64,000 bases of DNA from Pukyongia salina (lineage in GTDB: Bacteria > Bacteroidota > Bacteroidia > Flavobacteriales > Flavobacteriaceae), in the NCBI RefSeq assembly GCF_002966125.1, contig NZ_CP027062.1, forward strand, positions 558,001-622,000, written 5' to 3'. Made by a program: the position numbers and the translations under genes. Below are positions 1 to 64,000 of this stretch, piece after piece. How positions within the stretch are numbered: the stretch's first letter is position 1; each line of letters begins with the position of its first letter. Under the pieces are notes generated by a model. That model was not told the DNA's origin. It ran no database searches and saw only the letters and a list, made by a program, of their open reading frames with translations.

Positions 1-1
1 G

Positions 2-352
2 GATACTACGGCTGTGAAATCTGCAGACTACGATGTTGTAACAGCCTTCGAGATCTTCGAACACCTGGTTTCCCCTTTCAATGTTTTACAGGATATTAAG
101 GCTAAAAAACTAGTGGCTTCTGTACCACTAAAGCTCTGGTTTGCTTCGGCATATAGAAGTAAAACAGACGAGCGAGACCGTCATTATCACGAATTTGAAG
201 ACTGGCAATTCGACTGGCTGTTGGAAAAAGCCGGCTGGAAGATCAAGAAGCGAGAGAAATTTACCAATCCTGTAAGAAAAGTAGGCATTCGGCCTATTCT
301 CAGAAGATTTACTCCCCGTTATTATCTCATATATGCCGAAAGAACCAGGTGA
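2..352 (+). CDS. Class I SAM-dependent methyltransferase, C-terminal part
   Basis: The frame is open from base 2, so the gene starts before the window and only about 117 C-terminal codons are seen. The visible part carries the methyltransferase stretch YDVVTAFEIFEHL, where motif II/III of class I enzymes holds the EhxEH pattern, then a strand ending in VASVPL. After that comes a His-rich segment (DRHYHEFEDWQFDWLLEKAGW) typical of Methyltransf_11/23-like proteins acting on glycans or lipids. The N-terminal SAM-binding glycine motif lies outside the window. Its stop overlaps the GTG start of the next gene by 4 bp, so it is translationally coupled to a glycosyltransferase. This suggests a cell-surface glycan pathway. 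The substrate is unknown. Confidence 0.75.
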   Translation, partial: DTTAVKSADYDVVTAFEIFEHLVSPFNVLQDIKAKKLVASVPLKLWFASAYRSKTDERDRHYHEFEDWQFDWLLEKAGWKIKKREKFTNPVRKVGIRPILRRFTPRYYLIYAERTR

Positions 353-1188
353 TCATTTATATAGTCATACCAGCTCATAACGAGGAAGCGTATATAGAAA
401 AAACGCTGGATTCGCTGGTAAATCAATCTTTAAGACCGGCCAGGATCGTTGTGGTGAACGACAACTCTACAGACGGAACACAGACCATAATAGATGCGTA
501 TTCTGCCAAGTATTCCTTTATCGAAGGGGTATCTAATGTTTCTTCTGAAGTACATGCCCCGGGCTCGAAAGTGATCAATGCTTTTTACAAGGGTTACGCC
601 ACATTGGATTCTCATTACGATGTGATCTGCAAATTTGATGCAGACCTCATCTTTCCTGCCAATTACCTGGAAACTGTTGCAGAAGTTTTTAAGAGTTCGG
701 AACAGGTAGGTATCGCCGGTGGATTTTGTTACCTCGAAAAAAAAGGAGAATGGGAACTTGAAGATCTAACAGGGAAAGATCACATACGAGGTGCCTTAAA
801 GTCTTATCGAAAGTCCTGTCTACATGATATTGGAGGCTTAAAAAAAGCAATGGGATGGGACACTTTAGACGAGCTGCTTGCTCAATATCACGGTTGGGAA
901 CTTCGCACACTACCTTCCTTAAAAGTTAAACATCTAAAACCTACAGCCACTGCTTATGCAAAACAGTCGGGCTATATGCAAGGTGCGGCATTTAAAAGAA
1001 TGCGCTATGGTTTTTTACTAACTATGATCGCGGCTATGAAATTAGCCTGGAAAAAAAAGAGCTTTACTTACTTTTTAAAATGTATTCAGGGATTTTTGCC
1101 TGAAAAACAAAACTATCTGGTATCACCTTCCGAAGGAAATTTTATACGAAAATTACGCTGGAGAAATATTAGAAAAAAGCTGTTATAA
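349..1188 (+). CDS. Glycosyltransferase family 2
   Basis: A 279-residue protein whose first 110 residues have the GT-A fold signature: IYIVIPAHNEEAYIEKTL at the N terminus, VVNDNSTDGT near residue 40 and a DxD-type metal/nucleotide-sugar motif in ICKFDADLIFP near residue 95. The later segment GWDTLDELLAQYHGW resembles the acceptor-side ED/QxxRW-like region. There is no obvious transmembrane helix, so it probably acts at the cytoplasmic face of the inner membrane. The GTG start overlaps the upstream methyltransferase stop. It likely adds a sugar to a lipid-linked oligosaccharide or another surface glycan; donor and acceptor cannot be read from sequence. Confidence 0.85.
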   Translation: MIIYIVIPAHNEEAYIEKTLDSLVNQSLRPARIVVVNDNSTDGTQTIIDAYSAKYSFIEGVSNVSSEVHAPGSKVINAFYKGYATLDSHYDVICKFDADLIFPANYLETVAEVFKSSEQVGIAGGFCYLEKKGEWELEDLTGKDHIRGALKSYRKSCLHDIGGLKKAMGWDTLDELLAQYHGWELRTLPSLKVKHLKPTATAYAKQSGYMQGAAFKRMRYGFLLTMIAAMKLAWKKKSFTYFLKCIQGFLPEKQNYLVSPSEGNFIRKLRWRNIRKKLL

Positions 1189-1257
1189 AAATTATAACGT
1201 CCCCTTAACGATTAAACGATCTGATTCTTTCTAACTTAGAGCTCAATAAAATATAAA

Positions 1258-2328
1258 ATGAAAAATCTACTACTTCTCTTATTTCTGTGTACCTCCGTTA
1301 TTGGATGGGCTCAAACCCCGCTCGCAAACCAGAAAAAGCCTAAGAATATTATCCTGCTTATTGGAGATGGTATGGGACTAAGCCAGGTTTCGGCAGGGTT
1401 TTATTTTAATGATGAAACTTCAAATTTTGAACGATTTACCAATATCGGACTAATAAAAACTTCTTCTTCAGCCGAGTTAGTTACAGATTCGGCAGCAGGC
1501 GCAACGGCGTTTGCAAGTGGGGTTAAAAGCTATAATGGTGCAGTAGGTGTCGACTCCGATACTAATTCGGTTCCCACCATTATAGAATTATTATCTAAAA
1601 GGAACTATGCAACAGGGGTTATTTCCACCTCTTCTGTGGTGCACGCCACACCTGCTGCCTTTTATGCCCATGTATTTAGAAGAAGTATGTACGAGGCTAT
1701 CGCCGAGAATCTTGCGAAAAGCGAGGTAGACTTCATCGCTGGAGGTGGAAGTCAATTTTTCGATAGGCGCGAAGATGGAAAAGACCTGTTCGAAGACTTC
1801 AGAAAAAATAACTTCGAAATTCATACCGAATCTTTACCAGATAAAGTTTCTAAAAAGAAACAGCTAATACTACTTGCAGATAATGCCATGCCAAAGATGA
1901 TCGAAGGTCGAGGTGATTTTCTGCCGGAGAGTACGCAACTAGGAATAGATTACCTCTCTGCCAACAAACAAGGTTTTTTTCTCGTGGTGGAAGGATCTCA
2001 GATCGATTGGGGAGGGCACGGTAACGAAGCCGATTATCTAATAGGAGAACAGTTGGATTTCGACAAAACTATTGGTGTAGCTCTGGACTTCGCCAAAAAG
2101 AATGGGGAGACCCTGGTGATCGTAACCGCAGATCACGAAACGGGTGGTTTTACCCTGGCTGCAAGTGAAAACGATTACAATACTATCAAGCCCTCCTTTT
2201 CTACAGGGGGACATTCGGCAACGCTGATCCCCGTCTTTGCATATGGCCCCGGGGCGTCCAGCTTTAACGGAATTTACGAGAATACAGAGATCTTTCATAA
2301 AATGATGTCTCTGTTACAAAAGAAATAG
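1258..2328 (+). CDS. Alkaline phosphatase (PhoA family), exported
   Basis: A 356-residue phosphomonoesterase with a Sec signal peptide (residues 1-19, ending WAQ). Zinc/magnesium-site motifs are visible in order: LIGDGMG with metal-ligand Asp37, TDSAAGATA with the catalytic Ser near residue 78, VVEGSQIDWGGHGNEAD with metal ligands, VTADHETGGF with Asp and His ligands, and GGHSATLIPVFAYGPGA with the last His. The length is short for PhoA but normal for compact bacterial and marine alkaline phosphatases. It should release phosphate from organic esters in the periplasm. It has its own upstream gap of about 70 bp; no Pho box can be assigned by eye. Confidence 0.92.
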   Translation: MKNLLLLLFLCTSVIGWAQTPLANQKKPKNIILLIGDGMGLSQVSAGFYFNDETSNFERFTNIGLIKTSSSAELVTDSAAGATAFASGVKSYNGAVGVDSDTNSVPTIIELLSKRNYATGVISTSSVVHATPAAFYAHVFRRSMYEAIAENLAKSEVDFIAGGGSQFFDRREDGKDLFEDFRKNNFEIHTESLPDKVSKKKQLILLADNAMPKMIEGRGDFLPESTQLGIDYLSANKQGFFLVVEGSQIDWGGHGNEADYLIGEQLDFDKTIGVALDFAKKNGETLVIVTADHETGGFTLAASENDYNTIKPSFSTGGHSATLIPVFAYGPGASSFNGIYENTEIFHKMMSLLQKK

Positions 2329-2388
2329 TTGTTTTTGCCCAAACGATTCCCTCTTTACAATCGGTTAATTTTGTTACTTTAGCATAGG

Positions 2389-3135
2389 ATGATAATTGTT
2401 AGAGCTCTTAAGGACGTTGGTTCCTATTTCTTAATGCTGAAAAGGGTTTTCAGTGGATTTACCAAAGGGTCTGTTCTTAGAGAACTTATCTTTAAGGAAA
2501 TTGATGATCTAATCATTGGTTCCCTGGGAATAGTTTCTTTTATTTCGTTCTTCGTAGGTGGAGTAATCGCCATTCAAACAGCTCTTAATCTTGAAAATCC
2601 GCTGATCCCAAAGTCATTAATAGGGTTTGCCACTCGGCAATCCATGATCCTCGAATTTGCGCCAACGTTTATTTCCATCATCATGGCGGGTAAAATGGGT
2701 TCCTTCATTACTTCCAGCCTGGGTTCCATGCGTGTTACCGAACAGATCGATGCTCTGGATGTTATGGGGATTAATTCCCTGAATTATCTAGTTTTTCCAA
2801 AGGTGATCGCGCTACTCTTTTATCCTTTCGTGATAGCACTATCCATGTTTCTCGGGATCTTTGGTGGATTTTTGGCCGGGGTGTACGGAGGTTTTACCTC
2901 CCCTGGTGAATTTGTAACGGGTTTACAGGACTCTTTCGAACCTTTTCATCTAACTTATGCATTCATAAAGACATTTATCTTTGCCTTTATCCTGGCAACG
3001 GTACCTTCCTGGCAGGGATACTTTATGAAAGGAGGAGCTCTGGAAGTAGGAAAGGCAAGTACAAATTCGTTTGTGTGGACCAGTGTATTGATCATCCTCA
3101 CAAATTATATAGTAACCACTTTGTTATTAAGCTGA
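2389..3135 (+). CDS. mlaE: MlaE-type ABC transporter permease
   Basis: A 248-residue inner-membrane protein of the MlaE/YrbE family, with about five hydrophobic helices and the family-conserved central region EFAPTFISIIMAGKMGSF followed by SLGSMRVTEQIDALDVMG near residues 120-135. Family members move phospholipids between inner and outer membranes together with an ATPase and an MCE-domain (MlaD) protein. The ATPase follows immediately with an overlapping start, so the two are one operon. No MCE-domain gene is adjacent, so the lipid-binding partner must be encoded elsewhere. Confidence 0.9.
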   Translation: MIIVRALKDVGSYFLMLKRVFSGFTKGSVLRELIFKEIDDLIIGSLGIVSFISFFVGGVIAIQTALNLENPLIPKSLIGFATRQSMILEFAPTFISIIMAGKMGSFITSSLGSMRVTEQIDALDVMGINSLNYLVFPKVIALLFYPFVIALSMFLGIFGGFLAGVYGGFTSPGEFVTGLQDSFEPFHLTYAFIKTFIFAFILATVPSWQGYFMKGGALEVGKASTNSFVWTSVLIILTNYIVTTLLLS

Positions 3136-3899
3136 TGATACGTGTAGAGAACATTCATAAAAGTTTTGGAGAACACAAAGTTCTGAAAGGGATCACCACG
3201 GTCTTCGAAAAAGGTAGGACCAACCTTATCATTGGCGCCAGTGGAAGTGGTAAGACGGTTCTATTAAAATGCTTACTTGGGCTGTTTCATCCAGATGAAG
3301 GCAAGATCTTCTACGAAGATAAATCCATACACGACATGGACGATGAAGAACAACGCGACCTGAGAGAACATATTGGCATGTTATTCCAGGGAGGAGCTTT
3401 ATTCGATTCTATGACTATCGAAGAAAATGTGATGTTCCCGTTACGGATGTTCACCAACAAGAAGCGCTCTGAAATGCTGGATAGAGTTAATGAAGTACTG
3501 GCTCGAGTGAATTTAGAGAATGTAAATTCGAAGTTTCCGGCCGAAATTTCAGGAGGGATGCAAAAAAGAGTATCTATTGCACGAGCGATAGTTAACAAAC
3601 CCAAGTATCTATTCTGCGATGAGCCTAATTCGGGACTTGACCCTAATACTGCAACTGTGATCGATAATCTTATCCAGGAGATCACCAAAGAAAACGATAT
3701 TACAACCGTGGTGGTTTCGCATGACATGAATTCTGTGATGGAAATAGGGGAAAATATTGTACTTCTGAAACATGGCCATTTGGTATGGGATGGATCGAAT
3801 CAGGACATTTTCAAAACCGACAATAAAGATGTGACAGACTTTGTCTATTCTTCCGATCTTTTTAAGAAAATTCGAGAAGTTCAGCTAAAAGAAGGCTAA
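3135..3899 (+). CDS. mlaF: MlaF-type ABC transporter ATP-binding protein
   Basis: A 254-residue ABC ATPase. Walker A is GASGSGKTVLL, the Q-loop is MLFQGGALFD, the ABC signature is EISGGMQKRV, Walker B is YLFCDEPNSGLDP, and the switch His is in VVVSHDM. The GGALFD segment after the Q-loop is typical of MlaF. I chose the ATG at 3135, which overlaps the permease stop as TGATG; an in-frame ATG 60 bp further upstream would add 20 residues lying inside mlaE and out of family register. It energises the MlaE permease for phospholipid transport across the envelope. Confidence 0.92.
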   Translation: MIRVENIHKSFGEHKVLKGITTVFEKGRTNLIIGASGSGKTVLLKCLLGLFHPDEGKIFYEDKSIHDMDDEEQRDLREHIGMLFQGGALFDSMTIEENVMFPLRMFTNKKRSEMLDRVNEVLARVNLENVNSKFPAEISGGMQKRVSIARAIVNKPKYLFCDEPNSGLDPNTATVIDNLIQEITKENDITTVVVSHDMNSVMEIGENIVLLKHGHLVWDGSNQDIFKTDNKDVTDFVYSSDLFKKIREVQLKEG

Positions 3900-3968
3900 T
3901 TTTTGAAGCTATCTTAGTGGAAATCATGGATTTTTGCATTATTTTTAACGCTATTAAAAAATTAACAC

Positions 3969-5582
3969 ATGAAAAATATTTTACTTTTTAGCCTGGCTGT
4001 ACTGTTTTCAGTTGCTTCTTTTGCGCAGGTTAGTTTTACAAACCAGGGTAATCTTCTGGCAAATTATCCGGATAATTCCGAAATCGCCGTCGATATGAAT
4101 GGCGACTGGATGGACGATTACGTTCGGGTTTCCGCTAATGGTGTGGGAATCGATTATCAGGTTGGAGACGGTACTTTCAATTCGGTATTTTACACTCTGC
4201 CTATTGCCAATGTACCTAACTGGAGTGTGGCTGCAGGAGATCTTGATGCAAACGGGTACAACGACCTGGTTCTTGGAAACGGCCAGCGTGTATCCTTTCT
4301 ATATGCTAATGTAAATGGAACAGATTATACCGAAGTTACGTTCCCAGAATTTATATTCAGTCAGCGTTCAACAATGAGCGATATCGATAATGATGGTGAT
4401 CTGGACAGTTTTGTTTGTCATGATGTGGATCTAAGTCATCCCTACAGAAACGATGGTACAGGTACAATGTCTTTAGATCAGAACCTGATCGTAACGCTGG
4501 ACAGACCGGGTAACTATGCTGCTATCTGGGTAGACTACGATAATGACGGAGATAGTGATATGTACTTAACCAAGTGTAGAGGTGGTGCATCACCGGGAGA
4601 TCCGGATCGCGATAATGCGATGTATACCAATAATGGTGATGGTACCTTTACGGAGAATGCTCTCCAGATCAATATGAGAGACAATGCACAATCATGGTCT
4701 ACTGTTTTCGAGGATTTTGACAATGATGGGGATTTCGATGCCTTTATCGTGAATCACGATTTCCAGAACAGATTTATGCTTAATGACGGTACTGGTGTAT
4801 TTACAGATATAATTGGAGGAACAGGAATCGACGCTAACGATCTTGGCGCATGGGAGAACCAGGCGGGCGATTTTAACAACGACGGTTTTGTAGATATCTT
4901 TTCCGAGTTATCTAAAGAACTTTATATAAATAATGGTGACTTAACCTTTACCGGGATAGACCTACCGTTTGATGAAGGTGGGATTGGAGATTTTAACGGA
5001 GACGGATTCCTCGATGTGGTTAATAATGGAGATCTATGGATTAACGATGGGAACGCCAATAACTGGGTGAAGATAGGCCTGGAAGGCGTACAGAGTAATT
5101 ATAACGGGATTGGAGCGCGTGTAGAAATTTACGGCGACTGGGGGATGCAAATTCGCGAAGTGCGTTCAGGACAAGGATTTAGTCATATGAATTCCCTGGT
5201 AGCTCATTTCGGAATTGGAACCGCTACCAATATCGACCAGATCATCATCAAATGGCCTTCAGGAGTAGTTGATGTGATCAACGATCCTAATATTAATGAA
5301 CAACATATTTTTGTTGAAGGAGACAACGTACTGGCGGTAACCGATTTCCAAAAGGAAGGGATCAATCTTTTCCCCAATCCTACGACAGACATTCTTAATT
5401 TCTCACTCAATGGACTTGAAAATACAAAGGTTTCTGTAGTGGATGTAACCGGAAAGGTAGTAATGAATACAACTATTTCCTCCGAGAACACGATTAATGT
5501 AGATTCTCTTAAAAGTGGAGTTTACTTTGTTCAGTTAGAAATAGAAGGATCTCAACAAAGCTATAAGTTCGTAAAAAGATAA
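3969..5582 (+). CDS. Secreted FG-GAP/VCBS repeat protein with ASPIC/UnbV and T9SS sorting domains
   Basis: A 537-residue exported protein. Residues 1-19 form a signal peptide ending SFAQ. Next come at least six calcium-binding-like repeats (DIDNDGDLDSF, DYDNDGDSDMY, DFDNDGDFDAF, DFNNDGFVDIF, DFNGDGFLDVV), which form an integrin-like beta-propeller. An ASPIC/UnbV-like domain follows (NYNGIGARVEIYGD ... HFGIGTATNIDQIIIKWPSG). The last 75 residues are a T9SS type A sorting domain starting NLFPNPTTD, with the LKSGVYFVQL strand and a basic end. It is therefore probably passed through T9SS, whose PorU/PorV components lie 8-12 kb away, and anchored at or released from the cell surface. The ligand is unknown. 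Confidence 0.85.
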   Translation: MKNILLFSLAVLFSVASFAQVSFTNQGNLLANYPDNSEIAVDMNGDWMDDYVRVSANGVGIDYQVGDGTFNSVFYTLPIANVPNWSVAAGDLDANGYNDLVLGNGQRVSFLYANVNGTDYTEVTFPEFIFSQRSTMSDIDNDGDLDSFVCHDVDLSHPYRNDGTGTMSLDQNLIVTLDRPGNYAAIWVDYDNDGDSDMYLTKCRGGASPGDPDRDNAMYTNNGDGTFTENALQINMRDNAQSWSTVFEDFDNDGDFDAFIVNHDFQNRFMLNDGTGVFTDIIGGTGIDANDLGAWENQAGDFNNDGFVDIFSELSKELYINNGDLTFTGIDLPFDEGGIGDFNGDGFLDVVNNGDLWINDGNANNWVKIGLEGVQSNYNGIGARVEIYGDWGMQIREVRSGQGFSHMNSLVAHFGIGTATNIDQIIIKWPSGVVDVINDPNINEQHIFVEGDNVLAVTDFQKEGINLFPNPTTDILNFSLNGLENTKVSVVDVTGKVVMNTTISSENTINVDSLKSGVYFVQLEIEGSQQSYKFVKR

Positions 5583-5602
5583 ATTCGAACAAATATTTCA
5601 AC

Positions 5603-5632
5603 AAAAAAGGCGCTCGATGAGCGCCTTTTTTT
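5603..5632. terminator. Bidirectional intrinsic terminator
   Basis: A perfect GGCGCTC/GAGCGCC stem with a GAT loop, flanked by A-tracts and T-tracts on both sides. It separates two convergent genes. The minus-strand gene stop codon (TTA at 5631-5633) lies inside the T-tract. Confidence 0.9.
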
Positions 5633-7061
5633 ATCGTTCCTCTATCAATAAGGTGTCGAGATTAAGTTTAAATTTCAACCAATTAGCAAGTTTCTGGTTG
5701 TTTTCGGTTCTGCTACGGGAGTTTAATGAACGGTCCCAATCCACCTGGAATACGGGAATTGTATCAATACTGCTGAAATTGGTCATCACACGTTTAGAAT
5801 AACTAAAAGATTTTAGCTTGTCGTAATTTATCTTAACCTCCTGACTGAGACTGGCAAAGGGAATTTCTTCAATTTTAAGTTTGGTGATCTCCTCTTCCAG
5901 GAATTCGATCCGAAGATCCTTATCCTTTAATTCTTTCTGATTGTTAACATACAGATCCTCCAGGATGTCCTGTTTCAGATCGTTGGATAATTTTTCGGCC
6001 AGCTCACCAGATTGGTCTGTTCCCTGATAAATAGTTAATTTTCCTCCTTCAAGATCGTCTGTTTCCTGTAAGGTGGTCATCCATTTATTGATCTGTCCCT
6101 GTGGCACTAGTCTTCCTATTAAATAGACCTCGATCTCCTTGGTTTGATAATCATGCGTGAACTTAACAACTTCGGCTCCTTCATAGTTGATGACGTCCCG
6201 TACAAAGTCTTTGGTATTGTTCTCAAATACCTGTTGGTCCAGCAACTGCAAAAACAAGATCACACTTGGAACCATAACAATAAGCGCTATCAACGAGGCT
6301 ACACGCGCAATAAAACGTCTTCTCTTAGAGTTGGCATATCGAACTAAAGGGAATCGTAACAATTTTGCTACAATAAAGGTAGATAAGGCGATAAAAACGG
6401 TATTAATGGAGAATAGATAGAAGGAACCCATAGCGTATTCGGCGTTCCCAACAGCAAGGCTGTACCCCACAGTACATAATGGAGGCATAAGTGCGGTGGC
6501 TATGGCAACACCAAAGATCACACTGGCGATCGTTCCACTTTTGGTCTTGGCAACTATAAGCGCCAGACCACCAAATATGGCTACCAGCACATCCAGAATG
6601 GTAGGAGCAGTTCTGGCCAGAAGCTCCGGGGTCTCTTCGGTAAGCGGTGACACCTTAAAGTATAGGAAGGCGGTCATAACACTTAAGCCAATCATAACGC
6701 CCAGGTTAATTAGAGACCGCTTCAGCATTTCAACATCATTAATAGCCACTCCCAGCCCAACACCCACTATAGGACCCATTAACGGAGATATAAGCATGGC
6801 ACCGATAACCACAGCTGTACTACTAACATTAAGTCCAATAGATGCAACAAATATGGAGAAAATAAGAATCCAGGCGTTATGGCCTTTAAAGGATATGTCC
6901 TTTTTTACAGCGTCGATGGTGGCATCGCGGTCTGTATCGGAACGTATATCCAAAAGCTCGCCGAAGAATTTCTTAAGACTGGCCCAGGTTGAGAGCTTTA
7001 AATGCTCAAACTGCTGCTCTTCAGAGGCATTACCGGTAGGCCTGTTTTCTGATGTACTCAT
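5631..7061 (-). CDS. DUF389 family membrane protein
   Basis: A 476-residue membrane protein of the DUF389 family (uncharacterised hydrophobic domain, TIGR00341-like). Residues 1-55 are cytoplasmic. About six helices follow between residues 57 and 270, including the family-typical AVVIGAMLISPLMGPIVGVG and GVAIATALMPPLCTVGYSLA. The C-terminal 200 residues are soluble and contain a coiled-coil-prone segment (QKELKDKDLRIEFLEEEITK). Its role is unknown in the family. It abuts manC, whose stop is directly adjacent to this start, so the two are probably co-transcribed with the upstream minus-strand genes. Confidence 0.85.
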   Translation of the reverse strand: MSTSENRPTGNASEEQQFEHLKLSTWASLKKFFGELLDIRSDTDRDATIDAVKKDISFKGHNAWILIFSIFVASIGLNVSSTAVVIGAMLISPLMGPIVGVGLGVAINDVEMLKRSLINLGVMIGLSVMTAFLYFKVSPLTEETPELLARTAPTILDVLVAIFGGLALIVAKTKSGTIASVIFGVAIATALMPPLCTVGYSLAVGNAEYAMGSFYLFSINTVFIALSTFIVAKLLRFPLVRYANSKRRRFIARVASLIALIVMVPSVILFLQLLDQQVFENNTKDFVRDVINYEGAEVVKFTHDYQTKEIEVYLIGRLVPQGQINKWMTTLQETDDLEGGKLTIYQGTDQSGELAEKLSNDLKQDILEDLYVNNQKELKDKDLRIEFLEEEITKLKIEEIPFASLSQEVKINYDKLKSFSYSKRVMTNFSSIDTIPVFQVDWDRSLNSRSRTENNQKLANWLKFKLNLDTLLIEER

Positions 7062-8147
7062 TTAGGTATAATTTTCGCCAAAATTTTGCGATATTTCGGT
7101 TAAAAGATTCTTAATGTTTTGCTCTTTATTCTTCGGGTAGATCATTAGTACATTGTCTTTATCTACTACGATAAAATCTTCAATGCCGTCTACAACGATC
7201 AATTTTTCCGAACTGGAATATATCATATTTCCCTTAGCGTCCTTTGTATACGGAATTGCCCGCACAACCGCATTTCCATTCTCGTCCTTTTCTAGTTTGT
7301 CGTGCAATGCACCCCAGGTACCCAGATCATTCCAATCGAAACTTGCTTCAAGCATATGGACGTTGTTTGCTTTTTCCAAGATACCATAATCAATGGAAAT
7401 GTTATCGGCCCGGCCATAATGATCATCCACAAATTGTTTCTCCATAGAAGTATTTAACACCTCCACGCCGTTGCTAAACAACTTAAACATTTGCGGAAGA
7501 TACTGCTCGAAAGCATGAATTATGCTTTTTACACTCCAGATGAATATCCCCGCATTCCAACAGAAATTCCCAGCTTCTACAAATTCTTTGGCGGTGTGAT
7601 ATTCAGGTTTTTCACAAAACTGAAGTACTTTTTTTATTTCTGAAGTGTCAGATGCATCGTATTCTATATAACCATACCCGGTGTTAGGAAAGGAAGGCCT
7701 TATACCCAAGGTTAACAATTTATCGTTTTCTCTGCATGCCTCAAAACATTGTGAAACATCCTTCAAAAAAGCCTCTTCGTCTTCTATCCAATGGTCACTA
7801 GGCGCCACCAGCATGAGTGCATTTGGGTTTTCCTTATGGATCTTCAAAGCGCTTAGTAATATACAAGGCGCAGTATTTCTCATTGCGGGCTCGAGAACAA
7901 CCTGATCTGGCGTCATCCCGGGAATCTGTTCGAGCACCAGTTCTTGATAACTTTGGTTGGTTAACACTTTTATATTTCGTTCCGGGATACCTTGCGATAG
8001 TCTGGAAAATGTTTTCTGAAGTAAACTTTGGCCACTTCCCAACATATCGTGAAATTGCTTCGGGAAACGACGGGTGCTAACCGGCCAGAATCGTGAGCCA
8101 ATTCCGCCTGCCATGATCACAGCATAATAATCAGTCTTCATTTTCAT
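7062..8147 (-). CDS. manC: Mannose-1-phosphate guanylyltransferase
   Basis: A 361-residue nucleotidyltransferase producing GDP-mannose from GTP and mannose-1-phosphate. The N-terminal pyrophosphorylase signature VIMAGGIGSRFWPVSTRRFP gives the GTP-binding loop, followed by FPKQF. VAPSDHWIEDE near residue 115, GYGYIEYD and FCEKPEYHTAKEFV near residue 180, and NAGIFIWSV are all typical of the ManC/GMP family. The length matches the single-domain form without the C-terminal phosphomannose isomerase cupin. GDP-mannose feeds surface glycans and protein glycosylation. The start overlaps the upstream SprT-like gene stop by 4 bp. Confidence 0.92.
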   Translation of the reverse strand: MKMKTDYYAVIMAGGIGSRFWPVSTRRFPKQFHDMLGSGQSLLQKTFSRLSQGIPERNIKVLTNQSYQELVLEQIPGMTPDQVVLEPAMRNTAPCILLSALKIHKENPNALMLVAPSDHWIEDEEAFLKDVSQCFEACRENDKLLTLGIRPSFPNTGYGYIEYDASDTSEIKKVLQFCEKPEYHTAKEFVEAGNFCWNAGIFIWSVKSIIHAFEQYLPQMFKLFSNGVEVLNTSMEKQFVDDHYGRADNISIDYGILEKANNVHMLEASFDWNDLGTWGALHDKLEKDENGNAVVRAIPYTKDAKGNMIYSSSEKLIVVDGIEDFIVVDKDNVLMIYPKNKEQNIKNLLTEISQNFGENYT

Positions 8148-8740
8148 TTAATAAATTCAACTTCAGCATTGGGGTTGAACAAATAGATCCTACCCGTGGA
8201 AATTTCAAGGCATTCATAGCGCTTAACCCGTTTGTTACCACGCTTAAACATCTTTCCATTATATAACCGAAAAGTGCCGCCGTATGGTATCTCAAATATA
8301 TAGTTTTTATCATTAGGCGGATCGTACGCCTTTAACCCCAGGGATAACTTGCTGTCTGTATCGCTGGAGGCCTTCGGATTCTTAAAGTGAATAGCCAGCA
8401 GGGGTAATAGAGATGAAGGAAATATCTCAGGTCGTATAAATGGCAACATCAATTGCTGAAATACATGCTTCCATTCTTTACCATGAGGTTTTATGCTTCG
8501 CCCGAAATCCTTAAACGCCACCAAATGTGCAATTTCATGAATCAAAGTGATAAGGAAACGGTATTTGTTCAAATTTGCATTTACTGTTATCTGATGACCA
8601 CCATTGGTAAGCTTTTTATAGTCTCCATGCCTGGTAACCCTTTCGTTCACTATCTTGAGATGAACATTGTGTTGCTTGATCAATTCGAATACAGGATTAA
8701 CCGCAGCCGTAGGTATATATTTTGCTAAGAGGTCTGTCAT
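8144..8740 (-). CDS. SprT-like zinc metalloprotease-fold protein
   Basis: A 198-residue protein with the SprT-like motif HEIAH at residues 68-72 and a following GRSIKPHGKEWKHVF segment supplying the third ligand region. The C-terminal part has a small beta-rich region (GGTFRLYNGKMFKRGNKR, then VKRYECLEISTGRIYLFN). In SprT proteins this region is often a zinc ribbon, but only one Cys (in YECL) is visible here, so the zinc ribbon appears degenerate. The eukaryotic relative SPRTN degrades DNA-protein crosslinks; the bacterial role is unproven. It sits between manC and an SDR gene with overlaps or gaps of a few bp. Confidence 0.8.
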   Translation of the reverse strand: MTDLLAKYIPTAAVNPVFELIKQHNVHLKIVNERVTRHGDYKKLTNGGHQITVNANLNKYRFLITLIHEIAHLVAFKDFGRSIKPHGKEWKHVFQQLMLPFIRPEIFPSSLLPLLAIHFKNPKASSDTDSKLSLGLKAYDPPNDKNYIFEIPYGGTFRLYNGKMFKRGNKRVKRYECLEISTGRIYLFNPNAEVEFIK

Positions 8741-8743
8741 GCA

Positions 8744-9427
8744 TCAGGGAGTAGAACTTGATACCTGCATTAATTTTCCGTTGTAAAATTGTTCCCCATT
8801 CAAGGCAAATTCCATGATATATTTTGCCATTTGCTTTGCCGTTACCGGGGCTTTATAGCCGGGGAATGCTTCCTGAAGCATTTCTGTTTGAACCGCCCCA
8901 AGAGCGAGAACATTGAAGGAAGGTCCGGTCTCCTTATATTCTTCGGCTAATACCTCAGTCAATGTTATTAAAGCACCTTTACTACTACTGTATGCGGCAA
9001 GTCCTGGAAATTTTGTACTCCCTTGAACACCACCCATACTACTAATATTCACCACATGGCCATCTTTATTCATAAAGGGTAATAAAGCCTGAGTCATAGT
9101 TACTACACCAAATAAATTTACTTCAAAGGACCGTTGGAAATCGTGAGACGTTAGTTTAGCAAAGGGTTTATTCACCAGGTACCCGGAATTATTGATTAGA
9201 ATATCCACTCGTCCCCATTTTGATTCTACAAATTCGGATACTTTTTGAATATCTCCTTTACTCGTAATGTCGCATGGGAAACACCAGCAATTGGAGATCT
9301 CCATCCCGGAAACGGGTACATCATTTCTCGATAAGGCCAGAATATTGTGATCGGTGTTTGCGAGTAATCCTACTAATTCGTAACCAATACCGCGACTAGT
9401 CCCAGTGATAACTATATTTTTCTTCAT
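8744..9427 (-). CDS. Short-chain dehydrogenase/reductase (SDR)
   Basis: A 227-residue classical SDR oxidoreductase. The Rossmann NAD(P) loop is TGTSRGIG at residues 8-15, the structural motif NNSG is near residue 80, the catalytic Ser is in VNISSMGG and the YxxxK pair is in LAAYSSSKGALI near residue 145. There is no targeting signal, so it is cytoplasmic. The substrate cannot be inferred. It lies 3 bp upstream of the SprT-like gene in the same minus-strand run. Confidence 0.88.
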   Translation of the reverse strand: MKKNIVITGTSRGIGYELVGLLANTDHNILALSRNDVPVSGMEISNCWCFPCDITSKGDIQKVSEFVESKWGRVDILINNSGYLVNKPFAKLTSHDFQRSFEVNLFGVVTMTQALLPFMNKDGHVVNISSMGGVQGSTKFPGLAAYSSSKGALITLTEVLAEEYKETGPSFNVLALGAVQTEMLQEAFPGYKAPVTAKQMAKYIMEFALNGEQFYNGKLMQVSSSTP

Positions 9428-9505
9428 TTTCTAAAGATAAACAAATCCCGCACCTTCCTGTATGGAGAATGCGGGACCTGTAGTTTAAATATTCCTTTAC
9501 CCCAA

Positions 9506-11116
9506 CTACACGAACATAGTCACAGGATTTTCTATATACTGTCTTAAGGTTTGCAGGAACTTTGCCCCGGTTGCTCCATCCACCGTTCTATGGTCACAGG
9601 CTAGTGTTACCGTCATCGTATTACCAATTGCAATAGCTCCGTTTTTAACGACAGGTTTTTCTACTATCGCACCTACAGATAGAATTGCCGAATTAGGCTG
9701 ATTGATGATAGAAGTAAATTCCTTGATCCCGAACATTCCCAAATTAGATACTGTAAAAGTACTACCCTGCATCTCGTCTGGAGTTAACTTTTTGTCTCTT
9801 GCTTTACCGGCTAGTTCTTTAACTGCCGCTCCAATTTGCGAGAAGGTCATATTATCGGCAAACTTCAGTACAGGAACTACCAGGCCTTCATCAACTGCTA
9901 CAGCAACGCCTACATGAATATGCTTCGCGATCCTGGTCACTTTATCATCCCATTGCGAATTGACCTGCGGATGTTTACGCAAAGCCATTGCGCAAGCTTT
10001 TACGATCATGTCGTTAAAAGAGATCTTCACATCCGGATTGCTGTTAATAGCAGCTCTGGATGCGATAGCGTTATCCATATCCAATTCAATGGTTAGATAA
10101 TAATGCGGAGCAGTAAACTTTGATTCTCCAAGACGTTTGGCGATCGTCTTACGCATTTGTGAGTTTGTGGTCTCTTCGAAACTTTCCTCTCCCACCGGAA
10201 CATAAGCTGCCACTCCTGCGGCTGTGGGCTGATAATTCTCTATATCACGCTTTACAATTCGGCCATTTTCTCCAGAACCACGTACACTAGACAATGCAAT
10301 ACCTTTCTCCTCTGCTAATTTCTTAGCGAGCGGTGATGCAAAGATTCTACCAGTCGCATTTGCTGATGAAGTCGATTGGCTAACCGCCACAGATTTATTC
10401 TCTTTTGCCGGTTGTTCTTGTGGTTTGGATTCCGGTGCCACAACTTTCTTGGTCTCTTTGGGTGCTTCGGCTGGTTTTGCGGACAGATTTACGGCAGAAA
10501 CGTCCGTTCCAGCAGGACCAATAATTGCCAGTAAGGCATCCACCTTAGCAGTTTCTCCTTCAGCAATACCAATTTTTAGTAAGGTTCCGGAATAGAAAGA
10601 CTCAAATTCCATAGTGGCTTTGTCTGTCTCGATCTCGGCCAATATATCGCCTTCTTCCACCTTATCTCCCTCTTTCTTAAGCCAGCTTGCTACGGTACCT
10701 TCTTCCATAGTATCACTAAGGCGAGGCATCGTAATGATCTCCACACCATCAGGAATTTTAGAATCTTCAGACGAAGCCGATTCTTTGGCAGGTTCTTCCT
10801 TGGTTGCAGCTTCGGTATTTTCTTCAACAGATTTTTCGACTTCTTCGTTACCATTCAGCAATCCAGAAATATCCTCTCCTTCTTCCCCAATAATTGCCAA
10901 TAATTTATCCACTTCGGCAGTTTCTCCTTCAGCAATACCAATATGGAGTAAGGTTCCTTCGTAGAACGACTCGAACTCCATGGTGGCTTTGTCTGTTTCG
11001 ATCTCTGCAAGTATATCACCTTCCTTCACTTTATCTCCTACCTTCTTCAGCCAGCTTGCTACTGTTCCTTCCTCCATGGTGTCGCTAAGGCGCGGCATGG
11101 TTATAATTTCTGCCAT
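9506..11116 (-). CDS. pdhC: Pyruvate dehydrogenase E2 (dihydrolipoamide acetyltransferase)
   Basis: A 536-residue E2 component with two tandem lipoyl domains, each containing EIETDKATMEFESF; the lipoylated Lys are K43 and one near residue 170. Acidic, Ala/Pro/Lys-rich linkers follow. The peripheral-subunit-binding domain (FASPLAKKLAEEKGIALSSV, then GSGENGRIVKRDIE) is near residues 260-300. The C-terminal catalytic domain has the active site CDHRTVDGATGAKFL near the end. It transfers acetyl groups to CoA at the core of the complex. It is 3 bp downstream of the E1-alpha gene, while E1-beta and E3 are not in the window. LipB, needed for its lipoylation, is encoded at 58.8-59.5 kb. Confidence 0.95.
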   Translation of the reverse strand: MAEIITMPRLSDTMEEGTVASWLKKVGDKVKEGDILAEIETDKATMEFESFYEGTLLHIGIAEGETAEVDKLLAIIGEEGEDISGLLNGNEEVEKSVEENTEAATKEEPAKESASSEDSKIPDGVEIITMPRLSDTMEEGTVASWLKKEGDKVEEGDILAEIETDKATMEFESFYSGTLLKIGIAEGETAKVDALLAIIGPAGTDVSAVNLSAKPAEAPKETKKVVAPESKPQEQPAKENKSVAVSQSTSSANATGRIFASPLAKKLAEEKGIALSSVRGSGENGRIVKRDIENYQPTAAGVAAYVPVGEESFEETTNSQMRKTIAKRLGESKFTAPHYYLTIELDMDNAIASRAAINSNPDVKISFNDMIVKACAMALRKHPQVNSQWDDKVTRIAKHIHVGVAVAVDEGLVVPVLKFADNMTFSQIGAAVKELAGKARDKKLTPDEMQGSTFTVSNLGMFGIKEFTSIINQPNSAILSVGAIVEKPVVKNGAIAIGNTMTVTLACDHRTVDGATGAKFLQTLRQYIENPVTMFV

Positions 11117-11119
11117 AGT

Positions 11120-12118
11120 TTATAATTTATGAGGTAAAAAAGGATAATCTTCCTGCTCGTAAACAGTATCGTACATTACATTCTTTTCCGGATATGGCGA
11201 CTCTTCTGCGAATTTTTCGCACTCACTCACCCTATCCTTAACCCGCTGATCTATAACTTTTATTTCGTCTTCGGTCGCCCACTTCTTTTCGTAGATATGG
11301 TGAAGCACATAATCTATTGGGTCTTCTTCTTGTTTTTTCGCAACTTCCTCCTTCGTTCTATAATGTTGCGCATCACTCATGGAGTGTCCGCGATATCGGT
11401 ACGTACGAATCTCAAGGAAGGTTGGTCCATCTCCTCTTCTCGCTCGTGAAATTGCCTCATCCATTTCCTTGGCAACCACTTCTGGTTTCATACCATCTAC
11501 TGGCTTACAAGGCATATCGTAGCCTAATCCAAGTTTATAAATATCTGTATGATTGGCAGTTCGAGCCACGGAAGTTCCCATGGCATAACCGTTGTTCTCT
11601 ACACAAAATACCACTGGTAATTTCCATAGCATCGCGAGATTGAAAGTTTCGTGTAAGGATCCTTGTCTGGTTGCTCCGTCGCCCATGTAAGTTAAGGTAA
11701 CGGCATCTCTTTCGTGATACTTATCGGCGAATGCCAGGCCGGCACCCAAAGGTATTTGACCCCCTACAATACCATGACCTCCATAGAAACGATGTTCTTT
11801 AGAAAAGATGTGCATAGAGCCACCAAGACCCTGAGACGTTCCTGTTCCTTTTCCGTAGAGCTCGGCCATCACCCGTTTGGGATCCACGCCCATTCCTATT
11901 GGCTGCACATGATTACGATAGGCAGTGATCATTCTATCTTTAGTAAGATCCATGGCATGCAGGGCTCCGGCTAAAACGGCTTCCTGTCCATTGTACAAAT
12001 GGAGGAATCCTCTCACTTTTTGATTTATATATACCTGTGCTAGTTTGTCTTCAAACTTGCGCCAGAAGAGCATATCCTCATACCACTGAAGATAAGTTTG
12101 TTTCGTAATTTTTTTCAT
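11120..12118 (-). CDS. pdhA: Pyruvate dehydrogenase E1 component, alpha subunit
   Basis: A 332-residue thiamine-diphosphate-dependent E1-alpha. The ThDP motif starts TYMGDGATRQGSLHETFN and ends VENNGYAMGTS. The active-site region GHGIVGGQIPLGAGLAFA and the phosphorylation-loop-like segment YRYRGHSMSDAQHYRTKEEV are all present. It decarboxylates pyruvate and passes the hydroxyethyl group to lipoyl-E2. The next gene downstream is E2, and no E1-beta gene lies between or beside them. The order E1-alpha to E2 with a separate E1-beta is known in Flavobacteriia. Confidence 0.95.
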   Translation of the reverse strand: MKKITKQTYLQWYEDMLFWRKFEDKLAQVYINQKVRGFLHLYNGQEAVLAGALHAMDLTKDRMITAYRNHVQPIGMGVDPKRVMAELYGKGTGTSQGLGGSMHIFSKEHRFYGGHGIVGGQIPLGAGLAFADKYHERDAVTLTYMGDGATRQGSLHETFNLAMLWKLPVVFCVENNGYAMGTSVARTANHTDIYKLGLGYDMPCKPVDGMKPEVVAKEMDEAISRARRGDGPTFLEIRTYRYRGHSMSDAQHYRTKEEVAKKQEEDPIDYVLHHIYEKKWATEDEIKVIDQRVKDRVSECEKFAEESPYPEKNVMYDTVYEQEDYPFLPHKL

Positions 12119-12256
12119 TTACTGAAGTATGCTTATACCAAATTCCAGATCCGATATAAATTTCGCGAATAACAAAAATACTATATTCTGAAGGACTAGA
12201 AAAAACCAAATGATTAAAAAAAAAACGAAAACGATTTAGTTAAGAATCCCGAGTTC

Positions 12257-12742
12257 TTATTCAAGGAACGAACTATCGAATACAAGGGGTAAAAGATCTC
12301 TCACCGAGGCTGCTTTAACTACCTTTCCTGTCTCTCCCATAAAATAAATAGCAATAGGGTTGTCTTGCTTTACTTCATATTCTGCCAAAGCTTGCCTGCA
12401 GGCACCACAAGGCGGTGTTGGTTTGTTTATTTCCTTCTGAAGGGACCTAACGGTAAGAGCGAGACTATTAATACTTTCGTTCGGGTAATTAGACCCCGCA
12501 TGGAAAACAGCTACTCTTTCGGCACACAAACCCGAAGGAAATGCCGCGTTCTCCTGGTTGTTCCCGGTTATGATCTGGCCCGATTTCAATTCGAGCGCAG
12601 CGCCCACCATAAAACGCGAATAAGGCGCATAAGCATTGTCTCTTGCCTGCTGCGCCTTATTCATTAATTTTTGGATGCTATCCGGTAGCTCCGCGATCGA
12701 CTCGTAGATCTCCAGATATGTCTCCAGTTTATGTTTTTTCAA
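12257..12742 (-). CDS. cdd: Cytidine deaminase
   Basis: A 161-residue zinc-dependent deaminase converting cytidine or deoxycytidine to uridine. Motifs are NAYAPYSRFMVGAALE for substrate binding, NAAFPSGLCAERVAVF with the CAE zinc ligand and catalytic Glu, and PPCGACRQALAEY with the two zinc Cys. I chose a TTG start at 12742, which gives the normal MKKHKLETYLEIYE-type N terminus and lies 4 bp after the porV stop. The longer reading from 12808 would add 22 residues out of family register and overlap porV. It probably trails the porU-porV transcript. Confidence 0.9.
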   Translation of the reverse strand: MKKHKLETYLEIYESIAELPDSIQKLMNKAQQARDNAYAPYSRFMVGAALELKSGQIITGNNQENAAFPSGLCAERVAVFHAGSNYPNESINSLALTVRSLQKEINKPTPPCGACRQALAEYEVKQDNPIAIYFMGETGKVVKAASVRDLLPLVFDSSFLE

Positions 12743-12746
12743 TGTT

Positions 12747-13907
12747 CTAGTATTCGTCGTACTCGTCCCCAAAGTTGAAGGTAAGTCCAAAACGAAGTGT
12801 CCCTTCAAGCGGGCTTCTCACTTTCGAAGTTGAGAATAAATATGAGATATCAATATTTATAGCTGTATACCTGAATCCGGCTCCTAATGACAAGAACTTT
12901 CTGGATCCCTTCAGGTCACTTTCATTGAAATAACCTGTACGAAATGCAAATACATCCTGATACCAGTATTCCGCTCCCAGAGCCCAGGTAAATTCTTTTA
13001 ATTCTTCAGAGAATCCATCAGGTGCATCTCCAAACGATTTAAACATCCCGGAGAAGAAACTAATAGCTTCGTACTCTTCGTCATCCTCTGCATCAATGTC
13101 TCCATCACCGTCGAAATCCTGAGGTGTAGGAACCAGTAATTTATTTACTTCTACGTTAAGACCCACTTTGTTATAAGGGTCCAGGATGAAATCGAATCCT
13201 CCACCCAATGCCAGATTGGTAGGAAGGTTGTTTTCCTGCCCAACTTCATCATACTTGATCTTTGGACCTATGTTCGAAATATTGAATCCAGCTCTCCATC
13301 TACCATCGAAATCGTTATACGCGATCTCTTCACTCTGATAAAAACCGGCAATATCTACAGCAAATGAACTAGCTGCTGAAGCATCCTCGCTGGCCGCCTG
13401 AATCTTCAGGTCTGAGCGTAGGTATCTACCGGCAACCGCCATCGAGAATCGCTCACTTAGACGAAGTGCATAAGATACATCGAAGGTAAATTCATTTGGA
13501 CTCTGGATAAGAGGATCCTGCTCGATGGTTTCGCGCAGTTCGATATCTCCAAGACTGAAATATCTCAAACTCGCTCCAATGGCACTTCGCTCGTTTATCC
13601 TGTTGTAATATGTTAGATTTCCAAGGAATATATCGTTTACTAACTGACTTAAATATGGCGTATACGTAATACCAACACCCTGCTTTGAGATCGCAAATGC
13701 GTATTTGGCAGGATTCCACTGTTGAGAAAAGGCGTCTGCAGAAGTAGCAACACCTATATCCCCCATACCTGCGGCACGTGCGTCAGCAGCAATTAAAACG
13801 AATGGAACAGCGGTGGTAATTACTCGCTGATTCGCAGTGGAATTGTCCTGAGCAACTGCCTGAAATACAAATAGACAAATGAATATTGGGATAAAAATTT
13901 TCTTCAT
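12747..13907 (-). CDS. porV: T9SS outer membrane protein PorV (LptO)
   Basis: A 386-residue outer-membrane beta-barrel with a signal peptide (first 19 residues, ending VAQ) and the PorV-typical N terminus ITTAVPFVLIAADARAAGMG after about residue 30. Alternating strand patterns run to the terminal RFGLTFNFGDEYDEY. PorV is the shuttle and attachment-complex protein that delivers T9SS substrates to PorU at the cell surface. It lies 34 bp downstream of porU. The acidic loop FDGDGDIDAEDDEEYE is an odd calcium-like insert near residues 265-280. Confidence 0.93.
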   Translation of the reverse strand: MKKIFIPIFICLFVFQAVAQDNSTANQRVITTAVPFVLIAADARAAGMGDIGVATSADAFSQQWNPAKYAFAISKQGVGITYTPYLSQLVNDIFLGNLTYYNRINERSAIGASLRYFSLGDIELRETIEQDPLIQSPNEFTFDVSYALRLSERFSMAVAGRYLRSDLKIQAASEDASAASSFAVDIAGFYQSEEIAYNDFDGRWRAGFNISNIGPKIKYDEVGQENNLPTNLALGGGFDFILDPYNKVGLNVEVNKLLVPTPQDFDGDGDIDAEDDEEYEAISFFSGMFKSFGDAPDGFSEELKEFTWALGAEYWYQDVFAFRTGYFNESDLKGSRKFLSLGAGFRYTAINIDISYLFSTSKVRSPLEGTLRFGLTFNFGDEYDEY

Positions 13908-13941
13908 GAGGTTCTAATTTTCGACAAATATAGTTTAAATT

Positions 13942-16900
13942 TTATAGGATAACCAGTTTTTCAAATTTTTCAATTTGCTGGTTAGTTAACGTAGATTTTA
14001 CCGTAAGCTTGTATACATAGACGCCTTTTCCAATTTTATCTCCAAAATCATCCAGGCCGTCCCAGACTATATCTCTGGAGAGGAATCCATCGGTATTTAC
14101 AATCTGATTTTTAGTCCAAACCACCTTCCCGGTCACAGTAAATACCTGCACCTGTACTTCAAGTGGTTCGAAAGGTCTGTTATGGTTAAACCAGAATTCG
14201 GTATAGTTTACAAATGGATTTGGGTAATTAAGTACCCGGGTCACTTCCAGTTCGTCATTACCCGCCACTACAAATTGAATGTCCATTGTAGACGAATTAT
14301 TGTACACATCCCAGGCTTTCAAAGTTAAGGTGTGTAAACCTTTTTCGAGATCCCTTAACTTATAGGTGGCCTTACCTTTTGTAAAGTCATCCACCTCCGC
14401 CTGATAGTATTCATTCAGGACAAATGGGTTGGCCTCATCTCCATCTATAATGGCTGTAATATCATGACCAATTCCACTAGCAGTATTGATACCATTCTCA
14501 TCCTCGAGTTTGGCAATAAGTATGGGTTCATTGTTTGTAATTCCACCGGAAACAAAACTCTCATCATTCATAAAGAGACTTATAAGTGGCCCTTCATTAT
14601 CCTCCGGCGCATTTTCGTTAAGCCCGCCTACCCTCAGCCGAAGATCATAACCTGTCTGATCTTCCAGTTGTTCATTTCGCTGGGCATATAGACTTACCCT
14701 TCCCGTATCTACCGGGATCTGTATATCCCTGGGAACAACAAACTCGAATTCGAAGGTCCCGTTAGTCACCGTAGCCTGGCCATTGAACAAGATCTCGCCA
14801 AGGGTAATGAAATCCATGATAATTAACGGTCCCGGGTCGCCATTGGGTAAAATTTCTCTTGTTCCATCATTCCCCAGGGTCTGCCGCTCAACATTTTTGT
14901 CGTATACCTTTCCTTCGAGTACACCATTATAATTACTCAGTAAATTTCCGGCTTCGTCCACTACTTCTCCCCCAAGTCGCACCCTGCTCAATGCCTGTAA
15001 CGTATCGGTAGATTGCTCTATAGGTACTCCATTAAGAGTGGTAAGTCTTACTTTTTGCTTCGGAAATGCAAGGTGCATAGCGGGATCACCTACATAGAAC
15101 ACAACGTATCTGTCGATTCTGGGCAGCAGGTTACGAGCAAGTCGTAGCGCTTCTGCAGGTGGATTTATATTATTGGTTCCGAAACCAAATAACTCCGGAG
15201 CCAATTGTATATTGTATTCTACACCGGTACCTACTGTTATGGACCGGGTGGTAGTAATAAGGGCTATAGCACCGCCGTTTCGGTTCCAATAAGTAAGTTC
15301 CCCGGCTGTTATACGCAATGGATTATCGAATTTCGTGAATTCGCATGTAACGGTAATCACGCATGGGTACTTTCCTTTATTCTGAAGTTCGATTGCCTGG
15401 TCCTTTGTAAAAACAAACTCCTTAGCCAGACCATCTTCCCCGCCATGTCCAAAGTAATTCACCACCAGGGCCCCAACTTCCAATGCATTACTCACCGCTT
15501 CGTTAACTTCGGGATAGCGATTTCCACCAGCTGATGTCTGCTGCTGATAAGAATCCATATGAATCTTCTTCACATTGATGAAGGGTTTTTCGGCCGAGAT
15601 ATCATCTCCTAGTTCGTCCAGATCGAATTGTAATCTTGAATCACCCCGATCATCGGCATCATCGGATACTAGTACAAAATTGTTCCTCCAGTTCCCGTAA
15701 GAACCTTTTGAATCGTACTCAATGATCTTATCAACAAGGGAATTGGCCAGCGATACGTTGTCTGCAAGGATACGGCCGGTAGCGATATCAGACATATCCG
15801 TTAAGGCCATCGTGCCATCCTCCGGATCCATCATAGCGTAATATTCGTCGCTCATATAAGATCTGAAGGTACTTACCTGATTTTGCCTGTCGTATATATG
15901 ATAAACCGGTACTATATTGGTGTTGTTTGAAAGTCGGTCCTTATAGTCTACAGACGCATCCCCAAAGAGACACAAATACTTTACCCGTTTATCGGGTGAA
16001 GACGCGTTGTCATATACATACTTTACCATGTTTCTAATCGCTGAGATATCTTGCTGCCCAGAACTAAACTCTTCGTATATCTTGTCCAGCGGGATCACTT
16101 TTACATTCAACCCGTCACTATCTGCTCGATACCTGGCAAGGCGTAAGGCAGGTTGTAGTAAAAACGATGGTGTTACTATAATATAGTCTACATCCTTGAA
16201 ATTCCCCGATTCGTCCCTAAAGATGGTTCCTTTAATATCCTGGTTAAGTACTACAGATTGTGCTGCCTGTACCGGTGTGAAATAATCGGCAGGATTAATA
16301 GCGACATATTCCCGCACCACACCCATAGAAGCCTTGAAGCTGAATGTAGAATTACCTCCTTCGTTCACTTTGCCAGTGATATTGCCTTTCTCTGTTACAT
16401 CCCAAACCTGAGAGAAAGCACCTGCATTCGCTATTTGATATTCACCCACTCCGTTCAAGGTAGCAGCATCGTTATAGCGAAAAGACAACTGCTGTCCGGT
16501 ACCGTTAAGTTGCCGTAGAGCTCCAATTCGGATATAATCCAGGTAACCGATACTTGCCGGATTTCCTGCGTTATTATAGGTAAGATCTACTTTCACAGTT
16601 TCTCCACTGGCAGGGAATGTTGAAACAAGTTCACGCAGGTCCAGTAATTTTGGGTCCATGATTGGCGAAAAGATCAGAGGATTTGTACTTGTGCCGTTAA
16701 TAGATATAGCCATTGAGGTGGCAATGTCACTTGCGGAGGCCACCTTGATATCAACTTCCATCTCCGATCCCGGCACTATATTCGGGAAGTTGAATTCGAA
16801 ACTCTGTTCATTTTCAATATCGAATCGGTTCCCAAACCATTTTCTTCCAACCAATGCGGGTGAAATATCATCTTCTTCATGAAACTGGTAGTCGTTAAAG

Positions 16901-17805
16901 CTGCTTATCGTTATTGTAGGATTTCCCGAAGGCTCAATCATGGGTTGTACTCTAAGCCCGGGTTCTCCTCCAGCGGTTATATAATAGTAAGTTTCATCGC
17001 TGTATGGGTTGATGTTGGTGGGGTTTTCTGAATTAAACCCAGCTGTTTTTCCATAGAACAGGATAAAATCCCCCGAATCGAAGCTTCCATCTTCTTCTCC
17101 TATCACCTGAATAGCATTTTGAGGAAGATCATACTCGGTATTTTCGGCATTCAGTTCGGGTAAAGGATCTCCTCCATGACCATATATCTTTAATGTCCTG
17201 GGGTCGATACCATCTGTATTCATTCCTATATTATCAAGGAAGGATTTATCTACCCTGTGTATTCCTGTTTTTTCTATTCGGAATTTATACCATGAGCCGG
17301 AAGCCAGCACCGAATTGGTAATTGGAATTCTTTTACTACCTCCTTGATTAGTGCGATAGGAGTAATTTATGGTAAAGGATTCGATCTTCCGTAAGGTTCC
17401 ATTTTCACTTATCACAGGTACAATAGTGAAGGCAGTATATAATTTATCCCTGGAGTAAGTACTGTTGAAGGTAAAGGATAATTTGCCGGGAAGGACAGAT
17501 CTATCGATGCGAGACAATTCGTCGGCGGTTAATGATCCGTATTTAATCCCAGTCACCCTGATCGAGTTAGGGTTCACCGGCCTGGTATCTTCCCAAATCT
17601 GCGAGTACATCACCCATTCTCCCTCCAGTTCCAAGGTTTGGGATTCGTTTTTATTCTTCTGAAGATTAGAAAATTGAGTATTGGTATTAAAGGTCGTTTG
17701 GTTGGTATTCTTTTCACCCCAATCTATTTTGATGGTTTTGGATTGTCCAAATAGCATAACCGGAAGGGTACACAGAATACAAAGGAGTACTACTTTTCTC
17801 ATCAT
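13942..17805 (-). CDS. porU: T9SS C-terminal signal peptidase PorU
   Basis: A 1287-residue gingipain-family (C25) cysteine peptidase that removes T9SS sorting domains at the outer surface. A signal peptide occupies residues 1-20. The peptidase domain runs from about residue 540 to 920, with the catalytic His in VVNYFGHGGEDG (H787) and the catalytic Cys in VITVTCEF (C821). The C terminus carries its own FlgD-like/CTD sequence (NYPNPFVNYTEFWFNHNRPF, then GKGVYVYKLTV), as known for PorU, which is retained rather than cleaved. Its gene precedes porV and diverges from gldJ, the standard Flavobacteriia arrangement. Confidence 0.95.
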   Translation of the reverse strand: MMRKVVLLCILCTLPVMLFGQSKTIKIDWGEKNTNQTTFNTNTQFSNLQKNKNESQTLELEGEWVMYSQIWEDTRPVNPNSIRVTGIKYGSLTADELSRIDRSVLPGKLSFTFNSTYSRDKLYTAFTIVPVISENGTLRKIESFTINYSYRTNQGGSKRIPITNSVLASGSWYKFRIEKTGIHRVDKSFLDNIGMNTDGIDPRTLKIYGHGGDPLPELNAENTEYDLPQNAIQVIGEEDGSFDSGDFILFYGKTAGFNSENPTNINPYSDETYYYITAGGEPGLRVQPMIEPSGNPTITISSFNDYQFHEEDDISPALVGRKWFGNRFDIENEQSFEFNFPNIVPGSEMEVDIKVASASDIATSMAISINGTSTNPLIFSPIMDPKLLDLRELVSTFPASGETVKVDLTYNNAGNPASIGYLDYIRIGALRQLNGTGQQLSFRYNDAATLNGVGEYQIANAGAFSQVWDVTEKGNITGKVNEGGNSTFSFKASMGVVREYVAINPADYFTPVQAAQSVVLNQDIKGTIFRDESGNFKDVDYIIVTPSFLLQPALRLARYRADSDGLNVKVIPLDKIYEEFSSGQQDISAIRNMVKYVYDNASSPDKRVKYLCLFGDASVDYKDRLSNNTNIVPVYHIYDRQNQVSTFRSYMSDEYYAMMDPEDGTMALTDMSDIATGRILADNVSLANSLVDKIIEYDSKGSYGNWRNNFVLVSDDADDRGDSRLQFDLDELGDDISAEKPFINVKKIHMDSYQQQTSAGGNRYPEVNEAVSNALEVGALVVNYFGHGGEDGLAKEFVFTKDQAIELQNKGKYPCVITVTCEFTKFDNPLRITAGELTYWNRNGGAIALITTTRSITVGTGVEYNIQLAPELFGFGTNNINPPAEALRLARNLLPRIDRYVVFYVGDPAMHLAFPKQKVRLTTLNGVPIEQSTDTLQALSRVRLGGEVVDEAGNLLSNYNGVLEGKVYDKNVERQTLGNDGTREILPNGDPGPLIIMDFITLGEILFNGQATVTNGTFEFEFVVPRDIQIPVDTGRVSLYAQRNEQLEDQTGYDLRLRVGGLNENAPEDNEGPLISLFMNDESFVSGGITNNEPILIAKLEDENGINTASGIGHDITAIIDGDEANPFVLNEYYQAEVDDFTKGKATYKLRDLEKGLHTLTLKAWDVYNNSSTMDIQFVVAGNDELEVTRVLNYPNPFVNYTEFWFNHNRPFEPLEVQVQVFTVTGKVVWTKNQIVNTDGFLSRDIVWDGLDDFGDKIGKGVYVYKLTVKSTLTNQQIEKFEKLVIL

Positions 17806-17819
17806 AACAATTAACGTGC

Positions 17820-17852
17820 TAAATATACGCTTAGTATGAAAGAGGAATCAAA
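17820..17852 (-). promoter_or_regulatory. Putative promoter of porU-porV-cdd
   Basis: Read on the minus strand: TTTG at 17852-17849, a 21-bp spacer, then TATATTTA at 17827-17820. This fits the Bacteroidota housekeeping pattern TTTG-N19-21-TAnnTTTG with one mismatch. It ends about 15 bp before the porU ATG. Confidence 0.5.
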
Positions 17853-17958
17853 GATTTTTCGAAAAAAGTCCAGATGTAATAAAATCAAATCTTTAGCGTT
17901 ACCATTGAGGTCGGTATTGCTACCAGGCCCTTACGCTTTATTAATATTTAAAATAATA

Positions 17959-17988
17959 TTGCACTTTTATCGTTAATTACTATATTGC
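17959..17988 (+). promoter_or_regulatory. Putative promoter of gldJ
   Basis: TTG at 17959-17961, a 19-bp spacer, and TATATTGC at 17981-17988, followed by the gldJ ATG at 18016. The -7 element matches TAnnTTTG only partly. Confidence 0.4.
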
Positions 17989-18015
17989 GAACCCAATTTT
18001 TTCATATTTGAAACT

Positions 18016-19695
18016 ATGAACTTGAGAAAAACCTTAGCATTACAGCTATTTATTGCAGTAGTTGCAACCGCCCTATTTACGAGTTGTAACAAGTCCCGAG
18101 ACTACAAAAACAGCTCCAGAGCGACTGGTTGGAAAATGAACGCCAAAGAAGGTGGTTTACAGTACAATCCGAAAGCGAAAGAGCAGGAAACAGGCCCTGG
18201 ATTAGTCTTCATTGAAGGCGGTACCTACACCATGGGTAGAGTTCAGGATGATCCTATGCACGATTGGAATAACAGCCCAAATCAACAGCATGTTCAGTCC
18301 TTCTACATGGACGAAACAGAAGTGACCAATTTAATGTACCTGGAGTATCTGGATTGGATCAAGGCAGTTTTCCCACCAACCGATGAAAATTATAGAAGAA
18401 TATATGACGGAGCCGTGCCGGATACCCTGGTATGGAGAAACCGTTTAGGTTATAACGAAGTAATGACCAATAATTACCTGCGCCACCCGGCCTATGCAGA
18501 GTATCCTGTAGTAGGTGTGAGCTGGATTCAGGCAGTGGAATTTAGTAATTGGCGTACAGATCGTGTTAACGAACTTATCCTGGAACAAGAAGGCTTTACT
18601 ACACGAAATGCGAGATATGATGTAGAGGCCGGCCAGACCTTCAGTACAGACACTTACCTCAATGCGCCTTCCATGACCTATGGAGGTAACGATTCGATCA
18701 CCCGAGGTGGTAAGCGTTCAGAAGCATTATTGAAAAGAAACGAAGATAGTACCGGACTTTACGTTCAGAGAAAGGACGGACTCTTATTACCAGACTACAG
18801 ACTACCTACCGAAGCAGAGTGGGAATACGCTGCGCTGGGATTAGTAGGATTAAGAAATTACAATGTATACCGTGGAAGAAAGAAATATCCATGGGATGGT
18901 CAATACACGCGCTCTGGAAAGAGAAGAAGCCGTGGTGATCAATTAGCAAACTTCAAACAAGGTGATGGAGACTACGGTGGTATTGCCGGGTGGAGTGATG
19001 ATGGTGCAGATATTACTGCCGAGGTGAAGTCTTTCGAACCAAACGATTTCGGGCTATATGATATGGCTGGAAATGTTGCCGAGTGGGTTGCCGATGTATA
19101 CAGACCAATAGTAGATGATGAATTCAATGATTTCAACTACTACAGAGGAAATGTTTATACCAAAAACGCTATAGGCGAAGATGGTAAAGTGAAAATTGTA
19201 ACAGCAGATTCTATAGTATATGATACCCTGGCTAACGGGAAGATCATTGCAAGAAATCTACCTGGCGAGATCCTTCAGGTTCCTGTAGACGAAGAAGAGA
19301 CTTATCTGAGAACTCAATTCTCTGAGAGCGATAACAGGGATTTCCGAGATGGTGACCCCAGGTCAACCCGTTACTATCAGTCATTCGCCGATGAGTACAA
19401 CCAAGGTGAAACCAGCGACTCCAAACGTATGTACAATTCGCCTAAACACTCCGTTTATGCAGATAGCACAGGAAGGTTAGAGCGACAGTATGACAAAGCA
19501 TCCAACCGTACTACTCTTATTGATAATGAAGTAAGAGTATATAAAGGAGGATCATGGAGAGATCGCGATTACTGGTTAGATCCGGCACAAAGACGCTACT
19601 TCCCTCAGGATATGGCTACCGATTATATCGGGTTTAGATGCGCTATGTCCAGAGTTGGATCGAAAAGCAAAAAAGGTAAGAGACCGAGACACTAA
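18016..19695 (+). CDS. gldJ: Gliding motility lipoprotein GldJ
   Basis: A 559-residue lipoprotein with the signal peptide/lipobox LFTSC (lipidated Cys24) and a formylglycine-generating-enzyme (SUMF1) fold. Visible motifs are GGTYTMGRVQDDP, YMDETEVTNLMYLEYLDW, YRLPTEAEWEYAALG, YDMAGNVAEWVADVY and GGSWRDRDYW, then IGFRCAMSRV at the end. GldJ is required for gliding and stabilises GldK and T9SS function. The segment after GGSW lacks the two catalytic cysteines of true FGEs, so it should be structural rather than enzymatic. It stands between the divergent porUV operon and murF, as in other Flavobacteriia. Confidence 0.95.
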   Translation: MNLRKTLALQLFIAVVATALFTSCNKSRDYKNSSRATGWKMNAKEGGLQYNPKAKEQETGPGLVFIEGGTYTMGRVQDDPMHDWNNSPNQQHVQSFYMDETEVTNLMYLEYLDWIKAVFPPTDENYRRIYDGAVPDTLVWRNRLGYNEVMTNNYLRHPAYAEYPVVGVSWIQAVEFSNWRTDRVNELILEQEGFTTRNARYDVEAGQTFSTDTYLNAPSMTYGGNDSITRGGKRSEALLKRNEDSTGLYVQRKDGLLLPDYRLPTEAEWEYAALGLVGLRNYNVYRGRKKYPWDGQYTRSGKRRSRGDQLANFKQGDGDYGGIAGWSDDGADITAEVKSFEPNDFGLYDMAGNVAEWVADVYRPIVDDEFNDFNYYRGNVYTKNAIGEDGKVKIVTADSIVYDTLANGKIIARNLPGEILQVPVDEEETYLRTQFSESDNRDFRDGDPRSTRYYQSFADEYNQGETSDSKRMYNSPKHSVYADSTGRLERQYDKASNRTTLIDNEVRVYKGGSWRDRDYWLDPAQRRYFPQDMATDYIGFRCAMSRVGSKSKKGKRPRH

Positions 19696-19717
19696 AAAAA
19701 CTTAGTTTCAAATAAGG

Positions 19718-19760
19718 AAACCCTCCAGGACAGCTTCGGCTATTTTAGGAGGGTTTTTTA
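19718..19760 (+). terminator. Intrinsic terminator after gldJ
   Basis: Stem AAACCCTCC paired with GGAGGGTTT across a loop of about 21 bases, followed by a T-run. It is placed between gldJ and murF, so murF probably has its own promoter or depends on read-through. Confidence 0.75.
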
Positions 19761-19790
19761 TATCTTTATTTTTCTGAATAAAAGCCGCCC

Positions 19791-21071
19791 TTGAAAATAG
19801 AAACCTTACACAGTCATTTCCTGCACAGCAGCGGAATTTGTACCGATACCCGAAAGATCACACCTAATTGCCTGTTTTTTGCCCTTAGAGGGGATAACTT
19901 CAATGGAAATGAATTTGCCCAGGACGCACTTGACAAAGGCGCATATAAGGTAGTGATAGACGATATAAGGGCACACAAGAATACAGGAGAAACTATTTTA
20001 CATGGAAATTCCCTGGTTTTACTCCAGAAACTGGCCACCTTTCACCGAAACTACTTAAAAGTCCCGATCATTGCCCTCACCGGTAGTAATGGTAAAACCA
20101 CCACAAAGGAGCTTATCAATGCGGTTTTATCGCAAAAATTTCAGACCACAGCAACCATAGGTAACCTGAATAATCATATCGGAGTACCCCTCACTTTGCT
20201 TTCCATGACCGCGAAGACCGAATTCGGGATCGTTGAAATGGGTGCAAATCACCTCAATGAGATCGCACAGTTAAGTGCCATTGTGCAGCCCGATTACGGC
20301 TATATCACCAATTTTGGAAAGGCGCATTTAGAAGGCTTCGGAGGCGTGGAAGGTGTTATTAAAGGCAAGTCTGAACTTTACAAGCATTTAAGTGAAAACG
20401 AAAGATTGGTTTTTGTAAATGGGAATGACGAAAAGCAAATGTCACTTACCGCAGATATGAATAGATTTACTTTTGGAAGTGGCGATTTTGATTGTTCCAT
20501 CGTTTTAAAAAATGCTTCCGGGTATTTACAGATAGAATACCAGGGAATTAGCATTCAAAGCAATCTCATCGGCCTGTATAATTTCCATAATATAGCCAGT
20601 GCCATTGCCATTGGTCAATATTTTAATGTTTCAGCAGAAAATATTAAAATCGCCATCGAGGGCTATACCCCCCAAAACAACCGGTCTCAAATCATTGAAA
20701 AGAACGGCTTCCATATCATTATGGATGCCTATAATGCAAATCCTTCCAGTATGCTAGCCGCGTTGGAGAATTTCCGTCAGGGAAAAGGGGAGAACAAGAT
20801 CCTTATTCTTGGAGATATGTTCGAACTGGGTGAGCATGCATCCACAGAACATCAGAAAATAGTTGCGTACCTCGAAGAGCACCCATTTGCCATGGCATAT
20901 CTAATAGGAGAAAATTTCAGTAAAACGCATAGTACAACCTCTCAAGTGAAGTTATTTAAAAGCTTCGAAGAATTCACAACCTTCTGGAGTTCAATACGTC
21001 TGAAAGGAGGAAATCTTATGGTAAAAGGGTCTCGTGGAATGGCTCTGGAACGTATTTTAGATTTGTTGTAA
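19791..21071 (+). CDS. murF: UDP-N-acetylmuramoyl-tripeptide--D-alanyl-D-alanine ligase
   Basis: A 426-residue Mur ligase that adds D-Ala-D-Ala to the UDP-MurNAc-tripeptide in the cytoplasm. Motifs are CLFFALRGDNFNGNEFAQDA in the N-terminal domain, the ATP P-loop LTGSNGKTTTKELI near residue 100, VEMGANHLNEI near 150, and the C-terminal DAYNANPSSMLAALENF plus LGDMFELG. The start is a TTG at 19791, giving MKIETLHSHFLHSSGICTDT; no better ATG precedes the conserved CTDTR segment. It follows gldJ, a common synteny in this class. Confidence 0.94.
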   Translation: MKIETLHSHFLHSSGICTDTRKITPNCLFFALRGDNFNGNEFAQDALDKGAYKVVIDDIRAHKNTGETILHGNSLVLLQKLATFHRNYLKVPIIALTGSNGKTTTKELINAVLSQKFQTTATIGNLNNHIGVPLTLLSMTAKTEFGIVEMGANHLNEIAQLSAIVQPDYGYITNFGKAHLEGFGGVEGVIKGKSELYKHLSENERLVFVNGNDEKQMSLTADMNRFTFGSGDFDCSIVLKNASGYLQIEYQGISIQSNLIGLYNFHNIASAIAIGQYFNVSAENIKIAIEGYTPQNNRSQIIEKNGFHIIMDAYNANPSSMLAALENFRQGKGENKILILGDMFELGEHASTEHQKIVAYLEEHPFAMAYLIGENFSKTHSTTSQVKLFKSFEEFTTFWSSIRLKGGNLMVKGSRGMALERILDLL

Positions 21072-21178
21072 ATCATTTTTGTTTAATCTTTTACGTTATT
21101 TCTTTAACAATTTCTGAACGAAATTAACATAGTTTTATGTTAAAATGTTCAACGCTTGGTTAAAGCTCGTTAAACAAC

Positions 21179-21208
21179 TTGACAAAATTTGATATGTCCC
21201 TATATTAG
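21179..21208 (+). promoter_or_regulatory. Putative promoter of the MscS/YtxH cluster
   Basis: TTG at 21179-21181, a 19-bp spacer and TATATTAG at 21201-21208, about 30 bp before the MscS ATG. The upstream 100 bp are rich in GTTAA/TTAAC runs. Confidence 0.4.
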
Positions 21209-21237
21209 ATAGTGTCATTAACCAACAATCTATAATC

Positions 21238-22140
21238 ATGTACGAGCAAATAACCAAATCTTTCAATGACCTATCGGATAAATTGATAGGATGGGTTACG
21301 ACCTTCGTAGAACATTTACCAAATCTGGCCGTGGCGTTACTTGTAATGGTAATTGCTTACTTCATGGGTCGATTTGTAAGTAAACTTGCCCGCAGAATCG
21401 CAGGAAGATACATCGAACAGAAATCTGTTACAAGACTTATAGGTAGTGTTTCTGCCGTGATAGTAGTTCTAGGCGGACTTTTCCTTGCTCTGGGTGTAAT
21501 GGACCTGGGTAAAACCTTAAATACTCTACTTGCCGGTGCTGGAATTTCCGGACTAGTAATAGGGTTAGCGCTTCAGGGAACACTTTCAAACGTTGTGGCA
21601 GGAATTGCTCTCTCCTTCAGAAAAAATATAAGAATAGGACATTGGATCGAAACCACAGGTTTTGCTGGTGAAGTAATAGAAATTAAACTAAATAATTTCA
21701 TACTGAAGGAAGCAGACAATAATATGGTGATCATTCCTAACAAAACGATAATTGATAACCCTATAAAGAACTATTCTCTAACAACACGTATGCGTATTAT
21801 GATAGAGTGTGGTGTAGGTTATGAGAGCGATCTGGAAAAGGTAGAGAAGATCACAAAAGAAACCATCGCGAATAGTTTCGATCAAATAGAATCGCCAGAC
21901 GAAGTAGAATTCTTCTATACTTCCTACGGAGACAGTTCCATTAATTTCTTATGCCGCTATTGGGTAGACTCTGAGAGTGGAATTGAAAAACTACGTGCGA
22001 AGAGTAAAGGGATTATTGAAATTAAAAAAGCATTTGATAAAGAAGGTATCAATATACCATTCCCAATACGAACATTGCAACTTGATACCGGGCTGAGCTT
22101 AATTAAAGACGCCTCTGAAGAGGCCGTCTCAGCCAACTAA
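21238..22140 (+). CDS. Small-conductance mechanosensitive channel (MscS family)
   Basis: A 300-residue inner-membrane channel of the short MscS type. Three hydrophobic helices lie at about residues 25-47, 65-85 and 95-125. The third is the Gly/Ala-rich pore helix LLAGAGISGLVIGLALQG, followed by TLSNVVAGIAL. The beta domain has GHWIETTGFAGEVIEIKLN and MVIIPNKTIIDNPIKNYS, both family hallmarks. The channel opens on hypo-osmotic stretch to release solutes. It leads a co-directional run of six small envelope genes, so it may belong to an envelope-stress regulon. Confidence 0.92.
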   Translation: MYEQITKSFNDLSDKLIGWVTTFVEHLPNLAVALLVMVIAYFMGRFVSKLARRIAGRYIEQKSVTRLIGSVSAVIVVLGGLFLALGVMDLGKTLNTLLAGAGISGLVIGLALQGTLSNVVAGIALSFRKNIRIGHWIETTGFAGEVIEIKLNNFILKEADNNMVIIPNKTIIDNPIKNYSLTTRMRIMIECGVGYESDLEKVEKITKETIANSFDQIESPDEVEFFYTSYGDSSINFLCRYWVDSESGIEKLRAKSKGIIEIKKAFDKEGINIPFPIRTLQLDTGLSLIKDASEEAVSAN

Positions 22141-22225
22141 ATACATTAAAATTAATAGACCTCAGCCATCCTACCAGTAAAGGTAGGACAAGGAAAGAAC
22201 ACTTTAAACTAAAAAACTTTTAACT

Positions 22226-22387
22226 ATGTTACGCTGGACCATCACATTTATTGTAATCGCATTAATCGCCGCAATCTTAGGATTCGGAGGAATCGCAGGA
22301 GCATCTGCAGGAATTGCTAAAATCTTATTCTACATTTTCATCGTGCTCTTTGTACTGTCACTGCTAGCCAGGCTAGTGAAGAAATAA
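22226..22387 (+). CDS. DUF1328 (YtjA-like) small membrane protein
   Basis: A 53-residue protein with two hydrophobic helices. The start [20 protein letters not shown], then the [20 protein letters not shown] segment and the LARLVKK end, match the DUF1328/YtjA family of tiny inner-membrane proteins. The function is unknown; relatives are often stress-induced. It lies 85 bp after the MscS gene and 27 bp before the next small lipoprotein gene. Confidence 0.85.
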
Positions 22388-22414
22388 TAGTATTAACCAC
22401 TAAAAAAAACAACT

Positions 22415-22564
22415 ATGAAAACTATTAAACGAATACTGTTTCTATCCATGTTCCTTCTGGCTTTCGCAGCCTGTAGAGAACAAACAACAGGAGAAAAAGT
22501 GGAAGACGCTGTAGAGGATGTAGCCGATGAGGTTGAAGATGCGGCAGATGATATTTCACAATAA
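22415..22564 (+). CDS. Tiny entericidin-like lipoprotein
   Basis: A 49-residue protein: a basic N terminus, a hydrophobic stretch and a lipobox ending FAAC (Cys20), then a strongly acidic tail built of repeated VEDA/VADE/VEDA-type heptads. The mature peptide is only about 30 residues and probably an amphipathic, negatively charged helix anchored to the membrane by lipid. Size and layout resemble entericidin-type or other small envelope lipoproteins, but no family assignment is firm. It lies between the DUF1328 and YtxH genes. Confidence 0.7.
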   Translation: MKTIKRILFLSMFLLAFAACREQTTGEKVEDAVEDVADEVEDAADDISQ

Positions 22565-22594
22565 CCGATTATTAACTTTTAAACTGAAAACATT

Positions 22595-22924
22595 ATGAAA
22601 AATAACACGAATTTAATTGCAGGAATCTTAAGTGGAGCAGCCGTAGGTCTAACCTTAGGTGTCCTATATGCTCCGGATAAAGGAAGTGAAACAAGAAAGA
22701 AGATCAGAGAAAAGGCTATTGATACCAAAGACACTATTGTCGAGAAATCTACAGCCATCGCAGATCAGATCACTTCCAAACTAAGTACCAGAAAAAATGG
22801 GTTTGAACAGGAACTCGATCAAATGTTGAGTAATGTCGACTCTAAATCGGACGATGCAATTTCGGCATTGGAACGTAAACTGAAACAATTGAAGAAAGAG
22901 AACGGACGCGTAAAAATGAACTAA
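22595..22924 (+). CDS. YtxH domain-containing protein
   Basis: A 109-residue protein with one N-terminal hydrophobic segment (NLIAGILSGAAVGLTLGVLY), then APDKGSETRKKIREKA, the canonical YtxH junction, and a charged helical tail with DTKDTIVEKSTAIADQITS. YtxH proteins are general-stress, membrane-anchored proteins of unclear mechanism. It is followed after 1 bp by a holin-like gene, a frequent pairing in Bacteroidota. Confidence 0.85.
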   Translation: MKNNTNLIAGILSGAAVGLTLGVLYAPDKGSETRKKIREKAIDTKDTIVEKSTAIADQITSKLSTRKNGFEQELDQMLSNVDSKSDDAISALERKLKQLKKENGRVKMN

Positions 22925-22925
22925 G

Positions 22926-23279
22926 ATGAAACAAACTGTCACCGCCATAAAAGAAACCATTACAGATAGCAGTGAATTGGGTGTGCTATATGCCCGACAA
23001 GAGTTGGAGCATATGCAACTGAAGCTCTTTTATAAGATCGCTTCTCATACCTCCGGAACTGCCAAGAAGGTAGTATATGGACTCCTTCTGTTAATGACCA
23101 TGACTTTCAGTTCGATTGCTCTGGCGTTATATCTTGGCACGCTTTTAAACAGCACCGCCTTAGGTTTCTTAGTGGTAAGTGGGATGTATATCCTGCTCAT
23201 TGTGACAGCATTTTTACTAAGACGAAAAATAGAGAAATATATTATTAACGAATTAGCCCAAAATTTCTTTGACTCATGA
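22926..23279 (+). CDS. Phage-holin-like (YqjE/Holin-X type) membrane protein
   Basis: A 117-residue protein with an amphipathic N-terminal region (residues 1-45) and two adjacent transmembrane helices (about 47-70 and 76-97), ending in RRKIEKYIINEL. This matches the 'phage holin family' found next to YtxH genes on bacterial chromosomes. There is no phage context, so a lytic role is unlikely. The stop overlaps the next gene start by 4 bp (ATGA), so translation is coupled. Confidence 0.75.
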   Translation: MKQTVTAIKETITDSSELGVLYARQELEHMQLKLFYKIASHTSGTAKKVVYGLLLLMTMTFSSIALALYLGTLLNSTALGFLVVSGMYILLIVTAFLLRRKIEKYIINELAQNFFDS

Positions 23280-23479
23280 GAACGTTCAATTCATTAGAGG
23301 ATCTTGCCAAGGAGGTTTACAGAAAAGATCTTGAAAAACAGATCACATTAGAAAAAATGAAACTTAATGTGAACTCCTTAAAACACCGCTTAACGCGGGA
23401 GGTTATACCCGGTGAAATTGCACATATGGCGGGAAATTACCTGGGTAAAGTAATTCGGAATAACTTTAAAAATAAATAA
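23276..23479 (+). CDS. Small basic protein of the YtxH/holin cluster, unknown function
   Basis: A 67-residue, helix-rich, basic protein starting MRTFNSLEDLAKEVYRKDLE and containing QITLEKMKLNVNSLKHRL. There is no signal peptide or strong transmembrane segment; the end GNYLGKVIRNNFKNK could be a membrane-associating amphipathic helix. I do not recognise a named family. Its overlap with the holin-like gene and its small size suggest it works with the YtxH and holin-like proteins at the inner membrane. Confidence 0.7.
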   Translation: MRTFNSLEDLAKEVYRKDLEKQITLEKMKLNVNSLKHRLTREVIPGEIAHMAGNYLGKVIRNNFKNK

Positions 23480-23480
23480 C

Positions 23481-23945
23481 ATGAAAACTTTAAGAAACAT
23501 ATTTACATTATTCGCATTGGTAGCCTTTACAGGCGTCTATGCGCAAATGGAAAATAAACAGGTAGAAAAAGAGACCATGGTAAAAAATTATGAAGTGGAA
23601 ACCTCTAAAGGTAACATGACATATACACTCAAGGTAGATACCAAACGAACCAATTGGGTGACCATGGAAAAGGAAGAACTCAGTAAAAAAGAGCAGACCC
23701 GGGTACATCAACCAAAAAAAATCACTAAAGTGATTAGTATAAAAGGTGATGATGACCCTACTTACGACAATGTGCTTTATGTAACCTATAAAGCTAATGA
23801 AGACGACGACTTTGAAATTTATCCAACAAAGGAAGGATTTACTTTATCCGTTGTGGGGAAGGATTTTAGATATAGATTGTTGGACAGAAACTATTCAGTA
23901 AATAAGGAATATGAAGACTTCTTTGAAGTTAGCATGTCCCAATAA
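23481..23945 (+). CDS. Exported protein of unknown function
   Basis: A 154-residue protein with a signal peptide (residues 1-21, ending GVYAQ). The mature part is charged and probably beta-rich: KGNMTYTLKVDTKRTNWVTM, then ISIKGDDDPTYDNVLYVTYK and EGFTLSVVGKDFRYRL. No catalytic motif is visible. It starts 1 bp after the preceding small gene and is followed by a strong terminator, so it closes the envelope-stress operon. It is likely periplasmic. Confidence 0.75.
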   Translation: MKTLRNIFTLFALVAFTGVYAQMENKQVEKETMVKNYEVETSKGNMTYTLKVDTKRTNWVTMEKEELSKKEQTRVHQPKKITKVISIKGDDDPTYDNVLYVTYKANEDDDFEIYPTKEGFTLSVVGKDFRYRLLDRNYSVNKEYEDFFEVSMSQ

Positions 23946-23966
23946 TTGATTAGTTTCATTAGTTGT

Positions 23967-23993
23967 AAACCCGGCCATGTGCCGGGTTTTTTA
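23967..23993 (+). terminator. Intrinsic terminator of the MscS/YtxH cluster
   Basis: Stem AAACCCGGC/GCCGGGTTT with a CATGT loop and a T-run, 22 bp after the last stop codon of the cluster. Confidence 0.9.
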
Positions 23994-24000
23994 TTTTACT

Positions 24001-24277
24001 TCACTGGATTAATAGCGTGATCCAGAATTGAGCCACTACTGCAAAAACAATCTCATGAGCTGCGCTCACCGATTTTCAAATCAATGAATTCTCAAAGTAA
24101 TTTTCGATGACAATCCTCACTGGATTACTAACGTGATCCAGAATAGAGCCACTACTGCAAAAACAATCTCATGAACTCCGCTCACCGATTTTCAAATCAA
24201 TGAATTCTCAAAGTAATTATCGAGCACAATCCTCACTGGATTACTAGCGTGATCCAGAATAGAGCCACTACTGCAAA
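24001..24277. repeat. 116-bp tandem repeat, about 2.4 copies
   Basis: Units begin TCACTGGATT at 24001, 24117 and 24233, an exact period of 116 bp. The third unit breaks off after GCCACTACTGCAAA. Copies differ at only a handful of positions. Each unit holds an inverted repeat (CTGGAT ... ATCCAG with about 10 bases between) and the motif GAGCCACTACTGCAAA. There is no gene in 23946-24400; besides the repeat, this stretch holds only the terminator above and the tRNA trailer below. Confidence 0.9.
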
Positions 24278-24402
24278 TTAAAATCCATATCACGACTTAC
24301 GTCGTGTAGAATTTTTCATATTCAAAACCCTCAAACCCGGGGTTTGGGTTTTTGTATATGAAAAAATCCACATCTTCCGATGTGGATTTTAGCTTGATGT
24401 GG
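24265..24402 (-). repeat. 138-bp tRNA trailer repeat, copy A (three hairpins)
   Basis: This segment recurs at 26163-26300, exactly 1898 bp away, with no net length change and a few substitutions. Read on the minus strand it follows the tRNA directly. It folds as AAAATCCACATC/GATGTGGATTTT plus a T-run (24361-24390), then a second stem AAACCC(...)GGGTTT (24326-24355), then CACGAC/GTCGTG (24291-24306). The first hairpin is a convincing intrinsic terminator for the tRNA. Confidence 0.85.
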
Positions 24403-24474
24403 GTCATACTGGATTCGAACCAGTGACTTCTACCCTGTCAAGGTAACACTCTGAACCAACTGAGTTAATGACCC
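24401..24474 (-). tRNA. tRNA-Val(GAC)
   Basis: The 74-nt cloverleaf on the minus strand has acceptor GGGTCAT/ATGACCC, D-arm ACTC/GAGT with AGTTGGTTCA, anticodon stem TTACC/GGTAG with loop TTGACAG (anticodon GAC), and T-arm ACTGG TTCGAAT CCAGT. CCA is not encoded. Confidence 0.95.
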
Positions 24475-24601
24475 TAATTTCAAATGTAAATATAACGCAT
24501 CCCCATTTATTCACCTTATAAAAAATGAATGATTAAACACGATCTGCAAAATCCCTATACCTTCGGTTTGGTAGGCTATTTTTTATTAACGGTATTATTA
24601 A

Positions 24602-24862
24602 CTAATCCCTAATCTCTGTTCCATCATCGCATTTAAAGTAGCTAATATTCCCGTCTCCAAAGTTAGGGCTTTGGTCGTTCATGTTTATGGCATTATAGAT
24701 AGCCCATTGTTCTTGGTCACACGTTCCAGGCTCATACTCTACGGTTTCGATTAGCTCGAAATCCTCGTAGATTTCTACTACTCTATGACAATTACACGGC
24801 TCATCATCGCTACTGCATGATACACATAGTAAAAAAATAATATGCATAACTTTCTCATACAT
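24602..24862 (-). CDS. Small lipoprotein, unknown function
   Basis: An 86-residue product (81 if the internal MHIIFLL start is used) with a lipobox CVSC followed by SSDDEP, a Bacteroidota-style surface-export-like acidic stretch. The mature part is Cys-rich for its size (EPCNCHR, GTCDQEQW, FKCDDGT) and acidic. It overlaps the end of the upstream XRE-type regulator gene by 8 bp, so the two are probably one transcript. No family is recognised. It lies in the AT-rich stretch between the two tRNA-Val genes, so it may be accessory. Confidence 0.6.
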   Translation of the reverse strand: MYEKVMHIIFLLCVSCSSDDEPCNCHRVVEIYEDFELIETVEYEPGTCDQEQWAIYNAINMNDQSPNFGDGNISYFKCDDGTEIRD

Positions 24863-25646
24863 CTTTTTGAATTTTAATAATATTCAACAGTTGGTGTACA
24901 TCTCCCAAATCAACCAAAAAGTCGTTATACTCTGGTGATTTCTTTAAACTGTGGCAGGTAATACAACCGTTTTTTACGTCATGATCTATAATTTGTTTAA
25001 ACAAAATTCCATTCTTATGAACTATAACCCAAAACGGATACTCGTTATATTTTAATTTTTCATGCCATCTATCTTTACTTAGCTCCCTCGCAAGAACTAA
25101 TGCTCCCCATGGAATACTATTAACCGATCCATCATTCATGGAATCATCTACAACTTCAAATGCACGATAGTTGTATTTCCCAATTCTATTCACTATAAAT
25201 GTCACTTTTATCAAGTTAATAATATAATCGTGGTTATTATGATAGGCTAAATATTTAGGCCTTTCTTTAGTGGGGATAATAGGCACTTGAATTAAAAAGT
25301 TGCCGTTTGGTAGTTCTTCGTAGTTAACACCATTTTTGTTTTGCACAAATGACATAGGGCCATTGACCAATACATCGTTATTGTACTCTTTAGACTCAAA
25401 AAAAAGTCTAAGATGTTGCGCTCTTGAATCGGGGATCTCTTTCATGGATTCTAATTTTGCTATTGACCTTCGGGTCATAAATAGTTCTTCTGCCAACTCT
25501 GTTTGGGTGTAACTAAAGCTGTGGCGTAATTCTTTAAGTTCATTACCAGTCATAATCATACGATTTAATTCAATTGTTTCTATTCTTCTCCCGGCTCTTA
25601 ATTTGTTCAGGTCGTTTTCAATGCTTTTTACATAAATGATATTCAC
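24855..25646 (-). CDS. XRE-type HTH regulator with S24/LexA-like C-terminal domain
   Basis: A 263-residue protein. An N-terminal helix-turn-helix at about residues 33-88 reads TGNELKELRHSFSYTQTELA and then ELFMTRRSIAKLES, the XRE pattern. The C-terminal half (about 150-250) resembles the S24 peptidase fold: EVVDDSMNDGSVNSIPWGAL aligns with the usual D-S-M motif of cI/LexA-like repressors, and FWVIVHKNGILFKQI with the next strand where a catalytic Lys would sit. Proteolysis is unproven. The first 29 residues before MIMTGNELKEL may not be translated. It is co-oriented with the small lipoprotein gene. Its target is unknown; likely accessory DNA. Confidence 0.75.
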   Translation of the reverse strand: MNIIYVKSIENDLNKLRAGRRIETIELNRMIMTGNELKELRHSFSYTQTELAEELFMTRRSIAKLESMKEIPDSRAQHLRLFFESKEYNNDVLVNGPMSFVQNKNGVNYEELPNGNFLIQVPIIPTKERPKYLAYHNNHDYIINLIKVTFIVNRIGKYNYRAFEVVDDSMNDGSVNSIPWGALVLARELSKDRWHEKLKYNEYPFWVIVHKNGILFKQIIDHDVKNGCITCHSLKKSPEYNDFLVDLGDVHQLLNIIKIQKDV

Positions 25647-26162
25647 AGTCTCTCTTTCAAAAGCATCTCTAATCCCATTACTACTAATCGGGATAATATC
25701 TAGAATATCTTCTCATGATATACCTTAAGAATCCTTCTTTTTAATAAGGTTTGCAAGAGGTTTCTCGTGAGTTATTTTGTTGAGAACCATTTAAGTTTTT
25801 CTTAGTTTTTAAAATAGATATTATTGAAGATTCAATACCAAAAGTACATCTGTAATACACATTTTGCCAAATACCTAAGCATTTTATCCACAACTGTCGA
25901 AGGTCTAAAAAAAAATAGCTCGATCCTCATTTCTTCATTGGCCCGTAAAATTTATAAAAGTCTTGATATATAAAAGAGAATTATGAGGGATTATTTTCTT
26001 ATTTAAGATCTGAAGAAATAATCTAAAATGTGAAATTTTTGGAATTTATATCAGTTGAAATACTGTATCTAAACCTTAGCAATCAATTCTTATATCTATA
26101 AAAGAATCCCTAAACCTTCGGTTTGGTAAGCTATTTCAGGGATTACAGATCCCCGTGCGAGA
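25647..26162. other. AT-rich gene-free stretch
   Basis: No plausible gene on either strand. It holds the upstream region of the XRE-type regulator and, at 26106-26136, a 31-bp sequence with an AAACC-TTCG-GTTT hairpin. This repeats the one at 24551-24581 with two mismatches. AATCCCT/AGGGATT arms enclose the second copy. Confidence 0.7.
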
Positions 26163-26300
26163 CCACTACTGCAAATTAAAATCCACATCACGACTTACGT
26201 CGTGTAGTATTTTTCATTTACAAAAACCCTCAAACCTGAGGTTTGGGTTTTTGTAAATAAAAAATCCACATCTCCCGATGTGGATTTTAGCTTGATGTGG
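26163..26300 (-). repeat. 138-bp tRNA trailer repeat, copy B (three hairpins)
   Basis: Second copy of the segment at 24265-24402, again directly downstream of a tRNA-Val gene on the minus strand. The same three stems are conserved, at about 26259-26288, 26224-26253 and 26190-26205, including differences that keep the pairing in the middle stem (CCTGAGG for CCCGGGG). Confidence 0.85.
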
Positions 26301-26372
26301 GCGCGAAGGGATTCGAACCCCTGACCCCTTGGGTGTAAACCAAGTGCTCTGAACCAACTGAGCTACGCGCCC
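26299..26372 (-). tRNA. tRNA-Val(TAC)
   Basis: 74 nt on the minus strand: acceptor GGGCGCG/CGCGCCC, D-arm GCTC/GAGC, anticodon stem CTTGG/CCAAG with loop TTTACAC (anticodon TAC), and T-arm AGGGG TTCGAAT CCCTT. CCA is not encoded. Its anticodon differs from the GAC copy 1.9 kb away. Confidence 0.95.
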
Positions 26373-26436
26373 TTGCAGTTAGCGGATGCAAATATAAGGT
26401 AGTTTTTAAATTCAACAAACAAATCGGTTAAAAATA

Positions 26437-27627
26437 TCAGAGAACTTCAGCTACCGTAAATGTACTTCCTCCAATATAGATCAGGTCGGTTTTATTTGCC
26501 TTTTTTAACGCAGCACGATAGGCATCCTTCACCGAGCCGTACACCTCTCCTTCTAAAGAATGTTTTACCGCAGCTTTTTGTAACTCGGTCGCGTCCAGTC
26601 CTCGCGGAACATCAGGTTTGCAGAAAAAATATTGTGCATCCCTTGGGAATAATGGCAATAACTTATTTAGATCCTTGTCGTTCACTACTCCTATCACAAT
26701 AAACAAACGATCATATACCGCCCCTGCCACTTGCGTGAGTACTTCCTTTAACCCTTCGGTATTGTGAGCCGTGTCACAGATCACTTTGGGTTCTTTACTC
26801 AATACCTGCCAACGTCCCATCAATCCTGTAGATGACATAACATTTAACAATCCGTTTTCAACAGATTGCGGAGAAATCGACCATCCTTGCTCTCTTAAAA
26901 CTTCAATACCCGCTACGGCAGTTTTAATATTTTTTTGCTGATAGCTACCTAACAGATCGGTACTATACTTCGGTAGTTTTCTTTCCTCTGCGAATGTAAT
27001 TGGAGCTAATAATTGTTCGGCTACTTGTTCGAAAACAAATCTTGTTTCTTCCTGAATTTCACCAATTATCACCGGCACTCTTGCTTTAATGATCCCCGCC
27101 TTTTCAACGGCGATCTCTTCCAGGGTCGTCCCTAAAAAGTTTGTATGATCAAGCCCTATGTTGGTAATAATTGAGATTTCGGGTGTAATAATGTTTGTAC
27201 TGTCCAGACGCCCTCCCAATCCTACTTCTACAATTGCTATATCGATCTTTTCGGCCCTGAAATAATCAAACGCCAGACCTACAGTCATTTCGAAAAACGA
27301 CAAGGAATTTTCCTCAAAGAACGGTTTGTGTTTTCCAACGAAATCTGTAACATAATCCTCTGGGATCATCGCTCCATTTATACGAATTCGTTCCCGGAAA
27401 TCTTTCAAGTGGGGCGAAGTATACAAGCCTACCTTATATCCCGCATGCTGCAATACAGATGCTAACATATGGCTGGTAGACCCCTTTCCATTAGTACCGG
27501 CCACGTGAACACTCTTAAAAGACTTGTGCGGGTCCTCCAGATGATCCATAAGCAATACGGTGTTGGCCAGATCAGCCTTATATGCCGCCTTACCTACTCG
27601 CTGATACATGGGCAATTGATCGAACAA
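26437..27627 (-). CDS. folC: Bifunctional folylpolyglutamate synthase/dihydrofolate synthase
   Basis: A 396-residue Mur-ligase-type enzyme adding glutamate to dihydropteroate or folates. Motifs are the P-loop VAGTNGKGSTSHML near residue 44, TSPHLKDFRERIRINGAMI, VEVGLGGRLDSTNII, ITNIGLDHTNFLGTTLEEIA and the C-terminal DTAHNTEGL. The first standard start is the TTG at 27627, but the frame stays open to 27669. The upstream codons read NYSETISWLFDQLPMYQ, which looks like the true conserved N terminus; only non-standard codons (ATC at 27654, ATA further up) could start it. It lies 42 bp downstream of the T9SS propeller gene. Confidence 0.9.
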   Translation of the reverse strand: MFDQLPMYQRVGKAAYKADLANTVLLMDHLEDPHKSFKSVHVAGTNGKGSTSHMLASVLQHAGYKVGLYTSPHLKDFRERIRINGAMIPEDYVTDFVGKHKPFFEENSLSFFEMTVGLAFDYFRAEKIDIAIVEVGLGGRLDSTNIITPEISIITNIGLDHTNFLGTTLEEIAVEKAGIIKARVPVIIGEIQEETRFVFEQVAEQLLAPITFAEERKLPKYSTDLLGSYQQKNIKTAVAGIEVLREQGWSISPQSVENGLLNVMSSTGLMGRWQVLSKEPKVICDTAHNTEGLKEVLTQVAGAVYDRLFIVIGVVNDKDLNKLLPLFPRDAQYFFCKPDVPRGLDATELQKAAVKHSLEGEVYGSVKDAYRAALKKANKTDLIYIGGSTFTVAEVL

Positions 27628-27669
27628 CCAGGATATAGTTTCAGAATAATTGATCTTCTTTAAATTTAT

Positions 27670-30156
27670 TTAGTTTATAATAAGTTTCTTGGTAACCACT
27701 CCTTCATGCGACCCAATTCTAACGAAATACATACCGGCTTGAAGGGCAGACACATCTATACGTAGCTTGTCGAATAAAGGTGCCTGTCTAATTATACGGC
27801 CGTGAATATCAATTAGCTGTATTATTAATTCACTTTGCGCGCTCACCTTCTCAATATAAACATAGTTCGTCGCGGGATTTGGGTATACGGCGATATCACT
27901 TTCTGAAATATTCTCTGCCACATTCAACACTATATTAGAGATATCCATCTTATAGGCCGATCTGCCATAGGTGCCTACGTAGAGATATTCAGAAGGATCG
28001 TAAATATGCATATCGGTTACTGGTACAGAAGGTAAATTATCACCTACAACCTCCCAAAAGGATCCATTAGTACCCGAAGCGAAAACCCCAACATCCGTCC
28101 CTACGTATAAATTTCCGTTAAGGTCCTCTACAACATCATTTATGGGAATATCGGGGAGGTTACTAGAAATGCTTACCCAACCGGCACCACTTGTGGTACT
28201 CTTATAAATATGTCCCTCATCAGCACCATAACGATAGCCGGAAAAGGTTACATATACCGTATTTAATTCGGTTCTCGATGCAAGCACTTTTGTAACCCAT
28301 CTGTTTGGCAAATTGGCCGACACCAAGGTCCAATTTATTCCGCCATCCTGCGTCACCCACACATTTCCGTCATCGGTTCCTACATAGATGATATTACTAT
28401 CTAAAGGCGAAACATCGATGGAAATAATGGTTCCAAAGGTAAGATTTCCGGCATAAGGACCATTGCTAAGGTCCGGACTTATTGCAGTCCAGTTCCCTGC
28501 AGCATTCGTTGTTTTGTAAAGACGGTTCGCTCCATAATACAAAATCTGGGAATTGGCAGGATCGAAAGTAATGGGCGTATCCCAATTTTTACGATCGGCC
28601 GAAGAGATCCCGCTCATAGCATTAAAGAAACTGGCACCATTATTTGTGGATTTCACTAAATTACCTCTTTGTGACAGGGCGTAAATAATGTTTGTATTTG
28701 TGGGATCAACCAAAGGCTGGAATCCGTCACCTCCATTTATGATATCCCAGTTATTTGTACTTCCTGTAACTGTCCTCATCGTGCTGTTGTCCTGGGTTCC
28801 TGCGTATACTTTGTTTTCATTCTGAAAATCTACATGCATACGGTAGATCTGCGTTATAGGGAGGGTTTCGTCCTTCACCCAGCTTGCGCCATCGTTGTCG
28901 CTTTTATAGAATCCACCATCGTTACCTAGCAATACCTGCCCGGCCACCGAATTATTAAAGGCCAGTGCGTGTTGATCTACATGTACATTGGGAAAGGCGG
29001 AAAACCAGTTTTGTCCGCCATCAATTGATTTTTCTACTACAAAATCCACATTATACAGGGTATTCTCGTCTGTAGGATCCACATATATCCCCCGAAACCA
29101 CCAATGAAATCCAATATTGGTAAGCTGGCTGGAATTAACTGCAATCCAGTTATCCCCACCATCGGTAGTTTTGTAAACTCCTTGAATATTTCCAGTATCT
29201 GTAGAGTACCTGGCATACAAGACATCAGGATTGGACTGAGAGATATCAATGCTTATCCTACCTTTTTGCGATGCCGCTGATGGCAAGCCATTTGAAAGTT
29301 CATTCCAGGTTTCCCCTCCATCCACAGATCTGTATATTCCGGAAGTCTCTCCTCCGTATTGCCTGTTATCCGGCCGTCTTATACGTTCCCATGCGACTGC
29401 ATACACTATATTGCCGTTGGAAGGGTGAATAGCCATGTCTATAATTCCGGTACTATCACTTACAAAAAGTTTTTGTTCCCAACTCGAACCTCCATCCGTA
29501 CTCCTGTACACACCCCGGTTGGAATCATTTCTAAATAGCGGACCCATGGCTCCTACAAAGATAGTGTTCTCATCACCTGGATCGATCAATATCTTTCCCA
29601 CACTACCAATATCGGGTAGTCCCTTAGCTTGCCAACTCAAACCACCATCTTCACTTTTATAGATACCATCCCCGTCGTACGCTAACGATCCTCCTCCGGC
29701 ATTTACTTCACCCGTTCCAACCCAGACCACATCGTTATCAACTTCAGAAATTTCTATATCTCCAATGGATAACATTTCCTGCTCATCGAAGATAGGTGTC
29801 CAACTCGATCCGGCATCGGTAGTTTTAAAGATCCCACCTGAGGCTGCACCTACGTAATACGTATCGGCTTCATTGGAAGGGATCTCTATATCTGTAATTC
29901 GGCCTCCAATATTTACCGGCCCTACAAATTCCCAGGAATTTCCCACTACCGAGCGCTGCTGTAACAAGGCCTTTTTCCACTGGATAGCTTCCCGGTATGC
30001 GCTGCTTTTTATTTCCCCTGTGGGGTAAGCCCGTTGTTCGAACATGAAATCGGCAGGAAGTTGTTCAACACTATTCTCCACCAAAATGGTTGATTTCTCT
30101 AAACAGGATGAAGCGGTAAGTAAGAGTGCAGGAAGTAGATAAAAGTAGTTTCTCAT
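27670..30156 (-). CDS. T9SS-exported sialidase/sortilin-like beta-propeller protein
   Basis: An 828-residue protein. The N terminus is a lipoprotein-like signal (LLLTASSC, Cys18). Residues 60-730 hold many BNR/VPS10-type repeats of the form 'Y.STDGG.SW' (KTTDAGSSWTPIF, KSEDGGLSWQAKG, RSTDGGSSWEQKL, KTTDGGDNWIAV and others), probably two propellers. The last 75 residues are a T9SS type A sorting domain (AVYPNPATNYVYIEK ... LQAGMYFVRIG ... KKLIIN). Relatives include glycosidases and adhesins; no sialidase catalytic residues can be assigned, so an enzymatic role is uncertain. It lies between folC and tonB on the same strand. Confidence 0.85.
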   Translation of the reverse strand: MRNYFYLLPALLLTASSCLEKSTILVENSVEQLPADFMFEQRAYPTGEIKSSAYREAIQWKKALLQQRSVVGNSWEFVGPVNIGGRITDIEIPSNEADTYYVGAASGGIFKTTDAGSSWTPIFDEQEMLSIGDIEISEVDNDVVWVGTGEVNAGGGSLAYDGDGIYKSEDGGLSWQAKGLPDIGSVGKILIDPGDENTIFVGAMGPLFRNDSNRGVYRSTDGGSSWEQKLFVSDSTGIIDMAIHPSNGNIVYAVAWERIRRPDNRQYGGETSGIYRSVDGGETWNELSNGLPSAASQKGRISIDISQSNPDVLYARYSTDTGNIQGVYKTTDGGDNWIAVNSSQLTNIGFHWWFRGIYVDPTDENTLYNVDFVVEKSIDGGQNWFSAFPNVHVDQHALAFNNSVAGQVLLGNDGGFYKSDNDGASWVKDETLPITQIYRMHVDFQNENKVYAGTQDNSTMRTVTGSTNNWDIINGGDGFQPLVDPTNTNIIYALSQRGNLVKSTNNGASFFNAMSGISSADRKNWDTPITFDPANSQILYYGANRLYKTTNAAGNWTAISPDLSNGPYAGNLTFGTIISIDVSPLDSNIIYVGTDDGNVWVTQDGGINWTLVSANLPNRWVTKVLASRTELNTVYVTFSGYRYGADEGHIYKSTTSGAGWVSISSNLPDIPINDVVEDLNGNLYVGTDVGVFASGTNGSFWEVVGDNLPSVPVTDMHIYDPSEYLYVGTYGRSAYKMDISNIVLNVAENISESDIAVYPNPATNYVYIEKVSAQSELIIQLIDIHGRIIRQAPLFDKLRIDVSALQAGMYFVRIGSHEGVVTKKLIIN

Positions 30157-30215
30157 AGCGATCTGTTCTGAAAGCTAAAGATACTTAATTTTAGTAAGCA
30201 CAAATGTAAAAAGGA

Positions 30216-31034
30216 CTATTGGGAAAGTTTGAAATTATAGATGATTTGCCCGTATTGCTTGGGAGGAGCCTTGGGGTCTGGATTGAATTTGGTTGCCAAT
30301 GCAGCGCGTTTTGCGGGCTCTAAAAGACATCTAGAATTGTTCTTAGTACCTCTTACTCCCGGAACGGCACTAACAACTTCTCCCTGCTGATTCACCACAA
30401 TATCTACTACAACTTTTCCGGCTTCATTGCAGTCCTGAATTTCTTTTGCCTTATTGATCGCTTTTCTCCCTCCTAATCGGTAATTACCGTCGCCGTCAAG
30501 TCCTTTTCCGGTACCATAATATCCTTTAGCATTCGGATCGCCATTTGGATCACCCTTATCTCCCGGTTTATTGTCCGGACCTTCTCCCCCCTTGGATTGC
30601 CCGTCACTCTTTGGTGCATTGATTAGGTTATCGAGGGCATCTGTTGTTGATTTGTCTGGTTTCGGACTAGGTTTTGTGACTTCTTTCGGTTTTTCTTTAA
30701 CCGGAACATCCCGTGTCTCCTTCTTTGGTTTTTCCTTCTTAATTACCGGAGCCTCATCATTATCCTGGGTAACAACTTCCTCTTTGATCTCCGATTCTGG
30801 CTGCGACTCAGGGGGAGGTGTGGTTTCCACAGGTGCAGATTTCACAGGAGTTTTCGGCTGAATATCCCCACTCCCCTGATCCATGGTCCCGAAGTTTACA
30901 GCTATACCTCCTTCCAACGGAGGATCCATATATTTAAGGCCAAGAACAAAAAACAGCAAAAACAAAATGATGACGTGTATCACAATAGTGATCCTCATAC
31001 TTTTTCGCTTATGTTCGGTATCCAGAAAACTCAT
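30216..31034 (-). CDS. tonB: TonB-family energy transducer
   Basis: A 272-residue protein with a cytoplasmic start (SFLDTEHKRKSMRI), one transmembrane helix (about residues 15-35), and a long Pro/Lys/Glu-rich periplasmic spacer (ETTPPPESQPESEIKEEV, KPSPKPDKSTTDALDNL, GDKGDPNGDPNAKGY). The C-terminal domain includes KVVVDIVVNQQGEVVSAV and ends GQIIYNFKLSQ. It should pass proton-motive energy from ExbBD to outer-membrane SusC/TonB-dependent receptors. It is immediately downstream of exbB and exbD. The C-terminal domain is closer to the TonB_C/TolA-like variant of Bacteroidota than to E. coli TonB. Confidence 0.88.
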   Translation of the reverse strand: MSFLDTEHKRKSMRITIVIHVIILFLLFFVLGLKYMDPPLEGGIAVNFGTMDQGSGDIQPKTPVKSAPVETTPPPESQPESEIKEEVVTQDNDEAPVIKKEKPKKETRDVPVKEKPKEVTKPSPKPDKSTTDALDNLINAPKSDGQSKGGEGPDNKPGDKGDPNGDPNAKGYYGTGKGLDGDGNYRLGGRKAINKAKEIQDCNEAGKVVVDIVVNQQGEVVSAVPGVRGTKNNSRCLLEPAKRAALATKFNPDPKAPPKQYGQIIYNFKLSQ

Positions 31035-31042
31035 CTTAGCAT

Positions 31043-31435
31043 TTAATTCGGCCGTACGGCCAATACCACTTTAAAATCATTTTTATTTGCCACATCCATT
31101 ACAAATACAGCATCCTCGATGGGCACTCCCTCTTCAGCTCTCAAGATGATGGTTGGATTGTCCTGCCCCGCAAGAATTTCTTTCAATTGCTTCTCTAAAC
31201 CATACTCACTAACTCGTTCCTTGTTCACGTAGTAGGCTCCTTCTTTGGTAATACTTACCGAAGCCTTCTGTTGGTTCGTCGATTTGCCTTTAGCTTTAGG
31301 TAAAATTAGATCCAGGGCATCCGGAGTTATCGCAGGTGAAGTGAGCAGAAAGAAAACCAATAACAGAAATACGATATCTGTCATAGAACTCATACTGAAT
31401 TCGGGGCTTATTTTATTTCTTCCTCTTAAATTCAT
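31043..31435 (-). CDS. exbD: ExbD/TolR biopolymer transport protein
   Basis: A 130-residue inner-membrane protein with a single helix carrying the conserved proton-path Asp in MSSMTDIVFLLLVFFLL (about residue 24), followed by the periplasmic domain (LPKAKGKSTNQQKASVSITK, then AEEGVPIEDAVFVMDVANK). It forms the stator with ExbB and energises TonB. It starts 1 bp after exbB and ends 8 bp before tonB. Confidence 0.93.
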   Translation of the reverse strand: MNLRGRNKISPEFSMSSMTDIVFLLLVFFLLTSPAITPDALDLILPKAKGKSTNQQKASVSITKEGAYYVNKERVSEYGLEKQLKEILAGQDNPTIILRAEEGVPIEDAVFVMDVANKNDFKVVLAVRPN

Positions 31436-31436
31436 A

Positions 31437-32141
31437 CTATGCAGGTTCGTTTAAGAGATCCAGGAAGTCTACCGCTGTAGCCTCCATTTGATGTACCACC
31501 TTATCGGTTCGTACCACCAGGTGATTATATCCTATATAGGCAATGATACCTACTATTAGACCGGCAACAGTGGTAGTCATGGCGGTATAGATACCTTCGG
31601 CCAGGGCTCCCATCTCTGCCTGTCCACTGCTAGTTGCCAATTGGTGAAATGCTAATACCATCCCAATTACAGTTCCAAGAAATCCGATCATAGGTGCTGC
31701 CCCTGCAATGGTTGCTAAAATACTCACGTTTTTTTCCAGCTTATATACTTCCAACCTGCCTGCGTTTTCTATGGCCGTATTAATATCATCCAGCGGACTT
31801 CCAATTCGAGAAATTCCTTTTTCTGTAAGTCGGGATACAGGAGTATTATGCTGGGTGCACAGGATCTTAGCCGCCTGGATATTACCCCCAGCAACGTTAT
31901 CCCGTATCTGGTTCATAAAATTATTGTCGAGGTGAGAGGCCGCCTTGATGGCGAACAACCGTTCGAAATAAATATAAACCGCAACGAAGAGTAGAACAAA
32001 TAGCACCCCAATGATAATTTGGGCCCCCATTCCCCCATTCATAATGAGCTCGAGGACTGATAGTGTTTTTTCTTCAGAAACAATAGGCTCCAGGTCTTGT
32101 GCCAGATCCTGACCACCCTCCTGAATAAAGAAGTTAAGCAT
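31437..32141 (-). CDS. exbB: ExbB/TolQ/MotA proton channel protein
   Basis: A 234-residue protein with three transmembrane segments (about 37-60, 143-167 and 185-208). The MotA/TolQ/ExbB core AGAAPMIGFLGTVIGMVLAF precedes GALAEGIYTAMTTTVAGLIV, which carries the conserved Thr of the proton path. It is the first gene of the exbB-exbD-tonB set. The nhaD antiporter gene lies 50 bp upstream on the same strand. Confidence 0.93.
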   Translation of the reverse strand: MLNFFIQEGGQDLAQDLEPIVSEEKTLSVLELIMNGGMGAQIIIGVLFVLLFVAVYIYFERLFAIKAASHLDNNFMNQIRDNVAGGNIQAAKILCTQHNTPVSRLTEKGISRIGSPLDDINTAIENAGRLEVYKLEKNVSILATIAGAAPMIGFLGTVIGMVLAFHQLATSSGQAEMGALAEGIYTAMTTTVAGLIVGIIAYIGYNHLVVRTDKVVHQMEATAVDFLDLLNEPA

Positions 32142-32191
32142 GTGATTAGATTTGATTTAATTGAATAACGAACGTACTTCGCAATAATTGT

Positions 32192-33571
32192 TTAAACATG
32201 ATGAAAGAGTACTCTTTCAAATAGCAGAAATACTCCGGCACCTGCAAGGAAGCCAATAAATGCCAGCCAGGCCACTTTTTTAAGATACCAGATAAAATCG
32301 ATACGCTCCATACCCATGGCAGCAACCCCAGCGGCAGACCCAATTATAAGCATACTTCCACCGGTACCGGCAGAATAGGCAATGAAGTGCCACAACACCG
32401 AATCTGTAGGTGATTCGTACATTCCAATGGAAGCGGCCACTAACGGAACGTTGTCGATAATTGCAGATAACACCCCAAGTAACATAACAACTATATCCTG
32501 GTTAGGAATCGCAGCCTGTAAAACTTCGGCTAAATAACGCAGAGTACCAACCTCTTCATTGTTCACCACTCCGTACACCAAACTTTCTAGTCCGGCAACT
32601 GCCATAAGGATCCCGAGGAAGAACAAGATACTGGAGATCTCTATACGGGAAAGTGCCTTATGGGCAGAATATAAATGTCTTCTTTCTTTACTAAAATCTT
32701 CTTCCGGATGGATATATTCAGAAACAAGCCACACCACACCCAGGGCAAGCATCATTCCTACATAAGGAGGTAGATGAGTAAAGGTTTTAAATATGGGAAC
32801 AGAAACTATCATTCCAAGACCCAGAAACAACATGGTTTTACTGCTAAGCAATCGCTCTGCCACCACATCTTCGGTTGCATCTACCTCAATTTCTCCTTTA
32901 AAGGGTTTAAGGAAACCGGCTATGAAGAATGGAACAACAAAACATACTATAGAGGGTAAAATAACAAACTCTATTAATCCCAGTGCAGTTACTTTATTGG
33001 CGATCCAAAGCATGGTTGTGGTCACATCTCCAATAGGAGACCATGCTCCACCGGCGTTTGCAGCGATTACTACCATGGCCGCGTACCATAATCTTTCATT
33101 CCGGTTACTAATAAGTTTACGCAATAAGGTAACCAGGACAATTGTGGCTGTAAGGTTATCTATAATGGCAGAAAGTATAAAGGCCAAAATACCAATGATC
33201 CACAGTAATTTTTTCTTGCTACGGGTACGTACGGCCCCCTTTAACACCTCGAAACCTCTGTGCAGGTCGATGATCTCGACTATGGTCATAGCACCAATTA
33301 GGAAAATGAGGATCTCGGCCGTTTTACCCAGGTGGTGTAACAAAGTATTTTCGAAACCGTGTTCGGCGTCAACACCTCCAGAAGCATAATTGTACACCTG
33401 TTCATGGGTATCGATCACACTAAACCACCCGGAGTGAAATCCAACAGCGAGAACTGCCCAAATTAGGGCGGCCATTATAAGTGCCGGTACGGTTTTATCT
33501 AATCTAAGCGGATGTTCGAGTGTTATAGAAAGGTATCCTATTACAAATATCAGGATAATGATGGACTCCAT
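32192..33571 (-). CDS. nhaD: NhaD-type sodium:proton antiporter
   Basis: A 459-residue polytopic membrane protein with about 12 helices. Ion-transporter motifs include SAIIDNLTATIVLVTLL near residue 137, NAGGAWSPIGDVTTTMLW near 170, LSAIIDNVPLVAASIGMY near 375 and SAGTGGSMLIIGSAAGVAAM near 410. Two inverted halves are visible through the repeated SAIIDN segment. It exports Na+ in exchange for H+, as expected for a marine bacterium. It lies upstream of exbB, with which it may be co-transcribed. Confidence 0.92.
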   Translation of the reverse strand: MESIIILIFVIGYLSITLEHPLRLDKTVPALIMAALIWAVLAVGFHSGWFSVIDTHEQVYNYASGGVDAEHGFENTLLHHLGKTAEILIFLIGAMTIVEIIDLHRGFEVLKGAVRTRSKKKLLWIIGILAFILSAIIDNLTATIVLVTLLRKLISNRNERLWYAAMVVIAANAGGAWSPIGDVTTTMLWIANKVTALGLIEFVILPSIVCFVVPFFIAGFLKPFKGEIEVDATEDVVAERLLSSKTMLFLGLGMIVSVPIFKTFTHLPPYVGMMLALGVVWLVSEYIHPEEDFSKERRHLYSAHKALSRIEISSILFFLGILMAVAGLESLVYGVVNNEEVGTLRYLAEVLQAAIPNQDIVVMLLGVLSAIIDNVPLVAASIGMYESPTDSVLWHFIAYSAGTGGSMLIIGSAAGVAAMGMERIDFIWYLKKVAWLAFIGFLAGAGVFLLFERVLFHHV

Positions 33572-33692
33572 AAAGCTGGTGTATTAGTTCGACTAAAATA
33601 ACTTTTTCATAGCAATTACAAAAGCTGTAGCGTTAATATTATTCAAGGGAAAATTAAATGCCTGATTTCGTGGATTAAATACAATAGCAAAG

Positions 33693-34760
33693 TCACTTGG
33701 GTTCGTAAATTTTTCCACTACTGTGATCTCGTACTGCTCCTGTTACACTGGACAGGCAATTGTTCTCCCCTCTTAATTTCAACACCCCCAAAAACGCAAA
33801 AATCAATGCTTCTTTGTATTCAATGATCTTGGTATCGGGAATCACAATTTCGGCCGAGTTATAAAATAAAACCCTTTCCATTAAAAATTTATTGTTCACC
33901 CCACCCCCTGTTACCAGTACGCTGGCGGTATCATCTATTTGTTCAGATAGTTGGAATGCTATATGTTCACAATAGGTTCTCATTATACTTAGCTCGTTGA
34001 GTCCGGACCCTTCCAATAGGGGTAAGATACATTTGTTAACCCATTCAACACCCAGGGATTTTGGTGGCGATTGTTTATAGTAATCCAATTTGTTCAGCAT
34101 TTTAAGCACATCCTTGTGCAAAGTTCCGGAGCGCGCCAGCATACCATCCCTGTCGTATTCCTTGCCCAATTTTCCCGCATAATAATTGAGAACCGTATTC
34201 ACCGGGCAAATATCGAAAGCAATTCGCCCATTTCCCGATTCGTACGAAACATTGGCAAAGCCCCCTATATTCAAACAGGCATCGTAATCTGTAAAAAGTA
34301 ACCGATCACCAACAGGCACCAGCGGGGCACCTTGTCCGCCCAATTCCACGTCCTGTTGTCTGAAATCGCATACAACTAGTTGACCTGTCATTTTAGCCAG
34401 AGCAGGCAAATTCCCAATCTGCAGTGTAACTCCTTTATCTGGCTGATGCAATATGGTGTGACCATGGCTACTAATAAGATCCAGTGAGGATATCCTGTGT
34501 TTGTCGATAAAACCCTTAATAACCGAAGCCAGAAAAGCCGTGTATTCTTCATTCAGGGTATGCATGCGGCCAGCCGAAAAATTAATCGCATCGCTTAGTC
34601 GCATCCTCCAGTCGTTGGTATAAGGTACGGTCTCTGCACGTACTATATTAAAGTCCCATCCTTCTTTTTCAGAATGGCTCAAATAGCATTCGGCCAGATC
34701 TACTCCATCCAGGCTGGTTCCGCTCATCACACCTACTACATGGTATTTATGCTTTTTCAT
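33693..34760 (-). CDS. anmK: Anhydro-N-acetylmuramic acid kinase
   Basis: A 355-residue kinase of peptidoglycan recycling that cleaves and phosphorylates 1,6-anhydro-MurNAc to MurNAc-6-phosphate. Motifs are GVMSGTSLDGVDLAECYLSH at the N terminus, ISSHGHTILHQP, LQIGNLPALAKMTG, DFRQQDVELGGQGAPLVPVG, NIGGFANVSYE and the C-terminal VLVTGGGVNNKFLMERV. The length is normal. It stands 121 bp upstream of nhaD, so it may be a separate transcript. No MurQ or anhMurNAc permease is adjacent. Confidence 0.94.
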   Translation of the reverse strand: MKKHKYHVVGVMSGTSLDGVDLAECYLSHSEKEGWDFNIVRAETVPYTNDWRMRLSDAINFSAGRMHTLNEEYTAFLASVIKGFIDKHRISSLDLISSHGHTILHQPDKGVTLQIGNLPALAKMTGQLVVCDFRQQDVELGGQGAPLVPVGDRLLFTDYDACLNIGGFANVSYESGNGRIAFDICPVNTVLNYYAGKLGKEYDRDGMLARSGTLHKDVLKMLNKLDYYKQSPPKSLGVEWVNKCILPLLEGSGLNELSIMRTYCEHIAFQLSEQIDDTASVLVTGGGVNNKFLMERVLFYNSAEIVIPDTKIIEYKEALIFAFLGVLKLRGENNCLSSVTGAVRDHSSGKIYEPK

Positions 34761-34860
34761 CTAATAATAATAAGAAGTTATTACTCACATGTACGACAAC
34801 CGGAAACATATATTCATTTCGACTGCCAAATTACAAAAGACTTTAATGCACCGATGTTAA

Positions 34861-34978
34861 TTGTGATTTGTTATTTGAAATTTGTTTTTTGGAATTTGCG
34901 CTTTGGGATTTGTTATTTGTTATTTGTTATTTGTTATTTAAGAAATGTAATTTGGGATTTGTTATTTGAGATTTAAGA
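34861..34978. repeat. Low-complexity TTTG/TTATTTG repeat array
   Basis: About 118 bp of near-tandem 7-10-bp units (GATTTG, TTATTTG, GAATTTG), including four consecutive TTATTTG-type units around 34914-34940. It directly abuts and partly forms the -33 box of the next promoter. Unit copies are identical enough for slippage. Confidence 0.75.
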
Positions 34979-34995
34979 TAGAAGGGGTATCTTTG
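34965..34995 (+). promoter_or_regulatory. Consensus Bacteroidota promoter of the acyl-CoA dehydrogenase gene
   Basis: TTTG at 34965-34968, a 19-bp spacer, and TATCTTTG at 34988-34995: a full match to TTTG-N19-TAnnTTTG. The ATG follows at 35034. An extra TTTG sits upstream within the repeat array. Confidence 0.75.
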
Positions 34996-35033
34996 CACAC
35001 CAATCGAAAACGATTTAGAAAACGATTTACACT

Positions 35034-36176
35034 ATGGATTTTAAGCTTTCTGAAGAGCATTTAATGATACGAGATGCCGCTCGTGATTTTGCAAGAACCG
35101 AGCTTCTGCCCGAAGTAATAGAAAGGGATACTCACCAGCGTTTCCCTGTGGAGCAGGTAAAGAAAATGGCTGAGCTTGGGTTTCTTGGTATGATGGTAGA
35201 CCCTAAATATGGTGGCGGTGGAATGGATACCGTATCTTATGTGCTTGCCATGGAAGAATTAAGTAAGATTGATGCCTCCGCCTCGGTGATCGTGTCGGTG
35301 AATAATTCGCTCGTTTGTTGGGGACTCGAAACCTACGGGACCGAAGCTCAGAAAGAAAAATATCTAACAAAACTCGCCACAGGTGAATCGATCGGGGCAT
35401 TTTGCCTGAGCGAACCGGAAGCCGGTAGTGACGCTACTTCCCAGCGAACCACCGCCATCGATAAAGGCGATCATTACCTGCTTAACGGAACCAAGAATTG
35501 GATCACCAATGGTGGTAGTGCAGATTACCATCTGGTGATCGCGCAAACAGACAGAGAAAAAGGGCACCGTGGAATTAATGCCTTCATTGTGGAAAAAGCA
35601 TGGGACGGATTTGAAGTTGGTCCCAAAGAAGATAAGCTTGGAATTCGAGGAAGCGACACTCATACACTTAATTTCAACGACGTAAAAGTTCCGAAGGAAA
35701 ACAGAATCGGAGAAGATGGATTTGGCTTTAAGTTTGCGATGAAGACCCTAAGCGGCGGACGTATCGGAATTGCGGCACAAGCACTCGGAATTGCAGCTGG
35801 CGCCTACGAAATGGCAAGAGATTACTCCAAGATCAGAAAGGCTTTTGGTACCGAGATCTGCAATCATCAGGCGATCGCATTCAAACTGGCCGATATGCAC
35901 ACAGAGATCGAAGCGGCCCGTCACCTAGTAATGAAGGCGGCCTGGGATAAAGACCAGGGTAACAACTACGATATGAGCAGCGCTATGGCAAAATTATACG
36001 CTTCTAAGGTAGCAATGGATGTTACTGTGGAGGCTGTCCAGGTACATGGTGGAAATGGTTTTGTAAAAGAATATCATGTGGAGCGTCTCATGCGTGATGC
36101 CAAGATCACACAGATCTATGAAGGCACCTCCGAAATTCAAAAGCTGGTCATTTCCAGGGGGCTTTTAAGGGACTAA
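35034..36176 (+). CDS. Acyl-CoA dehydrogenase
   Basis: A 380-residue FAD flavoprotein that oxidises acyl-CoA thioesters to enoyl-CoA. Hallmarks are GAFCLSEPEAGSDA near residue 122, NGTKNWITNGG near 150, FGTEICNHQAIAFKLADM near 275, QVHGGNGFVKEYHVERLMRD near 338, and the catalytic base in QIYEGTSEIQK (Glu363). The length is typical of short- and medium-chain members; the chain preference (butyryl or medium) is not decided by these motifs. It is transcribed alone, from a consensus promoter. Confidence 0.93.
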   Translation: MDFKLSEEHLMIRDAARDFARTELLPEVIERDTHQRFPVEQVKKMAELGFLGMMVDPKYGGGGMDTVSYVLAMEELSKIDASASVIVSVNNSLVCWGLETYGTEAQKEKYLTKLATGESIGAFCLSEPEAGSDATSQRTTAIDKGDHYLLNGTKNWITNGGSADYHLVIAQTDREKGHRGINAFIVEKAWDGFEVGPKEDKLGIRGSDTHTLNFNDVKVPKENRIGEDGFGFKFAMKTLSGGRIGIAAQALGIAAGAYEMARDYSKIRKAFGTEICNHQAIAFKLADMHTEIEAARHLVMKAAWDKDQGNNYDMSSAMAKLYASKVAMDVTVEAVQVHGGNGFVKEYHVERLMRDAKITQIYEGTSEIQKLVISRGLLRD

Positions 36177-36220
36177 ACCCTCTCCCCTCCAGATGCTGAA
36201 TCAAGTTCAGCAGGACAGTG
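36177..36220. repeat. 44-bp palindrome-bearing direct repeat, copy 1
   Basis: The sequence from ACCCTCTCCC to AGGACAGTG contains the palindrome TGCTGAA-TCAAG-TTCAGCA. It recurs at 36316-36359 with one mismatch. It lies just after the acyl-CoA dehydrogenase stop. The gene-free stretch 36177-36631 otherwise shows only a related short palindrome (CCGAA-CTTGA-TTCGG at about 36287-36301) and the upstream region of the next operon. Confidence 0.8.
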
Positions 36221-36315
36221 GTGCACCGATTTCATGAATTTCGACATCACTATACTTGTCATTCCGATCCACGACGCTTGTCATTCCGAACTTGATTCGG
36301 AATCCATCATTCCTG

Positions 36316-36359
36316 ACCCTCTCTCCTCCAGATGCTGAATCAAGTTCAGCAGGACAGTG
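36316..36359. repeat. 44-bp palindrome-bearing direct repeat, copy 2
   Basis: Second copy, 139 bp downstream of the first, with one C-to-T difference in the pyrimidine-rich left part. Its palindrome shares the core GAACTTGATTC with the CCGAACTTGATTCGG element that lies between the two copies. Confidence 0.8.
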
Positions 36360-36631
36360 AGGAACATTATTTTCATGGCGAGTCCCGGCTTCTCATATAA
36401 CCCGGGACCGCGCTATTCGCTGTTACTCCTCGCCCACTAGCGTGGCTGCGGGGTATACGCTGCTATCGCTCTCGCAAGATCCGTAACAAATTTTTCAAAA
36501 TAGCGACTAATCATTCGTACATAAGAAAAGGTGCCTTCCAAATTTCGCAATTGAGTTTCTCAACTCATTTTTTTTACCGAAATTAACAGTCCGAAATTTT
36601 TTGATAACTAACACTTTAAATAGCCATATCT

Positions 36632-37972
36632 ATGTCTGATGATTTTGATTTACTAGAAACCGAGTCCAACTCAAAACAGGAAAAAGTAGACGTAAACTGG
36701 GGCAAAGCCGTCGACCAGATGAAGTCTAAATTAGCGCAGGAAGACGATCCGGAAATGCGGCAAAAAATTCTTAACGCTACCCTGGACGATGTTGTAGGTA
36801 TGGCCGAAAAGGACCGGGCCTCATTGCTCGATGCCATTAAAGATCTTACCGATTACCAGGAAGAAGTAGGAATTATTTTCGAAAAATTCTCAACCCTCAA
36901 CGAGGCCGAACAGAAGGTGATCGACAACGCACAAAGCAAACTAGAACGAGCCAAACTGGCCCTGGAGGATGCCGAAAAGGTGAAAGATAACTGGTGGAAC
37001 AATCTCTGGGGACGAAAATCACGGATCAAAAAACGCCAGTCTGAACTGGAAGCCGCACAAAAGGAACGTGAAGCCGCCGATATGAAAGCCAAGCAAATGT
37101 TCCAAGAACGAATAGAGACCGCCGATATACAAACCCTGTTAAGTGAATTATCCTATAAGAGTCAGGCTGCCGTAACCCGCCTGAAAAACCGTGAAGTGGA
37201 GATCAAGGAAGTAGAAGATAAACTTCAGGATGCTATTGTAGAGGCCAGTAAGAACCATACCAAAGCGTTGGAAAAGAAAAAGGAAACCGAAGATAAACTT
37301 GAAGAACAATACGCCTTGTTGAAACAGGCGCGACAGGAACTGGAAGAGATCTCAGATAAACAATCTACAGCCTATTCAGAAGCTATAGGAAAAATAACGG
37401 GGATCGAACAAAAAGTAGAAGAGCTCGAAGGCCTCAAGAACGCATATACAACCCTTGCAGCCAGTAAGGATAGTTTTGTTCATAAACATAACCTTACCAT
37501 AAAAGTACTTACTTCCCTGCGAAGCAATTTACAAACCCATAGGGCAAAACTTAAAAGTGACACCGATGAGCGCCTTAAATACTACGACGGATATGTAGTG
37601 GCCCTGAAAGCCAGAACAGATCAGGAGTTTGCTGCCATCCTGGAACATCTGGGTGTGAAAACAGACGAACATATCGGGCAAACCCTCGCTGCCATGCATT
37701 CGGCCAGTGCAAAAGCACGCCAGGAGATGATGGATAATATTCCTGTTCATGAAAAAGTGATGCAGGGAGTTTATGGTAGTTACGCCGAATCGTTGCAGGA
37801 AATTAGAGAGAAAGATGCCGAGATTCAGAAGGATTTTGCCAATAGGTACGGTATTGATATGAAGGAGATTTTCGAGGAGTTTTACGCCGCAGGTAGCGGT
37901 GGTGATGTTCCGCCGGAAGACGATAAACCTTCAGAAACTCCTAAAGAGGATGATGAAAACCTATTGGGTTAG
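36632..37972 (+). CDS. Coiled-coil protein, first gene of an unexplained AAA+ operon
   Basis: A 446-residue soluble, highly charged protein with long helical heptad regions at about residues 70-290 (VIDNAQSKLERAKLALEDAE, KKRQSELEAAQKEREAAD, KALEKKKETEDKLEEQYALL) and a Trp-rich turn (KDNWWNNLWGRKS). The later part (THRAKLKSDTDERLKYYDGY) looks vaguely like TelA/KlaA tellurite-resistance proteins, and the C terminus is an acidic Pro-rich tail. There is no signal peptide. I do not recognise a firm family; a cytoskeletal or 'microtubule-binding-like' automated label would reflect only the coiled coil. It heads a six-gene co-directional set with an AAA+ ATPase and two membrane proteins, and may be a scaffold. 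Confidence 0.8.
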   Translation: MSDDFDLLETESNSKQEKVDVNWGKAVDQMKSKLAQEDDPEMRQKILNATLDDVVGMAEKDRASLLDAIKDLTDYQEEVGIIFEKFSTLNEAEQKVIDNAQSKLERAKLALEDAEKVKDNWWNNLWGRKSRIKKRQSELEAAQKEREAADMKAKQMFQERIETADIQTLLSELSYKSQAAVTRLKNREVEIKEVEDKLQDAIVEASKNHTKALEKKKETEDKLEEQYALLKQARQELEEISDKQSTAYSEAIGKITGIEQKVEELEGLKNAYTTLAASKDSFVHKHNLTIKVLTSLRSNLQTHRAKLKSDTDERLKYYDGYVVALKARTDQEFAAILEHLGVKTDEHIGQTLAAMHSASAKARQEMMDNIPVHEKVMQGVYGSYAESLQEIREKDAEIQKDFANRYGIDMKEIFEEFYAAGSGGDVPPEDDKPSETPKEDDENLLG

Positions 37973-38092
37973 ATTAGGCTGTTAATATACTTCTGTTGTT
38001 GCCTTGCTTCATTATTGCTGAAGTGGTAATTCTGCATGGGATAAGATCACTTGTTTTACTCGAATTAACAAAATTCTGAACATTATAATTAG

Positions 38093-39145
38093 ATGTCCAT
38101 TAACCAAATAGTTACACCCTTAGATAGTGCTGTACTGGAAACCAGAGAGCAGTATTCGGTCTATTTTAAGATTGTATCTCATGCCTTTCAATTTTTAATG
38201 AAAAGCATAACCGAAAACAAGTTGTGTAATGCCCTGGAAGTGTCGTTCATGGAACAGTATTGCGAGCTACTTGCGTATTCCCTGGAATCGTTTAGAGTTA
38301 AATACCTGTACGATGAAGAAGAGAAAATGAAGATAGATCTCACCGAATCGGGTTTTCCTAATTACCTGGAATTTAGGTATCTCATCAACGATCTGGAATT
38401 AAAGAATGAGCATATAAGCCGGTTGCCCGACCCACAGGTATTGAAGGATGAATTTCTGGAAACCCTGTTAAAACACAAGCAACCTATCCCTAAACGAAAG
38501 TTGGAACAGGCGGCATCCATTGTCTATTATACATCGGTTGAACGAAACTTTATCTTTCGGAAATTTGTACAGGGGAAGATCATCACAATCGAAAATAATC
38601 CGGACGCACCTTATTTAGTAAGCTGGTCGTTTTACGATATCACCTTTAACAGGCCGTTCATCTGTTTTATGTACTTCGATCTGCACAAAACCGACCTTAA
38701 AGAATACACCCCCAAGATCTATGAAGTGCTCGAAGCCGTAGCCGATAGAAATATGAACCTGGACAACCTCGCGTATGCAATAGATAAGCGACTTCCGAGG
38801 GTTCTTCCGAAGAAATTCAGAAAAATAGACCTGGGGCCACTACATAACGTATTTGCAAAAGATGAACTCACTATTACCCATGTAGTCCTGGAAGGAATTG
38901 TTAATAAGGTACTGGATCTGTCGGCCTACGCCTTATCTATAACTATAGAAGACCTTGATTCCTCCGGTAAGATCACCGAAGGCAACATCTTCAACCGCCA
39001 GCATTTACAGATATGGGACGCATACAAGCCCAAAAAATATTTACTTTGTTCGCACCGCCTGATGCAATTGTTTTATGACAAGATCCCGGGTGAGATCGAC
39101 AAACTTGCCCAGGAACCAATAGAAATTCCGGCCTTAAAGATTTAA
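38093..39145 (+). CDS. Soluble protein of unknown function in the AAA+ operon
   Basis: A 350-residue protein with no signal peptide or transmembrane helix. It is rich in helices and aromatic residues: QYSVYFKIVSHAFQFLMK, YLEFRYLINDLELKNEHISR, VSWSFYDITFNRPFICFMYF. The C-terminal part, after KFRKIDLGPLHNVFAKDELT, ends in a DLDSSGKITEGNIFNRQHLQ segment. No known catalytic motif is visible and I cannot name a family. Its stop is 1 bp from the ATPase start, so the two are almost certainly translated together. It could be an ATPase adaptor or substrate-binding subunit; this is inference from position only. Confidence 0.8.
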   Translation: MSINQIVTPLDSAVLETREQYSVYFKIVSHAFQFLMKSITENKLCNALEVSFMEQYCELLAYSLESFRVKYLYDEEEKMKIDLTESGFPNYLEFRYLINDLELKNEHISRLPDPQVLKDEFLETLLKHKQPIPKRKLEQAASIVYYTSVERNFIFRKFVQGKIITIENNPDAPYLVSWSFYDITFNRPFICFMYFDLHKTDLKEYTPKIYEVLEAVADRNMNLDNLAYAIDKRLPRVLPKKFRKIDLGPLHNVFAKDELTITHVVLEGIVNKVLDLSAYALSITIEDLDSSGKITEGNIFNRQHLQIWDAYKPKKYLLCSHRLMQLFYDKIPGEIDKLAQEPIEIPALKI

Positions 39146-39146
39146 T

Positions 39147-41108
39147 ATGGAACACAACAGTACATTTCCCATAAAGAAAAGCGAACTGGACGCCCTCCGG
39201 GAAGAAGCCACTTCCTACCTTAAAGGAGTCCAGTGGGACCAAAGTTATAAGGCCAGAAACCGCGATAAGGACAAGAAAGATGATAGCATATTATTGTATT
39301 TGTCCAAGGCCACCGGAAACAGTACCTCCGAGGTCACATCGGTCTCCAGGTCCATCCTGGCACTAAAGAAAAAACTCCTCCCCGAGTCTGTCGCTATACC
39401 TATACAATTAAATCGGGCCCTGTATGCGGTACAGGAGGGCCTTACTATGGGTGTATGGTTAAAAGACAGTTATGGCGATTCGTCTGGCCTCTCGGGTTTG
39501 AACGAACGCAAGGGCTCCCTGGATAATACCCAACGCAGGGAATTTGACAGCAAGCAGCAAACGGCAACGGCTTATATGCTGTACGGCACGGCCTACCGTA
39601 TCCTTTACGACTTGAAGCCTGTCGCATCAGACGATCTAAGCGTGATGAAGAACAAATTTGCCGGTATACCCGAAATCTCCCTTATCTCACCCATTAAAGG
39701 TATTTCCTGTATGTTGTACTATTACGACAAATACCTAAATCATCCGGAGATCATCACTCGCGATGCCGATGTTGTCGATTTTACCGTTGTTTATTTCGAA
39801 GCTATAATAGCCGAAATACAGCTCCGGCTGGGCTCCCTGGAATATACTGAAACCATCACCGACCGCACCTATAAACTGGAAAACAGTGATTTTGCTGTTT
39901 CCGGATGGGAGAATGTTTTTGAAGGGACTGCAAAAAGTGTTGAATTCAATAAAATACAATTTGAAGAGATCGTAGGAAACCGCGATGCCAAACATTTTGC
40001 GCGTAGACTAACCGAGCGATTGCTTAGTTACGACTTTAACGCAAAAAAGAACCCCTTCCAGGAGCTGGGAGGATTTATGCCCGTTTTTATGGGATATGGA
40101 ATCCCGGGCACCGGAAAAAGTATGTTGATCGCCGCCATAGCAACCCGGTTGAAAGAACATTGTGACAATCTCGACATCCCTTTTCTTTTTCATCCCATGC
40201 CAGACACACTCATCTCCACCTTTCAAGGAGGATCGGCCGAAAAAATGGTACAATGGATGAAACCTTTGCAGGATCCTGGAAAACTCATCTTCGCACCTAT
40301 CGATGACGCCGAAAACAATTTGCAGGAACGAACCGCTCAGGGAGTATCGGCTGGTGTGAAGGAAGTGATTGGTGTTTTCCTGCGATATACCGAAGGGGCC
40401 TACGCCGTTAATTATGGTAACAGCTCCATAGGACTTTTTACAAACCTACCCGAAATGCTGGATAAAGCTGTGATCTCCAGAGTTCAGGGGCGTTTTAAAA
40501 TTGATGGTGCGCGTACACTTCCCGATTTTATAGATCAGGACTATCTGTGGTGGCGTAAAATTGAGAAGACCATGCCCGGGTTTGTGAATATGCAGGGACC
40601 GGATAAATACACCTACTTAAGTGAGCAGGGAATAGTGAAGAACCTGGGAGCGATCCTGGAAAAATCTGAAAAGCCCACCGAAGAACGAGTATTGGCTATT
40701 TACGAGCAAGTGGAAGCTAAGCACAAGGAAACCGAACATATGTTCTATGCAGAATTATTTAAACGCATTCAGAAATCATTTCCTTTCTTTTCATCCAGGG
40801 ATATCAGGAATATCCAAAGCGCTGTTTCGCTTCGGTTAACAGATTTCGATCTTCCTTCAGATTGGTTCGAGGATGCCGAAATTTATTTCAGAAAAGATTA
40901 CGATACCAAATACGGTATGTTACAGGAACTTATGAAAGAAAATATGAAAGGCCTGAGCTTTTCAGACATCAGAAAGCAGGAAGTGGTTCGCTACCTGGAT
41001 AACGTCGCTACAATTGCCGATACAGATTTTAAACGCAAAGTAGATCAACGCTTACATGAAATGAACGTGCAAACAGAAGCCAGAAGACGCTTCGAAGAAG
41101 ATAATTAA
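39147..41108 (+). CDS. AAA+ ATPase of the unexplained operon
   Basis: A 653-residue ATPase. About 310 N-terminal residues are a unique helical region. Next is an AAA+ module with Walker A GYGIPGTGKS (316-325, Lys324), a pore-loop-like segment (DTLISTFQGGSAEKMVQWM), Walker B LIFAPIDDAE (Asp386-Asp387) and a sensor-like VNYGNSSIGLFTNLPEMLD. An Arg-bearing DKAVISRVQGRFKID follows, resembling the AAA arginine-finger/sensor-2 area. The C-terminal 200 residues are helical (FKRIQKSFPFFSSRDIRNIQ). It is not a close match to FtsH, Cdc48, ClpX or MoxR. It is sandwiched between two unknown soluble proteins with a 1-bp gap and a 1-bp overlap. It probably remodels a protein complex. Confidence 0.85.
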   Translation: MEHNSTFPIKKSELDALREEATSYLKGVQWDQSYKARNRDKDKKDDSILLYLSKATGNSTSEVTSVSRSILALKKKLLPESVAIPIQLNRALYAVQEGLTMGVWLKDSYGDSSGLSGLNERKGSLDNTQRREFDSKQQTATAYMLYGTAYRILYDLKPVASDDLSVMKNKFAGIPEISLISPIKGISCMLYYYDKYLNHPEIITRDADVVDFTVVYFEAIIAEIQLRLGSLEYTETITDRTYKLENSDFAVSGWENVFEGTAKSVEFNKIQFEEIVGNRDAKHFARRLTERLLSYDFNAKKNPFQELGGFMPVFMGYGIPGTGKSMLIAAIATRLKEHCDNLDIPFLFHPMPDTLISTFQGGSAEKMVQWMKPLQDPGKLIFAPIDDAENNLQERTAQGVSAGVKEVIGVFLRYTEGAYAVNYGNSSIGLFTNLPEMLDKAVISRVQGRFKIDGARTLPDFIDQDYLWWRKIEKTMPGFVNMQGPDKYTYLSEQGIVKNLGAILEKSEKPTEERVLAIYEQVEAKHKETEHMFYAELFKRIQKSFPFFSSRDIRNIQSAVSLRLTDFDLPSDWFEDAEIYFRKDYDTKYGMLQELMKENMKGLSFSDIRKQEVVRYLDNVATIADTDFKRKVDQRLHEMNVQTEARRRFEEDN

Positions 41109-42358
41109 TGGATAAACTAAAAACAGCCGGCTTATTTGGACGGGACCTGATAAAAGTATCGGGATCCCTGGCCGAACGTTATAACGGCTGTTTGGCGATC
41201 CTGGGTATGGATCCTACACAACTCAAAACTTTTCATGTGGATGGCATGGGCTGGAGTCCGGAAATTGCAGAAGAGAAGGACAATCCATACTATCTCAATA
41301 TTGGCGAGGCCAATTTGAACGCTATTATAATCTCCCCGGAACAGGAAGGAAAGCCGGTATATATGGCATTTCACAGTTTCGATCGTGATATTATGAGAAC
41401 TGTTTTCACGGCCTACGCCAAAGAAATAAGGGATATAACCAAAGATGCCGCCATCTGTATCCATCTGGATCAACACATAGATACTTATTACGAACCTTTC
41501 GATCTGTTGCGTTATAAACAGATCACCGTAAGTTTCAGGATCCTGAACGACCTTGCTAAAAAGCAAAAAGAGCAACTACAGTTAGTGGAAGAGTTCAATA
41601 GCGGGAATAACTTCATAAATCGCGATATACATAACAAATTACTGGAATCTGCTAAAAAATACGGAGATCTTAGAGATAGGAAGCTGGAACTGGATCCCCT
41701 GCAACTAAAAGTAAGTACATTTTATACCAGGGCTTTTGGCGGAGTATTCGTGTTGCGTGATTTTATAAATGATATTATGGTTTTTGAGGATGAGGAGCTC
41801 TTTAAAAAAGCCATCAAAGACACTGTGCACGACGTCACTTTATTTCACATTAGCCATAATGAACTAACAGCCACCCTGGTGAATCATCTAATCGCCGAAT
41901 TCGACATAAAGCGAGCTGCGAAATCCAAAAGATACGACCGTATAAAAAAACATTTGTTTGTTCAGGAATTAAAAGAATGTAAGCATCCGTTACGGGAAGT
42001 TCTGGACAGCCCGATGCTGTTTAAGAAATACCTCAACGAAATGGACGTCGACACCAAGAAGCGTCTAATGAGTGTAGAATTATACAATCAACGAAAGATC
42101 GTTGAAAGAGATCTTAAAATAGATGATGTAGTAGATCCGGTCTACGAAAAGGCACTTTTACAACCGCATTCATCCCTGGAAGAAGAGCACAAAGAACTTA
42201 TATGGAAACTACTCACCAAGATCGTTCCGGCAGATCCGCTGCACTTATACTGGTATGATAAAGAACAATTTTACAAGACCTTTCTTAACTGGCCTGAAGG
42301 TTATCAGGACTGGGTAATAGACAGAATTCTAATCAATACTAAAAACCAAGCATCATGA
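41108..42358 (+). CDS. Soluble protein of unknown function downstream of the AAA+ ATPase
   Basis: A 416-residue protein without signal peptide or membrane helix. The N terminus MDKLKTAGLFGRDLIKVSGS and the central VSTFYTRAFGGVFVLRDFIN segment give no catalytic signature. The C terminus holds a WKLLTKIVPADPLHLYWYDK segment. From memory it may correspond to a Bacteroidota domain of unknown function (possibly DUF6638), but I could not check this. The ATG overlaps the ATPase stop by 1 bp (TAATG), and the end overlaps the next gene by 4 bp, so it should be made in fixed ratio with both. Confidence 0.8.
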   Translation: MDKLKTAGLFGRDLIKVSGSLAERYNGCLAILGMDPTQLKTFHVDGMGWSPEIAEEKDNPYYLNIGEANLNAIIISPEQEGKPVYMAFHSFDRDIMRTVFTAYAKEIRDITKDAAICIHLDQHIDTYYEPFDLLRYKQITVSFRILNDLAKKQKEQLQLVEEFNSGNNFINRDIHNKLLESAKKYGDLRDRKLELDPLQLKVSTFYTRAFGGVFVLRDFINDIMVFEDEELFKKAIKDTVHDVTLFHISHNELTATLVNHLIAEFDIKRAAKSKRYDRIKKHLFVQELKECKHPLREVLDSPMLFKKYLNEMDVDTKKRLMSVELYNQRKIVERDLKIDDVVDPVYEKALLQPHSSLEEEHKELIWKLLTKIVPADPLHLYWYDKEQFYKTFLNWPEGYQDWVIDRILINTKNQAS

Positions 42359-42873
42359 CACTCGAAATCATTGTATTTGTCATCGCTATTCTCTTCGGAA
42401 TAATAATATACTGGCGGGAATCTAAAAGTAATAGACTCTATCGCTTCTTCAACCATATGATGCACTCCAAGGATTTACAAATGAAAGCTGACAATAGAAA
42501 AGGCTTTGTACACAAGCAGGTATTCTTGATGCGTCTTGTATGGATCACTCTCATATTTGTACTGGGAGCCGCCATCCTTAGTTTCGCTACCCCGATCAAT
42601 GTGATTTTCTTCCAGTATTTTGTATCTGCGATCGTGGGAACTCTCATAGGAACTTACATTGCTTCTGCTTTTATATTTACTTCGGAAGGGCTTAAGAAGG
42701 AAAATCTAAAGAAGAATTTCGATAAGGCGGTTGAAAAAGGAAAAGAATTCGTCGACGACCTTAGAGAGGAAGACGATCCCGCATCTAGTAGTGACGAAAC
42801 TCCTGAAAACAAGAAGGCTGCCGATGAGAAAAGTGCACGTGATCGACTTAGGGATAAAGGAATGATCAAATAG
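42355..42873 (+). CDS. Small membrane protein of the AAA+ operon
   Basis: A 172-residue protein with three hydrophobic segments: residues 1-20 (LEIIVFVIAILFGIIIYW), about 61-82 (RLVWITLIFVLGAAILSF) and about 87-110 (IFFQYFVSAIVGTLIGTYIA). A highly charged cytoplasmic tail of about 60 residues follows (NFDKAVEKGKEFVDDLREED ... KSARDRLRDKGMIK). No family is recognised. The ATG overlaps the preceding stop as ATGA. The tail could dock the soluble members of the operon to the inner membrane. Confidence 0.8.
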   Translation: MTLEIIVFVIAILFGIIIYWRESKSNRLYRFFNHMMHSKDLQMKADNRKGFVHKQVFLMRLVWITLIFVLGAAILSFATPINVIFFQYFVSAIVGTLIGTYIASAFIFTSEGLKKENLKKNFDKAVEKGKEFVDDLREEDDPASSSDETPENKKAADEKSARDRLRDKGMIK

Positions 42874-42953
42874 TGAACTATACAGTTTGAACATCGAATC
42901 AAAACGTGTGGTTTTAAAACCTATCATCGATAATATATAAAAACGCAGGAAAC

Positions 42954-44624
42954 ATGATAAAGTCATATTGGAAAAGAGGCAAAAAGCAACGACGAATAGT
43001 TGTAATTGGTGGTATAATTTTAATCCTGCTATTGTTCTTCCTACGGGACGACTATCAGCCGGCTCTGTTGTTTGTGAGAAAATATATTTTTATAATTCTT
43101 ATCTGTGCGCTGTTCCTGGGCTTTACGATCACCAAATTTAGAAGTGCGCCAAGTGCGGGAAGGCGATTACTTATTATGCTGGGGATCATAGCCTTTTTTG
43201 CCACCCTTTGGTTTTTTGGGGCCAAGATGCAGTTGTACGCCTATATGCAAACCTACAATGTCTTTAAAAACCTTGATAAAGTGGAGATCCACGAACTACC
43301 GTTAACCCGAAATGAGCGTATTCAACCATACAATAATATTGTGACCATGGCCTACGAGTCTATTGGGGAGACCCAGGAAGTTTCCCCTCCGCAGTTAGTG
43401 CGCGTGGACAGTAGCAACCAGTGGACCATGGCGGTTCAGCCTTCCAAAGAATACACCTGGCAGCGCATTAGCGACAATACCGAGGAGATCTTTGTGGTGG
43501 AAAGCACATCTCCTTTTCCGAGATTCTCCGGTGAGAACCGGGTCCCTGTGATATTCTCAATTGGCGAATCGCTCGCATTTAGCAGAAATACCTACAATGC
43601 AGTAGTACAGCGATTCAATATTTTTCAATTATTTACCATGGAACCCAGCGAGGTTTTCTATATGAAAAACGACGAAGGGAAATGGGTACAGGTGGTGAGT
43701 TTAATTAAATGGAAAGGATTTTTCTTTCCGTATCCTTCTTACGGCGGTGTTATGATCATCGATCCCGGAGAACACGACACCATGGATTACCTGGAACGCA
43801 TCACCATAGGTAAAGGAACATACATCCCTCCGGATGAAATAAAAAATTATCCCTTCCTCACCAAACAAAACACCCTGGCCGAAAAAATATCAAGGCTCCA
43901 GGCTGAGTCACTGCAATTCTTAGGCGGATTTACCGATCCCCTTCCCTGGAATATGGAGACTGCGGTGAAGATCCCGGATCTAAAAGACGATGAGAATATG
44001 CAACCCTTTGTAACCGATTTCAACTTCGCTGGTATGGAAACCGATGCGTATAGCGGACTCTACCATTGGTTTGGACTTGAACCGGTTGGAGAAGAACGAA
44101 CCAGTCTCTCCTTCAGTGTTATGATACCTGCAGACGGAACCGATAAATTATACTACTATAACCACGCTGCTAAAAAAGAAGGATTGGCTGGGGTCTCTGC
44201 CATGCCTTTAAAAGTGATAGAATCACGTAAAGAATACGATTGGAACGTTAACAAGCCCGTCGAATTCCGGCCCTTTGTGAAAGAGATCGGTGGAAGAAAG
44301 CGAATGTTCGTTTTCTGTACGATTGCTGCCAAACGAGATGATAGTAAGAAATTTGATGGCTCTGCCACACCCGACCTAGCCTTGGTAGACACCGAATACC
44401 GCGACGTGGTCTGGATCGACGCCAAGCACCCTTCTCAATGGGAATCGGCTATTCTCGAACAATTAGGAGAAACCTGGAAGGCTTCCGAAAATCTTTCAGA
44501 CGAAGATATATGGCCCAACAGAATCGAGATAGACCTTGATGAATTTAAACAAATGGATAGCCTTTCGGCTGGGAGCATTTCAGAAGAATTGATCGAAGCT
44601 GTTATGGACAGTATCAATAATTAA
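42954..44624 (+). CDS. Membrane protein with large extracytoplasmic domain, last gene of the AAA+ operon
   Basis: A 556-residue protein with a basic N terminus (KRGKKQRR) and three hydrophobic helices within the first 95 residues (VVIGGIILILLLFFL, YIFIILICALFLGFTITKF, RLLIMLGIIAFFATLWFF). A soluble region of about 450 residues follows, probably periplasmic, rich in beta strands and aromatics (SLIKWKGFFFPYPSYGGVMI, YDWNVNKPVEFRPFVKEIGG). There is no catalytic motif that I can name and no Cys-rich or T9SS signal. It lies 80 bp after the small membrane protein gene, closes the operon, and ends convergently with a 4-bp overlap with the minus-strand operon. Confidence 0.8.
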   Translation: MIKSYWKRGKKQRRIVVIGGIILILLLFFLRDDYQPALLFVRKYIFIILICALFLGFTITKFRSAPSAGRRLLIMLGIIAFFATLWFFGAKMQLYAYMQTYNVFKNLDKVEIHELPLTRNERIQPYNNIVTMAYESIGETQEVSPPQLVRVDSSNQWTMAVQPSKEYTWQRISDNTEEIFVVESTSPFPRFSGENRVPVIFSIGESLAFSRNTYNAVVQRFNIFQLFTMEPSEVFYMKNDEGKWVQVVSLIKWKGFFFPYPSYGGVMIIDPGEHDTMDYLERITIGKGTYIPPDEIKNYPFLTKQNTLAEKISRLQAESLQFLGGFTDPLPWNMETAVKIPDLKDDENMQPFVTDFNFAGMETDAYSGLYHWFGLEPVGEERTSLSFSVMIPADGTDKLYYYNHAAKKEGLAGVSAMPLKVIESRKEYDWNVNKPVEFRPFVKEIGGRKRMFVFCTIAAKRDDSKKFDGSATPDLALVDTEYRDVVWIDAKHPSQWESAILEQLGETWKASENLSDEDIWPNRIEIDLDEFKQMDSLSAGSISEELIEAVMDSINN

Positions 44625-45025
44625 ACGTAAGGCATAAAATAAATCTTCAGAAAAATAAAACTGAGATAAGCCCAGAGCAATGTGAAAATAAGATGCATGG
44701 CAGTTTCGAACACTTTGCCACGCCATAATTTCGTGGAATACACAAAAAGTTGAATAAATAGTCGACACGTCCAGAAGATCCCGATTCCCAAACAAATCTT
44801 CCTGCCCAATGCTGTATGGACGAGTTCATAGGAGGAAGTAAAACACAGCAAACCCATTAGAAATACTGTAAGTGCGATGAAAAAGGTATGAACCCGCATC
44901 ATCTGACTATTCATGAGACTGAGCACTTTCAATTCTTCCTTCCACCTAAAATAACGTGGAAACGGAATATGAATAAGCGCCAGCAGCATGAGTAACGTCC
45001 CTATGATCTTAAGGTGTAGTTCCAT
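44621..45025 (-). CDS. Four-helix membrane protein, unknown function
   Basis: A 134-residue integral membrane protein with four predicted helices (about 5-22, 44-66, 76-97 and 108-130). Conserved-looking charged or aromatic turn residues sit in HIPFPRYFRWKEEL and YSTKLWRGKVFE. I do not recognise a named family; it is small-multipass and probably inner membrane. It is the last gene of the minus-strand run starting with the porin-like gene, starting 1 bp after the methyltransferase stop. Confidence 0.75.
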   Translation of the reverse strand: MELHLKIIGTLLMLLALIHIPFPRYFRWKEELKVLSLMNSQMMRVHTFFIALTVFLMGLLCFTSSYELVHTALGRKICLGIGIFWTCRLFIQLFVYSTKLWRGKVFETAMHLIFTLLWAYLSFIFLKIYFMPYV

Positions 45026-45026
45026 T

Positions 45027-45767
45027 TCATTTTAAAATAAAGGTTGAAATAAAAGGTGTGGTTTTGATCACTTTCTCAATCTTAAATCCGGCCTCTCTAA
45101 AGACTAACATCCAGTTATTCTTGCTAAAAAAATGAAAAGCACCAATAGTGTAAGCTAAAAAATTTGCGCCATCTCTAAGGTGTTCCACCACCACCACTCG
45201 TCCCATGGGCTTAGTCACCCTTCGCACTTCCCTAAAAAATTCCAGTCGCTCCTGCTCCTTCCTTATCTCATGCGCACTTAAAATTAAAAAAACGAAATCG
45301 GCTACATGATCATCTAAAGGAATTTTAGATGTTGAGATGATCCTGGTACCAGGATATGGAGGATATGCCCTACGCGCTCTTCTAATGGATGGTTCGGTAT
45401 GCCTGGTTTCATTGTAGAAATCGAATACTTCCATGCGTGCCTGGGGGTATTTTTGCCTTATGGTCTCACTGGTCTCATCGAACCCGGCATTGATATTCAC
45501 TAAAGTGTCCCCGGGTTTTATTACAAGTGTATCAAGCCAGGAGAGTAGGTAGAGATCAGAACGATCGTAAACCCAATGTGAGATTAAAAGAGATATGGCT
45601 ACGGGTAACGAGATTAGAACACAAATCCATGCAGCCAAAGATCCTCCCCAAAGTAATCGTAGAGTGACGAAGAGCAGGATGACTACGAGAAAATAAAAAA
45701 TATAAAAATGCCGGTTGAACCGGATGATATTCCAAACGCCCTGGTATGGTTTCCTTATCCCTGCCAT
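45027..45767 (-). CDS. Membrane-anchored SAM-dependent methyltransferase
   Basis: A 246-residue protein with two N-terminal hydrophobic helices (about residues 18-38 and 41-62) and a C-terminal class I methyltransferase domain. The motif I region is degenerate (PGDTLVNINAGFDETSETIR), followed by a DFYNETRHTE acidic loop, a VADFVFLILSAHEIRKEQER motif and FFREVRRVTKPMGRVVVVEH, typical of Methyltransf_11/25 proteins. It could modify a lipid or quinone-like substrate at the membrane. The start overlaps the upstream DUF2071 gene by 13 bp. Confidence 0.82.
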   Translation of the reverse strand: MAGIRKPYQGVWNIIRFNRHFYIFYFLVVILLFVTLRLLWGGSLAAWICVLISLPVAISLLISHWVYDRSDLYLLSWLDTLVIKPGDTLVNINAGFDETSETIRQKYPQARMEVFDFYNETRHTEPSIRRARRAYPPYPGTRIISTSKIPLDDHVADFVFLILSAHEIRKEQERLEFFREVRRVTKPMGRVVVVEHLRDGANFLAYTIGAFHFFSKNNWMLVFREAGFKIEKVIKTTPFISTFILK

Positions 45768-46501
45768 TGTTCTTTGATCCCTTTTTTCCAGTAATATGGT
45801 ACATCTACGATTTGAAAGGCATTAGCAAGAACCACATCCTTTAATTTAAGGTCTTCGATAAATTTAAACCGATACTCCTGTACTTCCAAAGGTTGTGGCT
45901 TCCAGTTTTTTCGTACTCCTTCGATGATGAGTATTTCTTTTTTTTCTGAATTGTATGTAAATGTGAAAGGCAACGGACCCGCATATCTACGGGCTTCTTT
46001 CCAACTGGAAAATGGCGAGCCTACGGGTAAGGATGCCTCCTCATTTGAACCTTGGAATACTGCTTCAAAATTAGATGCTTCGGAAGAAACCTTACTAAGC
46101 TTACCTTCCTCCTGAAAACGAATATCTGTAGTCTCATATTTATAATGAGTAAAGATATTTCCGAAGAGTTCCATTTTCTTCTTATTTGTTTCAGATTTCA
46201 AGATATACAAACCACGCAGTCTTCTTCCTTTTAAATTTTTATATCGAACAAAAATGCGATAGCCTACCAGCATAAAATCATTGCCTAACAACTTCGAGGT
46301 TCCTTTCGGCCTGAGATCTCTTGTGTCTACCATAGCCACAGCAATGAAACCATAAGTGTCTTTAAAAGTATCCAGGCTAAGACATTCGGGAAGGAATCGC
46401 TCAAGTTCGGCTTTAGGGGCTGCAAATGTAAAGACCACCGACCTGTTAAAATAAGCTTCAACGGCAAAAGGATGGTCTTTTAATGAAGAAAATGCAGCCA
46501 T
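45755..46501 (-). CDS. DUF2071 family protein
   Basis: A 248-residue protein of the DUF2071 (YqjF-like, acetoacetate-decarboxylase-fold) type. Supporting segments are the N-terminal AAPKAELERFLPECLSLDTF, then GFIAVAMVDTRDLRPKG, the RIFVRYKNLKGRRLRGLYIL segment and the C-terminal QEYRFKFIEDLKLKDVVLAN. No membrane segment. The function is not established in the family. The adjacent DoxX-like gene stops immediately before this start, a pairing seen for DUF2071 in other bacteria. Confidence 0.78.
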   Translation of the reverse strand: MAAFSSLKDHPFAVEAYFNRSVVFTFAAPKAELERFLPECLSLDTFKDTYGFIAVAMVDTRDLRPKGTSKLLGNDFMLVGYRIFVRYKNLKGRRLRGLYILKSETNKKKMELFGNIFTHYKYETTDIRFQEEGKLSKVSSEASNFEAVFQGSNEEASLPVGSPFSSWKEARRYAGPLPFTFTYNSEKKEILIIEGVRKNWKPQPLEVQEYRFKFIEDLKLKDVVLANAFQIVDVPYYWKKGIKEQWQG

Positions 46502-46882
46502 TTAGGTTATACGTTTAGCGATGATGAATTCATTTATAAAAATGAGAAGTACAAAAATGATAGCAAAGAGCAGATTCATACTTCCCCATAAGAGTAATTC
46601 GGGAACAATGAGGGTCTCAAGGATATTCATAAGTAAAACAACCACGATCTGCGTAGCAGCATTAAGTTTTGCCTTATAACCACTTAAAACCCAAAAGCCC
46701 ATGATCACTTCGGCAAAACCGATGGCAATGGTAAACTGTTGTGCATAATCGAAACCAAGTATCTTTGCTACTATAAATTCGTGACGCGGCACCAGGCCCA
46801 GAATCTTACAGTAAAAACCATTTACAAACCAAACAAGGGCAAAGCTTATACGAAGAAACAGATATATTAGCTTTACACCCAC
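46502..46882 (-). CDS. DoxX-like membrane protein
   Basis: A 126-residue inner-membrane protein with four helices. Family-like segments are RISFALVWFVNGFYCKILG at the N terminus, then PRHEFIVAKILG, and GFAEVIMGFWVLSGYKAKLN in the middle. This is the DoxX-like layout, in which the second helix is followed by an acidic GFAE turn. It is predicted to start with GTG at 46882, 9 bp after the porin-like gene stop. The function is unknown; DoxX relatives are linked to redox or quinone-coupled processes, but no catalytic residues can be called. Confidence 0.8.
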   Translation of the reverse strand: MGVKLIYLFLRISFALVWFVNGFYCKILGLVPRHEFIVAKILGFDYAQQFTIAIGFAEVIMGFWVLSGYKAKLNAATQIVVVLLMNILETLIVPELLLWGSMNLLFAIIFVLLIFINEFIIAKRIT

Positions 46883-46891
46883 AAACTGCTA

Positions 46892-48790
46892 TTAGAGGAA
46901 AAAGTTCCACACCAGACCGAAGCGGATCACCGCATCCCGATAAGGATATCCGGGTGCCGAAAAGTGACTGTTGGTTGAGTTAAACAACTGGTTTACGTGT
47001 TCGTATTTAAAATAAATACGTGTTTGCTTGATCTTTGCATTAAAAAAGAGGTCCACCATAGGAAATCCACCTATTTTCTCATCGTTCTGAACATAAAATT
47101 CGGCCAGAACAGGATCGTAGCCGTTCATATTGTATTCGGTAAAATATCTGAAGGTGATCCCGGTTTGAAGAAACAAGGCTTTCTTAAACCATTCGTCTTC
47201 ATAATAGAGTGTATGTCGTGTCACTATTTCGGGAACATTAAAGACCTCTTCACCCGAAACTGCCTGTTGGAACAATACTGTGTTCATTAAGGCGAATCGC
47301 CCATATCTAAATTCACGCTCTGCCTTGATCTTTAGATAATCCACCCGCTCACCAAACTGCTGGGGAGTTGGAGTGCTGTCATTCGCTTTTATAGTAAAAT
47401 AGGTATAATCGTCAATTCCGGTATAGCTCACAGTGGCGTCTAAAAGTTTCTCCGACTGCAACTCGAATTTCAACTCCTGGGTCTTTACATTGTCGAGATC
47501 GTTTTGCCAATTGTAGTTTACATAATCACTCTGATACAATAGAAAGTTGAAATTAGGCGCTACCGAATGTATAGTGGCCGAAGCCCTTACCTTGTTTTCC
47601 TCATTGAATGCGAATTGCGCTGCAGCCGTGAGGTAATTTCCATCAAAATCACCCGAGATATTGATCTTTCCTCTTCCCGAAAGTTCGAAACCGCGATATT
47701 GTTTTTTATAACTAGCGCCAAATTGCACAAGATTACCTTTAAGGCGGTTGGTGATTCTACCATCTACCAGATCCAGAACCGTGTCATAGCCGTAGTTATA
47801 ATCTGTGTAGCCTATAGAAGCACTTAATTCTCCCAGTATGGAGTTCTCCAGACGTGCATATCCCTGAACATTAAAATCTTCCAGTTTTGTAGTTTTTATT
47901 AGGTCTGTATCCTCATAGGAAGCTCCATATCCTGAATAGGGACTGTTCTGGCGATATTCGTAGAACTTATCTTCATAACTTATCACATTCCCGATATTCA
48001 GGATACTATAAGAAGTAGAATCTTTTCGCCTGATAAGCTCGTATTCATGATCGGCATAAAAACGGAGTCCTTCCAGTTTGTTTTCGGCATTCTCAAAATT
48101 AACATCGAGACGTGCCCGGTCGTCAAATTCGGGGTCGTCTGCCTTGAATAAAGCGAGCGAACTTTCGTTCAGGCCACCATTTTCTTCGTTCAATACGTCC
48201 TGAGCCGCTATATGTGCCCTGATCTTATAGCGTGAATTCTTGGTGTTGTAGTTAGTTGTAAACCTGAAATTTCCCGTGCTTGTAAGCATTTGCTGATAAT
48301 TCCCCAGAGATCGTATCCCTTTATAAGCAATCGAAAAATTAAACTGTTCGCTGGTATTAACTGCGAGTAATGCATCCAGTTGCTGACCCTGTTCGAAAGC
48401 GGTACGGAAATACAATTCTGTGAAGGGCGTGGGCACCCGAAAATACTGCATGTCCTCAATCTCGAAGTAGTTAAAATGATGCGACTGCGCCACAAACAAC
48501 GGCTTTAGATTGCTTTTATCGAATGTATAGGCCAGCGAATTGTAGGTTTGACCTACATTGGCAAAAGGCATCAATTCGAAATCATCCTTGCGGAGATAGT
48601 TAAACTTATAGTCCTTCGCTATGGTGAGTGAAGTATCTACTACGGTAGTATCACGATCTGCCGAAATGATCTTGTACAGGTCGATCGGGGGTTTACTTTT
48701 GGGAGTGTTGTCCGGTCCGCTTGGAAAACTTTGAGAGAACACTACTGTCTTACAGCAGAAAAAGAGAAAGATCAATAGCGTTTTGTTCAT
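46892..48790 (-). CDS. Putative outer-membrane porin
   Basis: A 632-residue protein with a signal peptide (residues 1-19, ending VVFSQ) and long alternating beta-strand patterns from about residue 90 to the C terminus, which ends VIRFGLVWNFFL, a typical outer-membrane barrel terminal strand. The N-terminal portion FASGP/DLYKIISADRDTTVVDTS-like is acidic. It matches the Bacteroidota 'putative porin' family in size and in the FNYLRKDDFELMPFANVGQT segment. The substrate is unknown. It heads the minus-strand operon and diverges from rnhB. Confidence 0.82.
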   Translation of the reverse strand: MNKTLLIFLFFCCKTVVFSQSFPSGPDNTPKSKPPIDLYKIISADRDTTVVDTSLTIAKDYKFNYLRKDDFELMPFANVGQTYNSLAYTFDKSNLKPLFVAQSHHFNYFEIEDMQYFRVPTPFTELYFRTAFEQGQQLDALLAVNTSEQFNFSIAYKGIRSLGNYQQMLTSTGNFRFTTNYNTKNSRYKIRAHIAAQDVLNEENGGLNESSLALFKADDPEFDDRARLDVNFENAENKLEGLRFYADHEYELIRRKDSTSYSILNIGNVISYEDKFYEYRQNSPYSGYGASYEDTDLIKTTKLEDFNVQGYARLENSILGELSASIGYTDYNYGYDTVLDLVDGRITNRLKGNLVQFGASYKKQYRGFELSGRGKINISGDFDGNYLTAAAQFAFNEENKVRASATIHSVAPNFNFLLYQSDYVNYNWQNDLDNVKTQELKFELQSEKLLDATVSYTGIDDYTYFTIKANDSTPTPQQFGERVDYLKIKAEREFRYGRFALMNTVLFQQAVSGEEVFNVPEIVTRHTLYYEDEWFKKALFLQTGITFRYFTEYNMNGYDPVLAEFYVQNDEKIGGFPMVDLFFNAKIKQTRIYFKYEHVNQLFNSTNSHFSAPGYPYRDAVIRFGLVWNFFL

Positions 48791-48809
48791 GAATACCTAT
48801 CTTATCACA

Positions 48810-48817
48810 CAAAGGTA
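48810..48817 (-). promoter_or_regulatory. Putative -7 element upstream of the porin operon
   Basis: Minus strand TACCTTTG (48817-48810) matches TAnnTTTG. No TTTG is found at the expected -33 distance. It is 20 bp before the porin ATG. Confidence 0.3.
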
Positions 48818-48851
48818 AATTTTTAAACGAAAATAGTTACTTTTAATTTCA

Positions 48852-49451
48852 GTGTTAAAGCTCAAAATACACACACAATTACTGGAATGCGGTACAGATG
48901 AAGCAGGTCGAGGTTGCCTGGCCGGACCTGTTACCGCAGCGGCAGTAATTTTACCCGACGATTTTGCGCATCCCGATCTTACAGACTCCAAGCAACTTTC
49001 AGAAAAAAAAAGAGAAGAACTTCGCCCGATCATTGAAGAACAGGCATTAGCATTTGCTGTGTCCCATGTGATGATGGAAGAGATCGACCAGGTAAACATC
49101 CTTAATGCGTCCATACTGGCCATGCATCGTTCAATCGAAAAGTTACAGTTAGCTCCCCAGTTTATAGCTATCGACGGAAACCGCTTTAAGCCGTTTCATA
49201 AAATTCCTTATGAGTGTGTGGTGAAAGGCGACAGTAAATACTTGCACATTGCAGCAGCGTCCATCCTGGCCAAGACATATAGAGATGAATACCTGGCCCA
49301 ATTACATGAGGAATTCCCCGTCTACAACTGGAAAAAGAATAAGGGCTATCCCACCGCCGAACATCGTGAAGCCATTAAAAAATATGGCCCTACCCCTTAT
49401 CATAGAAGGAGTTTCAGACTATTACCTGAACAACTGAGATTAAACTTTTAG
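48852..49451 (+). CDS. rnhB: Ribonuclease HII
   Basis: A 199-residue nuclease removing ribonucleotides and RNA from RNA-DNA hybrids. Catalytic acidic residues are in [15 protein letters not shown] (Asp16, Glu17). [33 protein letters not shown] and [20 protein letters not shown] are the standard RNase HII motifs. The GTG start at 48852 gives [20 protein letters not shown], appropriate for the family. It diverges from the porin operon with about 60 bp between. Confidence 0.95.
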
Positions 49452-49524
49452 ATTGTTGAAAAGAAGTCGATAAAGATTTCAAAGCATCTCTGTTACAACT
49501 CCCTTTCATAACTATTTTTGTGTT

Positions 49525-51957
49525 GTGAAGAGGATTCAGTATTTATTATTAGGGATCATGGCGTTCAGCTTGTTCTTGGCCTGTGACCCGGAACAGGATA
49601 CCCGGGCCGAACTTGAGGATTTCGTTCCCGATAATGCCTCGACAGTGCTATCTATAACTAATTATGAGATCCTTCGGAAAGACCTGCAACAAAATGCGGC
49701 CTTCAAAAGTTTAAAAAACAGCGAACTTTACAGACTACTATCGGGAGAACATGCTGCCTTAAAATTACTAAAACCTCGTTCTAGATCTTTACTAAGCATT
49801 CATCGCAACGACAATTCATTACCCGAATTTGCCTTTATTACGCGGCTGGATTCGGCAGTTTTTAAACTAGACTCGCTTCCCAATATAATTTCAGAAAAAC
49901 TTAGCTACGGGAATACGACTCTGGATAGGATAAGCATCGAGGATCAAACAGTGTACAAGGCTATAAAAGACAGTGTTCTCCTGCTTTTTTCATCTCAGAA
50001 AATGTTGGAAGAGGTCTTATCCGGAAAGAATGCAGGTTATGACGGGGAGATTCCCATCGCAGGAGAAGCCGAACTGATCATCTCTAGAAATGCTCCAATG
50101 CTAAGCCTTCAGGATTCGGTAAATGTGCCCTTATCGAGCCATCAAATATTGAATGTAACAATAGCATCGGGGGGGATAACCGCATCCGGTGTAACCCTCA
50201 ACCGGGATACCATCCCGCGGTTAATCGATATTTTTAAGGGACAAATTCCGCAGCAAAACACCATAGCTTCTGTGCATCCTGTGGATGCAGAATCTTCTGT
50301 AACTTTTACATTCAACCATCCCGATATCTTTTTAAATCGGCTTCGCGTTCATAGAAAAGACAGCGTATCATCCCGCGCGGTCGCAATGTTTGAAACCATC
50401 ACCGAAATAAGCGACATAAAGTTTGAGGATGGCAATGCTATCGTGATGAGCAGTATCGATGCATCTTTAACCAATGAAGCTCTGGCTCCTATGCTGTCTG
50501 AAAACACCGTTTTCAGAGATGTTGAGATCTACGATTTTTCGAACTCGGATGTATTTATAGAAAACTTCAGGCCGCTTATTAGTAAAACATCGCCAAAATA
50601 TGCCTTCCAAATAGAGCATTATTTTATTTTTTCTGAAAGCATGACAACCGCCGAAAAATTTATCGTTGCCTATAAGAGTAACAACGTGCTTGCCAATACC
50701 CCCAATTACCAAAAATCTGTTCGGGAACTTGCCAGTGCATCCTCTGTACTTCTAATGCATTTCAATAAAAATGTATACAAAGGTATTTCGAATGTGTTGG
50801 TAGAGACCCCCGATTATACTGCAGATGGGCCGGCCAGCTATCAATTGTCTGCTTTGCAATACAGTTACGACCGTAACTTTGCACATGTTAATTATGTTTG
50901 CCTCGAGGCCGGTAAAACCAGACAGATCACTGGCAGCGTAGCACAAGTATTTAGCACCAAACTAGAAGCAGATCTCCTGGGAGAAGCACAGTTTTTTACT
51001 AATCACCGCACCGGAGGAAAGGATATTGTAGTGCAGGACATGGGCAATAAGCTACACCTTATTTCCTCGAACGGGAAAATATTGTGGAGTAAGGATCTTA
51101 GAGAACCCGTTCTGGGAAAGATCCACGAAGTAGATATCCTTAGAAACGGAAAGAAACAACTTGCCTTCACTACTAAAAGCAAATTATACGTATTGGACCG
51201 AAATGGAAACAACGTGTCTCCTTTCCCGGTGAATTTTAAGGATGAGATCACTCAACCCTTGTCTGTTTTTGATTACGACAATAACAGGAAATACCGGTTT
51301 GCAATAGTTCAGGGCAGGGAACTTCTTCTTTACGACAGCAAGGGCAAGAATGTAAAGGGATTTAATTTCGAGGGTGCTACCTCCGATATAGTATTGCCGG
51401 CTCAGCATATACGGATGAGCAATAAGGATTATATCCTGGTGGCCGAAGAGAATGGTAAACTGAATATCCTTAGCCGCGTTGGTAAATCCCGTATAACGGT
51501 GAACAAACGATTTAAGTTCTCCAACACCCCTATAGTCGAAGAAGGCTCTAAATTTGTTGTAATTACTTCAGAAAAAACCAAAGAATCCATTGCACAAAAC
51601 GGTAGCGTTAGTTCACAAAAGCTCAATGTATCTACTAACTATTCGTTCCTCATCGACTATAAGACTAAGGTTACTCTAGATGATAACCTACTGCGTATTA
51701 ATGGAAAATTGGTGGAACTGCCCTTCGGTATTTACACGCAACCGAGGATATACAGGGCAAAGGGTGATAATTATATAACTGTTACCGAAACTCAGGAAAA
51801 TAAGGTTTTTGTTTACCATGCATCTGGTGAATTAATGACGGGCTTTCCAGTTTACGGAACTTCTGTTGCCGAAATTTCCAGCCCGGACCGATCTAGAACG
51901 ATTCACCTTCTAGTACGCGGCGAAACAAATGAAGTGATATTATACGAGCTTCAGTAG
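49525..51957 (+). CDS. Large lipoprotein with C-terminal beta-propeller
   Basis: An 810-residue protein starting with GTG, with signal/lipobox SLFLAC (Cys20) then DPEQDTRAEL. Residues 30-450 are a compact domain of unknown type containing PDNASTVLSITNYEILRKDL. Residues about 480-810 show repeated strands with DNGN/HLISSNGKILWSKD, LYVLDRNGNNVSPFPVNF and LYDSKGKNVKGFNFEG, a PQQ/WD-like beta-propeller pattern. It is probably an outer-membrane lipoprotein. It resembles proteins annotated as DUF3352-like only weakly, so I leave it unnamed. It is 73 bp downstream of rnhB on the same strand. Confidence 0.75.
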   Translation: MKRIQYLLLGIMAFSLFLACDPEQDTRAELEDFVPDNASTVLSITNYEILRKDLQQNAAFKSLKNSELYRLLSGEHAALKLLKPRSRSLLSIHRNDNSLPEFAFITRLDSAVFKLDSLPNIISEKLSYGNTTLDRISIEDQTVYKAIKDSVLLLFSSQKMLEEVLSGKNAGYDGEIPIAGEAELIISRNAPMLSLQDSVNVPLSSHQILNVTIASGGITASGVTLNRDTIPRLIDIFKGQIPQQNTIASVHPVDAESSVTFTFNHPDIFLNRLRVHRKDSVSSRAVAMFETITEISDIKFEDGNAIVMSSIDASLTNEALAPMLSENTVFRDVEIYDFSNSDVFIENFRPLISKTSPKYAFQIEHYFIFSESMTTAEKFIVAYKSNNVLANTPNYQKSVRELASASSVLLMHFNKNVYKGISNVLVETPDYTADGPASYQLSALQYSYDRNFAHVNYVCLEAGKTRQITGSVAQVFSTKLEADLLGEAQFFTNHRTGGKDIVVQDMGNKLHLISSNGKILWSKDLREPVLGKIHEVDILRNGKKQLAFTTKSKLYVLDRNGNNVSPFPVNFKDEITQPLSVFDYDNNRKYRFAIVQGRELLLYDSKGKNVKGFNFEGATSDIVLPAQHIRMSNKDYILVAEENGKLNILSRVGKSRITVNKRFKFSNTPIVEEGSKFVVITSEKTKESIAQNGSVSSQKLNVSTNYSFLIDYKTKVTLDDNLLRINGKLVELPFGIYTQPRIYRAKGDNYITVTETQENKVFVYHASGELMTGFPVYGTSVAEISSPDRSRTIHLLVRGETNEVILYELQ

Positions 51958-51991
51958 GACCAACATGCGGTCGCATCACGACTGTCTTATC

Positions 51992-52020
51992 TTGATGTTT
52001 AATTTAATTCCTTATCTTTA
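51992..52020 (+). promoter_or_regulatory. Putative promoter of the hybrid histidine kinase
   Basis: TTG at 51992-51994, an 18-bp spacer and TATCTTTA at 52013-52020, 20 bp before the ATG at 52040. One mismatch to TAnnTTTG. Confidence 0.45.
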
Positions 52021-52039
52021 AGTAACAAGTAGCCTCCTC

Positions 52040-54982
52040 ATGCCACGAGTTATACTAATTCTGTGTCTCTTACTAACGACCTTCCTTCAAGCACAGGATG
52101 CAACTACCTATATCAAAACAATTTCGGAAGAGGATTCCGTGACCATTAGTGGCTGGAGAATTAAGATGGCACAAAATATCAATCCCAATCCCGATAGTGC
52201 CTTCTACTATTCCCGTAAGATCAAAGAATTCACCCAACAAAAGAAGTACGGCCCGGGGGTGATCGATGCCGATTATCTCATTGGCCAGTGTTTTAAAAGA
52301 CTACAGCAAAATGATTCGGCCATAGTGTATTTTAAACAGGCACTCGCGCTGGCAAAGACCATCGATTACCCTATTGGTGCTGCCAGGGCCTATAACAGTC
52401 TTTGTCGAACTTATTACCTAATGGGTATGATGGACGAATCTGTAGCCGCCTGTGAAAAGGCGATTGAAACTACAGAAGAATACGACGATCCTAATAATAT
52501 GATCTTCGCAGACAGCCACACTGCTCTGGCTACAGCCTACGCCAGACAGAACAAACTGGACGAAGCCATTAAGAAGTTACTGGTGGTGGATTCGGTTCAT
52601 AAGATCGAAGCTTTACGGCCCGATGTGATCGCGGCTGCCTATCAAAATTTAGGAAACATCTATCTTGACCTTGAGGATTACGATGCCTCCGAAACGTATT
52701 ATTTGCGTGCCAACAACGAATTTGAAAAACTAGGAGGTAATGCCACCTATTATCTTAACACCACACATATTTACCTGGGCCAGGTATATATGAAAAAAAA
52801 CCAGCTTTCGAAGGCCGACAGCCTGTTAACGCTCAGTTACAACTTCTTTTCGGCCATCAAGGACGAACGCACCGTGGGTGAGATCAGCACCTATTTAGGT
52901 CAATTGAAAGTTAAACAGAAGCAGCTCGATAAGGCTGAAGCATTTTTTAATGAAGGATTTTCTATTCACAAGCGGAACAACCGCACCTACGAGGCCTCCC
53001 TCAACGCCCTCGAACTGGCAAAACTTGCCTTAGACCAAGGCAGGACATCCAAGGCCCTGGGCTATTTAAATGAAGCCGAAACCTTAAATAGTTCAACCAG
53101 GAATAGCCAGGTTGCCCAGGAGACTTATGAGTTGTTTTCAAGATCTTATGCTCAGCGTAATGATTATAAGAAAGCTTTCGAATACAAGAACCGCGCAACT
53201 GCGATCAAGGATTCGCTAATGGACATTCAAAGCTCCGAAAAGATCCGGGAGATCGAAGCGATCTATCAAACCGAAAGCAGGGATCGTGAAATTGCGCTAC
53301 TTACTTCGCAGAATGAGCTGGTAGAGGAACAGAAGAAGAATCAGCGAAATGTTTTATTAGGCGGGATCGCACTTATGGGGCTCGCTGGATTGTTTTTATT
53401 CTTTCAGTATAGAAACCGGATGAAGACCAATAAGAAACTCAAGGAACTCGATAAAGCGAAATCCACCTTCTTTGCCAATATTTCTCATGAGTTCCGAACC
53501 CCCCTCACCTTGATAAAAGGTCCGGTAGAGGATCAGTTACTTTCAGAATCTCTGTCTAAGAATGATCGTAAAAACCTTCTTATCGCCAGGGCCAACACGC
53601 AACGTCTGGAATCTCTGGTAGAGCAATTGCTAGCCTTATCGAAACTGGAAAGCGGGAATATGAGTTTAAAGGTCCAACCCGGTAATTTATCGAATTTCAT
53701 TGCCGCCCAGGCGGAGGCTTTCTCATTTAGCAGTAAAGAAAAGGATCTTACAATGAAAGTCTCATTGAAAAACGATGATCGATCGATGGATTGGTTTGAC
53801 CGAGACGCCATGGAAAAGGTACTTTTTAATTTACTGGGTAACGCCATAAAATATACCCATGAAGGGGGCAATGTAAAAATTGAAGGAGAAAGGGACGGCG
53901 ACGATTTTGTTTTTAGTGTTTCTAATTCCGGAAATTATTTATCCTCCGGGCAAAAGGATAAAATATTTGAACGATTCTATCAGTCCGATCCTCAAAATCC
54001 GGGCACCGGTATAGGTCTTGCGCTTACAAAAGAACTTATAGAGCTTCACAAAGGAAGTATTTCGGTAGAGAGTTCGGAGAAGGACGGGACGAAATTCAAT
54101 GTACAACTTCCAGTGGTGAAGATGGCATTCTCTCCCGAAGAGATCCTTTCAGAAGAGCTTCAGAAAAGCGATACAGCAGATACAATATTGGATGAAAGTA
54201 TTGCTGAACAACAATTGGCTATTCCCGAAGATGCTCCCATCCTACTAATCGCCGATGATAATACGGAAATTCGAAATTACGTGTCCTCGATTTTCGAATC
54301 TACCTACCAGATACAAATGGCTACCAATGGAAATGAAGGCCTGGCTATTGCTTCAGAAACCATTCCAGATATCGTGATTAGTGATGTGATGATGCCGCAA
54401 CTGGATGGGTTCGAATTCACAGAAAAGTTAAAGGAGAACGAAATTACTTCGCATATTCCTGTGGTTTTGCTCACGGCAAAATCTGACGACGAAGACAAAC
54501 TCCAAGGAGTTCACAGTGGTGCCGATGCTTATGTTATCAAGCCGTTTAATGCACAATTGCTAAAGGCTACAGTTTTCAATTTACTTGAAAACAGGCGAAA
54601 ATTACAATCGCGCTTTGCACAAGAAGTTGTGATACGGCCAAAAGATATTGCTATTTCCTCGGCCGATGAACAATTCCTGGAAAGGCTTCAGAAAGTTATG
54701 GACGAACATCTTACTAATCCCGAGTTTAGTGCAGAGCTATTTAGCAAAGAGATGGGGGTGAGCCGTATGCAGTTACACAGAAAATTAAAAGCGATCACCG
54801 GACAATCCACCAGTGAATTTTTAAGATCACAGCGATTAAAATTAGCACTAAGTCTATTAAAGGAGAATAAAGCCACTATTTCGGAAATAGGATATACAGT
54901 TGGATTCAATGACCCTTCCTATTTCACTAAGTGCTTTAAACAGGAATTCGGGACCTCCCCATCCGATTATTTCGCTACATAG
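52040..54982 (+). CDS. Hybrid two-component sensor (TPR, histidine kinase, receiver, AraC HTH)
   Basis: A 980-residue one-protein two-component system. A signal peptide (1-19, ending LQAQ) is followed by a periplasmic region of about 7-8 TPR units (residues 50-390, for example YAQRNDYKKAFEYKNRATA) and one transmembrane helix (about 433-455). Next are the HisKA H-box ANISHEFRTPLTLIKG (His483), the N-box VLFNLLGNAIKYTHEGG, and the G-box region KIFERFYQSD with TGIGLALTKE. The receiver has its phospho-Asp in DIVISDVMMPQLDGF (Asp782), and the AraC-type DNA-binding domain is at about 880-980 (VSRMQLHRKLKAITGQSTSE). It should sense a periplasmic ligand or protein by TPRs and regulate transcription directly. 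The regulated genes are unknown. Confidence 0.93.
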   Translation: MPRVILILCLLLTTFLQAQDATTYIKTISEEDSVTISGWRIKMAQNINPNPDSAFYYSRKIKEFTQQKKYGPGVIDADYLIGQCFKRLQQNDSAIVYFKQALALAKTIDYPIGAARAYNSLCRTYYLMGMMDESVAACEKAIETTEEYDDPNNMIFADSHTALATAYARQNKLDEAIKKLLVVDSVHKIEALRPDVIAAAYQNLGNIYLDLEDYDASETYYLRANNEFEKLGGNATYYLNTTHIYLGQVYMKKNQLSKADSLLTLSYNFFSAIKDERTVGEISTYLGQLKVKQKQLDKAEAFFNEGFSIHKRNNRTYEASLNALELAKLALDQGRTSKALGYLNEAETLNSSTRNSQVAQETYELFSRSYAQRNDYKKAFEYKNRATAIKDSLMDIQSSEKIREIEAIYQTESRDREIALLTSQNELVEEQKKNQRNVLLGGIALMGLAGLFLFFQYRNRMKTNKKLKELDKAKSTFFANISHEFRTPLTLIKGPVEDQLLSESLSKNDRKNLLIARANTQRLESLVEQLLALSKLESGNMSLKVQPGNLSNFIAAQAEAFSFSSKEKDLTMKVSLKNDDRSMDWFDRDAMEKVLFNLLGNAIKYTHEGGNVKIEGERDGDDFVFSVSNSGNYLSSGQKDKIFERFYQSDPQNPGTGIGLALTKELIELHKGSISVESSEKDGTKFNVQLPVVKMAFSPEEILSEELQKSDTADTILDESIAEQQLAIPEDAPILLIADDNTEIRNYVSSIFESTYQIQMATNGNEGLAIASETIPDIVISDVMMPQLDGFEFTEKLKENEITSHIPVVLLTAKSDDEDKLQGVHSGADAYVIKPFNAQLLKATVFNLLENRRKLQSRFAQEVVIRPKDIAISSADEQFLERLQKVMDEHLTNPEFSAELFSKEMGVSRMQLHRKLKAITGQSTSEFLRSQRLKLALSLLKENKATISEIGYTVGFNDPSYFTKCFKQEFGTSPSDYFAT

Positions 54983-55119
54983 TACTCCCCGATCGATCGA
55001 TACATTAGCCGATAGCCCTTTAATTAAGGGTGTGTTACATATATTATAGCAATGGTTACAATGCTCCAATAGAACGATAGGCTTCTCACCTACTTTTGAA
55101 ATGTAAAATCGATTCCCCC

Positions 55120-55272
55120 ATGAAAAAAAAGCGTAACGTTTATGCCGGGAAAGTTGAGTTGGAACCCTTTACTCAAATCTACCTCAATATAAACCATCTC
55201 GCAGAAGGCATATACACTTTGAAAATTACGCACAAGAATAAAGTTATAAAACAAACAACATTTAGAAAATAA
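55120..55272 (+). CDS. 50-residue orphan resembling the tail of a T9SS sorting domain
   Basis: A 50-residue reading frame with a basic N terminus (MKKKRNVYAGKVELE) and a C terminus (HLAEGIYTLKITHKNKVIKQ, then TTFRK). Its L-x-x-G-x-Y-x-L-x-I pattern and basic end resemble the last strands of type A T9SS sorting domains such as those at 5.5 and 27.7 kb. It has no signal peptide and no domain in front, so it may be a real small protein, a remnant of a decayed gene, or chance. It lies between the histidine kinase gene and a small exported protein gene. Confidence 0.35.
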   Translation: MKKKRNVYAGKVELEPFTQIYLNINHLAEGIYTLKITHKNKVIKQTTFRK

Positions 55273-55294
55273 CAAACAATAAAAAACAGAAATC

Positions 55295-55585
55295 ATGAAA
55301 ACAGCTAAGTATTTCCTAATGTTTTTCTTCCTGCTTCTGGGAACCCAGGCAGATGCACAGATCTTTAAAAAACTTTCTAAAAGAGCCGAAAGAGCAGCCG
55401 AGCGAACTGTAGAACGCCGGGTAGAAAGAGAAACCAGAAAATCTACAGACCGAGTGCTTGATAGTGTTATTGATGCGCCGAAAAAAGAAAAGCAGCGTAA
55501 GCGAAAATCGAAAAAAGACGATGATGCCATAATCGATTCTACCAACGACAGCATTCCTAAACCTAAGCACAGGATAAGTTCTTGA
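55295..55585 (+). CDS. Small exported basic protein, unknown function
   Basis: A 96-residue protein with a signal peptide (1-21, ending ADAQ). The mature part is Arg/Lys/Glu-rich, with a helical KRAERAAERTVERRVERETR stretch and a basic KEKQRKRKSKKDDDAIID tail. It could be a coiled coil and is probably periplasmic or surface-associated. No family is recognised. Its short distance to the genes following it suggests one transcriptional group of envelope proteins (55-58.7 kb). Confidence 0.6.
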   Translation: MKTAKYFLMFFFLLLGTQADAQIFKKLSKRAERAAERTVERRVERETRKSTDRVLDSVIDAPKKEKQRKRKSKKDDDAIIDSTNDSIPKPKHRISS

Positions 55586-55592
55586 AAAAACT

Positions 55593-55694
55593 ATGAGTAA
55601 TTTATTTTACTGCCTTGGTACTCCCCGCGAACTCTGGGCTAACTGCCAGGACTGTACCCCGGATAAGAATATCATTCAAAACCGTCTAGAGTAA
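55593..55694 (+). CDS. Possible 33-residue Cys-containing peptide
   Basis: A 33-codon open frame containing three cysteines (FYCLG, then NCQDC) with one Trp between. It starts 8 bp after the preceding small gene and ends 36 bp before the OmpA-family gene. There is no clear ribosome-binding site and no known family, so it could be chance. Confidence 0.2.
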   Translation: MSNLFYCLGTPRELWANCQDCTPDKNIIQNRLE

Positions 55695-55730
55695 AAAATA
55701 GGGTTGTAAACTATAATAGAACAGATTAAG

Positions 55731-57470
55731 ATGAGAATAGTAATTATTTTATGCATACTCTGTAGCTGGTTAATCTCATGTAAGGATTCTGAAGCGAAAG
55801 GGAAAACGGCAGAAGTTGATACGGAAGAGCAAGCCGGGATCAAAGAGCAGCCGGAGATCGCATTTGAGGTTCCCGAAATAACAGAAGAGGACAGCGATGA
55901 GGAGAGCATTGAAGAAACCAGATCGAATTCCGTATTCGATACAGGTGAGAACAGGGTTTATATTAAAAAGGAAGACCTGGATAAAACCGAATTAGCCTCC
56001 CTGCAACAAATTATGGAGGGTGATCCGGAGCTGAAAGAAAAAGCGCTGATCAAGGACAACGGAGATGAGTTCGAACTCAACCTTCCAGCTTTGAAGGTTC
56101 ATTTGTCCAACGGACACCAATCCTATAAGCCCATGCGGGACCTGCTAGAGCAAAATATTTCGCCGGCTTCCGTTTCCATGGGATACGAAATTAACGGACG
56201 AGAAAGGATACGGGCATATACAAACAATCCTACCGGTGGTTTTTTAGAGGATATGACCGAACATTATATGTATCGGGGAGGACGAACAGGCAAGACCGCG
56301 CTTAGACGGTTAGGTGTGGCTTCAGACGATAATGTGGTGCCTATTTTATTGAATTATTTTGAAGTTTCTGAAGCCGAACTACAGATGCTAAAGGATTTTC
56401 CGAATACCGAAAATCATCCCAATTCGGCCGCCGCCAAACGAGCCTTGAATTTTGAGATCCCGAAGGATGTTTCAGAATATCTGAAGGACCCCAAATGCAC
56501 CGAAGGATTTAAGTACACTATCGACTATTTTAAAAAAAGACAAGGTAAGGCTGCCGGGAAATTTATGCAGAAAGCCAACAAGGCCAGGGAAGAGTTTTAC
56601 CAGTTGAATCCCGGGTGGTACGGTGAAGAGGAAGATATTGGGATCACCTACATCGATTCCAGGAGAAAATACATCTACCTTCCGTTTGGAGAGCTTTCAT
56701 TTGCCGATGTAATGATCTCTCATGACACAGGAGATGGCGGTGCAAATTCGGAAGGAGTTTTAGGGGAACCCGATATGGCACTTGAGAATTTCAGATTACA
56801 AGATCCAAGAATAGGAAACCTGGGATTAAACGGGGTTCTCACTCTCGAGTTTACCAATAACGCCTTAACCGATGTGAATGGCCCCGACCTTTATGTATTT
56901 GAAATGGGAAAGATAGAGCCAACCCGCCTAGAAATCTCAAAAGATGGAGTTAATTGGCTCGACATTGGACAGATTGAAGGGGGAACTGCCATGGTAGACC
57001 TTGCTGGTTTTGTAAAACCGGGTGAAACTTATAATTATGTTCGATTAACAGATCTGGATACGTTTAGCGTAGTCCCAGGAGCAGATGTAGACGCCGTGGC
57101 GGCTATTGGTGGGGCCTTACGTCTCAACATCGATAGTGCGGTACTTTTCGACACAGGAGAATATAAGTTGAAGGGAAGTGCGACTTCAGAACTGGAACGT
57201 TTGCTTGATGCCATAAAGGAAATTCCGGAAGGAACGGTCATTGTTGAAGGCCATACAGACAACGTGGGATCTCCACAAAGTAATTTGATTCTTTCTAAAA
57301 ACAGAGCTCAGGAAGTTGCCGGATATCTGCAAGAGAATTTGTCTAATACGTATAAATTTACGGTTAAAGGATTGGGTGAATCTCAACCAGTAGCACCAAA
57401 CGATACCGATGAGAACAAACAGAAGAACAGACGCGTAGAGATACTTGTATTGCCTTCGAATAAACATTAA
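55731..57470 (+). CDS. OmpA-family lipoprotein with a discoidin-like middle domain
   Basis: A 579-residue protein: signal/lipobox CSWLISC (Cys17), acidic linker (residues 20-70), an unassigned region, then a jelly-roll-like segment (SEGVLGEPDMALENF, GPDLYVFEMGKIEPTRLEIS and KDGVNWLDIGQIEG). The last 120 residues are an OmpA/MotB peptidoglycan-binding domain with DSAVLFDTGEYKLKGSATSE, VEGHTDNVGSPQSN and GLGESQPVAPNDTDENKQKN. It probably anchors the outer membrane to peptidoglycan while presenting a binding domain. The combination is unusual; it starts a four-gene same-strand cluster of lipoprotein or exported genes. Confidence 0.85.
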   Translation: MRIVIILCILCSWLISCKDSEAKGKTAEVDTEEQAGIKEQPEIAFEVPEITEEDSDEESIEETRSNSVFDTGENRVYIKKEDLDKTELASLQQIMEGDPELKEKALIKDNGDEFELNLPALKVHLSNGHQSYKPMRDLLEQNISPASVSMGYEINGRERIRAYTNNPTGGFLEDMTEHYMYRGGRTGKTALRRLGVASDDNVVPILLNYFEVSEAELQMLKDFPNTENHPNSAAAKRALNFEIPKDVSEYLKDPKCTEGFKYTIDYFKKRQGKAAGKFMQKANKAREEFYQLNPGWYGEEEDIGITYIDSRRKYIYLPFGELSFADVMISHDTGDGGANSEGVLGEPDMALENFRLQDPRIGNLGLNGVLTLEFTNNALTDVNGPDLYVFEMGKIEPTRLEISKDGVNWLDIGQIEGGTAMVDLAGFVKPGETYNYVRLTDLDTFSVVPGADVDAVAAIGGALRLNIDSAVLFDTGEYKLKGSATSELERLLDAIKEIPEGTVIVEGHTDNVGSPQSNLILSKNRAQEVAGYLQENLSNTYKFTVKGLGESQPVAPNDTDENKQKNRRVEILVLPSNKH

Positions 57471-57484
57471 ATTTAAAAGAACTT

Positions 57485-58021
57485 ATGAAAATAAAACCGA
57501 TATTATATCTTATCATAATTGGTGTGATCGCTAGTAATTGTGCAACCACAATTCCGGCAAGAGATACTGTAGATCCTTCTTTTGTATTTAAAATTACCGG
57601 GGACGGACTTAACGAGAACATCACACCTACTTTCGATTTCGACAATAAGGCTTTGTATCTTCGAAGAGGGGCCATGTATAACGTTATACTCACCGTAACG
57701 GACAGGGGTGGGCTTCAAAATGCCAGCTGGGAGTTACCCGGATCGCATATTCTTCGATTGTTGGATAGAAACGGATGGTTTGTAGCAAATTCGGGGGATC
57801 CGTACAGGGATAAATACGAGTTTACCGGATTTAGAGATACCCCTGTAAATGGCGCCACCTTAACGGTGAGACGGATGGAAGCGATCGGTGGGCCACCCAG
57901 TGGAGAGATCGTTAATTATAAATTTGTGTTCAGCGGCACCGATTTTCACGGTAATACAATTGATAAGACATTAATTATTAGAATCACCAACGAAGCATCC
58001 AGAATTGGATCAAGAGATTAA
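57485..58021 (+). CDS. Lipoprotein of unknown function
   Basis: A 178-residue lipoprotein with signal/lipobox ASNC (Cys20), then TTIPARDTVDPSF. The mature domain is beta-rich with DNKALYLRRGAMYNVILTVT, then GGLQNASWELPGSHIL and YKFVFSGTDFHGNTIDKTLI, reminiscent of an Ig-like fold. No family is recognised. It follows the OmpA-family gene by 14 bp and precedes the next exported gene by 18 bp. Confidence 0.7.
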   Translation: MKIKPILYLIIIGVIASNCATTIPARDTVDPSFVFKITGDGLNENITPTFDFDNKALYLRRGAMYNVILTVTDRGGLQNASWELPGSHILRLLDRNGWFVANSGDPYRDKYEFTGFRDTPVNGATLTVRRMEAIGGPPSGEIVNYKFVFSGTDFHGNTIDKTLIIRITNEASRIGSRD

Positions 58022-58039
58022 ACCTAAAAATTTAAGACA

Positions 58040-58735
58040 ATGAAAAAAACACTTATTACACTAGTAGCGATTTGCTTAACTATTTTCTTCGCCAGGGCGC
58101 AGTCCAGTTGCAGTAAATTCTATCCTTTTAAAGAAGGAGCAAAAACACAATTGACCATGTATAATGCCAAGGGGAAATCTCAAGGCATGGTAGAATACAA
58201 TATAAATAATATTAGTACCAGCGGAGATGCTACCGTCGCAAATATGACTATGACACTCACAGATCATAAGGGAAATGAGATGAAAGGGACAGAGTATGAA
58301 GCAACTTGTAGAAACGGGGTCGTCTCCATAGATTTCAAATCACTAATGAATCCAAGTCTAATGGCGGCCTATGGTGACCAAATGGATTACGAAGTAACCG
58401 GTACTAACCTCGATCTGCCTAACGATCTCTCGGTAGGACAATCACTTCCGGATGCCGAGATCATCATTAAAATGTCCATGTCCGGCATGAATTTTAATAT
58501 GAGTACGCTTATTACAGACCGGGAAGTACTAGGAAAGGAAAGTGTCACCACTCCTGCAGGGACTTTCGATTGTTATATCATTACCCAATCAACTCACATT
58601 AAATCCATGGCAGCAAATCAAAAACGTACTACCAAGCAATGGATCGCCGAAGGAGTTGGGGTTGTAAAATCTGAAGACTATAACAAGAAAGGGAAGCTGG
58701 ATGGTACCAGTGTGCTTACCTCATTTTCCAAGTGA
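58040..58735 (+). CDS. Exported protein, DUF3108/TapB-like
   Basis: A 231-residue protein with a signal peptide (1-20, ending ARAQ). The mature part has FYPFKEGAKTQLTMYNAKGK at the start and VTTPAGTFDCYIITQSTHIK, then TKQWIAEGVGVVKSEDYNKK near the end. These phrases are seen in DUF3108-like or TapB-like exported proteins, which have a beta-rich fold of unknown role. It is probably periplasmic or surface-located. It is the last gene before a strong terminator. Confidence 0.65.
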   Translation: MKKTLITLVAICLTIFFARAQSSCSKFYPFKEGAKTQLTMYNAKGKSQGMVEYNINNISTSGDATVANMTMTLTDHKGNEMKGTEYEATCRNGVVSIDFKSLMNPSLMAAYGDQMDYEVTGTNLDLPNDLSVGQSLPDAEIIIKMSMSGMNFNMSTLITDREVLGKESVTTPAGTFDCYIITQSTHIKSMAANQKRTTKQWIAEGVGVVKSEDYNKKGKLDGTSVLTSFSK

Positions 58736-58762
58736 TTACTTGATGTAAATAATAAAACATTC

Positions 58763-58788
58763 AACCGCGGTATCTTCCGCGGTTTTGT
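58763..58788 (+). terminator. Intrinsic terminator
   Basis: Stem AACCGCGG/CCGCGGTT with a TATCTT loop and a T-rich tail, 28 bp after the stop codon. It lies between convergent genes, with lipB on the opposite strand. Confidence 0.85.
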
Positions 58789-58808
58789 TTTGTAGATAGG
58801 GATTGTAG

Positions 58809-59531
58809 TTATTGGATCTTGATATCGGCCTTCTCAACGAATTTCGCCTCGAACAACTGTTTGAAATGCTTGAGAAGTTTTCCTTTTACCTCGTCCATGG
58901 AAACTTCCGGTTTGCCCAATTCTACGTTAAGAGAAGTAACCGCCTTCCCTTTTATACCACAGGGGATCATATGGTCGAAATACCCGAGGTTCGCATTTAC
59001 ATTGAACGCAAATCCATGCATGGTTACCCAGCGGCTTGCCCGAACTCCCATGGCGCAGATCTTTCGGGCAAATGGTGTCCCTACATCCAGCCACACGCCT
59101 GTTTCTCCAGATGAACGTTCGGCTTTTATATTGTACTCGGCCAAGGTTCGGATAATGATCTCTTCTAAAAACCGAAGGTATTTATGTATATCGGTGAAGA
59201 AATTCTCCAGGTCCAATATTGGATATCCCACGATCTGCCCAGGGCCGTGATATGTAATATCACCTCCACGATTGATCTTGTAAAAGCTAGCTTCTATTTC
59301 TGCTAACTTTTCTTCGGCTATAAGAAGATTTCCTAAATCGCCACTTTTACCAAGCGTATACACATGAGGGTGCTCAACGAAAAGGAAGTAATTGGACGTA
59401 TCCAAACCGGCATCTTCGCGTCGGTTCTTTATTTTTATATCGAGGATCTCCCTAAACAATTCTTCCTGATAGTCCCAGGTCTCCTTGTAATCTTTTAAAC
59501 CAAGATCTTGTACGATAACTTCCTTATTCAT
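58809..59531 (-). CDS. lipB: Octanoyl-[acyl-carrier-protein]:protein octanoyltransferase
   Basis: A 240-residue enzyme that transfers octanoyl from ACP to lipoyl domains, the first step of lipoate synthesis. Conserved segments are EHPHVYTLGKSGD, INRGGDITYHGPGQIVGYPI, GVWLDVGTPFARKICAMGVR with the conserved Lys, and DHMIPCGIKGKAVTSLNVEL with the catalytic Cys191. The products would include the pyruvate dehydrogenase E2 of this window. It abuts the downstream end of a lipoprotein gene by 2 bp. Confidence 0.94.
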   Translation of the reverse strand: MNKEVIVQDLGLKDYKETWDYQEELFREILDIKIKNRREDAGLDTSNYFLFVEHPHVYTLGKSGDLGNLLIAEEKLAEIEASFYKINRGGDITYHGPGQIVGYPILDLENFFTDIHKYLRFLEEIIIRTLAEYNIKAERSSGETGVWLDVGTPFARKICAMGVRASRWVTMHGFAFNVNANLGYFDHMIPCGIKGKAVTSLNVELGKPEVSMDEVKGKLLKHFKQLFEAKFVEKADIKIQ

Positions 59532-59533
59532 TT

Positions 59534-60268
59534 CTAATTCTCTAATTCAACTTCAAGATCTAGCACATCCGGGTTCTTAAAATAATCGAGGAAATTTCGT
59601 TCCAGTTCTATGGTTTTACCATCCAGTGAGTATGTGGCGTCTTCTGCCGAAGCCTTTTTGATGCGCCTGGGAAAGGTGTATTTTATTTTGTATTTCATCG
59701 AGCTCATGAAAGACTCCGCTTGTTTCAAACTGTCGAGCTGAGACTTATGGCGTTCCTCGTCCTTTATAAAGGCATCTCTTTTAAAAACACCTTTTTTAAA
59801 GGTATATGAAACTCCCAGTAGTTCAGATTCCGGACTGTCATCATCTGCGCCCGCACTTTTATTACCCGGAAGTAGGCTTTCTGTTTGTTCGAAGCCCTGC
59901 ATTAAGTTATTGGCTTCTGAAACGTCTTTAAAGTCTGAAAAAACATCTACAATGAGCTTATTTTCATCAGGATCGGATACCATGTGGATCTTGTAGTTTT
60001 CTATGGCTTTCAGTCGTTTTTGTTCTGCTTTCGAAAGTTTTGAAATACTATCCTTCTTCTCTTCGAAGATCTCTTTCAGGGAAACGATAGTGTCTTGTTT
60101 TGTAAAAGTAGAATCCTGAGACATTTCGCCTCCAAATGCCATCATCTCGCTAAGATCCATACTAAGTGACATCCTTCCTGTACCGTCCTCGTTCAATACA
60201 AGGGTTTCATTGAATTGGCAGCTTACAAGTGAAAAAGCTCCCAGGATTAAAACTAAAATTTGTTTCAT
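59534..60268 (-). CDS. Lipoprotein of unknown function
   Basis: A 244-residue lipoprotein: signal with lipobox SLVSC (Cys17), then QFNETLVLNEDGTGRMSLSM, a charged helical stretch (DTIVSLKEIFEEKKDSISKL), and a beta-rich C terminus after SMKYKIKYTFPRRIKKASAE. It is reminiscent of small outer-membrane lipoproteins with a beta domain, but I do not recognise a family. It lies 2 bp upstream of lipB, so it is likely co-transcribed with it. Confidence 0.7.
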   Translation of the reverse strand: MKQILVLILGAFSLVSCQFNETLVLNEDGTGRMSLSMDLSEMMAFGGEMSQDSTFTKQDTIVSLKEIFEEKKDSISKLSKAEQKRLKAIENYKIHMVSDPDENKLIVDVFSDFKDVSEANNLMQGFEQTESLLPGNKSAGADDDSPESELLGVSYTFKKGVFKRDAFIKDEERHKSQLDSLKQAESFMSSMKYKIKYTFPRRIKKASAEDATYSLDGKTIELERNFLDYFKNPDVLDLEVELEN

Positions 60269-60425
60269 AATACAGCCATTTTATCCTGTAATTTCTTATG
60301 AACAAAGATACCGAAAGATTACGGTTCTATCACAATGTTAATATATCTGTTGTGTATACGTACAATTAAATTTAATAGTATCTTGGTTATGAAATCTAAT
60401 CTTCATGAACTATGATATTACCATT

Positions 60426-61886
60426 ATGAAAAAAGTACTCTTCTCATTGATTACTTGTATTTTCATTCTCTCATGTGGCCCCTCTCAACCCGAACCAGAT
60501 TCTCCCCCTAATATTCTCTTTATCGAAGTAGACGACCTCACGGCCAAATATCTTGGGATACACGGGGCAAAGATTGCACGAACTCCCAATATTGATAGTC
60601 TTGCTCAGTCCGGAGTAATATTTAAGAATGCCATGGCACAAGGGGTTATGTGTACCCCATCCAGAAATTCTCTCATCACCGGAAAATATCCCCATGAACT
60701 TGGACTTTACGAAAATCTTGACTTGAAATCCCTGCCAAAAGATATATGGGCTTTTCCCATGACACTGCAACAGCATGGTTATACCAATTTCTGGGTTGGT
60801 AAGAATCATCTCATCCCTTACCGAGGAGGGCTACAACCGGAAAATGTGATCGACTTGAAGAATAAGGCAATTCAATGCAATATGGGATTCGATTCTGTAT
60901 ATCAGTCCTATGGCAGATCTATGGTTATCGATATGGCGAAACAACAATTTAAAACTATGGGTTGCTGGGAGGAAGGCATAGATTCTTATGGAGATTTTCT
61001 ATTTAAGAACGGACTGCTGGAGAAATTTATGGAGGAGGGCGGTGGCAAACCCACTACCCTGGACCCGGACACCGAAAGCATGGATGGTCATTTCACCACT
61101 TATGCTATGAATAAATTGAGTGAATATACCGAAGAAGGGCCTTTCTTTATGTGGTTAAACTACTCTGGCCCACACGGTCCGTTTAATGTTCAGGAAGAAT
61201 ACGGCAGGGGGTTATATAATAATCAGATGCCGCCCATTATCGATCCTGCCGAAGCGAACTACAAACTTCCTGAAGGCTTAAGAATGTACCCAAACAATAT
61301 CTACAACGATTATACCACCTTGGGATATCGCAGGAAATATGTAGCCGCAATTTCGTATGTGGATTCCCAAATTGGCAGACTACTGGATTTTATTAAAAAC
61401 TCCCGATATAAAGACAACACCGTCATCGTTTTCTTTTCAGATCACGGGATCATGACAGGAGATCACGGTTTATTGGGTAAGAATACCCTCTTTAAAGAAG
61501 TGCTTGATGCCGCTTTGATCATTTCCTACCCTAAGAAGTTCAAACCAAAGTTCGACTATACCCCGGTAGAACTTATCGATTTAGTGAAAACCACCCTGGA
61601 CATAGCACAGGTTGAGGATAGTACGATCCGTTCTATAAAAAATGGTCACAGTTTATTGCCACTACTGGATTGTAAAGGGAAATTTGAAGGAGACAGACTG
61701 GCTTTTAGTGAAATGCGTGATTTCAAGGCAGTTTTCGATGGGGTATATAAATATATTCATCATGAAGAGACTCCCCTTCTTTTCAATCTTGAAAAGAACC
61801 CAAATGAGACGGAGAATTGGCTGGAACGAAATCCCGAAAAAGCGGCCGAACTAAAAAAAGAGATCGAAGATTGGCTATCCCGATAA
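60426..61886 (+). CDS. Sulfatase (formylglycine-type), lipoprotein
   Basis: A 486-residue sulfatase. I start at ATG 60426, which gives the lipoprotein signal MKKVLFSLITCIFILSC; an ATG 21 bp upstream would add seven residues before the basic KK. The metal-site sequence EVDDLTAKYLGIHGAKIA starts the domain, with CTPSRNSLITG holding the formylglycine Cys76. NYSGPHGPFNVQEEYGRG and FFSDHGIMTGDHGLLGKN lie further on. The lipid anchor suggests periplasmic or outer-membrane placement. It could remove sulfate from marine polysaccharide or another ester. No other polysaccharide-use genes adjoin it. The modifying enzyme is elsewhere; GldJ is not expected to do it. Confidence 0.9.
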   Translation: MKKVLFSLITCIFILSCGPSQPEPDSPPNILFIEVDDLTAKYLGIHGAKIARTPNIDSLAQSGVIFKNAMAQGVMCTPSRNSLITGKYPHELGLYENLDLKSLPKDIWAFPMTLQQHGYTNFWVGKNHLIPYRGGLQPENVIDLKNKAIQCNMGFDSVYQSYGRSMVIDMAKQQFKTMGCWEEGIDSYGDFLFKNGLLEKFMEEGGGKPTTLDPDTESMDGHFTTYAMNKLSEYTEEGPFFMWLNYSGPHGPFNVQEEYGRGLYNNQMPPIIDPAEANYKLPEGLRMYPNNIYNDYTTLGYRRKYVAAISYVDSQIGRLLDFIKNSRYKDNTVIVFFSDHGIMTGDHGLLGKNTLFKEVLDAALIISYPKKFKPKFDYTPVELIDLVKTTLDIAQVEDSTIRSIKNGHSLLPLLDCKGKFEGDRLAFSEMRDFKAVFDGVYKYIHHEETPLLFNLEKNPNETENWLERNPEKAAELKKEIEDWLSR

Positions 61887-61913
61887 TGAAGAATCGTTTT
61901 TTACAAGATTTAA

Positions 61914-62072
61914 TTAACGATTGGGATTATTTAGAATAATAAGCGCTGCAATTACACCGGGTATCCATCCGCAGACAGTTAAAATAAGTACGATCAAGAC
62001 GGAGCCACAGCCTTTATCGATCACAGCCAGGGGCGGAAATAAAATAGACAATAATACCCTCCAAATACTCAT
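61914..62072 (-). CDS. YqaE/Pmp3 family membrane protein
   Basis: A 52-residue protein with two hydrophobic helices and the family phrases VLLSILFPPLAVIDKGCGSV and ILTVCGWIPGVIAALIIL. This is the Pmp3/YqaE proteolipid pattern, with a short end NNPNR. Members respond to salt and cold stress and affect membrane potential; the mechanism is unclear. It is transcribed convergently to the sulfatase gene and stops 27 bp from its stop codon. Confidence 0.88.
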   Translation of the reverse strand: MSIWRVLLSILFPPLAVIDKGCGSVLIVLILTVCGWIPGVIAALIILNNPNR

Positions 62073-62134
62073 AAGCACGAAATTACAATTAATAACATTC
62101 TATTAGAACAGCTTTTAAGACATTTGTTACATTG

Positions 62135-62165
62135 TTGAATAACTCATCATCGCTCGTTATATTTA
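62135..62165 (+). promoter_or_regulatory. Putative promoter of the thioredoxin-like lipoprotein gene
   Basis: TTG at 62135-62137, a 20-bp spacer and TATATTTA at 62158-62165, 13 bp before the ATG. Elements match TTTG/TAnnTTTG partly; the leader would be short. Confidence 0.3.
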
Positions 62166-62178
62166 CAAAAAATTATTT

Positions 62179-63081
62179 ATGAGATCTCCAATTTTTCTTA
62201 TCCTAATTCTAATCACCACCTTAACGGGATGTAAAGACAACCAGGCCGGAGTAGAGGTGGCCGAAGAAGTAATTCCCAATGAATCCGAAGATAAACTTTT
62301 GGGAAAGATCAATAAAGATAAACTTATGAAACCTGTCTTTGCAGAATGGTTTCAACCGGCTTACGAGGACTATAAGGTAAATACAGAGCTCGTCGAATCT
62401 TACAAGGACCAGCTAAAAGAATACGAGATAGAAGTCTTTATGGGCACCTGGTGTGAGGACAGTCAGCGCGAGATTCCTACCCTTTATAAAATACTCGAGG
62501 CAGCAGATTATCCTATGGAACAACTCACTATAATAGCCATAGACGATGAGATAGAAAATTATAAACGCAGCCCCGGAGGAGAAGAGGGAGGCCGGAACAT
62601 CCATCACGTACCCACTATCATTCTAAAGAAAAATGGGAACGAAGTAAACAGGATCATCGAATATCCGGTGCGAACTCTGGAAGAGGATCTGCAGCTTATC
62701 CTCGATGGAGGATATACACCCTACTACTTTGCAGCAGACATGGTTCATACCAGATTAATTGAAATGGGTCTTGAAAACTTTAAAGCAGATCTTAACAAAC
62801 TTGCGGTCGAATTTACCGGGAAGACACGAGATGTATACGAATTGAACACTTATGCCAAAACCATTTTCCGCCAGGGTAAAAAAGAAGAAGGTATCCAGGT
62901 GGCTACCTTAAATACGATGATCTACCCTAATAACCCTAATGCGTATGCCGGACTTGGCTCGAGGTATATGGATATGGAACAATACGAGGAAGCTGCGAAA
63001 TATTTTGGGAAGGCGGTGGCCATGGCTCCGGATGATAGTGAATTTAAAGGTTATCTGGAAGAAGCACAGGCTAAACTATAA
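62179..63081 (+). CDS. Thioredoxin-like lipoprotein with TPR-like C terminus
   Basis: A 300-residue lipoprotein with lipobox LTGC (Cys18). Residues about 80-180 form a thioredoxin-like fold: EVFMGTWCEDSQREIPTLYK, then LTIIAIDDE and HHVPTIILKKNGNEVNRI. The active-site position reads W-C-E-D-S, so only one Cys (Cys92) of the usual CxxC remains. The end (NPNAYAGLGSRYMDMEQYEE, then AAKYFGKAVAMAPDD) is a TPR-like pair. It may bind or reduce by a monothiol mechanism or serve as a chaperone. It is followed after 7 bp by the next exported gene. Confidence 0.82.
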   Translation: MRSPIFLILILITTLTGCKDNQAGVEVAEEVIPNESEDKLLGKINKDKLMKPVFAEWFQPAYEDYKVNTELVESYKDQLKEYEIEVFMGTWCEDSQREIPTLYKILEAADYPMEQLTIIAIDDEIENYKRSPGGEEGGRNIHHVPTIILKKNGNEVNRIIEYPVRTLEEDLQLILDGGYTPYYFAADMVHTRLIEMGLENFKADLNKLAVEFTGKTRDVYELNTYAKTIFRQGKKEEGIQVATLNTMIYPNNPNAYAGLGSRYMDMEQYEEAAKYFGKAVAMAPDDSEFKGYLEEAQAKL

Positions 63082-63088
63082 TCTCAAA

Positions 63089-64000
63089 ATGAACGCATAT
63101 AGAACTGTAATACTATTATTTTGTCTGCTGATAAGCCCTTTGGTACATGCGCAGTACGAATTTAGTGGGTATGTAGATGGCAGTATGATCGACGGTGAGG
63201 TTTACCTTTCTTTAGTTGAAGATTACAGGAAGATCTCCGGGGTATATAACGAGCAGATCATTGCCAAGATTAAGCCAGATTCAACCGGATTTTTCAGTTT
63301 TACAGGAAACAATCTACCCGAAGAAAACCGAATGTATCGTATACATGTGGATACTTGTCCCGACGGAGAATACAATCTTTCTCATGTAAGTGGCCATTGT
63401 GCCAATAGTAAGGAGGTGGTGTTCGTTGCCAACAATTCGCTTACACTGTCCTTACCTGTTACTTTCGAAAATGAGATGTTTTGTAAAATTGTTTCTGAAG
63501 ATGAACGGTCCAATGCTTTTCTGAAGATCGATTCACTTAAGAACGACATGCGCTTCGCCTTTAGCACCTATCGAAGTGAAGCCAACAGGAAGATAAATAC
63601 TCGCAAATGGTTTAGTATCCTGCAACAATATGGTGAACAACTCAACGAACCCCTGGCCGAACTATATATTTACAGTTTCCTGAGTGACCGGGGCAGTGAT
63701 CTCCATACCTATTACCTGGAGGATCTAAAAAATAACAGCTATTATTCCGGATTATTAACCCGATTAAAAACATCGTATCCGCAAACCTCCTACACTCAAC
63801 AATACGAGGCAGAACTTAAAGCAGACCAATTTTTGGTACAAACAGCTAGCGAGGCCAAATTACCCTGGTGGGTTTACCTCGCATCCGGTATCGCATTGAT
63901 CTCGGTATTGGGAAATTTTTATTTCTTCGGAAAATGGAAAAAAACAAAAAATGCCATCCCCGATGCCGGAAAGGTGTTGTCTAATCAGGAACAAAAGGTC
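63089..64000 (+). CDS. Membrane-anchored protein, probably a LuxR-type regulator, cut by window end
   Basis: The frame is open to the last base. The 304 visible residues begin with a signal peptide (ending VHAQ), followed by a periplasmic beta-rich domain starting YEFSGYVDGSMIDGEVYLSL that resembles DUF4369-like regions. A helical stretch precedes a transmembrane helix at about residues 260-281 (LPWWVYLASGIALISVLGNF). The visible cytoplasmic end AGKVLSNQEQKV looks like the opening of a LuxR-family HTH ('LT.QE..VL'). The C terminus is missing, so the DNA-binding domain is an inference. It lies 7 bp downstream of the thioredoxin-like lipoprotein gene. Confidence 0.7.
   Translation, partial: MNAYRTVILLFCLLISPLVHAQYEFSGYVDGSMIDGEVYLSLVEDYRKISGVYNEQIIAKIKPDSTGFFSFTGNNLPEENRMYRIHVDTCPDGEYNLSHVSGHCANSKEVVFVANNSLTLSLPVTFENEMFCKIVSEDERSNAFLKIDSLKNDMRFAFSTYRSEANRKINTRKWFSILQQYGEQLNEPLAELYIYSFLSDRGSDLHTYYLEDLKNNSYYSGLLTRLKTSYPQTSYTQQYEAELKADQFLVQTASEAKLPWWVYLASGIALISVLGNFYFFGKWKKTKNAIPDAGKVLSNQEQKV

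Follow-up and report, generated by a model that had tools for sequence, protein, structure and literature searches.

A six-gene operon of Pukyongia salina built around a classic AAA ATPase: a conserved four-protein core with membrane partners that differ between lineages

The window analysed here is a stretch of 64,000 nucleotides from the flavobacterium Pukyongia salina (contig NZ_CP027062.1, positions 558,001 to 622,000 of the forward strand), and it carries six genes, g1 to g6 (Table 1), which our results support as forming one unit. The first four encode a coiled-coil protein, the g2 protein, an AAA ATPase and a DUF6638 protein, and this core was found in the same order in Alphaproteobacteria, in Vibrio and on one viral-classed contig. 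Since the core recurs while the membrane genes beside it have no likeness between lineages, the locus is best described as a fixed core with exchanged membrane partners. On whether it builds one membrane-docked AAA+ remodelling machine at the inner membrane, acting on the coiled-coil protein g1, our own judgement is almost evenly divided.

Table 1. Coordinates of the six genes and of selected motifs, in positions of the window
Feature	Coordinates	Strand	Description
g1	36632..37972	+	446-aa coiled-coil protein, core component 1
g2	38093..39145	+	350-aa soluble protein, core component 2
g3	39147..41108	+	653-aa classic AAA ATPase, core component 3
g3 Walker A	40092..40121	+	residues 316-325, GYGIPGTGKS
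g3 Walker B	40284..40307	+	residues 380-387, LIFAPIDD; Asp-Asp replaces Asp-Glu
g4	41108..42358	+	416-aa DUF6638 protein, core component 4
g5	42355..42873	+	172-aa membrane protein; its acidic linker and conserved C-terminal peptide are predicted to lie in the cytosol
g5 conserved C-terminal tail	42832..42864	+	residues 160-170, SARDRLRDKGM; candidate docking peptide
g6	42954..44624	+	556-aa protein with three predicted TM helices; the ~460-aa domain that follows is predicted to be periplasmic

The original prediction had placed six open reading frames on one strand; their positions and lengths were reproduced, and the gaps from g1 to g6 (120, 1, -1, -4 and 80 bp) agreed exactly to the base. 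It had also held the middle four genes to be translationally coupled, and the tight gaps are indeed present here, but gaps of up to kilobases occur in other genomes of the family and tight coupling is therefore not general. Hydropathy analysis placed no transmembrane segment in g1 to g4. A promoter scan returned 16 sites against 17.6 expected, which is chance level. Terminator-like sites numbered 17 against 9.0 expected, most of them intragenic.

Full-length forms of the ATPase, the coiled-coil protein, the DUF6638 protein and the large membrane protein g6 were sought in 60 genomes of this family; all four were found in the same 22 genomes, and none of them in the other 38 at the limits used. 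Flanking sequence was fetched for 20 family genomes besides that of the window, 18 of which have all six genes arranged as here and on one strand, and because it recurs in this way the arrangement is more than chance. As for the two exceptions, in one (G059) g6 lies just past the end of the fetched stretch, and in the other (G058) g1 and g2 stand together on a second short contig, while a 637-aa restriction-enzyme-like ORF lies upstream of the AAA gene, at the expected junction of g2 and the ATPase. The divergence of all six proteins was correlated (Mantel r 0.80-0.96, 19 genomes), a result for which species history alone would suffice. A Nudix gene was noticed inside the operon gaps in 10 of 20 family operons; a single query, which is a weak test, found none in the window's own genome. 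Homologues scattered over genomes without each other were not what we observed, nor did profile searches bring out a separate known housekeeping role for each protein. Thus co-occurrence, conserved order, correlated divergence and a homologous core in another phylum, taken together, bear out the claim that these genes are one unit.

Outside the family, 84 loci from Alphaproteobacteria and Vibrio were examined by tblastn; the AAA gene was present in 84, g2 in 83, the coiled coil in 82 and DUF6638 in 81, in fixed order and all on the + strand. Core proteins of the different lineages were matched by HHalign with probabilities of 97.5-100% (coiled coil 97.5% over 300 columns, g2 99.5%, ATPase 100%); the profile families used lack the loci lost in the first ORF pass, so that the ATPase cluster covers 66 of 83 loci as against 84 of 84 by tblastn, and alignments A3, A4 and A7-A9 exclude odd-length homologues from that pass together with some near-duplicates. 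The core is present in Ruegeria and Sinorhizobium, and one genome scan found at least 544 stretches encoding a relative of g3, a figure which is not a genome count since two patterns may match one gene. The membrane partners differ by lineage: g5 and g6 in this family, a two-helix protein with DUF1523 in Rhodobacterales, and DUF2333 in Rhizobiales. HHalign gave at most 1.9% between g5 or g6 and c88, DUF1523, DUF2333 or any family of the set. In the sampled tree of alphaproteobacterial ATPases the kind of partner followed the clades: DUF2333 accompanied all 4 rows of one, and of the 18 rows of the other, 17 had DUF1523 and one is a short contig. Six of the 84 loci had no partner, namely two of Vibrio, three on short contigs and L067 (Roseovarius sp.), which has coiled coil, g2 and AAA and showed neither DUF6638 nor a partner within 10 kb downstream. 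The Vibrio core had no adjoining membrane gene; at L025 the two upstream genes had no transmembrane segment by hydropathy and the downstream gene was mfd.

The partners at the remaining 78 loci belong to kinds for which a periplasmic domain is predicted, and g6 itself is well conserved (mean pairwise identity 0.72). Both would suit a line, adapted in each lineage, that assembles or transports a periplasmic product, with the g6, DUF2333 and DUF1523 domains doing the work and the core just powering it. We consider this very improbable, as the supposed working parts are mutually dissimilar while the core is kept.

The ATPase g3 had been called an unusual AAA+ ATPase. An AAA ATPase is indeed present, but its AAA core is of the ordinary classic type (PF00004, residues 317-452, E 1.8e-8, 35.3 bits against a gathering cut-off of 21.2), leaving ~316 residues N-terminal and ~200 C-terminal to the match, and has an invariant Asp-Asp in Walker B. 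In 88 of 88 sequences G316, G318 and PGTGK (320-324) of Walker A, D386 and D387 of Walker B, and R445, R449 and N433 were all invariant; we take the two arginines to be at arginine-finger places and N433 at the sensor 1 place. The protein thus departs from the hhhhDE form of Walker B with its catalytic Glu, which leaves its PF00004 membership unaffected, and owing to the replacement of Glu by Asp, hydrolysis may be slow, or g3 may act as a switch and not by pulling. In the PDB, the AAA domain had profile matches to VCP/Cdc48, proteasomal Rpt, i-AAA, Pch2/TRIP13, PEX6 and SKD1. Conservation was highest in the coiled-coil protein g1 (mean pairwise identity 0.85, followed by g3 with 0.81 and the other four with 0.56-0.72), as would be expected for a polymer or a multi-partner scaffold. 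Its conserved zone spans residues 306-345 (KL..DT..R...Y......LK....Q..A), an aromatic-basic break, WWNNLWGRKSR, starts at residue 121, and a PDB sequence search returned only two designed coiled coils (E 0.0026 and 0.0068). The matches of the AAA domain, to unfoldases and remodellers, would also agree with a membrane-protein quality-control extractase, in which an AAA ring would unfold membrane proteins or draw them out of the membrane and g2 and g4 would serve as substrate adaptors. This appears quite unlikely to us: no protease family was matched among the six proteins, a dedicated and highly conserved coiled-coil gene would be superfluous, and the membrane partners vary by lineage.

The two proteins modelled with AF2 were g2 and g4. 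In the model of g2 (mean pLDDT 88.6) the N-terminal half is helical and residues ~158-319 form a beta-rich C-terminal domain. This domain may resemble the tunnelling (T-)fold: 41 of the 50 structural neighbours listed were uricase, PTPS, DHNA, GTP cyclohydrolase or QueF chains, members of the T-fold superfamily, with Z 4.0-6.3, below Z 8 and in the range which the tool calls common (rmsd 2.8-5.5, 82-142 residues). The other nine included a CdvA filament (Z 5.2, 63 residues) and APPL BAR-PH, which aligned to the N-terminal helices. Foldseek with the same model gave a best E of 0.16, to an unrelated chain, and the best E of a PDB sequence search was 0.078. The earlier view that none of the five non-ATPase proteins has a nameable motif failed for g4, which matches DUF6638 (PF20343; E 8.2e-29, 101.2 bits against a gathering cut-off of 27), and held for g6, which had no match in Pfam, nor in a PDB sequence search, at E <= 1. 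The full-length model of g4 (mean pLDDT 91.5) gave best E values of 1.2 against the PDB and 0.18 against BFVD, which is not proof of a new fold, and a second look at the PDB gave a best Z of 4.1 over 40 residues.

Hydropathy of g5 indicated a segment at 1-19 and several overlapping segments between 52 and 109. Its tail carries SAR[ED]R[LF][KR][DN]KG after a variable linker in 21 of 21 aligned family members. For g6, three transmembrane segments (15-33, 37-55 and 72-90) were predicted behind a basic N-terminus, which by the positive-inside rule would put the large domain outside, in agreement with the three helices and probably periplasmic domain first proposed for it.

An AAA+ engine acting on a membrane assembly, as originally suggested, fits this gene anatomy as far as it can be read from sequence. 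In such a machine g3 would hexamerise as other classic AAA proteins do and, with g2 and g4 as its putative adaptors, would pull on or disassemble g1 assemblies on the cytosolic side of the inner membrane. Docking of the core there would fall to the membrane proteins, here probably through the flexible cytosolic tail of g5 with its end peptide SARxRLKDKG, and an ATP-driven change or signal may be passed to a periplasmic domain, that of g6 here and of DUF2333 or DUF1523 elsewhere. As the periplasmic part varies by lineage and the cytosolic core is kept, the most likely role would be cell-envelope upkeep or remodelling and not the handling of one fixed periplasmic substrate.

Three scans of viral contigs led to one and the same contig, on which the core occurs with DUF2333 placed upstream instead of downstream; it is a second, differently arranged link of the core with this partner. 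The contig carries phage-type genes (an Rz-like spanin match at 1.2e-4, a phage DNA-polymerase exonuclease subunit and an anti-restriction protein) and a full-length member of a phage family of unknown function; no terminase was found on it by PF03237 or phrog_2, and the record may be a fragment. Its DUF2333 protein matched 2 of 50,697 phage records, as against just partial AAA-domain matches of its ATPase in 6 other records, and from these matches DUF2333 may be independent of the core.

Constant cores with changing membrane parts are known from several defence systems, and the same combination at this locus would accord with anti-phage defence, in which triggering of a shared cytosolic sensor/ATPase core would lead exchangeable effectors in the membrane to damage it. 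The patchy presence within the family (22 of 60 genera), the occurrence on a viral-classed contig and weak PADLOC matches to IetA (1.7e-5, AAA domain) and JetC (8e-5, coiled coil) point the same way, as do operon gaps that accept accessory genes: besides the Nudix gene and the restriction-enzyme-like ORF, a ~290-aa ORF family was found in 11 and a DUF559 endonuclease-like family (one member tested) in 7 of 80 alphaproteobacterial loci. Nevertheless we regard defence as unlikely. The PADLOC matches are confined to the AAA domain or the coiled-coil stretch, the neighbours of the operon in the window read as housekeeping genes (anmK and an acyl-CoA dehydrogenase), and at E 1e-6 the Vibrio ATPase matched none of the 50,697 phage records. 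Moreover, the slow divergence of the ATPase and the position of the operon, which in 10 of 20 family genomes is downstream of one shared ABC-F-like gene, argue for vertical inheritance. As to the remodelling machine, a wider proposal is possible but rather doubtful, namely that it lacks sequence kinship with ESCRT and PspA, that a four-protein core of coiled-coil scaffold, T-fold-like adaptor, DD-Walker-B motor and DUF6638 drives interchangeable trans-membrane outputs across phyla, and that a large phage possibly acquired it.

The closest parallels in layout are ESCRT-III/Vps4, with archaeal Cdv, and PspA/Vipp1 with AAA partners, in which likewise a classic AAA ATPase stands beside a helical or coiled-coil protein and membrane partners; SKD1, among the profile matches above, is Vps4. 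Unlike them, the operon has two additional core proteins, g2 and DUF6638. Neither Snf7 nor PspA_IM30 was matched in Pfam at E <= 1 by g1 or by its homologues from S. meliloti and Vibrio, the 25 of 37 families listed for 62 homologues contained neither of the two, and no MIT domain was matched at E <= 1 in g3 or its homologues from the same organisms. The AAA-PspA/Snf7 neighbourhoods in the accessible part of PMC11237479 are gene sets other than this one. TelA/tellurite-resistance (Ter) modules share a long helical cytosolic protein. Kinship of g1 with TelA was rejected, HHalign of the g1 families giving at most 0.5% against 15 TelA homologues where the same method gave 97.5% for true homologues. 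TelA (PF05816) had no Pfam match among the operon proteins and their homologues from S. meliloti and Vibrio, and a search of this genome found no TelA match either. The loose likeness to TelA/PspA modules which had been drawn at the outset is hence without sequence support. With IetAS, in which IetS is the protease partner of IetA, the likeness consists of the IetA match within the AAA domain of g3; none of the other five proteins matched IetS in PADLOC at E <= 1, which sets the operon outside that system. A literature search with the domain names brought up no paper that treats a core with exchanged partners as a unit. DUF6638, DUF2333 (PF10095) and DUF1523 (PF07509) are catalogued as single families of unknown function; g4 belongs to the first of them, and members of the other two accompany the homologous core as membrane partners in other lineages. 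With its order unchanged in this family and in Alphaproteobacteria, the gene set would amount to a complete molecular machine, and DUF6638, DUF2333, DUF1523, g2, g5 and g6 gain one common context.

The six genes of the operon belong together, and their core (the coiled coil g1, the soluble protein g2, the AAA ATPase g3 and g4) is retained while the membrane partners differ between lineages. The six open reading frames were found in the sequence with the positions, lengths and gaps that the original prediction had given them. It had also seen no nameable motif in the five non-ATPase genes, which holds for g1, g2 and the membrane proteins g5 and g6, none of which gave a Pfam family above its cut-off, and fails for the fourth gene, a DUF6638 protein (PF20343); in the third, Pfam recognises a classic AAA domain. 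No match in NCBIfam, PADLOC or PHROGs assigned any of the six to a known system, and the matches listed were all weak, the strongest among them falling on AAA or coiled-coil stretches. Just 5' of the operon, two near-identical copies of an element of ~40 bases (core ccagatgctgaatcaagttcagcaggacagtg) and a 'cattccgaacttgattcggaatcc' stretch look like dispersed intergenic repeats (Table).

Among 60 genomes of the window's family (one per genus, the window counted in) a full-length ATPase was present in 22, and a comparison of lists for the four proteins covered placed the coiled coil (E limit 1e-10), the 556-aa g6 (1e-5) and DUF6638 (1e-3) in the identical 22 genomes; two more genomes gave a weak match to the AAA domain only (E 5.7e-4 and 7.3e-4). 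Flanks were retrieved for 20 of the 21 other ATPase-bearing genomes, and in 18 of them the six genes stood together in identical order and strand, as expected of one unit. In one of the remaining two, G059, the sixth gene lies just past the end of the retrieved stretch. In the other, G058, a second, short contig carries g1 and g2 side by side, and the place expected for g2, immediately upstream of the ATPase, is taken by a 637-aa ORF that looks like a restriction enzyme subunit, so that the operon seems to be interrupted there. Since intergenic gaps across the family vary between -4 bp and 3.2 kb, the tight coupling that had been proposed is a feature of the window and some relatives and not a general trait. 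The six genes diverge in a correlated fashion (Mantel r 0.80-0.96, permutation p 0.001 for each of 15 pairs, 19 genomes), which shared species history alone would also be expected to produce. Across 296 genomes of the phylum, the full-length ATPase was confined to the window's family (4 genomes including the window), and the other 10 matches are partial, covering the region of the AAA domain over no more than 233 residues. An ABC-F-like gene, 92-98% identical, adjoins the operon in 10 of the 20 family loci, and this common neighbour suggests an old shared location; the window's operon has other neighbours.

Outside the family, tblastn searches with two queries, DUF6638 and the Vibrio ATPase, each yielded 10 plasmid-filed replicons, from Sinorhizobium, Rhizobium, Shinella and Vibrio (0.88-4.6 Mb, typed non-mobilizable); four were inspected, and the ATPase and DUF6638 genes lie near each other in the three that are annotated. 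A contig scan found at least 544 stretches encoding an ATPase relative, of which 80 were taken on, all Alphaproteobacteria by title; this composition probably arose because retention favoured the sequences closest to the first row of the query. In these 80 and the four named replicons, 84 loci in total, the core occurs on a single strand and in a single order (ATPase in 84, g2 in 83, coiled coil in 82, DUF6638 in 81). Profile comparison of the window's family with the other lineages indicates that all four core proteins are homologous (probability 97.5% for the coiled coil, 99.5% for g2, 99.9% for DUF6638 and 100% for AAA).

In the same profile comparison, g5 and g6 bore no likeness to the membrane proteins of other lineages (probability at most 1.9%). 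Downstream of the core, 49 of the 84 loci carry a small two-helix protein (c88) with a two-helix/periplasmic protein (c218, DUF1523 in the one member tested), two carry c218 without c88, and 27 carry a distinct one-helix/periplasmic protein, c373, which is DUF2333. The six partner-less loci comprise two from Vibrio, three on short contigs and that of Roseovarius sp. (L067), in which neither DUF6638 nor a membrane partner was found within 10 kb downstream. A tree of 34 ATPases grouped the window's family with support 100/100 and, in its alphaproteobacterial part, set 4 rows with DUF2333 against 18 rows, 17 of them with DUF1523; its inter-lineage branches are very long, its branching order unsure and its bootstrap unsettled. 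DUF2333 is also phage-borne, as 2 of 50,697 phage records contain a homologue.

Features and their locations
Feature	Record or loci	Position	Remark
Six-gene operon	window	36632-44624	+ strand
~40-base copies and 'cattccgaacttgattcggaatcc' stretch	window	36179-36365	
637-aa ORF of G058	L048	7230-9143	
ABC-F-like gene	L035, L036, L038-L041, L043-L046	upstream of g1	operon's strand; name from reading of sequence
NudK-like Nudix gene	L033, L034, L036, L037, L038, L040, L041, L043, L046, L047	between AAA and DUF6638	
DUF2333 homologue	OQ572412.1 (Pseudomonas phage Y11)	49859-50695	43.7% identity
DUF2333 homologue	MT835812.1	12782-13543	27.0% identity

The Walker A motif of g3 is intact and invariant in 88 of 88 sequences except for its last residue, Ser or Thr; the Asp-Asp of Walker B, and an Asn at the sensor-1 position and two Arg at arginine-finger positions, are each present in all 88. 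Among the solved structures nearest to g3 in sequence are Cdc48/VCP, proteasomal Rpt, i-AAA, Pch2, PEX6 and Vps4/SKD1. Of the six proteins, the coiled coil shows the highest conservation, with a mean pairwise identity of 0.85. The confident model of g2 (pLDDT 88.6) combines a helical half with a beta domain, and T-fold enzymes made up 41 of the 50 structural matches listed (Z 4.0-6.3), a likeness that is suggestive only; a search of PDB and BFVD with the high-confidence model of DUF6638 (pLDDT 91.5) brought up no clear structural match. At its C-terminal end g5 bears a conserved peptide after a variable acidic linker (21/21), plausibly a docking tail on the cytosolic side, and the prediction for g6 is of three helices with a large domain outside, in agreement with the layout first proposed. 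The simplest reading, to which we give just under an even chance, is an AAA+ machine docked at the membrane, in which g3 would be the motor, g2 and g4 adaptors, g1 a scaffold or substrate and the membrane proteins lineage-specific outputs; the direction of its work we infer.

Accessory genes are found inside the operons. A Nudix hydrolase separates the ATPase from DUF6638 in 10 of the 20 family operons and is absent from this place in the window; two of these proteins, when tested, matched the NudK profile (E 9e-67 and 3e-60), under the curated NudK cut-off and over that of the YffH/AdpP subfamily. The corresponding gap of the alphaproteobacterial loci spans 3-2108 bp between match ends (77 loci) and forms an insertion slot with varied ORFs: 7 loci have members of a DUF559 endonuclease-like family there, and 11 have members of an unnamed ~290-aa family. 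Because of such accessory genes and the membrane parts changed between lineages, we retain a defence system as an unlikely second explanation, with which the restriction-like insert in G058 also agrees. However, slow divergence and the shared place by the ABC-F-like gene favour a resident cellular function. The G058 insert, and the presence of the ABC-F-like neighbour in no more than 10 of the 20 loci, speak slightly for defence and slightly against the membrane-docked machine.

Furthermore, a 359-kb IMG/VR record (L157) classed as viral encodes DUF2333, coiled coil, g2, AAA and DUF6638 on one strand, with ~0.9 kb from g2 to AAA. Nearby genes encode, among others, a phage-type polymerase exonuclease, DnaJ, peptide deformylase and FliM, and one gives a weak Rz-like spanin match. 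A terminase was looked for on this contig and not found, and we therefore do not claim it as a proven phage.

Searches on DUF6638, DUF2333, DUF1523, AAA/coiled-coil/membrane operons and ESCRT-like machines, with most subscription papers outside coverage, found no description of the unit and nothing naming DUF6638; within the literature searched, the unit is undescribed. In the T6SS hcp3 locus of Pseudomonas fluorescens MFE01, a DUF2333 gene adjoins an amidase gene, followed by a Nudix hydrolase gene (PMC5256989); DUF2333 and Nudix both also recur around the AAA machine. The AAA-PspA/Snf7 neighbourhoods described in passages of PMC11237479 and PMC10936438 differ from the unit described here.
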